Virus record (IMG/VR): IMGVR_UViG_3300028384_000391
Span: 1 to 28,388 of that record
Length of the DNA: 28,388 nt
Reading direction: 5' to 3' (one strand)
Source of the DNA: a virus
Within the stretch, counting starts at the first letter, position 1, and every line of letters begins with the position of its first letter. The notes below the pieces were generated by a model. It was not told the DNA's origin. It worked only from the letters and a program-made list of their open reading frames with translations, and ran no database searches. The position numbers and the translations under genes were made by a program. Below are positions 1 through 28,388 of this stretch, one piece after another.

Positions 1-69
1 GTCAAGGTTACCACTACAACTGGTGCCGAAGAAGTAGTTTCTGACGCTGCTACCCTTACTGTTGCCTGA
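1..69 (+). CDS. C-terminal end of a probable phage structural protein (partial)
   Basis: The window opens inside an open frame that encodes 22 residues and stops with TGA at 67-69. The visible tail is rich in Thr, Val and Ala, as in beta-rich virion or Ig-like domains, but it is too short to assign. It runs in the same direction as the next gene, which starts 7 bases later, so it is probably the promoter-proximal member of the same operon. The function is unknown. Confidence 0.6.
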   Translation, partial: VKVTTTTGAEEVVSDAATLTVA

Positions 70-76
70 TGAGTAA

Positions 77-439
77 ATGAGATTTGATGAACTGAACGAA
101 GATAACTATATCTTTTTTGCAATTAAATATTACAACAATCCACATTGCACAACAAAAGAAGAATTTGATGAGGATCTGAAAAGGTTTAAGTATGTCAAAA
201 AACTGATACGAAAGTATCTAAACTCTGGTATACTTAAACACCATCTGATTCTCAATCATCTTATTCTTCTTTTCAATGTATTCAATGATGCAACAGTTCC
301 GCTGTTGTTTTATAAGATTGATAATAATTGTTGGCCAGTTCTCAAATCATTTCTGCTATACTTAAACAGGATGCCTGAAGAGTATCTGGAGGGTCTTAAA
401 CCAGATGTACAATGTTTAGAAGAACTAAATAAGATATGA
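77..439 (+). CDS. Conserved T4-like phage protein, 120 aa, unknown function
   Basis: This is a 120-residue protein without a signal peptide. Its N-terminus is acidic and aromatic, and the middle (about residues 50-95) is a strongly hydrophobic, probably helical segment rich in Leu, Ile and Phe. From memory it resembles a small protein family found in many T4-like cyanophages and Pelagibacter phages, often near baseplate or neck genes; that is recollection, not a search. The start is the ATG 7 bases after the preceding stop. The end overlaps the next gene by ATGA (436-439), which suggests translational coupling. A soluble packing core is as likely as a membrane segment, because the hydrophobic stretch is broken by Asn and Asp residues. 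Confidence 0.8.
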   Translation: MRFDELNEDNYIFFAIKYYNNPHCTTKEEFDEDLKRFKYVKKLIRKYLNSGILKHHLILNHLILLFNVFNDATVPLLFYKIDNNCWPVLKSFLLYLNRMPEEYLEGLKPDVQCLEELNKI

Positions 440-1197
440 AAAACATCAGAAAACTTCTACAACAAGCGAGATATAAAATGTGGGAGGAACCAACTAACTC
501 AGTTGGTACTGGTGCCAATGTTGCACTACCTCCAGCACATGAACCTCCTGGTATCCCTGCCAGCAAGAAGAAAAAAAAGTATGATGGTAGAACTAAAGCA
601 GGTCGTAAACTTGTAAACCGTATTTTATCCAACCGAGACAAGCGAGCAAAGAAAAAAATGGCACAAGAACAACACATCATTGAGGCAGAAGATAAGAAGG
701 AGGGACCTTCAGAGACTGAGCGTGCTCAGAAACAGATTGCCCAACAAAAGAAGCTGAACAAGCAGAAGGAAGTTCAGAAGAAAGCGCAGGATGCCAAAGG
801 CAAAATGCAGAATAAGACTAAGGAGATGGACACTCTGATGAAGGCACGTCTGTCGGACTTCAGAAAGAAGGCTGCTAAAAAGCAATCTTCACTGCAGAGA
901 CAGACTCAGGAGAGCGTTGAGATTGAAGAGGCAGCAGGTACACAGGCACCTGGCGTAGAAGTTCTTGGCACCCTGATGAAACTTGCTCAGGAAGATACCT
1001 ACGGTAACCAGGAAGTAGAAGGACATATCCAGTTCAAGGATGGTCGTTCACTGAGAGTCAACAGCGATGTTGCTAAGAGAATGGTTTCTACCTTTGAAGC
1101 ACTTGACGCTGCTCGTCAGGATCAGTATCGTTTCCTGATGAACAAGAGTGTTGAGTCATTCCTCCAGATCATGAGATTTGATCCATCGCAGATGTAA
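436..1197 (+). CDS. Lysine-rich coiled-coil phage protein, 253 aa, unknown function
   Basis: This 253-residue protein has a short N-terminal region with Pro/Gly-rich linkers. A very basic, low-complexity helical stretch rich in Lys, Gln and Glu follows at about residues 42-160, with heptad-like spacing that suggests a long coiled coil or a nucleic-acid-binding helix. A more ordinary globular C-terminal domain covers about residues 170-253. It begins in an ATGA overlap with the upstream gene and ends two bases before the next start, so it sits in a compact operon with the primase genes downstream. A CTAAATA motif lies at 425-431, but it is only 4 bases before the ATG and is unlikely to drive this gene. 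I recognise no enzymatic motif. A virion or DNA-associated role is possible but unproven. Confidence 0.8.
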   Translation: MKNIRKLLQQARYKMWEEPTNSVGTGANVALPPAHEPPGIPASKKKKKYDGRTKAGRKLVNRILSNRDKRAKKKMAQEQHIIEAEDKKEGPSETERAQKQIAQQKKLNKQKEVQKKAQDAKGKMQNKTKEMDTLMKARLSDFRKKAAKKQSSLQRQTQESVEIEEAAGTQAPGVEVLGTLMKLAQEDTYGNQEVEGHIQFKDGRSLRVNSDVAKRMVSTFEALDAARQDQYRFLMNKSVESFLQIMRFDPSQM

Positions 1198-1198
1198 A

Positions 1199-1636
1199 AT
1201 GCCATTCGGTCTTGGTAAATTAGCAGTCCTAGAATCAAAACTTAGCATCTATGAAGATCTCTCTAAGGAGATGCTGGACAAACTAGAACGTGCTGTTGGT
1301 ACTATTTCAGATAACAGTAACAAGATTGCTGTTATCTTGGAGCGCCACGAGAATAGACTAGACGAGAGCGAGAGAACTGATAACCTTATCATCAAGATGA
1401 TTGATGAGTTAAGAGAACAGGGAGAAAAGAATCATCAAATCCTACATGATAGGATTGATAGAATACAGAAGAAGGTAGATGCAAATCAGAAGTTTGTAAT
1501 AGGTGCAGGTGCTGTGCTCGCGACATTTGCACTTATTGCACAGGTCGCATTCCCTGTCTATAATACCTTGACAACCACTGCTAGACCTGTTAGTATGGAC
1601 ACGATTGACGTGAATCTACCTTATGATGTTTCTTGA
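1199..1636 (+). CDS. Coiled-coil protein with a C-terminal membrane segment, 145 aa
   Basis: The start is the ATG at 1199, two bases after the upstream stop; a TTG in frame at 1178 would overlap the previous gene and is less likely. The 145-residue product has an amphipathic N-terminal helix and then a long charged helical region (about residues 15-100) with many Glu, Lys, Arg and Ile at coiled-coil spacing. One hydrophobic transmembrane-like segment follows at about 103-125 (VIGAGAVLATFALIAQVAFP), then a short polar tail. This topology resembles small phage membrane-anchored coiled-coil proteins. Its 3' end overlaps the primase start by 14 bases. The function is unknown. Confidence 0.8.
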   Translation: MPFGLGKLAVLESKLSIYEDLSKEMLDKLERAVGTISDNSNKIAVILERHENRLDESERTDNLIIKMIDELREQGEKNHQILHDRIDRIQKKVDANQKFVIGAGAVLATFALIAQVAFPVYNTLTTTARPVSMDTIDVNLPYDVS

Positions 1637-2603
1637 TGCGAAGTACATTAACCTTGTCTCGCCTCAGTTAGTAAAGTTCGCAAAGAAAAAATCAGACCTG
1701 TATACATTCAGGTGCCCCTACTGCGGTGACTCTCAAAAGCACCGTAATAAAACTAGGGGTTATTTTTATCGCAAGCGCAATGACTTCTTCTACAAGTGTC
1801 ACAACTGTGGCATCGGCAGAACCTTCACAAACTTCCTGAAGGATCAAGCACCCCTGCTGCATGACGAATACATTCTAGAGCGGTATAAGGAGGGTCTGAC
1901 GGGCAAATCTAGCAACACTCCTGCCCCTAAATTTGATATCCCCAAACCAAAATTTGACACCAATATATTTTCAAATCTTAAAAAAATAAATTTTCTAAAT
2001 AAAGAACACCCTGCCAGAGCATATTTAAGTCAACGTCAAATTCCAGAGAGTTTACTCTCAATCTTTTACTACGCAGAGGACTTTAATGCTTGGGCAAAAC
2101 TTAAGAATAGTCAAAAAGAATCTAGAATTATCATCCCCTTAATTTCGCAAGATGGGAAAGTGTTTGGTTATCAGGGGAGATCTCTAGATAAGAATACGAA
2201 ACTAAGATATATTACTACAATCTTGGATAAAGATTATCCGAAGTTGTTTGGACTTGATCGTGTAAACAATACAAAGAGAACATATGTCACAGAAGGACCA
2301 TTTGATTCCTTATTCATATCAAATGCCATTGCAATGTGCGGATCTGATGTTACATTGGATGACGCTCAGTTCAATGACCTCGTATACGTTCTGGACAATG
2401 AACCTAGAAATAGGGAGATCGTCAAGAAGTATGAAAAACTAATTCAGTCTGGGAAGCAGATTGTCATTTGGCCAAACACCATCATGGAGAAAGATCTGAA
2501 TGACATGATAATGTCTGGACATAACGTACAAACAGTGGTAGAATCTAACATCTACTCTGGTTTAGAAGCAACAATCAAATTAAACGCCTGGAAAAAAGTA
2601 TGA
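1623..2603 (+). CDS. DNA primase, T4 gp61 type
   Basis: This 326-residue primase should make RNA primers for lagging-strand synthesis, working with the phage helicase (T4 gp41 type). The N-terminus has a zinc-binding domain with C31-x2-C34 (CPYCG) and C59-x2-C62 (CHNCG). The C-terminal half has TOPRIM signatures: the catalytic Glu in YVTEGPFDSL (E224), an acidic LDNE cluster at about 257-260, and KDLND at about 290-294. Length and domain order match the gp61/DnaG-like phage primases. The frame offers ATG codons at 1623 and 1626; either start overlaps the previous gene. The end overlaps nrdA by ATGA, so primase and ribonucleotide reductase are probably co-translated, linking priming and dNTP supply. 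Confidence 0.92.
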   Translation: MMFLDAKYINLVSPQLVKFAKKKSDLYTFRCPYCGDSQKHRNKTRGYFYRKRNDFFYKCHNCGIGRTFTNFLKDQAPLLHDEYILERYKEGLTGKSSNTPAPKFDIPKPKFDTNIFSNLKKINFLNKEHPARAYLSQRQIPESLLSIFYYAEDFNAWAKLKNSQKESRIIIPLISQDGKVFGYQGRSLDKNTKLRYITTILDKDYPKLFGLDRVNNTKRTYVTEGPFDSLFISNAIAMCGSDVTLDDAQFNDLVYVLDNEPRNREIVKKYEKLIQSGKQIVIWPNTIMEKDLNDMIMSGHNVQTVVESNIYSGLEATIKLNAWKKV

Positions 2604-4906
2604 GTAACGGAATCAAAGTTGTAAAGCGCAGTGGTGATATTGAACCACTGAACCTGGAAAAGATTCATTTAATGGTTGAGTGTGCATGTAAAGATCTTGC
2701 AGGAGTTTCTGCAAGTCAAGTAGAAATGAATTCTGGTATTCAGTTTTATGACGGTATTAGTACTGACAAGATTCAAGAAATTCTTGTTCGCTCTGCTAGT
2801 GATCTAGTATCATTGGATCATCCTAACTATCAGTTTGTAGCAGCACGTCTGTTGTTGTTTGGACTGTATAAGCAAGTATTCGGTAACGACTGGAAGCATG
2901 GATTTCCTGAAGTTAGAATGCATCTGATTGAAGGTATTTCAAAGTGTATCTACGATCAAGATCTTATCAATAAATATTCCAATGAAGAATGGGACAAGAT
3001 TGATACCTTTATTGATCATGGTCGCGACTATCTTTTCACCTATGCTGGTCTGCGTCAGGTAGCAGATAAGTATCTGGTTCAAGATAGAAGTTCTGGTGAA
3101 GTGTATGAGACCCCTCAATACGCATACATTCTTGTCGCTGCTACAATTTTTGCAGACTATCCTAAGGAGACTAGACTGGATTATGTCAGAAAATACTACA
3201 ACGCAATCAGCAAGCACAGGATCAACGTTCCCACACCTATCTTGGCAGGAGTGCGAACTCCACTTAGACAATTCGCGAGCTGTGTTCTTATTGATTCTGA
3301 TGACTCCCTCAATAGCATCTTTAGTAGCGATATGGCTATTGGCAAATATGTTGCACAACGCGCAGGAATCGGCATCAACGCAGGTCGCATCCGTGGCATC
3401 AACAGCAAGATCAGAGGGGGAGAAGTTGCTCACACAGGTGTTGTACCGTTCCTCAAAAAGTTTGAGTCAACTGTCAGATGTTGTACACAGAATGGCATCC
3501 GAGGTGGATCAGCGACAGTACACTTCCCAATTTGGCACCAAGAAATAGAAGATATTATTGTTCTTAAGAACAATAAAGGAACAGAAGATAATCGTGTAAG
3601 GAAACTTGACTACTCCATCCAAATCTCCAAACTCTTTTATGAAAGATTCATCAGAGACGAAGAGATCTCACTCTTCTCGCCTCACGATGTTCCAGGTCTT
3701 TCTGATGCTTTTGGTACTGACGGATTTGATGATCTCTATCAGCGTTATGAATCTAATGGAAGTATTCCGAGAAAGACTGTCAAGGCTCAAGAACTTATTC
3801 TAGACCTTCTAAAGGAGCGTGCAGAGACTGGTCGTCTTTATATCATGAACATTGACCACTGCAATGAGCATTCTTCCTTCAAGGATAAGGTCTGGATGAG
3901 TAACCTCTGTCAGGAGATTACACTTCCCACCAAACCTCTGAATCATATTGATGATCCTGAGGGTGAGATTGCTCTGTGTATTCTGTCTGCTATCAACGTA
4001 GGCAAGATCCACAAACTTTCTGAGATGGAAGAACTCTGTGATCTTTCTGTTCGTGCTCTGGAGGAACTGATTGACTATCAGGAATATCCTGTAGTCGCTG
4101 CAGAACGCTCTACAAAGGCACGAAGATCTCTTGGCATTGGATTTATTGGTCTGGCACATTACCTTGCCCGCAAGGGCGAGCACTACGATGATCCAGGTGC
4201 TTGGACAGCAGTACATGAACTGACTGAAGCATTCCAATACTATCTCCTGAAGTCTTCTAATGAAGTTGCTAAGGAGAAAGGAGCATGTGAATACTTCAAT
4301 CGCACTAAGTACAGTGATGGTATCCTTCCCATTGACACATACAAGAAGGATGTTGATGATATTGTACCTAACAAACTAACCTATGATTGGGAATCTCTTA
4401 GATCATCTATCACCACCCACGGATTACGGCACTCAACACTGTCTGCTCAAATGCCATCAGAGAGCAGTTCCGTTGTGTCAAACGCAACAAATGGAATTGA
4501 GCCACCTAGAGCCTTTCTGTCCATTAAGAAAAGCAAAAAGGGGGTTCTTAAGCAGATTGTTCCACAGTATACTACGCTGAAGAACAACTATACTCTGCTT
4601 TGGGAAATGCCTGACAACAGTGGATACATTAAAATTGTTTCTATTATGCAGAAATTCTTTGATCAGGCAATCTCTGGTAACTGGTCGTACAATCCAGAGA
4701 ACTATCCTGACAATGAAGTGCCTGTCTCAGTGATGGCACAAGACTTCCTCACCACATACAAGTACGGTTGGAAGACTTCTTATTATCAGAATACATATGA
4801 TATTAAAACCGACGAGTACAAGGAAGATGTAAAAGAAAGTTTAGAAAGTCTAATTAATCAACTAGAGAATGCTCAGGAGGAAGATTGTGAATCGTGTAAA
4901 CTTTAA
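2600..4906 (+). CDS. nrdA: Class I ribonucleoside-diphosphate reductase, large (alpha) subunit NrdA
   Basis: NrdA reduces ribonucleoside diphosphates to deoxyribonucleotides with NrdB. The 768-residue protein starts with an ATP-cone-like regulatory region (about residues 5-95, VVKRSGDIEPLN). The redox and active-site residues are all present: C228 (FASCVLID), the N435-x-C437-x-E439 motif (NLCQEI), C460 (ALCILSAINVG), the paired tyrosines late in the protein (KTSYYQNTY), and the C-terminal shuttle cysteines in CESCKL (C763, C766). These match E. coli C225, N437, C439, E441 and C462. The start overlaps the primase stop (ATGA). nrdB follows at once, as in other T4-like phages. The catalytic set is complete, so the enzyme should be active. 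Confidence 0.97.
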   Translation: MSNGIKVVKRSGDIEPLNLEKIHLMVECACKDLAGVSASQVEMNSGIQFYDGISTDKIQEILVRSASDLVSLDHPNYQFVAARLLLFGLYKQVFGNDWKHGFPEVRMHLIEGISKCIYDQDLINKYSNEEWDKIDTFIDHGRDYLFTYAGLRQVADKYLVQDRSSGEVYETPQYAYILVAATIFADYPKETRLDYVRKYYNAISKHRINVPTPILAGVRTPLRQFASCVLIDSDDSLNSIFSSDMAIGKYVAQRAGIGINAGRIRGINSKIRGGEVAHTGVVPFLKKFESTVRCCTQNGIRGGSATVHFPIWHQEIEDIIVLKNNKGTEDNRVRKLDYSIQISKLFYERFIRDEEISLFSPHDVPGLSDAFGTDGFDDLYQRYESNGSIPRKTVKAQELILDLLKERAETGRLYIMNIDHCNEHSSFKDKVWMSNLCQEITLPTKPLNHIDDPEGEIALCILSAINVGKIHKLSEMEELCDLSVRALEELIDYQEYPVVAAERSTKARRSLGIGFIGLAHYLARKGEHYDDPGAWTAVHELTEAFQYYLLKSSNEVAKEKGACEYFNRTKYSDGILPIDTYKKDVDDIVPNKLTYDWESLRSSITTHGLRHSTLSAQMPSESSSVVSNATNGIEPPRAFLSIKKSKKGVLKQIVPQYTTLKNNYTLLWEMPDNSGYIKIVSIMQKFFDQAISGNWSYNPENYPDNEVPVSVMAQDFLTTYKYGWKTSYYQNTYDIKTDEYKEDVKESLESLINQLENAQEEDCESCKL

Positions 4907-4919
4907 AGTAGGTAACGAC

Positions 4920-6068
4920 ATGTCAACAGTTAAAGGAATGACCGTATTTAACAAAGATAAGGTTAATACCACCAAGCAACCAATGTTCTTTGGTGCCCCT
5001 TTGGGCATTCAACGTTACGATTCCTATAAGTATCCTGTGTTTGATAAACTTACTCAGACACAACTAGGATACTTCTGGCGTCCTGAAGAAGTATCACTAC
5101 AGAAAGACCGTGCAGATTATCACACACTTCGTCCAGAACAAAAGCATATCTTTACCTCTAATCTCAAGTACCAGATTATGCTTGACTCCGTTCAAGGGCG
5201 TGCTCCTGGGATGGCTTTTATTCCTTACTGTAGCCTACCTGAACTAGAAGCATGTATGGAAGTGTGGGGTTTCATGGAGATGATTCATAGTCGCTCTTAT
5301 ACTCACATCATTAAGAATGTGTACAGCGATCCAGCAGAAGTGCTTGACACCATCCTGGAAGATGATATGATTCTATCACGCGCTGAGACAGTTACTAAAG
5401 CGTATGATGATTTTATCAATCATGCACAAAACTTTGGTAGCAGTAACATGTGGGAACACAATCTTGAAGGTGTTCCTCTCGCAGAGGATGATCTCTACGA
5501 ACTCAAGCGTAAGTTGTATCGTGCTGTAATGAATGTCAACATCCTGGAAGGAATCCGATTCTATGTCTCGTTCGCATGTTCATTTGCTTTTGGAGAGCTT
5601 AAGCTTATGGAAGGATCCGCTAAAATCATCTCTCTCATCGCCAGAGATGAAAATCAACATCTTGTTCTTACACAAAACATTATCAACAAATGGAAGCAGG
5701 GAGATGATCCAGACATGGCTCGGATCGCTGAAGAAGAACAAGAATGGTGTTACCAAGCATTTGAAACAGCGGTAAATGAAGAACGTGTTTGGGCAGACTA
5801 TCTGTTCAAAGAAGGTTCTATGATCGGATTGAATGCTAAACTTCTAACTCAGTACGTTGAGTGGGTTGCCAATCGTCGTATGAAGTCAATTGGTTTGAAA
5901 CCTATCTATGATGTGCCAGCACGAAACAATCCTCTGCCTTGGACTGAGCACTGGATCTCATCTAAAGGTCTACAAGTAGCACCACAAGAAACTGAGGTTG
6001 AGTCTTATGTCGTTGGTGGAATTAAACAGGATGTTAAAAAAGATACTTTCGCTGGTTTTAAACTATGA
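4920..6068 (+). CDS. nrdB: Class I ribonucleotide reductase, small (beta) subunit NrdB
   Basis: NrdB holds the di-iron centre and tyrosyl radical that NrdA needs. The chosen start is the ATG at 4920, 13 bases after the nrdA stop, giving 382 residues. An upstream in-frame ATG at 4869 would overlap nrdA and adds a basic stretch that looks non-homologous. All metal ligands are present at the E. coli offset: D89 (LDSVQGR), E120 and H123 (FMEMIHSRSY), E210 (ILEGIRFY), and E244 and H247 (ARDENQHL). The radical tyrosine is Y127 in HSRSYTHI. The gene ends in an ATGA overlap with a small ORF. It is therefore a complete class Ia-type enzyme with the upstream nrdA. Confidence 0.96.
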   Translation: MSTVKGMTVFNKDKVNTTKQPMFFGAPLGIQRYDSYKYPVFDKLTQTQLGYFWRPEEVSLQKDRADYHTLRPEQKHIFTSNLKYQIMLDSVQGRAPGMAFIPYCSLPELEACMEVWGFMEMIHSRSYTHIIKNVYSDPAEVLDTILEDDMILSRAETVTKAYDDFINHAQNFGSSNMWEHNLEGVPLAEDDLYELKRKLYRAVMNVNILEGIRFYVSFACSFAFGELKLMEGSAKIISLIARDENQHLVLTQNIINKWKQGDDPDMARIAEEEQEWCYQAFETAVNEERVWADYLFKEGSMIGLNAKLLTQYVEWVANRRMKSIGLKPIYDVPARNNPLPWTEHWISSKGLQVAPQETEVESYVVGGIKQDVKKDTFAGFKL

Positions 6069-6223
6069 CAGAATTGCCCGAGTGGAAAAAGAAAGCATTG
6101 GCAGATCCAGATTTGCCCGAGAGTCATTGGCAGGTCCTGAGATTGGGACCGACCAGTCTAGCGGATGCATTCATTCTACAGGCAATCAAATGGAAATACC
6201 AGATCCGTGGGATGACCCGTTGA
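6065..6223 (+). CDS. Small ORF, 52 aa, translationally coupled to nrdB
   Basis: The ATG at 6065 overlaps the nrdB stop as ATGA, and the frame runs 52 codons to TGA at 6221-6223, just before a strong terminator hairpin. The product has a charged N-terminus (MTELPEWKKK) and a short hydrophobic patch (ADAFILQAIKW) that is too short to be a convincing membrane segment. Its position as last gene of the primase-nrdA-nrdB operon and the tight overlap support it as a real gene. I do not recognise a family. Confidence 0.65.
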   Translation: MTELPEWKKKALADPDLPESHWQVLRLGPTSLADAFILQAIKWKYQIRGMTR

Positions 6224-6229
6224 TGTAGT

Positions 6230-6236
6230 CTAAATA
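6230..6236 (+). promoter_or_regulatory. T4-type late promoter (CTAAATA) inside the terminator hairpin
   Basis: CTAAATA is the cyanophage variant of the T4 late promoter TATAAATA. By analogy with T4, transcription should begin about six bases after the last A, near 6242, which is almost at the apex of the overlapping hairpin. It would serve the nuclease gene at 6266. The same arrangement recurs at 27093. Confidence 0.6.
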
Positions 6237-6263
6237 CCTCCATCATATGATGGGGGTATTTTT
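6232..6263 (+). terminator. Rho-independent terminator with a 15-bp stem and U-tract
   Basis: The arms at 6232-6246 and 6247-6261 are fully complementary, with one G-T wobble. The base is AAATACC/GGTATTT and the top is the palindrome CATCATATGATG; in RNA the innermost pairs must open to form a loop. The 3' arm ends in TTTTT (6259-6263). It should end transcripts coming from nrdAB. Its 5' arm contains the late promoter CTAAATA. Confidence 0.8.
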
Positions 6264-6265
6264 GT

Positions 6266-6604
6266 ATGAAGGCACAGTCTGCGAAAGCAAAAGGCAGACG
6301 GTTGCAACAGTGGGTGAGAGATAAACTTATTGAAGCACTAGACATTCATCCTGAGGACATTGAGTCTCGTAGTATGGGTGCTGGTGGAGAAGATTTAATT
6401 ATGGCGCGAGCAGCACGTCAAAAGTTTCCACATAGCATAGAATGCAAGAATGTAGAGAAACTAAATATCTGGGAGGCATATGAACAGTCTGCTTCTAATT
6501 GCGGTGATTACGAACCAATTGTTGTTATCAAAAAGAATGGTAAGAAACCTCTGGTAGTAGTTGACGCTGAGTATTTTATAGAATTATTTGAGGAAAAATC
6601 ATGA
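6266..6604 (+). CDS. PD-(D/E)XK-like nuclease, small phage endonuclease or resolvase family
   Basis: This 112-residue protein has a basic N-terminal helix (KAKGRRLQQWVRDKL). A compact nuclease-like core follows: D43 in GAGGEDLIM and the E59-C60-K61 triad in a beta strand after a Pro (FPHSIECKN). That is the D...ExK arrangement of PD-(D/E)XK enzymes such as Holliday junction resolvases and VRR-NUC proteins. The start ATG lies only two bases after the terminator U-tract, with no Shine-Dalgarno sequence. Expression probably depends on the late promoter in the hairpin and an almost leaderless mRNA. It ends in an ATGA overlap with the next gene. A role in DNA recombination, packaging or degradation is inferred, not shown. 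Confidence 0.7.
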   Translation: MKAQSAKAKGRRLQQWVRDKLIEALDIHPEDIESRSMGAGGEDLIMARAARQKFPHSIECKNVEKLNIWEAYEQSASNCGDYEPIVVIKKNGKKPLVVVDAEYFIELFEEKS

Positions 6605-7296
6605 GTAACAATCTTTGGAATGCCATTCTTGCTGGAGCACTTTTTGGTGCTTCCCATGGTATGACAGTTCCTGTTATGGCAGATCATGCTAAGGGTCACA
6701 TTAAAGGGCATCACACCATGGATTCCTTGGGATGTTTAATCGTCGGGGAGTGTACCGATAATGTTAGACCAATCAAAAGTATCAGTGATATTACTCGCGA
6801 GTATCCCGACTCTGATTTTGGTGCTGTTGCTGACGAATTCAACAGTATTATCAAAGCTTTTGATCGCATCGGAGTTGGGGTATTTCTAGCAGACTCCAAG
6901 TATTTTCCTGTAGGACATCGTGGTGTCTACCATACTGTCTCTAATAATTTCTTCCTTAACGATGCTTTCATGCATCGTCAAAGCACACTCATGAGTGTCA
7001 CACGCCATGAAGGATGGCACGCTGCTCAAGATTGTATGGCAGGTACTATTAAGAATAGTCTAATTGCTATCATTAAACCTGAGGATTCTGTGCCTAAGAT
7101 CTGGCGTGAAATGGTAGAGCGCACATATCCTAAGTCTGCTGTACCCTGGGAAGCAGAAGCATCATGGGCAGGTAAGACTGATAGCATGACTGCTCAAGCA
7201 TTAGACGCATGTGCTGCTGGTAAAATGTGGGAAGTGTATGAACCCACACCGATGACACGAGAGTGGTTGGAGGAGAATAATTATATCACTAAATAG
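6601..7296 (+). CDS. Putative secreted or membrane zinc metallopeptidase (HEXXH), 231 aa
   Basis: The 231-residue product has a hydrophobic N-terminus (about residues 5-27, NAILAGALFGASHGMTVPVM) that could be a signal or anchor. It carries a zincin-like motif H136-E-G-W-H140 in RHEGWHAAQDC, with the Glu in the catalytic position. A possible third ligand is a Glu in EAEASWAG (about residues 188-191). The rest is a conserved-looking domain rich in aromatic residues that I cannot name. It begins in an ATGA overlap with the nuclease gene and ends with TAG inside a CTAAATAG late motif. Roles in cell-wall or protein processing during lysis or assembly are possible; only the motif is seen. Confidence 0.65.
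   Translation: MSNNLWNAILAGALFGASHGMTVPVMADHAKGHIKGHHTMDSLGCLIVGECTDNVRPIKSISDITREYPDSDFGAVADEFNSIIKAFDRIGVGVFLADSKYFPVGHRGVYHTVSNNFFLNDAFMHRQSTLMSVTRHEGWHAAQDCMAGTIKNSLIAIIKPEDSVPKIWREMVERTYPKSAVPWEAEASWAGKTDSMTAQALDACAAGKMWEVYEPTPMTREWLEENNYITK
7289..7295 (+). promoter_or_regulatory. T4-type late promoter (CTAAATA)
   Basis: CTAAATA overlaps the stop codon of the upstream HEXXH gene and lies 21 bases before the ATG at 7317. The expected start of transcription is about 7301. This spacing suits the interrupted gene 7317-7534 and the membrane-protein genes after it. Confidence 0.6.
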
Positions 7297-7316
7297 AAGA
7301 GCCTTGCATTCTACAT

Positions 7317-7534
7317 ATGGCTGATACTAAGCCTAAGGTCTCCTGACATTTTCTTACGTTAGACTTCCAAACGGTCAAAAGATTCTAGATTTTGATCCCA
7401 CGTTCATCGCATCCGTGTTCTCTGGCTCTTTAGCTGCCTTCGGACTCTCTCCTGCTAAAGCAGGTGGTGGCAATGGTGCTAAGAAGAAGAACGAGGAACC
7501 CCCTGTTGTTTCTGCTGTGGAGCCGAAGAAATGA
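7317..7534 (+). pseudogene. Small gene split by an apparent -1 frameshift, about 72 aa if joined
   Basis: From the ATG at 7317 (21 bases after a late promoter) the frame gives MADTKPKVS and stops at TGA 7344-7346. The frame one base back opens after a stop at 7334-7336 and runs LTFSYVRLPNGQKILDFDP to TGA 7532-7534 with no ATG or good start of its own. Joined at about 7337-7346, the two parts make a plausible 72-residue protein. It has a hydrophobic patch (FIASVFSGSLAAFG) and a Lys/Gly/Pro-rich tail. The second part ends in an ATGA overlap with the next gene, as expected of a live gene. The cause could be a real indel, a sequencing error, programmed frameshifting, or CTG initiation at 7343 behind an AAGG. 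Confidence 0.55.
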
Positions 7535-7749
7535 TTCAAAAACTTATTAATGTTGTAGCACTCCTATCGGGACTGACCTCACTGGCAGTCATCGGTGGAG
7601 GTGTTTATATCCATTTAAATCAAGAAGCGTGGCAAGAACAAGCACGCGAAAGGTTAACAGAACTCATCACGGATAGTATTTCTGATATTGCTCTTCCTGA
7701 TGTAACGACTGGACCATTACAAACTGGACCTAGCATGAGGTTACCATGA
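7531..7749 (+). CDS. Small membrane protein, 72 aa
   Basis: This 72-residue protein has one N-terminal transmembrane segment (about residues 6-28, with a Leu/Ala/Gly-rich core). A polar helix (about 30-52) and a Pro/Thr-rich tail follow. The start overlaps the stop of the frameshifted gene (ATGA) and the end overlaps the next gene by ATGA, so it is in a translationally coupled run of small membrane-associated genes. I do not recognise a function; a small virion-associated or lysis-related membrane protein would fit. Confidence 0.75.
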   Translation: MIQKLINVVALLSGLTSLAVIGGGVYIHLNQEAWQEQARERLTELITDSISDIALPDVTTGPLQTGPSMRLP

Positions 7750-8366
7750 AAAACCCTGAGGAACTGGTACAAAAATATAATACTAAGAAACCATCTGGAT
7801 TTAAGATTTTTATCAGCACAGTTGGTGCATTGTTTGCTATCTCGCATTTGGGTCTATTAGGTTATTTGATTGATAGAAAACCTGAATCTGAACCCCCGTC
7901 AGTTCCTACAATCAATATTCCTCGCGGTCCATATTCTTCTTATAAGATTACTGCGGGGAAAGAAGGTTATATGATTGAATATCGTGCTAACGATCCTAAA
8001 GTTCTGGAGTCTGAAAAATCACTTAATTTAGATAAAGAAAAGAAAGGATTCTTTGGCGGAGGATCTGAGCAGCGAACAGAGTATCGCCGTGATCAATATA
8101 CTATGGAAGGTGTCAGAAACATGGGAGGTGCTGGAACTCTAGCAGAGGGAAAGTCTGCAAAAGAAATAGAGTGTATCGTGGCGGACGCTGGAGCACGGTC
8201 ACAAGGTGCGATGGCAGGAACCGCAATTAGCACAGGTCTTCTTGCTCCTGCTGTCATGAACATTCCTTACATTGGATGGTTAGCAGCAGGTTGGGCAACT
8301 CTTCTGGGTAATAAAGCAGGAGAATCTATTGGTTCTGAAGTCGGATCTGTATTTAATGATTGCTAA
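7746..8366 (+). CDS. Membrane protein with Gly-rich C-terminal region, 206 aa
   Basis: The 206-residue product has an N-terminal membrane segment (about residues 19-43, FKIFISTVGALFAISHLGLLGYL). A polar, charged middle follows, and then a Gly/Ala-rich C-terminal segment (about 150-195) whose spacing of small residues resembles a glycine-zipper membrane element. Two Cys residues (ECIV and the final FNDC) could matter for an oxidising compartment. The start is the ATGA overlap at 7746; the end is a TAATG overlap with the next gene. It may be a virion or injection membrane protein. That is inference from topology only. Confidence 0.75.
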   Translation: MKNPEELVQKYNTKKPSGFKIFISTVGALFAISHLGLLGYLIDRKPESEPPSVPTINIPRGPYSSYKITAGKEGYMIEYRANDPKVLESEKSLNLDKEKKGFFGGGSEQRTEYRRDQYTMEGVRNMGGAGTLAEGKSAKEIECIVADAGARSQGAMAGTAISTGLLAPAVMNIPYIGWLAAGWATLLGNKAGESIGSEVGSVFNDC

Positions 8367-9133
8367 TGGAAATTCGTGATATTCAAATTGATAATGTAAA
8401 TATTCCTGATATTCGGGTATATCAACCACCAGAATGGTTATCAAATCCATCATCAGTATTTGCTGCTCCACCTGTTACTCAACAGATTGGTGTGCCTGTG
8501 GTTGATATACCTGGATGTGTAGAAGCACACGAACAAAATACTAGTAGAGAGAGGAGTGGTATTCTTTCAGAGGATGATCCTAAAGGTGTAAAAACTTATT
8601 GTGATGCTGGTGTGCCATCATTCAACCCGATGGATTATAATAAAGATAAGTTAGAATTTGACTATGAACAACCAGTTCCTGTTGTAAGACCTCCTGAGAA
8701 ACCAGAGGTAGAGACACCCAAAACAGAAGTACCAAAAATTCCTAAGTGTCCTACGAGAGAACAGGAATTAAAAAACCCCATAGGAAAAATCCTAGAGGGC
8801 AATAAAAAGATTACTGGTTACGAACAGATCGGTAAAGAATGTTTGATGGTTACGGAGAGCCTAAACATTCCTGATCAAATTATACAAAATATTCCTAACC
8901 CTGGAGTAGTAACTACTACTGCTAGTATTGCTGTAGTCGCTACAACATCAGCACTGTTAGCAAAACCGCTGGCAGATCTACTTTTAAAAGTAGTCAAACC
9001 AACGGTCAAGAAAGTTATTAAAAAGATTTCTGCTATCAGGGGGAAGAACGTAAAGGTTGAGACTTTAAGGGAGCGCCGAGATCAGCAGCGTCAGAGGAAT
9101 AAGGCGATTCGCGCTTTGAAGGGGCGGGGATAG
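8366..9133 (+). CDS. Pro-rich phage protein with C-terminal membrane segment, 255 aa
   Basis: The start is the ATG at 8366, formed by a TAATG overlap with the previous stop; a TTG two codons upstream is less likely. The N-terminal two thirds are soluble, rich in Pro, Val and Ile. They contain a PE/PK-rich stretch at about residues 100-125 (RPPEKPEVETPKTEVPKIPK) and four or five Cys. A hydrophobic segment at about 182-206 (VTTTASIAVVATTSALLAKP) precedes a very basic tail. The TonB-like Pro-rich linker plus a membrane segment suggests an extended structural protein. Its 3' end overlaps a convergent minus-strand gene by 98 bases. The function is unknown. Confidence 0.75.
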   Translation: MEIRDIQIDNVNIPDIRVYQPPEWLSNPSSVFAAPPVTQQIGVPVVDIPGCVEAHEQNTSRERSGILSEDDPKGVKTYCDAGVPSFNPMDYNKDKLEFDYEQPVPVVRPPEKPEVETPKTEVPKIPKCPTREQELKNPIGKILEGNKKITGYEQIGKECLMVTESLNIPDQIIQNIPNPGVVTTTASIAVVATTSALLAKPLADLLLKVVKPTVKKVIKKISAIRGKNVKVETLRERRDQQRQRNKAIRALKGRG

Positions 9134-9941
9134 CATGGACGTGAGGGTGTGTATGTCTTGGAGGATTGTTCACTACCACGTCAGCACACACAGAATAATA
9201 AGGACTCTTGGGATGGAATTGAATTCCCTTTTTTAGGAGTTCGCCACAATTCTTAAGTCTCGCAATCTCAAAGTCAAGCCTTTTATTGGCAGTATTTTGC
9301 CTCATATAATTAATATTTGCTTGTGCCGCTTCCTTACACTGTTCTTGTAGTTTTTTATCCAATGGTCTAGACCATGTGGCAGAGAAACCTACACCAATGC
9401 TAAAGTTATCTTTTTGTCCAGTTCTTGTAGGAACTTTATATAAAATGGAACCAGGATTATCTGGAGCACCATCAGGAATAACATTGCCATCATTATCAAA
9501 GGCACCACTAAGATCTCTCATATCGTAGACAGGAGAGTCATAGTAATCTTCATATGGTCTTGTTACTGACGCTGTTCCAGTTACATAAGGCGTGAAGTTT
9601 AAGGTTGGACCTTGACACTGGATTCCATTCCCGTAAGTATTAGTAATATATGGACCCTGTAATACCTGGATCGCCTGATTAGTCACTGAGCCTGAACTAT
9701 TTGCGATTGGAGATGCCGTAGCAGACACACCTCCAACAGTTTCTGCATTTACTGGAGATGCAAACAGTAACGCAATTACTGCTGGAATATACTTGTAGTG
9801 TCGGTTACGCTTGTAACCTCTGTTGTTCTTTGAATGATCGTATGATTTTGTAAACCTGGAGAGGAAAGAGTTTCTGTGAACTGAAACGCTGCTCCTGGTG
9901 TTGTTTGTGTGAAGGTCGGTTTTGAATTCACTCCCGTCCAT
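9036..9941 (-). CDS. Secreted or virion protein conserved in cyanophages; start uncertain
   Basis: The minus-strand frame is open from 9941 to 9036. The N-terminal 43 or so codons overlap the preceding gene in another frame and look non-native. The convincing part starts near residue 44: a basic stretch, then IPAVIALLFASPVNA (52-66), a good signal peptide with AxA cleavage. The mature part has SVTNQAIQVLQGPYITNTYG, which I recall from other cyanophages, and a helical Cys-containing region (about 190-255). No ATG or GTG lies near the signal peptide; only TAC-AAG-TAT-ATT is found at about 9794-9786, where an ATG-AAG would be expected. The start may therefore be non-canonical (ATT), mutated, or the far ATG at 9941. 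The 3' end overlaps the opposing gene. Confidence 0.65.
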   Translation of the reverse strand: MDGSEFKTDLHTNNTRSSVSVHRNSFLSRFTKSYDHSKNNRGYKRNRHYKYIPAVIALLFASPVNAETVGGVSATASPIANSSGSVTNQAIQVLQGPYITNTYGNGIQCQGPTLNFTPYVTGTASVTRPYEDYYDSPVYDMRDLSGAFDNDGNVIPDGAPDNPGSILYKVPTRTGQKDNFSIGVGFSATWSRPLDKKLQEQCKEAAQANINYMRQNTANKRLDFEIARLKNCGELLKKGIQFHPKSPYYSVCADVVVNNPPRHTHPHVHAIPAPSKRESPYSSDAADLGAPLKSQPLRSSP

Positions 9942-10213
9942 TTTGATGTCACTCCATTAATAGTTACGTTAACTTCAGATGTTGAAGGTGATAAATTTCC
10001 ACTAGCGGTTACGCCAGATCCTGTTGCCGAGTATTGATAACCAGTAGAATAATCCATACTGTTTATCGTTTCTGTTATCTTTGATGTAGTTTCCGTATGG
10101 CTCGTCATTGAGCCCTGCGTGAAGTTCGGGACTACGGGGACTGCCATGGCAGGAGCAAGTGTCACACTTGCACCCACCACACTTAGGACAGACCAGATAA
10201 TCGTATTCTTCAT
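9776..10213 (-). CDS. Secreted Ser/Thr-rich phage protein, 145 aa
   Basis: The start is the ATG at 10213, with GAGGA about eight bases upstream; the longer TTG start at 10228 overlaps the upstream gene and lacks this. The product has a clear signal peptide (residues 1-23, MKNTIIWSVLSVVGASVTLA, cleaved after AMA). The mature part is 120 residues rich in Thr, Ser and Gly with repeated short beta-like patterns. From memory, the PNFTQGSMTSHTETTSKI segment is common to cyanophages. Three such secreted proteins are encoded in a row on this strand, which suggests an extracytoplasmic structure or virion decoration. The function is unknown. Confidence 0.75.
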   Translation of the reverse strand: MKNTIIWSVLSVVGASVTLAPAMAVPVVPNFTQGSMTSHTETTSKITETINSMDYSTGYQYSATGSGVTASGNLSPSTSEVNVTINGVTSKWTGVNSKPTFTQTTPGAAFQFTETLSSPGLQNHTIIQRTTEVTSVTDTTSIFQQ

Positions 10214-10224
10214 TACGAACGTCC

Positions 10225-10722
10225 TCAATCAATTACAGTGATCTCGCTCACGAATTGTCCTGTAGCACTACTACCAGCACCACCAGCAGTCACGGTAAGG
10301 GCACCGCCTGTAGTTACAGTACCTGCTAGTGAACCAGCAGTTCCTGCGGTGTAAGAAGTAAGTGAGGAGAAGTTAGGAACATCACCTACAGTAGGAGCAG
10401 CAGTTGGAACTACATCACCTTGTGTAAACGACTGAGAGAAACTAAATGCATTTCCATCAGTTGTTTGTGTTGCAGAGATAGTGCCAGGAGCAAGTAGACC
10501 AGAGGTGATAGTTCCTGCAGAGATTGTTCCTGCAGTTGTACCATCCGTAGTGCTGACTCCACTACCCGAGATTGCATAGGAAGAACCTACTCTTGTGGCG
10601 GTTGAACGTGCAGCATCAACAGTAAGTTGAACACTGGATGCGTGTTTAGTGACAAGTCCGCCAGCATTTGCAGCACCTGCGGTCATCAGTAACATTCCTA
10701 AAGTAATACTTAGCTTATTCAT
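10225..10722 (-). CDS. Secreted Gly/Thr/Ser-rich phage protein, 165 aa
   Basis: The ATG at 10722 gives a 165-residue product with a signal peptide (MNKLSITLGMLLMTAGAANA, residues 1-20, AxA site); a GTG three codons earlier is possible. The mature protein is low in charge and rich in Gly, Thr, Ser and Ala, with alternating patterns typical of beta-sheet surface or fibre proteins (GTISAGTITSGLLAPG). A late promoter GATAAATA lies 25 bases upstream at 10747-10754. The stop lies 9 bases past the start of the next gene's leader (TGA next to the GAGGA site), so the two are probably coupled. The function is unknown. Confidence 0.75.
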   Translation of the reverse strand: MNKLSITLGMLLMTAGAANAGGLVTKHASSVQLTVDAARSTATRVGSSYAISGSGVSTTDGTTAGTISAGTITSGLLAPGTISATQTTDGNAFSFSQSFTQGDVVPTAAPTVGDVPNFSSLTSYTAGTAGSLAGTVTTGGALTVTAGGAGSSATGQFVSEITVID

Positions 10723-10746
10723 CGGAGTCACGAGTATGGTCAGCTT

Positions 10747-10754
10747 TATTTATC
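10747..10754 (-). promoter_or_regulatory. T4-type late promoter (GATAAATA), minus strand
   Basis: The minus strand reads GATAAATA here, 25 bases before the ATG at 10722. It probably drives the three secreted-protein genes (10722 down to 9036). It lies in the 73-base gap after the small membrane-protein gene that ends at 10796. Confidence 0.65.
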
Positions 10755-10795
10755 TCTGTAGACAAATTACCGACCGTTGTGTCACCAAACGACAT

Positions 10796-11035
10796 TCAAA
10801 AGAATTCGCCGTCGTCACCGATCTGATAGTCGCCATCGTGATCGTGAACAGCATCACTGTCTGTGCTACGATCAGATAAGGAACTACCTTCGTCACTTTC
10901 TTTAAGTTCTTCATATGCTAGTGAAATTATTGTATATATGTAATAAGAAACGCCCGCTAGAAGAATAATGAGACACCAGATAATACTCCAGGTCACATCA
11001 TTTACATCTTCTAGTGGGCGCAAAAATAAATTCAT
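10796..11035 (-). CDS. Small membrane protein with acidic tail, 79 aa
   Basis: This 79-residue protein has one strong transmembrane segment (about residues 14-40, VTWSIIWCLIILLAGVSYYI) and a very acidic C-terminal tail with many Asp, Glu and Ser and a DHDGD stretch. It starts in an ATGA overlap with the gene upstream on the same strand (11032-11035). It is the last of a chain of tiny overlapping genes running from talC. The acidic tail could bind cations or a partner. No function is known to me. Confidence 0.7.
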   Translation of the reverse strand: MNLFLRPLEDVNDVTWSIIWCLIILLAGVSYYIYTIISLAYEELKESDEGSSLSDRSTDSDAVHDHDGDYQIGDDGEFF

Positions 11036-11181
11036 GGATTCCTCGGATCAATTCCCAACTGTTTTAGATATTCAATCCACCAGTCGGCGTCCTTTATATA
11101 TCTCCAGTTAGGAACCTCCTTACCACGCTCTACAACATAGTATTGATGAAGGGCATCATCTATAGTCTGTGCGATCTCCAT
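11032..11181 (-). CDS. Small soluble protein, 49 aa
   Basis: The preferred start is the ATG at 11181, preceded by the purine-rich GAGGAAGAG that also encodes the acidic end of the upstream gene. An earlier in-frame ATG at 11262 would add 27 residues over the upstream gene. The 49-residue product (MEIAQTIDDALHQYYVVERG at its N-terminus) is Trp- and Tyr-rich toward the C-terminus, with no membrane segment. It overlaps the upstream gene by 26 bases and the downstream gene by four. I do not recognise it. Confidence 0.6.
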   Translation of the reverse strand: MEIAQTIDDALHQYYVVERGKEVPNWRYIKDADWWIEYLKQLGIDPRNP

Positions 11182-11368
11182 ACTCTTCTTCCTCTGTGTC
11201 AACATCTTCATATGGATTTTCCACGAAGGGTCCTCGTTTTCGTAAAGGTTCTCGTTTAACATAATCCTGCTCGGAATTAACTACTTCTATCCATACGGCA
11301 AGTTTCATTACTATGTAGATGATTGCCAGTGGTAAGAAACATGCGATTAGAGTAATTTGATATTTCAT
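11156..11368 (-). CDS. Small membrane protein, 70 aa
   Basis: An N-terminal transmembrane helix (about residues 4-26, QITLIACFLPLAIIYIVMKL) precedes a charged cytoplasmic tail that ends in a Glu-rich stretch. The 70-residue gene starts in an ATGA overlap with the upstream 47-residue gene and overlaps the downstream gene by 26 bases. The topology matches its neighbours, all small membrane or acidic proteins of unknown role. Confidence 0.65.
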   Translation of the reverse strand: MKYQITLIACFLPLAIIYIVMKLAVWIEVVNSEQDYVKREPLRKRGPFVENPYEDVDTEEEEYGDRTDYR

Positions 11369-11508
11369 AAATCTCCTTCGTATTCTTCATCCTCATCCCA
11401 CTCAGGTTCATACAATGGACATGGTTCTTCAAAGAGATGGTTCATCCTAAGTTGACTGATTCTCTCTCTTAAAGATTTATAAAATTCTCTTTTTTCGTCA
11501 GGGTTCAT
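11365..11508 (-). CDS. Tiny acidic protein, 47 aa
   Basis: The ATG at 11508 sits in an ATGA overlap with the stop of the upstream 52-residue gene. It gives 47 residues: a charged helix (NPDEKREFYKSLRERISQL) and an acidic tail. A longer frame from 11721 exists but would overlap talC and the 52-residue gene. The chained four-base overlaps on both sides favour the short version. The function is unknown. Confidence 0.6.
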   Translation of the reverse strand: MNPDEKREFYKSLRERISQLRMNHLFEEPCPLYEPEWDEDEEYEGDL

Positions 11509-11663
11509 TTGTGTGGTTTTGTAAATGGCTCCCAGTGTTCCCAACCATATTTGTGGACTAAATGCATACCAATAATAGGTACAAAAACTAAAAAGAACCC
11601 CATGACACCTAGACACCATGGGGTTTGCATAACAGATCTTACAAAGAGTTGGATGTGACTCAT
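11505..11663 (-). CDS. Tiny membrane protein coupled to talC, 52 aa
   Basis: This gene starts at the ATG that overlaps the talC stop (ATGA, 11660-11663). The 52-residue product has one hydrophobic segment (about residues 15-36, PWCLGVMGFFLVFVPIIGMH) and ends in an aromatic, basic tail (YGWEHWEPFTKPHK). Its stop overlaps the next start by ATGA. Start and stop coupling on both sides and a good membrane helix support a real gene. The role is unknown. Confidence 0.65.
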   Translation of the reverse strand: MSHIQLFVRSVMQTPWCLGVMGFFLVFVPIIGMHLVHKYGWEHWEPFTKPHK

Positions 11664-12307
11664 GAAGATTCCCAATCTTTCTGGAAAAGATCAAGTCCTT
11701 CGCGAGTAAGAACATGATCATACATTTTCCAGAATACTTTAGGTGGCATGGTGATTACATCAGCACCATACATGTAGCATCTGGATACATGATGAACATC
11801 GCGAAGACTTGCTCCCAAGATTTTAGTCTTAACTCCATGAGTAGTATATGCTCCACTAATTGCACGAACAAGTTCTACTCCACTGAAGGAGTTATCATTG
11901 CAACGTCCTACAAAAGGACTTACATAAGTAGCACCTGCTTTAGCAGCAAGAATTGCTTGTGCAACTGAGAAGATTAAAGTCACATTAGTCTTCACATTCA
12001 AAGATGAGAGTGCCTTACATGCAATCAATCCTTCTACAGTACATGGTACTTTGATGGTGACTGATGGTCTAGCTAATCCAATAAATTGCTGAGCTTGTTC
12101 AATCATTTCTTCAGCAGTATCTGCAACTACTTCACATGACACACTTTCAAACTGTGGATAGCAAGAAGTCAGTTCTCTAGCAACATCAGGAAGAGTTCTT
12201 CCACTACGCTTGATTAATGTAGGATTAGTTGTTACACCATCAATTAATCCAGTGCGTGCTGCTTTTTTAATTTCGTCAAGGTCAGCGGTGTCTAAAAAGA
12301 TTTTCAT
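11660..12307 (-). CDS. talC: Transaldolase, TalC/MipB (fructose-6-phosphate aldolase-like) family
   Basis: The 215-residue length and sequence match the short transaldolases found in many cyanophages. The Schiff-base lysine is K86 in TIKVPCT. Other family residues include FLDTAD at the start and VTTNPTLIKRSG (25-37). The enzyme transfers a dihydroxyacetone unit between sugar phosphates in the pentose phosphate pathway. It follows zwf and gnd on the same strand. A separate late promoter, CTAAATA, lies 21 bases upstream, so it can be transcribed alone. The stop overlaps a small membrane-protein gene. In infected cells it should favour pentose phosphate flux for nucleotide synthesis; that is known for the family and inferred here. 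Confidence 0.95.
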   Translation of the reverse strand: MKIFLDTADLDEIKKAARTGLIDGVTTNPTLIKRSGRTLPDVARELTSCYPQFESVSCEVVADTAEEMIEQAQQFIGLARPSVTIKVPCTVEGLIACKALSSLNVKTNVTLIFSVAQAILAAKAGATYVSPFVGRCNDNSFSGVELVRAISGAYTTHGVKTKILGASLRDVHHVSRCYMYGADVITMPPKVFWKMYDHVLTREGLDLFQKDWESS

Positions 12308-12327
12308 GAGTTAAATTACCTGTGTTT

Positions 12328-12334
12328 TATTTAG
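12328..12334 (-). promoter_or_regulatory. T4-type late promoter (CTAAATA) for talC
   Basis: The minus strand reads ACTAAATA just after the zwf stop, 21 bases before the talC ATG at 12307. The short zwf-talC gap and this motif give talC its own late transcript besides read-through from zwf. Confidence 0.6.
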
Positions 12335-12335
12335 T

Positions 12336-13769
12336 TTAAGATGGGAAGTCCCAGTCAGTAATGCGATCTACTTTGTGTTGCGGACCCCACCCACCAGTAT
12401 AGATGTAAGGAGTAGTACGAATGGGACAACTATCACCAGTACACAGAAGATCATCTACAATCCTCCATGACTCCATTACTTCTTCAGCGTGGACGAAGTG
12501 GGATTGGTCTCGGTTGATGGCATCGTATAAGAGTTTTTCGTATCCATCAACTGCTCTGTCTTCTGGGTAGGCATGAGTGAGTGTAGCAAGTTCAAGAGTA
12601 TCATCAAGCCCAGGAGATTTGATGTCCATCCTAATATCAAGATGAGGATTAGGCTGTAGACGCATGACAATACGATCGTTGACTTCTCCTTCATATAACT
12701 TTAGCGGTGGTGCTTTGAGTTTAATGACTACTTCTACACATTGATAGGGGAGTTTCTTACCCGTCATGACGTTAAAAGGAACTCCTTCCCAACGCCAGTT
12801 ATTGACGAATAAACTACCAGCAAAATAGGTAGGAGTATTACTGTGAGGATCAACACCCTCTTCATCACGGTAGTCATGATATTGTCCAAGAATAATGTTC
12901 TCTGATAGTTTAGTGGCGGCAAGCACCTTTGTCTTCTCACGTCTGATTTCCCTAGCATTCATCTTGCTAGGTGGTTCCATAGCAATCAATGCAAGAACCT
13001 GTAAGATGTGGTTCTGTAGCATGTCACGAACTGCACCAGCAGTTTCATAGTATTGAGAGCGACCCTCGCAACCAATTGTTTCGGATGCAAAGATTTGAAC
13101 TTCTTCTATGTACTGACGATTCCAAAGTGGTTCCAGAAGAATGTTGCTAAACCTAGTAGCGAGAATGTTATTAACAGTATCTTTGCCAAGATAATGGTCA
13201 ATGCGATATACTTGTTTCTCGCGTAGATGTCGCTCAACCACAGACTGTAGATAATCAGCAGATTTATAATCGTGCCCAAAGGGTTTTTCAATAACCAGAC
13301 GCGATGCGTCGGGATCATTGAGGACTCCTGCTTCTTTGAGATTGATGATAGCATTCGCATATCTTTCTGGCGGTACGGACAAGAAGTAAGTATTGTCGTG
13401 TAGATAATTTGGAAGATGATGAAGACTATCAACGTTATCTAGATCAGCAGAAATGTAATCTAGTTGTCTTAAGAACTCTTCTGGGTATTCTCCCAAAGAA
13501 TCTTTCCATGCTTTCACTCCAATATCCCTTCTTGCGGCACCAGTAATTACAAATTCATTTGGAAGAAGATTTTTTTTCCAAAGTTTATAAAGTGCTGGGA
13601 TAAGTTTCCTACGACATAGATCTCCAGTCGCACCGAAGATAACAATCCCTTTAGTGAGCTGTTCCATTTCCATCATACTTGTCTGTTTCGTAGTAGTTAT
13701 TTTCACCTTTTCGTAGCCCGAAATATATTGTGGATAATACAAAGGGTATTGTTCCCCAAACCAAGACAT
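12336..13769 (-). CDS. zwf: Glucose-6-phosphate 1-dehydrogenase
   Basis: Zwf oxidises glucose 6-phosphate with NADP to start the oxidative pentose phosphate pathway. The 477-residue protein has the nucleotide-binding motif GATGDLCRRKL (46-56), the EKPFGHD motif (161-167) and the active-site RIDHYLGK (189-196). The length is near the family norm. The start at 13769 overlaps the gnd stop as TGATG and adds about 30 residues before the usual N-terminus; internal ATGs around codons 32-35 are alternatives. It lies directly after gnd and before talC, so the oxidative branch genes are clustered. This should raise NADPH for dNTP synthesis by NrdAB. Confidence 0.96.
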   Translation of the reverse strand: MSWFGEQYPLYYPQYISGYEKVKITTTKQTSMMEMEQLTKGIVIFGATGDLCRRKLIPALYKLWKKNLLPNEFVITGAARRDIGVKAWKDSLGEYPEEFLRQLDYISADLDNVDSLHHLPNYLHDNTYFLSVPPERYANAIINLKEAGVLNDPDASRLVIEKPFGHDYKSADYLQSVVERHLREKQVYRIDHYLGKDTVNNILATRFSNILLEPLWNRQYIEEVQIFASETIGCEGRSQYYETAGAVRDMLQNHILQVLALIAMEPPSKMNAREIRREKTKVLAATKLSENIILGQYHDYRDEEGVDPHSNTPTYFAGSLFVNNWRWEGVPFNVMTGKKLPYQCVEVVIKLKAPPLKLYEGEVNDRIVMRLQPNPHLDIRMDIKSPGLDDTLELATLTHAYPEDRAVDGYEKLLYDAINRDQSHFVHAEEVMESWRIVDDLLCTGDSCPIRTTPYIYTGGWGPQHKVDRITDWDFPS

Positions 13770-14809
13770 CAGCGAACGTCATGACCACCAAACATAGCTC
13801 TCATTCCATTTAGAACCTTGGCTGTGAAAGCACCCAGACGGCGTGACTCAAAGCGTGCCCACAGCGCACTGCTGATAACAGGAGCGGGTATGCCAAGATC
13901 CACAGCAGCGTGAACAGTCCAACGACCTTCACCACTGTCTGATACTCCCCCATCGTATTTGCTAAGCTCTCTATCGCGGCGTAATACATCAGCGGTAAGG
14001 TCAAGCAACCAACTGCCAACCACAGAACCACGACGCCAACACTCAGCCACCTTAGCAACATTAATGTCGTAGCAATAATCTTCGGGACAATCCATTGGAG
14101 CGACCTCAGCATCTCCCTCCTTGACATACTTGCTACCTGCGTTTGCTTCATGTAAAATGTTGAAACCTTCGGCATATGCCTGCATGATTCCATATTCAAT
14201 GCCATTATGAACCATCTTCACAAAGTGACCAGCGCCAGGAGATCCTGCATGAATCCAACCGAACTCTTCAGGGTAGAAAGTATAACCGTCTCTGTCACTG
14301 GTTCTAGGGGCAGCGGAGATACCTGGGGAGAGGGCATCAAAGATTGAACGGCAAGTGGATACTGCAGTATCTGCACCACCAACCATAAGACAATATCCAC
14401 GCTCCAAACCGTAAACACCACCACTAGTGCCACAGTCAATATATTGGATGCCCAACTTAGACAACCTCTCCGCCCTGCGTCTAGAGTCTTTAAAATTGGA
14501 ATTGCCATGATCAATAATAATATCGCCTTCCACACAAAATTGTAGTAGCTCATTAAGGGTATCCTCTACAGTTTCAGCGGGCACAACCATCATGAAGACT
14601 CCAGGAGTCTCTCCAGTTGTTTTGTTTGCATGTACTATTTGAACAAGGCTTTCCAGAGAAGTGGTATATCCACTGATATAACCTGCTTCATATTGTGCCT
14701 CAGCTTTTTGAACATTGTTTCTAAATCCGTGTACTTCATGTCCAGCAGCAATGAGACGACGGGACATGCCCTCGCCCATTCTGCCTAAACCAATCATTCC
14801 TACTTTCAT
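13769..14809 (-). CDS. gnd: 6-phosphogluconate dehydrogenase, decarboxylating, short form
   Basis: Gnd converts 6-phosphogluconate to ribulose 5-phosphate, CO2 and NADPH. The 346-residue length is that of the shorter YqeC/GndA-like enzymes. Family motifs are GLGRMG (7-12, NADP site), DHGNS (100-104), GTSGG (127-131) and GHFVKMVHNGIEYGIMQ (194-210) with catalytic K198, N202 and E205. It starts in an ATGA overlap with an upstream 55-residue gene and ends in a TGATG overlap with zwf, giving a tight gnd-zwf unit. A complete catalytic set is visible. Confidence 0.95.
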   Translation of the reverse strand: MKVGMIGLGRMGEGMSRRLIAAGHEVHGFRNNVQKAEAQYEAGYISGYTTSLESLVQIVHANKTTGETPGVFMMVVPAETVEDTLNELLQFCVEGDIIIDHGNSNFKDSRRRAERLSKLGIQYIDCGTSGGVYGLERGYCLMVGGADTAVSTCRSIFDALSPGISAAPRTSDRDGYTFYPEEFGWIHAGSPGAGHFVKMVHNGIEYGIMQAYAEGFNILHEANAGSKYVKEGDAEVAPMDCPEDYCYDINVAKVAECWRRGSVVGSWLLDLTADVLRRDRELSKYDGGVSDSGEGRWTVHAAVDLGIPAPVISSALWARFESRRLGAFTAKVLNGMRAMFGGHDVR

Positions 14810-14973
14810 AATAGTTTACCTGGGATGTAATCAATTTCTTCAAGGACTTCATTTAAAAGTTCCTCATAATCTTTGAACATTCTGTCTCCTGCAATGAAAC
14901 ATCTTTGGCGTCTCCAAAGTGCTTCTGCAAGCATTTTTTTCTCTCGTTCTGTAAAACTTTGAAACCTTGACAT
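14806..14973 (-). CDS. Small charged protein coupled to gnd, 55 aa
   Basis: The ATG at 14973 opens a 55-residue frame whose stop overlaps the gnd start (ATGA). The product is helical and charged (MSRFQSFTEREKKMLAEALW) with one Cys and no membrane segment. A weak, imperfect ATAAACTA-like late motif is just upstream, in the 22-base gap after the previous gene. The function is unknown. Confidence 0.65.
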   Translation of the reverse strand: MSRFQSFTEREKKMLAEALWRRQRCFIAGDRMFKDYEELLNEVLEEIDYIPGKLL

Positions 14974-14995
14974 GTTATGTTTTTGTTTAGTTTAT

Positions 14996-15214
14996 CTATA
15001 ATGTGATCTTGAGCCATGGTAATAGCGGTGGGATCACTCCAATGAGTCTAAGCAGACCCTCAGCAAAAAGTGCAAGAACAACCCAACCAACACACATACT
15101 GATAATTGAAGCATTACGATTGTGTTTGCGTATGGCATCATCAATCATCTCCTGTACTTCTTCTTTTGTTGTGAACTCAGGGGGTTCAACATTTTTACCC
15201 CAGTTCTTAAACAT
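14996..15214 (-). CDS. Small membrane protein, 72 aa
   Basis: This 72-residue product has a charged helical N-terminus (about residues 13-35) and a C-terminal membrane segment (about 38-66, containing ISMCVGWVVLALFAEGLLRL). It overlaps the end of the PTOX gene by eight bases and is followed by the gnd operon. Its position between a membrane oxidase and the sugar-phosphate genes might mean a membrane partner, but nothing in the sequence shows that. Confidence 0.7.
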   Translation of the reverse strand: MFKNWGKNVEPPEFTTKEEVQEMIDDAIRKHNRNASIISMCVGWVVLALFAEGLLRLIGVIPPLLPWLKITL

Positions 15215-15713
15215 GGATCATCTCCATAGCATCATGTAATTCTTTTGAGTGATGTAGTTCATCATTCAAGATCTCAAGGATCTTGTCGTCATGTCCATTC
15301 AGGGCAAGAAACTTTGCGTAAGTTTCTGCTGCATGGATCTCTACTTCATAAGACAAATGGTATGCAGACTTAGGAGCCACCCAATAATAAACCACGTTGA
15401 TCCAATAATAGATAAGGACGAGGTGTTTGGCGACAAAGCGATCAATAAAATAAGTATTACCGCCCCTGCTTTCCATGTACTCCAGATGTTCTGTTTCATT
15501 GATTGACTGTTCAAAGTGCTGTTTCATTAAAAATAAATGCTCAGGACCGCGAAGTCCCATGCTTTCTCTAAAATGTAGTACACTGAGGAACGCAAAATAT
15601 GGTGCCCGAGCAATTTCCTCAAGCACCCAGAATCTTTGATAGTCTCTCCCTCTGTAGAGAAAGTCTAAAATTGCCACAGTGATATCTAATACAACTGTGT
15701 TAAACTGTTTCAT
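15207..15713 (-). CDS. Plastoquinol terminal oxidase (PTOX, alternative-oxidase family)
   Basis: PTOX oxidises plastoquinol with O2, relieving over-reduction of the photosynthetic chain. The start is the ATG at 15713 in an ATGA overlap with petE, giving 168 residues; an upstream in-frame start inside petE is unlikely. The di-iron ligands are visible: E32 in LEEIARAPYF, E73-x2-H76 in NETEHLEYM, the Glu cluster in EVEIHAAETY (E125/E130), and E152-x2-H155 in DELHHSKE. Two hydrophobic stretches (about 5-20 and 95-115) fit a membrane-surface enzyme. It pairs with plastocyanin upstream. The protein is somewhat short for cyanobacterial PTOX but has the full motif set. Confidence 0.92.
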   Translation of the reverse strand: MKQFNTVVLDITVAILDFLYRGRDYQRFWVLEEIARAPYFAFLSVLHFRESMGLRGPEHLFLMKQHFEQSINETEHLEYMESRGGNTYFIDRFVAKHLVLIYYWINVVYYWVAPKSAYHLSYEVEIHAAETYAKFLALNGHDDKILEILNDELHHSKELHDAMEMIHV

Positions 15714-16033
15714 TGGACATGTACCGTTCCGATCATTCCTGCTCCTTTGTGTGGACCACACCAATAAGTGTAGTCACCTGCTTCGGAGAATGCAACATCA
15801 AACTCTTCGCCTGGTAACATTGCCAGGGCTTCGTGACCTAACTCAGGGTGATCTTCTACGATCACATTATGAGGAGGGAGCATGTTGTTAACGAAATGAA
15901 CAGACTCTCCAGCAGAGATAGTAACCTCTGCTGGTTCAAATACTAGATTGCCGTTCGCGCCCATTTGTACATCTACAGCCCAAGCAGGTGTAGCAAGAAA
16001 GAGTGCTGCTAAGAAAGCAAAGAAAAACTTCAT
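15710..16033 (-). CDS. petE: Plastocyanin
   Basis: Plastocyanin carries electrons from cytochrome b6f to photosystem I in the thylakoid lumen. The 107-residue precursor has a signal peptide (MKFFFAFLAALFLATPAWA, residues 1-19). The mature part has the type 1 copper ligands H55 (LPPHNV), C92, H95 and M100 (WCGPHKGAGM) with the plastocyanin spacing C-x2-H-x4-M. It is short and lacks some loops of cyanobacterial plastocyanin, but all ligands are present. It overlaps the PTOX start by ATGA. Both genes act on photosynthetic electron flow, and both are known cyanophage metabolic genes. Confidence 0.95.
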   Translation of the reverse strand: MKFFFAFLAALFLATPAWAVDVQMGANGNLVFEPAEVTISAGESVHFVNNMLPPHNVIVEDHPELGHEALAMLPGEEFDVAFSEAGDYTYWCGPHKGAGMIGTVHVQ

Positions 16034-16069
16034 GTAGTTTTGTGCGACTACAGTATCTAGGTATTTCTG

Positions 16070-16222
16070 TCACCCAGGTAAGTCTTTGTAACTGGAATTT
16101 GTTTTGACTTCCTGACTTACAAGATCACCAAATTCTGTAACACAGTTACACCATTTTTTTCTTAGATTTTTTGCTCTTGGATCTTTCTTTTCAAACAGTT
16201 CAAACCATTCGCGCCATATCAT
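16070..16222 (-). CDS. Small charged protein, 50 aa
   Basis: The preferred start is the ATG at 16222, 11 bases after the upstream stop; a GTG at 16267 would extend it by 15 residues into the preceding gene. The 50-residue product is Trp- and Lys-rich (MIWREWFELFEKKDPRAKNL) with two close Cys (CNC). It lies between the late promoter and petE on the same strand. No family is recognised. Confidence 0.55.
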   Translation of the reverse strand: MIWREWFELFEKKDPRAKNLRKKWCNCVTEFGDLVSQEVKTNSSYKDLPG

Positions 16223-16232
16223 GGCGCACTCA

Positions 16233-16406
16233 TCAGACTTCTGCTGAAGATGTGGTTCCTTGTACACTGATGTACTCTTCTTTGTATGCTTTTAACTTCT
16301 GAATTAAATCGTCGTATTGTTCCCACATATATTCCGACCCAGTTTGATCTTGGTATACCTTACAGGCATTCATAAGGTAATAGATGTCCTGTTCTTTAAA
16401 TCTCAT
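16233..16406 (-). CDS. Small protein, first gene of the minus-strand late block, 57 aa
   Basis: The ATG at 16406 gives 57 residues (MRFKEQDIYYLMNACKVYQD at its N-terminus), Tyr- and Gln-rich. The late promoter GATAAATA at 16438-16445 lies about 30 bases upstream. The longer GTG frame from 16472 would begin upstream of that promoter and is rejected. A clear Shine-Dalgarno sequence is not seen. It is the leader gene of the petE-PTOX-gnd-zwf block. The function is unknown. Confidence 0.6.
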   Translation of the reverse strand: MRFKEQDIYYLMNACKVYQDQTGSEYMWEQYDDLIQKLKAYKEEYISVQGTTSSAEV

Positions 16407-16437
16407 GGGTGAAAACGCAGTGCGCTCATAGTATAGA

Positions 16438-16445
16438 TATTTATC
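16438..16445 (-). promoter_or_regulatory. T4-type late promoter (GATAAATA), minus strand, head of the metabolic block
   Basis: The minus strand reads GATAAATA within the dyad TAGATA-AA-TATCTA. The expected start is near 16432, before the ATG at 16406. It lies back to back with the host-type promoter at 16452-16480 for the plus strand, so the two promoters share about 40 bases. Confidence 0.65.
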
Positions 16446-16451
16446 TAGGGG

Positions 16452-16480
16452 TTGACAACCCTCTACATACACAGTAAGAT
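16452..16480 (+). promoter_or_regulatory. Host sigma-70-type promoter, TTGACA-17-TAAGAT
   Basis: A perfect -35 (TTGACA, 16452-16457) is followed by a 17-base spacer and TAAGAT (16475-16480). The -35 lies at the centre of the palindrome GGGTTGACAACCC (16449-16461), a possible operator. The promoter drives the lysozyme-like gene at 16493. Because transcription would start at about 16487, the leader is very short, and GGAG (16484-16487) is the only Shine-Dalgarno candidate. Confidence 0.7.
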
Positions 16481-16492
16481 GACGGAGTCGTT

Positions 16493-17098
16493 ATGAGGAT
16501 TCTACCTATGGCAACCGCCGCTATGGCAGCTGCTCTTGGTGCTCTTGCATCAACTCAATTTCTTGTACCATATCAGAAACCTGTTGTAGGAACAGCACCG
16601 CCACCACCAGTAAGAATTCCAGTTGTGGTATATGAACCGAAATGGAATTGTCCTTCTTGTACTCCTGAAGAAAAGTATGTCCTTAAAGAACTCCAAGAGC
16701 ATACCAAAATTATTGATAGAAACGCCCTGGCAACGATCTTGGGGAACATCAAACAAGAGTCCAACTTCACTGCTAACGTTTGCGAAGGTGGTGCTAGAGT
16801 GTCTTATAGTCAATGTACTCGCGGTGGTTATGGTCTCATTCAGTGGACATCATTAGGACGTTATAATAACCTGGGTAAGTTCTGTAATAAGTTTTCTTGC
16901 GATCCCAGTACACTAGAAGGTCAGACTCGCTATATGATTAATGAGTCTGTGTTCCAACGTTACCTTCCAGAGTTTGAGGGTTCTGGAAAAACTATCCGTC
17001 AGTATATGGTTCCTGCTTATTACTGGTTAGGATGGGGTATTAAAGGATACCGCGAACTCTATGCTCACGAATATCACAAGAAACTTTTACTTTCATGA
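16493..17098 (+). CDS. Lysozyme-like peptidoglycan hydrolase with signal or anchor, 201 aa
   Basis: The 201-residue product has a hydrophobic N-terminus (about residues 5-27) and a Pro-rich linker (about 30-48, including GTAPPPPVRIP). A domain resembling the phage tail-lysozyme family (Phage_lysozyme2 type) follows at about 75-200. Its signature is ATILGNIKQESNFTANVCEGG, with E89 as probable catalytic acid, then GGYGLIQWTSLGRY. Six or more Cys fit an extracytoplasmic protein. A host-type promoter lies 12 bases upstream, so it may be made early. The stop overlaps the next start by ATGA. Endolysin, spanin-like anchoring or a tail-associated lysozyme are all possible. Confidence 0.75.
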   Translation: MRILPMATAAMAAALGALASTQFLVPYQKPVVGTAPPPPVRIPVVVYEPKWNCPSCTPEEKYVLKELQEHTKIIDRNALATILGNIKQESNFTANVCEGGARVSYSQCTRGGYGLIQWTSLGRYNNLGKFCNKFSCDPSTLEGQTRYMINESVFQRYLPEFEGSGKTIRQYMVPAYYWLGWGIKGYRELYAHEYHKKLLLS

Positions 17099-17672
17099 AC
17101 GAAGAATTTGATGACTTTAAGCACCTCCAAAATACAATTTTGGGTGCGGAATTTCAATGGAACTATGCCACAACAATTATAGGATCCAAAGATTCATCAG
17201 GAAATAAAGTTGAATATCATGATTATGACTTTCAATTTGTTCATTTGTTTTATAGTGGCAACCTATGGCACAGTGATCAATATCAAATTCTAGGACCAGT
17301 TCTTGATAGACTAAATTCTGTTGCTCTAGTTAGAATTAAAGCGAACATGGGAGTAAGAACTCCTGAAGTTATTTCTCAAGGATTTCATATTGATATTGGA
17401 TGTATGAAAGAAGAAGTCATTACAGGAGTTTATTACATCAATTCTAATGATGGAAAAACTATATTCAAATCAGGTGAAGAAGTTGACAGTGTTGCCAATC
17501 GTATGGTATTATTCCGAGGTGATGAAGAACATGCTGGAACCACATGTACTAACAGAAAAGTAAGATGTGTAATTAACTTCAATTTCATTCCTCCAAAGTA
17601 TAATAAAAATAATGAACTATATGAATATGATGACATTCTTTCTAGATTGAATTCTTCTCCAAGGAGAAGAAT

Positions 17673-17676
<4 letters not shown>
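17095..17676 (+). CDS. 2-oxoglutarate/Fe(II)-dependent oxygenase, prolyl-hydroxylase-like
   Basis: The 193-residue protein shows the iron-binding facial triad: H98 and D100 in GFHIDIG and H146 in EEHAGTT. R157 (or R154) 8-11 residues further on would hold 2-oxoglutarate (RKVRCVINFNF). Length and order fit the small 2OG-Fe(II) oxygenases common in cyanophages. These enzymes hydroxylate protein or small-molecule substrates; the substrate here is unknown. It starts in an ATGA overlap with the lysozyme-like gene and ends two bases beyond a GTG start for the next gene. Confidence 0.85.
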
Positions 17677-17934
<258 letters not shown>

Positions 17935-17938
17935 CCTT

Positions 17939-18010
17939 GCCCTTGTAGCTCAGTGGTAGAGCAGGGCTTTTGTAAAGCTCAGGTCGTCTGTTCAAATCAG
18001 ATCGGGGGCT
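17939..18010 (+). tRNA. tRNA-Thr (anticodon TGT)
   Basis: The acceptor GCCCTTG pairs with CGGGGGC, with two G-T wobbles. The anticodon loop TTTGTAA gives TGT (ACA). The D arm and T arm (TTCAAAT) are normal. The 72-base gene begins four bases after tRNA-Arg. No CCA is encoded; the discriminator is T. Confidence 0.93.
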
Positions 18011-18127
18011 TCTCGGATTGGCGACATCCGTGCTCACATCTCCGAGAGAAAAAAGAATCGGAAACCCAACCCATGTGAGAGAGAGGTGGGATCCCTCTTG
18101 GTGCTACCGCTGCTGACGAGTAGCGGT
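18011..18127 (+). ncRNA. Candidate structured RNA after tRNA-Thr, with possible pseudoknot
   Basis: This gene-free stretch has four mutually compatible pairings. TCTCGGA (18011-18017) pairs with TCCGAGA (18041-18047). CTCACAT (18033-18039), inside that loop, pairs with ATGTGAG (18073-18079) outside it, which is a pseudoknot topology. AGAGG (18082-18086) pairs with CCTCT (18094-18098). ACCGCTGCT (18106-18114) pairs with AGTAGCGGT (18119-18127) around the loop GACG, with a TTATTTT tail that could end transcription. No coding frame or tRNA fits. It would be freed by 3' processing of tRNA-Thr. The structure is by eye and the function is unknown. Confidence 0.45.
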
Positions 18128-18158
18128 TATTTTCAAACAATAGGCAGAACTAGAAATG

Positions 18159-18201
18159 TTCTACCTTATAAATAATGGTAGAATTAATTTTTTCTACCAT
18201 G
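18159..18201 (+). promoter_or_regulatory. Late promoter inside a three-armed hairpin that sequesters the HNH start codon
   Basis: TATAAATA (18167-18174) lies between TTCTACC (18159-18165) and GGTAGAA (18177-18183). A second TTCTACC follows at 18192-18198, immediately before the HNH ATG (18199). GGTAGAA can pair with either flanking arm. The right-hand hairpin extends to ATGGTAGAA/TTCTACCAT and includes the first two bases of the start codon. A late transcript starting near 18180 would lack most of the 5' arm. Confidence 0.65.
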
Positions 18202-18501
18202 GCAAAAGAAACTAGAACATATGCTGATCGCAGAGAAGCAAACAAAGCAAGTGTCATTAAACGACGCAAGCAAAATAAGATTGCTCTAGTTGAATATAAA
18301 GGTGGTTGCTGTGAACGATGTGGTTACGATAAGTGCATAGATGCCTTAGAGTTTCATCACATTGATCCAACAACTAAGGAAACAAAAAACCTTGGAACCA
18401 CCGCTGCTTTATCTAAACAAAAAGAAGAAGCAGATAAATGTATTCTGGTGTGTGCTAACTGTCATAGGGAGATACACCACGAATTACGCAATCCCCTGTA
18501 G
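18199..18501 (+). CDS. HNH endonuclease (probable homing endonuclease) in the tRNA cluster
   Basis: The ATG at 18199 gives 100 residues; an upstream ATG at 18175 lies inside the regulatory hairpin. The N-terminus is basic (about residues 10-30). The HNH core has C38-x2-C41 (CCERCG), LEFHHIDP (H53, H54) and CANCHREIHH (C85, C88, H89, H93), a zinc-stabilised beta-beta-alpha nuclease. Such small free-standing HNH genes in phage tRNA clusters are typical homing endonucleases. Its expression seems held to late times by the overlapping hairpin and late promoter. Its TAG stop is part of tRNA-Asn. The cleavage site is unknown. Confidence 0.85.
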   Translation: MAKETRTYADRREANKASVIKRRKQNKIALVEYKGGCCERCGYDKCIDALEFHHIDPTTKETKNLGTTAALSKQKEEADKCILVCANCHREIHHELRNPL

Positions 18502-18563
18502 CACAATGGCAGTGCGCGGAGCTGTTAACTCTGAGGTTCTTGGTTCAAGTCCAAGCGGGGGAG
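18492..18563 (+). tRNA. tRNA-Asn (anticodon GTT)
   Basis: The acceptor TCCCCTG pairs with CGGGGGA (one wobble). The anticodon stem CGGAG/CTCTG holds loop CTGTTAA, anticodon GTT. The T arm has TTCAAGT; the discriminator is G and no CCA is encoded. The first ten bases are also the end of the HNH gene, whose TAG stop occupies tRNA positions 8-10. Confidence 0.93.
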
Positions 18564-18566
18564 CCT

Positions 18567-18638
18567 GCTTGATTAGCTCAGCGGTAGAGCATCTCGTTTA
18601 CACCGAGGCGGTCGGCGGTTCAATCCCGTCATCAAGCA
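18567..18638 (+). tRNA. tRNA-Val (anticodon TAC)
   Basis: The acceptor GCTTGAT pairs with ATCAAGC and the discriminator is A. The anticodon loop TTTACAC gives TAC (GTA). The D arm is GCTC...GAGC and the T arm carries TTCAATC. It begins three bases after tRNA-Asn. Confidence 0.93.
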
Positions 18639-18656
18639 TTGGTATACTTACCTACT

Positions 18657-18893
18657 ATGAAATCTAAAAAATTCAGCAAGATGATTCAAGGACCACTTAG
18701 GTTCCATCATCAAGACATACATGAGGAACTTGAAGAACTCCGAAACCAACTTACTTATTTGCAGGGAGTCGTTCATACAATGAGTCGTCAAATTCAGGAT
18801 CTGCATGAGGATTTGCAGAGTAACTATAAACCAGAAAAGCTGTATGTACATCCATGGTATAAAATTAAAAAAGAAATGATTGAATCTGCATGA
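18657..18893 (+). CDS. Coiled-coil small protein within the tRNA cluster, 78 aa
   Basis: The ATG at 18657 gives 78 residues; an in-frame TTG at 18639 abuts the tRNA-Val end and is less likely. A basic N-terminus precedes a helix with heptad spacing (about residues 20-58, containing HEELEELRNQLTYLQGVVHT), then an aromatic basic tail. It lies between tRNA-Val and tRNA-Pro and probably shares their transcript. The function is unknown. Confidence 0.65.
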   Translation: MKSKKFSKMIQGPLRFHHQDIHEELEELRNQLTYLQGVVHTMSRQIQDLHEDLQSNYKPEKLYVHPWYKIKKEMIESA

Positions 18894-18907
18894 CCTTCGG
18901 GTCTTAA

Positions 18908-18981
18908 CGGGGTGTAGCTTAGTTTGGTAGAGCGCCCGCTTTGGGAGCGGGAGGTCGTAGGTTCAAATCCTATCACCCCGA
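18908..18981 (+). tRNA. tRNA-Pro (anticodon TGG)
   Basis: The acceptor CGGGGTG pairs with CACCCCG, discriminator A. The anticodon stem CCCGC/GCGGG holds loop TTTGGGA, anticodon TGG (CCA). The D arm and T arm (TTCAAAT) are normal. It starts 15 bases after the small coiled-coil gene. Confidence 0.95.
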
Positions 18982-18987
18982 TTTATG

Positions 18988-18996
18988 TGTTATAAT
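18988..18996 (+). promoter_or_regulatory. Extended -10 promoter (TGTTATAAT)
   Basis: TGTTATAAT is a TGn-extended perfect -10 element, located seven bases after tRNA-Pro. No -35 match is seen at the usual distance. It lies 21 bases before the ATG pair at 19018/19021 and would give a short leader. Confidence 0.5.
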
Positions 18997-19017
18997 TAAT
19001 AGTGTAATTCACACACA

Positions 19018-19239
19018 ATGATGAATAGGCAAAACATTCTTCGCAAGTTCCCTGAGGACATTTCAATTCTTAATGATGCTGTTGATGGAGTTGTAAATCT
19101 TGAAGATGAGTATCCACACTTGTATAAAAAACTCTACGAATTTTATGATGTGAATGGATTACAATTGTTTGGGGATGCTGATGATGATTATGAAGTAGTA
19201 CTGACACAACTAGAAAAGGATCTTGACATCCTCGTCTGA
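19018..19239 (+). CDS. Small acidic protein, 73 aa
   Basis: Two adjacent ATGs (19018, 19021) open a 73-residue frame. The product is acidic (DEYPHLYKK, DADDDYEVV) with a charged Leu-rich end and no membrane segment. An extended -10 element lies just upstream. The 3' end contains the -35 box of the next gene's promoter. No family is recognised. Confidence 0.65.
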   Translation: MMNRQNILRKFPEDISILNDAVDGVVNLEDEYPHLYKKLYEFYDVNGLQLFGDADDDYEVVLTQLEKDLDILV

Positions 19240-19251
19240 CCTTGCTATTAT
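19223..19251 (+). promoter_or_regulatory. Host sigma-70-type promoter, TTGACA-17-TATTAT
   Basis: TTGACA (19223-19228), a 17-base spacer and TATTAT (19246-19251) form a near-consensus promoter. It overlaps the end of the upstream coding region and lies 23 bases before the ATG at 19274. It has the same -10 as the psbA promoter at 27632. Confidence 0.75.
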
Positions 19252-19273
19252 TATCCAGTAAGTCATTTTGATT

Positions 19274-19516
19274 ATGAAAGTTCTCCTTGAGCGTTTCCCC
19301 TATCGTTATGTTGAGTCTGGCACACTAGAGAATGGTATGCCAGACTTTCGTATCCAGAAAGCAAATGAGTACACCAAGCGGTACTCTGACATGTATCTCT
19401 GCGACAACGGTATGCAATTGACTACAGCAATGGAAGATTTTGAATATACTAAATGGTTAGACCCCGATCGTGTTCCCTGCTATGTAAAAGATGTCGCTAA
19501 ACAACTCACCGCTTAA
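19274..19516 (+). CDS. Conserved-looking phage protein, 80 aa
   Basis: The start is the ATG at 19274; a TTG two codons upstream is in the leader. The 80-residue product is soluble with aromatic and charged residues (RFPYRYVESGTLENGMPDF) and two Cys. A strong host-type promoter precedes it, suggesting early expression, perhaps of a host-takeover protein. I cannot name a family. Confidence 0.7.
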   Translation: MKVLLERFPYRYVESGTLENGMPDFRIQKANEYTKRYSDMYLCDNGMQLTTAMEDFEYTKWLDPDRVPCYVKDVAKQLTA

Positions 19517-19565
19517 GTTTAATAATCAAACCGAATTCGTTCCTGCAAAACCTCCTGAAAAAACT

Positions 19566-19877
19566 ATGACAACCTACGAACGCCTTGATGCTGCCGAGAA
19601 AGAACTTCGTTCTGCTCTTGGTTCTGTGACTAGTAGCGCTTCTGCTACCAGTCTTCGTAAACTTCTTAATATCATTGAAGATGTTGAGGACGTAAAGCGT
19701 GCTTTTGTTAGTAGTAATGAACTACAGTTTAGTACTACTGATTCTTCTGTTCAAAATTATTCTGAGTACATTAGTGATAGTGATAATGTAAATTTTGATC
19801 TGACTGATCCAGTATTTGCTGCTGGACCAGTCAACATCCCTGGTGCCTCTGGTCAAGACGTGATTACATTTTCGTGA
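19566..19877 (+). CDS. Small acidic phage protein, 103 aa
   Basis: The ATG at 19566 lies 49 bases after the previous stop; the longer frame from 19491 overlaps the upstream gene. The product is 103 residues: an N-terminal helix (about 1-50, MTTYERLDAAEKELRSALGS) and an acidic, low-complexity C-terminal half rich in Asp, Ser and Val. No catalytic motif is seen. A structured, gene-free region follows it. The function is unknown. Confidence 0.7.
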   Translation: MTTYERLDAAEKELRSALGSVTSSASATSLRKLLNIIEDVEDVKRAFVSSNELQFSTTDSSVQNYSEYISDSDNVNFDLTDPVFAAGPVNIPGASGQDVITFS

Positions 19878-20097
19878 CTCACGTCTCGGGACGACGTTAA
19901 ACTCGCCCTGGTCGGGATGGGTTTAACGACCCCTCGGGTTTCCTAGTTCCTAAAACTAGGTGGTGGATCCAAATGACCCCATGGTTTCTTGCTTCCTAAA
20001 AGCAAGTGGTGCGGATGGAGTTTACTCCCGCCTGGTTTCTTGTTTCCAGACAAAGAATAAGTGGCGAGCCTAGGGAGAAGTAACGCTCTCCCACCCT
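19878..20097 (+). ncRNA. Candidate structured RNA with tandem hairpin repeats before tRNA-Gly
   Basis: This 220-base gap has no gene but dense pairing. CGTTAAAC (19895-19902) pairs with GTTTAACG (19921-19928). Three direct repeats then begin with GGTTTC at 19937, 19983 and 20034. The first two have the identical loop TTCCTAAAA but different 5-bp stems, CCTAG/CTAGG and CTTGC/GCAAG, so the stem pairing is kept while its sequence changes. The third has CTTGT/ACAA(A)G around TTCCAG. Each is followed by GTGG, and units two and three by further hairpins (GGAG/CTCC; GGGAGA/TCTCCC). Compensated stems argue for a folded RNA; the role is unknown. Confidence 0.5.
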
Positions 20098-20169
20098 GCG
20101 GATGTAGCTCAACGGTAGAGCTTCTGCCTTCCAAGCAGACGGTTGCGCGTTCAAATCGCGTCATCCGCT
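20098..20169 (+). tRNA. tRNA-Gly (anticodon TCC)
   Basis: The acceptor GCGGATG pairs with CATCCGC, discriminator T. The anticodon stem TCTGC/GCAGA holds loop CTTCCAA, anticodon TCC (GGA). The D arm and T arm (TTCAAAT) are normal. A late promoter begins four bases after it. Confidence 0.95.
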
Positions 20170-20172
20170 TAT

Positions 20173-20180
20173 TATAAATA
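20173..20180 (+). promoter_or_regulatory. T4-type late promoter (TATAAATA) for the fibre genes
   Basis: A perfect T4-consensus TATAAATA lies immediately after tRNA-Gly. The expected start is about 20186, giving a 23-base leader containing GGAAAG before the ATG at 20209. Confidence 0.75.
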
Positions 20181-20208
20181 CTTTGAAGGAAAGTATAACA
20201 GGCATGTA

Positions 20209-22704
20209 ATGTCAAAGATATTAGTTAACGAACTAGTAAATTTAGCGGGTACTGATAAAGTTACCTTCGCTGAGGGTGCGAAAGTTTCTTCTGGAGAAAC
20301 TCTTGATCTGAATGGTGCTACCATTACATTATCTGATGGTGTTGGTCTTAATAATCAGTTGCTTGCATCTAGTGGATCTGGACTGAAGTGGGTTACCTTC
20401 ACGGATACTAACAGTGCATATGTATTTGCGTCGGTGAATGATGCTGTTAATGATATTAAATTAAGACTAACTGGAAGCGGAGATGCTGCTGGGCAAGTAA
20501 ATACAGTAGCTCTTACAGGTGCTGGTGGTATTAGCATCACTGAGAATGCTGGGACAATTACGTTCACTGGAAATAATACAAATACTACTTATGATTTAAT
20601 TTTTGCTGATGAAATTGATGGTGCTAGTGCTACATTAACGGGATCTGATAGTAGTGCCGACGCATTGATTCTGAAAGGTGGTAGCAATATCACTGTTTCT
20701 AGAAGCAATAATGAGATCACATTCTCCACAACATTAGCAGGAACTGTAGGTGCTCCTAGTACAGTTACTGATAATTCTATTGCATTATTTGATGGGACAG
20801 ATGGATCTTTGTTATCAGATTCCGCACTTGTTTTAGATGGCAGTAACAATCTGACAGGTGTTAATAGTATTACTACTACAGCTGATACTGCAAGTAAGAT
20901 TTCATTTTATTATGCTGATGTTGCAAGTTTTCCTGCAGCAACTGGAGCAAGAGGTTCCTTTGCATTTGCTCAGGCAACTTCCACAATGCATTATGCTGCT
21001 GGTAACTCTTGGTATCAGGTAGCAAAACTTGGTGACATTGTTCCTAATACTGATACTACTTACAGCATTGCTTTAACTGGTACGGATTTTGGTGAACTAA
21101 CTCTCACTGATTCTAATGGTATTGAGGATGATGTTTTCTTCCGAAGAAATACTTATGGTGGTGTTGAGGTAGAGAGAAATACTGAGGCATTATATTTTGA
21201 CAGCAGATTGTATTCTATTTCTGTTGAGTCTGGTGGTGGTAACTTTGCATACCTTAGATTAACAGGTGAAAACCATAACAGACTTGGTGCTGTAACTACA
21301 ACCACCACAGATAATATTACAATTACAGGTGCCGATGGTCTTACAGTTGAGAGAACTGATGCTAATACCATTACTTTAAGACAGGGAGGTGGCAGTGTAA
21401 GTCAGTATACTGATGATGATGCTAAGGATGCTGCTGGTCTGGCATTAGTTAATGGTACACAAGTGGGAATCGCTTTTACATATGATTCTGCGAATAAAGT
21501 TATTAATGCTCAGGTTGGCACGACACCCACCACATTTAGTTTTACTACTGGTGCTGATGGTACTCAAAACTATGAGATAACTGGTAGTGATCGTGGAAAC
21601 ACTTATAGTTCTTCCCTTGATCCTACTATTACTGTATATGAGGGTGACACAATTACCTTTGATAATAGTGCCACTAGGGTCAATCATCCAATGTATATCA
21701 GGGTGTCTGATGGTGGTGCTAGTGTATCAAGTCCTGCTGCCAGTGGTGAGGGAACAGCAACTACTTCTTGGACACCTACAACTGCTGGCACATATTATTA
21801 TCAGTGTGGTAATCACTCTGGAATGATTGGAACTATTACAGTTCTTTCTACTGGTGGTGGTGGCGGCGGATCTGCTGTTCTGTATGATCTTTATGGAACT
21901 AATACCACATCAAACAATGTAATTTTTAATCTTGATCCTTCTACTGGGAGCACAGATCAGATTGAACTTGCGGGTGGTGGCGATACCACAGTCAGTTGGG
22001 ACTCTGTAAACAAAAGAGCAACTATTGCTAGCACAACACCAGTTCAGTCTGACTGGAATGCTACATCAGGACTTGCTCAGATTCTGAACAAACCTACAAT
22101 TCCTTCAGCATATACATTACCTGCTGCATCAACATCAACATTGGGTGGTGTTATTCCTGATGGAACCACCATCACGGTAGATGGTAGTGGTAATATTTCT
22201 GCTGTTCCTGGTGGTTATGTTCTTCCAATTGCAAGTCCCACTGTTCTTGGTGGTATTAAAATTGGTACTGGACTTTCTATTGATGCTGGTGGTGTTGTTA
22301 CTGTTGCTTCTGGTGGTTCTGTTGGTCTCCAAGCAAGAGGAAGTTTCAATGGAACAACAACATCACTCGCTGCAAATGCAACAGCAGACCTAAATATAAC
22401 AGCGTATAAAGCGTATGTATTATTGAAGGTTGAAACTGATGCTGATGCGTGGGTCAGACTTTATACTGATGCCGCTGCTAGAACAGCAGATGCTAATCGT
22501 AGTGAAGGTGAAGATCCAGGTGCAGGTACTGGTGTTATTGCTGAAGTGAGAGGTTCTGGAGTTCTTAGAGTATCTCCAGGCGTACTTGGTTATAACAATG
22601 ATTCACCTAGTGCAACTGATACAATATATACAGCAGTTACCAATCGCAGTGGTAGCACATCAACAATTACCGTAACCATTACCGCAATCAGATTAGAGGC
22701 ATAA
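20209..22704 (+). CDS. Tail-fibre-like structural protein with a cupredoxin-like domain, 831 aa
   Basis: The ATG at 20209 follows a late promoter; an in-frame TTG at 20143 lies inside tRNA-Gly. The N-terminal 40 residues (MSKILVNELVNLAGTDKVTF) resemble the starts of two later fibre genes. Beta-rich Thr/Gly/Asp repeats follow. At about 440-550 is a cupredoxin-like domain with H493 (NHPMYI), C533, H536 and M539 (CGNHSGM), the C-x2-H-x2-M copper spacing of amicyanin. After a poly-Gly linker, fibre repeats (STLGGV...VLGGI) and a C-terminal head domain complete it. It is probably a receptor-binding or adhesin fibre. The copper site could bind metal or be a structural relic. Confidence 0.85.
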   Translation: MSKILVNELVNLAGTDKVTFAEGAKVSSGETLDLNGATITLSDGVGLNNQLLASSGSGLKWVTFTDTNSAYVFASVNDAVNDIKLRLTGSGDAAGQVNTVALTGAGGISITENAGTITFTGNNTNTTYDLIFADEIDGASATLTGSDSSADALILKGGSNITVSRSNNEITFSTTLAGTVGAPSTVTDNSIALFDGTDGSLLSDSALVLDGSNNLTGVNSITTTADTASKISFYYADVASFPAATGARGSFAFAQATSTMHYAAGNSWYQVAKLGDIVPNTDTTYSIALTGTDFGELTLTDSNGIEDDVFFRRNTYGGVEVERNTEALYFDSRLYSISVESGGGNFAYLRLTGENHNRLGAVTTTTTDNITITGADGLTVERTDANTITLRQGGGSVSQYTDDDAKDAAGLALVNGTQVGIAFTYDSANKVINAQVGTTPTTFSFTTGADGTQNYEITGSDRGNTYSSSLDPTITVYEGDTITFDNSATRVNHPMYIRVSDGGASVSSPAASGEGTATTSWTPTTAGTYYYQCGNHSGMIGTITVLSTGGGGGGSAVLYDLYGTNTTSNNVIFNLDPSTGSTDQIELAGGGDTTVSWDSVNKRATIASTTPVQSDWNATSGLAQILNKPTIPSAYTLPAASTSTLGGVIPDGTTITVDGSGNISAVPGGYVLPIASPTVLGGIKIGTGLSIDAGGVVTVASGGSVGLQARGSFNGTTTSLAANATADLNITAYKAYVLLKVETDADAWVRLYTDAAARTADANRSEGEDPGAGTGVIAEVRGSGVLRVSPGVLGYNNDSPSATDTIYTAVTNRSGSTSTITVTITAIRLEA

Positions 22705-22705
22705 G

Positions 22706-25120
22706 ATGGCAATTTTAAAGAACACAACTTTAGTTAACAGTGGAAACACTGGTTGGACCAGAACCAACGTACTTGATGCTTTAGAAGAAGCTATTGGTGA
22801 TCTGGGTTGGCACAGTGGATCTCAAACTAATGGTATTGTCACCACATGCCATGCTCCAGGAAGAACTACAGTTCCATACTTATATGAACCTACTGAGAGT
22901 AGCTATTGGGGCAAATGTGGCGGGGCAGGAATTACTCCTCGCCAGGAACTAACTCAAGAATATATGGTCACCATTAACAGTGGCGCATATAAGTTTCAGA
23001 GATATTTTAAAGGAGCATCTAATACTAGTGATTATGTCACGTTTAGTTATGCTCATGGTCTTGAGAATGGTCATGCTCTAGTTTACAGAGCAGTTAATTC
23101 TCAGGCTACACCGCTATCACCTAGTATTTCTGATGGCGATACACTTTATGTTGTTAAGTATTCTGAAAGTGATACCAATAGTGTATACTTTGCTACTTCA
23201 TTAGCAGATGCTACCGCAGAAACACCTGTTTATTTGACTGACCTTAATAATCTTTCCTCTGGTCAGTTTGTATTCATGGATGCTACTCACACTGACAACA
23301 CTCAACTTCAAGAAGTTCGTCAGGGTGATTACATTAGATTTGATACACCGACTAACTTTGATACTGTTCGTGGATCTGATAGTCTCCTTTCTAGTAGTCA
23401 TCCACTGTATATTCAAGATTCTTCTGGTGCATATGACGCCGATCGTTTAATCAATACGGTTAATTATAGAGACATTTACAGTGACCACACTGATCTTAGT
23501 GACAATAGAAATTATCCTAGCAACGGAAATCTAGCTGGATCAGGATGGACTGGATCTGGAACTTTCTTTTGGAACACTTCTGCATGGGAACAGGGAAATT
23601 ATTATATTGTTTGTGGAAATCATTCTACCATGACAGTCACACTTCCTCTTGTAGTTTCTCCAGGAAGAATGGATGCATGGGGCAGCTCTTGGGTCAAGTC
23701 ATTGAAGTATCCTCAGCGTGAAGGTTTGCAACCACCATACTATGATTACACGGTCCCAGCATCTGGTGCTAGATCAGCATTGAATCTTCGTATCTATAGA
23801 GATCACAATACTGTTCCATCAAAAATTTCTGGCATTAGAGTTATGAATATGAACTCTAGTGGATGGACTACTAATGAAGTATTCACTATTCCAGGAACTG
23901 CAATTGGTGGTGCTTCGCCTGCGGATGATATTGTTTTTGGTGTCAATGCAGATGAAACTAGTACTAATGCTGGTGATGGAACACCATCCGTCCGTATTTG
24001 GAACAAGGGTACTGGTGTTAATGCACATTGGAAGGACGCGGAGGGAAGTAGACTCTTGTGGAGATGTGAAAATGATGCTTCAAAAACTTATGGTGTGACT
24101 TATTGGTTGTATGAACTTACCAGTGATTATCAGATTAGATTTAAGACTGGTATTAATACATGGTTTGATAATTTACAGGCAAGCGGCACTACTAATGCTA
24201 ATTATGGACCTCGCTTTGGTGGAAATGATGCACTTGATTATCAGGAAGGTAATAATAAGATGGAACCAACTTCTTTCACTGAAAAAGCGTTCGCAACATC
24301 TTCTACACCCACCGCATACCCACTGAAGATTGTTACTTATAAAGCACAATCTCCTCAGGATGATGATTTTGCTATTTTCCAGTTTGTTCAGACTATTAAT
24401 GGCAATGATATTCCTTACTTGACATGGTTCCATCATAAAGGAAATAATTATGGTAGTGGTATTTGGGACTTAGATTATGTGTGGCAAGGTGGAATGACAG
24501 AAATCTACGGTACTAATAATACGATTGAGTTCCAGACTAGCAATACTCAACGTTATAATGAGGAGAGAAATGAGAATGATAATAATAATCGTAGAACTAT
24601 GAGAGAAGCGTTGTATGGTTATCTTAGAACTACAACTACTGCTGAATCTCATAGTAGAATTAGATATAATGTTACACATAACTTCTTCCGTGCCGATGTT
24701 GCTCATGATAATACAGTGATTCCATACTTTAGGGAAAATACTTATGATGATATTACATATACACAAAATTCTTATTATGATAAGAATATAAATGATACTA
24801 TCACTGCTGGTAGTGATGATGATTTTGTTGGTGGTTCTCAAGAGGTTGCTTCCTCTGTTAATTACTACAAACCAATCAAAGGTCTTCCTCTGACTATTAA
24901 TGTTGCTCCAATTCCCTATTATTTACCAGATGATTTCGTTGTAATTCCTTTTGATATCACACCTGGACAGGCTGATATTAGAGTTGGTGACACGATTACA
25001 ATTAGTGCTAGTGAAGTGTATGAGGTAGTTCATTATTCTTATACTCAACTTGATGAGTCATATGATGGCATCACTGATAACAGAACGATTGGTGTCGTAT
25101 TCGCTGCGAGGACAACCTGA
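22706..25120 (+). CDS. Large virion structural or fibre protein with a second cupredoxin-like site, 804 aa
   Basis: It starts two bases after the upstream stop. The N-terminal domain (MAILKNTTLVNSGNTGWTRT) looks like a virion-attachment module. Residues about 215-320 again carry a possible type 1 copper set, H232 (SHPLYI), C303, H306 and M309 (CGNHSTM), again C-x2-H-x2-M, but with a longer insert between the first His and the Cys. The rest is a beta-rich, Asn/Thr/Tyr-rich body with no enzyme motif. It is co-transcribed with the preceding fibre gene and ends in a TGATG overlap with a 94-residue gene. A fibre or virion surface role is likely. Confidence 0.8.
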   Translation: MAILKNTTLVNSGNTGWTRTNVLDALEEAIGDLGWHSGSQTNGIVTTCHAPGRTTVPYLYEPTESSYWGKCGGAGITPRQELTQEYMVTINSGAYKFQRYFKGASNTSDYVTFSYAHGLENGHALVYRAVNSQATPLSPSISDGDTLYVVKYSESDTNSVYFATSLADATAETPVYLTDLNNLSSGQFVFMDATHTDNTQLQEVRQGDYIRFDTPTNFDTVRGSDSLLSSSHPLYIQDSSGAYDADRLINTVNYRDIYSDHTDLSDNRNYPSNGNLAGSGWTGSGTFFWNTSAWEQGNYYIVCGNHSTMTVTLPLVVSPGRMDAWGSSWVKSLKYPQREGLQPPYYDYTVPASGARSALNLRIYRDHNTVPSKISGIRVMNMNSSGWTTNEVFTIPGTAIGGASPADDIVFGVNADETSTNAGDGTPSVRIWNKGTGVNAHWKDAEGSRLLWRCENDASKTYGVTYWLYELTSDYQIRFKTGINTWFDNLQASGTTNANYGPRFGGNDALDYQEGNNKMEPTSFTEKAFATSSTPTAYPLKIVTYKAQSPQDDDFAIFQFVQTINGNDIPYLTWFHHKGNNYGSGIWDLDYVWQGGMTEIYGTNNTIEFQTSNTQRYNEERNENDNNNRRTMREALYGYLRTTTTAESHSRIRYNVTHNFFRADVAHDNTVIPYFRENTYDDITYTQNSYYDKNINDTITAGSDDDFVGGSQEVASSVNYYKPIKGLPLTINVAPIPYYLPDDFVVIPFDITPGQADIRVGDTITISASEVYEVVHYSYTQLDESYDGITDNRTIGVVFAARTT

Positions 25121-25404
25121 TGGCAAACTGGGATTTAAGTAGTACAGCAACATCTACAACCACTCCAGCTACGGCTGGAGATTGGACTGATGAAACTGAT
25201 CATCTAATCGGTACATCATTAACTAACATGGATCCTACAATCAATACATATTGGACTACTACCGTTGGTAGAGTAGATGATGTGTATGTTTCGCGAGATT
25301 GGGGAACTGCATTTAGTCAGTCAGCACATACTCTCACTGGAGGTGGTGCAGAACTTGCCCCACCTTCTGGTAGAGGATCTAGAGGACAATTATATCCACG
25401 ATAA
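25120..25404 (+). CDS. Small virion-associated protein, 94 aa
   Basis: The ATG at 25120 overlaps the preceding stop (TGATG). The 94-residue product is Thr/Ser/Trp-rich at the N-terminus (MANWDLSSTATSTTTPATAG) with a Gly/Pro/Arg-rich tail. Repeated Trp-Thr-Asp patterns fit a beta-rich fibre accessory. Its stop lies within the next late promoter (ATAAATA). The function is inferred from position only. Confidence 0.7.
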   Translation: MANWDLSSTATSTTTPATAGDWTDETDHLIGTSLTNMDPTINTYWTTTVGRVDDVYVSRDWGTAFSQSAHTLTGGGAELAPPSGRGSRGQLYPR

Positions 25405-25407
25405 ATA
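25401..25407 (+). promoter_or_regulatory. T4-type late promoter (ATAAATA), close to the start codon
   Basis: ATAAATA overlaps the stop of the previous gene and lies only ten bases before the ATG at 25418. The expected start is about 25413, so the mRNA would be nearly leaderless. A related TAAATA with almost the same geometry precedes the next gene at 25646. Confidence 0.5.
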
Positions 25408-25417
25408 ATTAAAAACC

Positions 25418-25648
25418 ATGTCTAGAATTAAGGTAGATGAAATTTGTAACTTCGCAGAGGACGGTGCTGTCTCTGCGATTGAAGGTCTTACCATTCCTAG
25501 TGGTAAAAAACTAGTAGTGACAGGTGCCAGAACTATTGCTTCTGCTACTGCTACTGGAACTGAGGGTGAGATCTGCTGGGACGCAGACTATATTTACATT
25601 TGCGTTGGTACAGATACATGGAAGAGAGTTGCAATCGCTACGTGGTAA
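25418..25648 (+). CDS. Short fibre-type protein with the shared N-terminal module, 76 aa
   Basis: The 76-residue product starts MSRIKVDEICNFAEDGAVSA and matches the N-terminus of the long fibre at 20209 and the next gene. All share a basic MS[KR] start, an acidic DE/NE at positions 7-8, and a GLTIPSGK-like turn. A short C-terminal domain (EGEICWDADYIYICVGTDTW) resembles the small beta-domain at the end of many phage tail proteins. It may be a short fibre or a base that carries the next protein. Confidence 0.75.
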   Translation: MSRIKVDEICNFAEDGAVSAIEGLTIPSGKKLVVTGARTIASATATGTEGEICWDADYIYICVGTDTWKRVAIATW

Positions 25649-25652
25649 ATAA

Positions 25653-26531
25653 ATGTCAAGACTAAGAGCAGACGAAGTATTAAATAAGAGTGCGTTAGGA
25701 CCATTCCTTGCTACGGAGGGAATGAATGTTCCTGCAGGTAAGAGTATTACTTTTAATGATGCTAGTGAACCCACGGTTCTTACTGGCACAACTCTTACTA
25801 CAGACATAGTAAATACGAGTCAGATTAATATCGGTGATAATCATTCACTAAACATTGGTATGGATAATGACTTCAGAATTTATCATAATGGAATTAATAC
25901 TATTGTTTATAATAAAACTGGAAATCTAAATTTTAGATCCGCAACTTACAGGTTTAAAAATAGAGCAGGAACTGAAGATTTAGCAAGACTTACGGAAAAT
26001 GGTTCAGTAGAACTTTACTATGATAACTCCAAGAAACTTGAGACCATGACAACTGGTGTTGCCGTAACAGGATCAACTACATCAACAGATGGATGGGCAG
26101 GAACAACATCGTCTGCAGGTGTCCTAGGAGGTCTTGCAATGGCATTCACCTGCGGAATCAATGGTAGAATTGGATTGCCTGCTGTAAACTCTACTATGGT
26201 CTTTGGTGGATCAGAGTTCCAAGGAGGTACTGATAATACCCAAGGTGCTGTGATGCCTTATCCTGGTAAAGTATATGCTGCGACAGTACACTCTGAGAAT
26301 CAGATTCAGAGTCTTCGCTTAGCTCTTTCAATCAATGGAGATACAACTAATACAACTAACACGTTAGTGATGAATGGTTCTTCATCAGCACAAAATTATT
26401 CTGTGATTCAGGATTGGGGATCATCACCAATTACATTTGTAGAAGGAGATAGAGTAAACTTTAGAGTGATGTACACTAACGTTACTCAACTAGAAGTAGT
26501 AACCGTTACATTTTTTGTCAAATTTGACTGA
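25653..26531 (+). CDS. Tail-fibre protein with repeat modules and head domain, 292 aa
   Basis: It starts MSRLRADEVLNKSALGPFLA, the third copy of the N-terminal module. A module with the pattern NDFRIYHNGINTIVYNKTGN...ELYYDNSKKLETMTTGV (about residues 70-135) follows; it is a common shaft element of marine phage fibres. A C-terminal domain (about 145-292) probably forms the receptor-binding head. The start lies four bases after the previous stop, in TAAATAAATG, which also resembles a late motif. The gene ends just before a host-type promoter. Confidence 0.82.
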   Translation: MSRLRADEVLNKSALGPFLATEGMNVPAGKSITFNDASEPTVLTGTTLTTDIVNTSQINIGDNHSLNIGMDNDFRIYHNGINTIVYNKTGNLNFRSATYRFKNRAGTEDLARLTENGSVELYYDNSKKLETMTTGVAVTGSTTSTDGWAGTTSSAGVLGGLAMAFTCGINGRIGLPAVNSTMVFGGSEFQGGTDNTQGAVMPYPGKVYAATVHSENQIQSLRLALSINGDTTNTTNTLVMNGSSSAQNYSVIQDWGSSPITFVEGDRVNFRVMYTNVTQLEVVTVTFFVKFD

Positions 26532-26540
26532 CAAAGGGGC

Positions 26541-26569
26541 TTGACAAGATTGTTACATTACTATATACT
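26541..26569 (+). promoter_or_regulatory. Host sigma-70-type promoter, TTGACA-17-TATACT, for hli
   Basis: TTGACA (26541-26546), a 17-base spacer and TATACT (26564-26569) precede the hli gene. The predicted start is about 26576, giving a 22-base leader that ends in AGGAGAC next to the ATG. It lies immediately after the fibre genes. Confidence 0.8.
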
Positions 26570-26597
26570 TTTGTAGTAATTCTTTACAAAAGGAGAC

Positions 26598-26801
26598 ATG
26601 ACTGTAACGAGCAACGAATTTGGGCAACAAAATATTTTTGCTAAAGAACCACAGATGGTGGTTGAAGATTATAATCGTAAGGGTCTTGACTCTCCTAAGC
26701 AATACATTGAACGCTACAATGGTCGTTGGGCGATGATGGGTATCGTATCAGGCTTGCTTTCTTATGCAATCACTGGTAAACTATTCTTTGGAATCTTCTG
26801 A
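26598..26801 (+). CDS. hli: High-light-inducible (Hli/Scp) chlorophyll-binding protein, 67 aa
   Basis: Hli proteins are single-helix relatives of light-harvesting proteins that protect photosystems under light stress. The 67-residue product has the chlorophyll-binding signature ERYNGRWAMMG near residues 38-48 and a membrane helix after it (MMGIVSGLLSYAITGKLFFG). A host-type promoter and an AGGAG Shine-Dalgarno sequence precede the ATG, consistent with expression early in infection. It is the first of two hli genes in 500 bases, with psbA nearby. Confidence 0.93.
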   Translation: MTVTSNEFGQQNIFAKEPQMVVEDYNRKGLDSPKQYIERYNGRWAMMGIVSGLLSYAITGKLFFGIF

Positions 26802-26807
26802 TACTTA

Positions 26808-26957
26808 ATGTCTAATGAAAATGCCCTCTGGGAGGACATGCGAAAACTAAATGATTTGTATGAAGAGCTACTGTGGCATCCTGATGACATGCTACAATTT
26901 ACTCACGATGGTGAACGCATCATCATTATAAACACTACTCTGGAGAACAAAAAATGA
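26808..26957 (+). CDS. Small protein between the two hli genes, 49 aa
   Basis: The ATG at 26808 lies six bases after the first hli. The 49-residue frame (MSNENALWEDMRKLNDLYEE) is acidic and helical; the rest includes HDDM and a hydrophobic IIII run. Its stop overlaps the start of the second hli by ATGA, so it is probably translated. I do not recognise a family. Confidence 0.6.
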   Translation: MSNENALWEDMRKLNDLYEELLWHPDDMLQFTHDGERIIIINTTLENKK

Positions 26958-27061
26958 CTGAAAAAGCAGAACGTTGGAATGGTCGCGCCGCAATGATCGG
27001 ATTCGTCGCCGCTGTAGGTGCATATCTTACTACGGGTCAAGTGATCCCTGGTGTATGGTGA
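26954..27061 (+). CDS. hli: Very short high-light-inducible protein, 35 aa
   Basis: The 35-residue product, starting MTEKAERWNGRAAMIGFVAA, is almost only the Hli chlorophyll-binding helix, with signature ERWNGRAAMIG at residues 6-16. It lacks the N-terminal extension of the 67-residue copy. It starts in an ATGA overlap with the 49-residue gene. A minimal Hli of this size could insert as a single helix and dimerise. A terminator-like hairpin follows 34 bases later. Confidence 0.85.
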   Translation: MTEKAERWNGRAAMIGFVAAVGAYLTTGQVIPGVW

Positions 27062-27092
27062 TTTCTTAACAATATTTTTACAATCTAATCCT

Positions 27093-27099
27093 CTAAATA
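27093..27099 (+). promoter_or_regulatory. T4-type late promoter (CTAAATA) inside a terminator hairpin
   Basis: CTAAATA forms part of the 5' arm of the adjacent hairpin. Transcription is expected at about 27105, the last base before the loop, so this transcript cannot form the terminator. The layout matches 6230-6263. Confidence 0.6.
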
Positions 27100-27122
27100 C
27101 CCTCTATGAAGAGGGTATTTTT
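27095..27122 (+). terminator. Rho-independent terminator with an 11-bp stem and U-tract
   Basis: AAATACCCTCT (27095-27105) pairs with AGAGGGTATTT (27110-27120) around loop ATGA, followed by TT. The 3' arm and tail read GGGTATTTTTG. It should end hli transcripts, while the late promoter inside it restarts transcription. Confidence 0.8.
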
Positions 27123-27124
27123 GT

Positions 27125-27250
27125 ATGCGCCTGATACACGTTTGGATTTTAAAGCATGATGGCACAACCCAATGGTACACAATACCATGGGGTAAAGCAC
27201 ATTTGGATGAGGTGCGAAAGAATGGAGAAATTATCTTCTCTTCGTTTTGA
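27125..27250 (+). CDS. Tiny protein behind the hairpin/promoter cassette, 41 aa
   Basis: The ATG at 27125, two bases after the U-tract, opens a 41-residue frame (MRLIHVWILKHDGTTQWYTI, then a helical charged tail). There is no Shine-Dalgarno sequence. It occupies the same relative position as the nuclease gene at 6266 in the sister cassette. It is rich in Trp and Ile and not otherwise recognised. Confidence 0.5.
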   Translation: MRLIHVWILKHDGTTQWYTIPWGKAHLDEVRKNGEIIFSSF

Positions 27251-27263
27251 ATTTAACACAATG

Positions 27264-27292
27264 CTGACACAACAGTTATTTTTGATTAGATT
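27264..27292 (+). promoter_or_regulatory. Possible host-type promoter, CTGACA-17-TAGATT
   Basis: CTGACA (27264-27269) and TAGATT (27287-27292) are separated by 17 bases and lie about 27 bases before the ATG at 27319. Both boxes are one or two mismatches from consensus, so this is weaker than the hli and psbA promoters. Confidence 0.4.
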
Positions 27293-27318
27293 ATGATTAT
27301 CCCATTACCACTATAAAA

Positions 27319-27585
27319 ATGAACGATAGAGAACTGTCTGATCTCACATTAAGCAGAGCAGAATGTCCTAAATGTCATGCGGTCTGGATTAACGGAGAAC
27401 ATATTTGGTCTGGCACAGGAAACAAGGGCAGCGAACTTGATCTTGCTGGACTCGTATGCAACAAACTTGGAAACCACCAGTGCATTAATCCTATGAAAGG
27501 AAAGGAAGGTGGAGACACCTGGGCAGAACGCCTTAAAGTATTGGATCAAATAGAGAAGGATGCAGGTTTAGACGACTGGAAATAA
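27319..27585 (+). CDS. Cysteine-containing conserved cyanophage protein, 88 aa
   Basis: The 88-residue product has a CPKCH (C16-x2-C19) element followed by two more Cys (VCNKL and QCINP), which could make a zinc site. The middle sequence (HIWSGTGNKGSELDLAGLVC) resembles a family I recall from many cyanophages. The C-terminus is acidic. It lies between the cassette gene and psbA and ends 23 bases before the psbA -35 box. The function is unknown; a metal-binding regulator is one idea. Confidence 0.75.
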   Translation: MNDRELSDLTLSRAECPKCHAVWINGEHIWSGTGNKGSELDLAGLVCNKLGNHQCINPMKGKEGGDTWAERLKVLDQIEKDAGLDDWK

Positions 27586-27608
27586 GTATTTCTACTTACC
27601 CAAAAGGG

Positions 27609-27637
27609 TTGACATAACTAGAGTTTCAAGGTATTAT
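27609..27637 (+). promoter_or_regulatory. Host sigma-70-type promoter, TTGACA-17-TATTAT, for psbA
   Basis: TTGACA (27609-27614), a 17-base spacer and TATTAT (27632-27637) are near-perfect. Transcription should start at about 27644, giving a psbA leader of roughly 160 bases. Transcription by the host polymerase is expected, so psbA can be on from the beginning of infection. Confidence 0.85.
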
Positions 27638-27651
27638 ATATACATCAACAC

Positions 27652-27754
27652 GTTAAGGAATGTAAAGTTCCTTAACCGTTGAAACACTCCTTCAACCGAG
27701 ACCTATAGGGTGTATAAACACGTCTCTCATACCCACACTGGAGGGTGGTGTGGG
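27652..27754 (+). promoter_or_regulatory. Structured psbA 5' leader with two strong hairpins
   Basis: GTTAAGGAA (27652-27660) pairs with TTCCTTAAC (27668-27676) around a 7-base loop. CCCACAC (27732-27738) pairs with GTGTGGG (27748-27754) around a 9-base loop. The second is about 50 bases before the psbA ATG. Conserved structured leaders (PhotoRC motifs) are known upstream of psbA in marine cyanobacteria and their phages; I suspect this is one, but did not compare it. They may control stability or translation. Confidence 0.55.
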
Positions 27755-27807
27755 AATATCATTTTAGTGCGTTCCCCCGTACTCATACTTTACCCTTTTA
27801 CGAAACA

Positions 27808-28388
27808 ATGGCTCAATCTATTCTGTCGGGACGCCAGTCCCAATCTTCCTGGGAGGACTTTTGCTCCTGGGTTACCTCCACCAACAACCGTCTGTATGTC
27901 GGTTGGTTCGGTGTACTCATGATTCCTACGTTGCTTGCAGCAACTATCTGCTTCATCGTCGCTTTCATCGCTGCTCCTCCTGTGGACATTGATGGAATCC
28001 GTGAACCCGTTGCTGGTTCACTCCTGTATGGCAACAACATCATCTCTGGTGCTGTCGTTCCCTCTTCCAACGCGATTGGACTTCACTTCTATCCCATCTG
28101 GGAGGCTGCTTCGCTTGACGAATGGCTTTACAACGGTGGTCCTTTCCAACTCGTAGTCTTCCACTTCCTCATCGGCATCTACGCCTACATGGGTCGTGAG
28201 TGGGAATTGTCCTATCGTCTGGGTATGCGCCCTTGGATCTGTGTTGCTTACTCCGCTCCCGTCGCTGCCGCATCGGCAGTCTTCCTGGTCTATCCTTTTG
28301 GACAGGGTTCGTTTAGTGATGCTATGCCTCTTGGTATTTCTGGTACATTCAACTACATGTTGGTTTTCCAAGCGGAACACAACATCCT
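27808..28388 (+). CDS. psbA: Photosystem II D1 protein, PsbA (5' part; continues beyond the window)
   Basis: D1 is the photodamaged core subunit of photosystem II; phage copies keep photosynthesis going during infection. The ATG at 27808 starts [20 protein letters not shown] and the frame is open to the window end, 193 codons in. Conserved D1 landmarks follow in order: [38 protein letters not shown], the region [14 protein letters not shown] with the redox Tyr (YZ), and QAEHNIL with the proton-accepting His (codon 191 here). The missing part includes the P680 and quinone ligands. A host-type promoter and a structured leader lie upstream. Confidence 0.98.

Follow-up and report, generated by a model that had tools for sequence, protein, structure and literature searches.

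A predicted late-only start for an HNH endonuclease gene in a cyanophage tRNA cluster

An HNH gene among tRNA genes

The window (the whole stretch of 28,388 nts that was analysed) is part of the genome of a T4-like cyanophage, with genes for ribonucleotide reductase, glucose-6-phosphate dehydrogenase and tail lysozyme, and its closest matches are Synechococcus phages. On its plus strand, between 17861 and 18639, tRNA-Arg and tRNA-Thr are followed by an HNH gene and then by tRNA-Asn and tRNA-Val (Table 1). The HNH domain (PF01844) scores 23.2 bits, above the Pfam gathering score (cut-off 21.4). An in-frame ATG at 18175 was rejected as the start, as it is unconserved and in most relatives a stop follows four codons on. 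At its other end the gene overlaps tRNA-Asn, whose bases 8–10 supply its TAG stop codon.

Table 1. Coordinates of features in and around the HNH gene
Feature	Position	Strand	Basis or comment
Sigma-70-like promoter, TTGACA-17-TATACT	17806..17834	+	11/12 consensus matches; consensus match only
tRNA-Arg (TCT)	17861..17936	+	ARAGORN, Rfam
tRNA-Thr (TGT)	17939..18010	+	ARAGORN, Rfam
Upstream hairpin, GGCAGAAC / GTTCTACC, one mismatch	18143..18165	+	Sequence, fold; 3′ side is the left arm
T4-type late promoter, TATAAATA	18167..18174	+	Sequence; same in every close relative; promoter function predicted
Start-codon hairpin, 5′ arm, ATGGTAGAA	18175..18183	+	RNA fold
Expected late transcription start (+1)	18180	+	Six bases past the last A of TATAAATA; expected from T4 promoter geometry
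Start-codon hairpin, 3′ arm, TTCTACCAT	18192..18200	+	RNA fold; covers the first two start-codon bases (A, T)
HNH start ATG	18199-18201	+	Sequence and relatives
HNH endonuclease gene, 100 aa	18199..18501	+	Pfam HNH PF01844; start set by comparison with relatives
tRNA-Asn (GTT)	18492..18565	+	ARAGORN; 10-nt overlap with the end of the HNH gene

Cyanophage genes adjacent to tRNAs often end exactly 10 nts inside the tRNA (18492–18501 and 17861–17870 in the window, and loci L117–L120), the near-universal tRNA bases U8-A9-G10 being their stop codon. Once such a tRNA is processed by RNase P, the overlapping mRNA would lose its stop. The idea that the overlap has a role special to the HNH gene is weakened, since other cyanophage genes likewise end at U8A9G10.

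The sigma-70-like site directly upstream of tRNA-Arg is a candidate source, by its sequence, of early RNA entering the HNH gene, which is flanked by tRNAs on the same strand. A terminator-like hairpin at 18106–18127, found in a scan of the window, could intervene and might end upstream RNA ahead of the gene; it is part of an element that elsewhere lies between same-strand tRNAs. This element (18014–18136, about 120 nts) is unannotated, structured and highly conserved, being present in 17 Synechococcus phage records (80–94% identity) and at least 119 IMG/VR stretches. It lies within 150 nts of a tRNA in 89 of the 92 stretches checked (74 distinct sequences). It has no Rfam match, but for its consensus fold 10 pairs show double changes and the 3′ hairpin (GACG loop) covaries strongly. 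It is a candidate for a new small RNA in the tRNA clusters of cyanophages and may bear comparison with T4 rnaC or rnaD.

The octamer TATAAATA is directly followed by a hairpin in which 9 bp enclose a loop of 8, with the A and U of the HNH start codon paired. The earlier note had described three arms here, TTCTACC, GGTAGAA and TTCTACC, together with the ATG; all are present where it placed them, the arms at 18159–18165, 18177–18183 and 18192–18198. The 66 nts of the start region fold at −12.7 kcal/mol (z −2.74; 2 of 200 shuffles equally stable), and an Rfam search at the site returned no riboswitch or ribozyme. As TATAAATA occurs twice in the window against 1.67 times expected, and is thus not enriched over chance, its meaning rests on position and conservation. 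In T4 late promoters it sits at about −13 to −6, which would put the late start at 18180. The resulting 19-nt leader, AGAATTAATTTTTTCTACC, lacks a Shine-Dalgarno motif, so that none lies inside the 3′ arm and the stem would block the AUG itself.

The extra left arm was earlier thought to permit an alternative fold of the start region, a suggestion that does not survive. This arm has its own partner in GGCAGAAC at 18143–18150 (one mismatch), and pairing of left with middle arm, at −14.5 kcal/mol as against −18.7 for the two-hairpin fold, is 4.2 kcal/mol weaker and was discarded. The left arm is also missing from 17 of the 19 distinct leaders of the close HNH clade; the only relative to share it is L024, in which the upstream hairpin is perfect.

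Opening of the start region in long and late RNA

For each leader the free-energy cost of opening positions −18 to +13 about the AUG was computed, for isolated RNA at 37 °C, with the RNA started either upstream or at the late promoter, and the upstream-minus-late difference was taken as the switch score. In the window the cost is 12.8 kcal/mol for RNA from upstream and 3.0 for RNA from 18180, a switch of 9.8 kcal/mol that 4 of 300 shuffled leaders match. Moving the assumed start by 2 bases either way gives late costs of 2.1–6.9 kcal/mol and leaves the conclusion unchanged. The positive controls, T4 gene e and segB, are described as hairpin-controlled late genes (PMC3014915; PMC2988022), and their costs fall as expected, from 18.7 to 2.6 and from 18.9 to 5.8 respectively. 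The probability that the AUG is unpaired proved uninformative as a measure of the switch (0.31 in long and 0.33 in late RNA of the window) and was replaced by opening energy. The window stem is short and AU-rich, and in the folding model the effect of a late start lies in stability and hardly in the pairing of the AUG as such.

The predicted course of expression is as follows. RNA started upstream would read through the tRNAs and contain both arms of the hairpin, whose 9-bp stem, by pairing the AUG, would keep ribosomes off. Late RNA polymerase would fire at TATAAATA and begin RNA within the 5′ arm, at about 18180; its 19-nt leader, almost unstructured and without a Shine-Dalgarno sequence, would be translatable. 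Synthesis of the nuclease would then be confined to the late phase, with its abundance of genome copies and recombination enzymes. The late start site, the read-through, the block to translation and the timing are what we infer here.

High switch scores are not a general property of genes behind this octamer. Among 40 non-HNH genes led by TATAAATA in phages S-H38, S-WAM2, S-SCSM2R and Syn1 the median is 1.3 kcal/mol, and four reach 8 or more. Some high scores are expected if ordinary late genes that lie on early RNA share the trick. Late-only start hairpins are predicted for non-HNH genes L240 (S-H38), L274 (Syn1), L260 (S-SCSM2R) and L254 (S-WAM2), with switches of 9–18 kcal/mol. Within 20173–20215 the sole other TATAAATA of the window leads the large gene past tRNA-Gly, and after it comes a smaller hairpin in the start region, ATACTTT-GAAGG-AAAGTAT, with an opening cost of 10.4 kcal/mol upstream and 5.8 late. 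At 19880–20075 the wcaG RNA motif (Rfam RF01761) occurs twice in tandem, with 51 and 89 bits, just ahead of tRNA-Gly and a large gene led by a late promoter.

Conservation and compensation among relatives

A scan of IMG/VR for relatives of the HNH gene gave a close group, clade A (L003–L030, about 80–85% identity), and a pattern scan for the unit of promoter and hairpin recovered the same contigs plus one more (L087). TATAAATA, the arms and the start are retained in all 19 distinct clade A leaders, with switches of 5.3–12.3 kcal/mol (median 7.6). The arms are nearly invariant with respect to the window: the single change in L029 replaces A-U by G-U pairing, and in the L004 type one terminal pair is lost. 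The spacing of the arms is 8 or 9, so members differ by one base. The earlier note had asked whether relatives lose arm complementarity while the HNH gene stays. The close leaders do not, but among distant relatives L193–L198 have lost the hairpin (switch 1.1–2.8 kcal/mol) and L162 its 5′ arm. The overlap of 10 nts with tRNA-Asn is exact in all 27 clade A records in which that tRNA is visible, the HNH gene being always 5′ of it. In relatives such as L005 the gap between tRNA-Gly and the promoter is only about 15 bases, which makes read-through harder to avoid there.

That the arms are alike by chance or through recent shared descent, and have no function, is very improbable. The clade A relatives are mostly close kin, and this non-independence of related sequences means that rank tests overstate significance. 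However, the arms have held while loops, coding third positions (59–73% identical to the window) and the sequence upstream diverged, and shuffled leaders seldom reach the natural switch (besides the window, 1 of 300 for L005 and none of 300 for each of L117, L125 and L148). Compensatory changes in a sister clade also speak against it.

Two further HNH clades of tRNA clusters, B and C, have hairpins different from that of clade A. In clade B (S-H38, S-WAM2 and L121–L138) the hairpin is GGTATAA...TTATACC, with the promoter within the 5′ arm. The outer pairs vary on both sides and stay complementary, one G-U included, with double-sided changes in 4 of 12 pairs; 95% of cells are paired, as against 33–45% when the arms are slid. 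Covariation is 0.269, compared with 0.109 in shuffled and 0.02–0.09 in slid controls, and one pair is broken in L134 and its kin. The median switch is 10.4 kcal/mol (n=11). In clade C (L142–L204) the arms are unrelated, the promoter lies mostly in a long loop and a Shine-Dalgarno sequence (GAGG or GGAGG) is hidden in the 3′ arm. The stems of L200, L203 and L204 reach about 15 bp, and the median switch is 13.3 kcal/mol (n=35). The more distant phage L081 has CCTCT...AGAGG just past TATAAATA.

These clades bear on a different reading of the inverted repeat GGTAGAA-N-TTCTACC, as a DNA operator at which the HNH protein, or another dimer, represses the late promoter in the manner of I-TevI. An inverted repeat abutting a promoter is the classic layout of an operator, the clade A arms are nearly invariant, and repression from sites overlapping their own promoters is described for I-TevI and as probable for I-TevII and I-TevIII (PMC2988022). 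Yet the two arm spacings within clade A would rotate the half-sites relative to each other, the freely swapped but still complementary outer pairs of clade B, with their G-U, fit RNA pairing better than a fixed site, and in clade C the arms are unrelated and the promoter is in a long loop. An operator is judged unlikely.

Less likely still is that the hairpin serves mainly as a terminator, as a stabiliser of the 3′ end of the tRNA transcript or as a processing signal, with its overlap of the start codon incidental. A scan of the minus strand does score it as terminator-like, and in the phage contigs L086 and L089 TATAAATA precedes the same arms, but there a T run and a normal ribosome binding site come next. 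On the plus strand of the window, however, the stem is not followed by a T run, further same-strand tRNAs lie downstream, and a gene starts at this point in every close relative. The arrangement of L086 and L089, TATAAATA then a GGTAGAA/TTCTACC hairpin and an ordinary ribosome site, recurs in L092, L096, L101, L105, L108 and L109, with a T run in most of the eight. In contigs of this type the late promoter would, from its placement, let late RNA escape the terminator.

Control of the start codon through RNA pairing is the reading we favour, and it is probable that this is a free-standing homing endonuclease gene in a cyanomyovirus tRNA cluster with its own expression timer, the start hairpin locking RNA from upstream and late RNA being open. 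The sequence elements, the conservation of the arms, the compensation of pairs in a sister clade, the contrast with other late genes and the boundaries of the cassette are directly supported. The late promoter, the start-codon hairpin and the predicted absence of the 5′ arm from late RNA, as first proposed from the window, are supported by computation and by the relatives. As a homing endonuclease the HNH protein would be expected to cut or nick a specific site and to promote its own inheritance.

Cassette boundaries and known late switches

BLASTN homology to the window has its left limit no more than 3 bp from TATAAATA in nearly all clade A loci. Pairwise identity is 100% at TATAAATA itself, whereas upstream of it most values are near 30% (near chance). 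L024 alone extends the homology further upstream, across the extra hairpin. Judged by these alignments TATAAATA is the left edge of the homology common to the close HNH relatives. As homology stops near it and the sequence beyond is unrelated, the promoter-hairpin device travels with the gene. In phage Bellamy the conserved 120-nt element, which in the window precedes the HNH gene, joins tRNA-Asn directly and the gene is absent; it is absent also from Syn1, where 148 unrelated bases separate tRNA-Thr and tRNA-Asn. From these empty sites the gene with its promoter and hairpins is seen to have been inserted at the 5′ edge of tRNA-Asn.

The regulatory principle is already known, and the window HNH gene adds another case. 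In T4, genes e, soc and 49 are late genes that lie on early-transcribed RNA, where start-site hairpins silence them and late promoters release them (PMC3014915); those are resident phage genes, whereas the window gene is a mobile nuclease. The same logic was described by Edgell, Gibb and Belfort for I-TevI, I-TevII, I-TevIII, T4 segB and Aeh1 mobE (PMC2988022), so that the delay of homing endonucleases suggested earlier is predicted here too but was not new for T4-type phages. The likeness to segB is close, as it too is a homing endonuclease gene among tRNA genes with a late promoter (CATAAATA) overlapping a start hairpin, upstream RNA being locked and late RNA open. However, segB encodes a GIY-YIG rather than an HNH enzyme, is upstream of tRNA-Arg rather than tRNA-Asn, and has its promoter inside a longer stem that hides both Shine-Dalgarno and AUG. 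I-TevI, I-TevII and I-TevIII share with the window a late (or middle) promoter, a hairpin confined to the longer RNA and a translatable late RNA (PMC2988022), but are intron-encoded with a sequestered Shine-Dalgarno, and I-TevI is in addition transcriptionally autorepressed. Aeh1 mobE, likened here by its description, is also HNH and free-standing and has its ribosome binding site covered by a hairpin (PMC3014915; PMC2988022), though it lies within the ribonucleotide reductase gene. In contrast to the T4-type cases, the window stem would block the AUG itself, the promoter directly preceding the stem and the expected start lying within the 5′ arm. Seven of the free-standing endonucleases of T4 are reported to be cassettes that lack a promoter (PMC2988022); the boundary of the window cassette encloses both promoter and lock. 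A search of the open literature found no cyanophage precedent.

More tentatively, the mobile unit itself may have the late promoter and start hairpin as its left end. They would then be a portable late-only switch, allowing harmless entry into any early operon and built anew, with other hairpins, in at least three HNH clades of tRNA clusters. On this tentative reading, and with the HNH stop codon within tRNA-Asn, the block at the start would also bar ribosomes from the tRNA early in infection, and one transcript would give either tRNA or nuclease. The window gene and its relatives extend the control device of a few T4-group genes to cyanophages and uncultured viruses, and the homology boundaries show that it moves with the selfish gene. 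They also supply natural variants by the dozen, compensatory changes included, as a means of testing how such genes enter the transcription programme of their host without damaging it.
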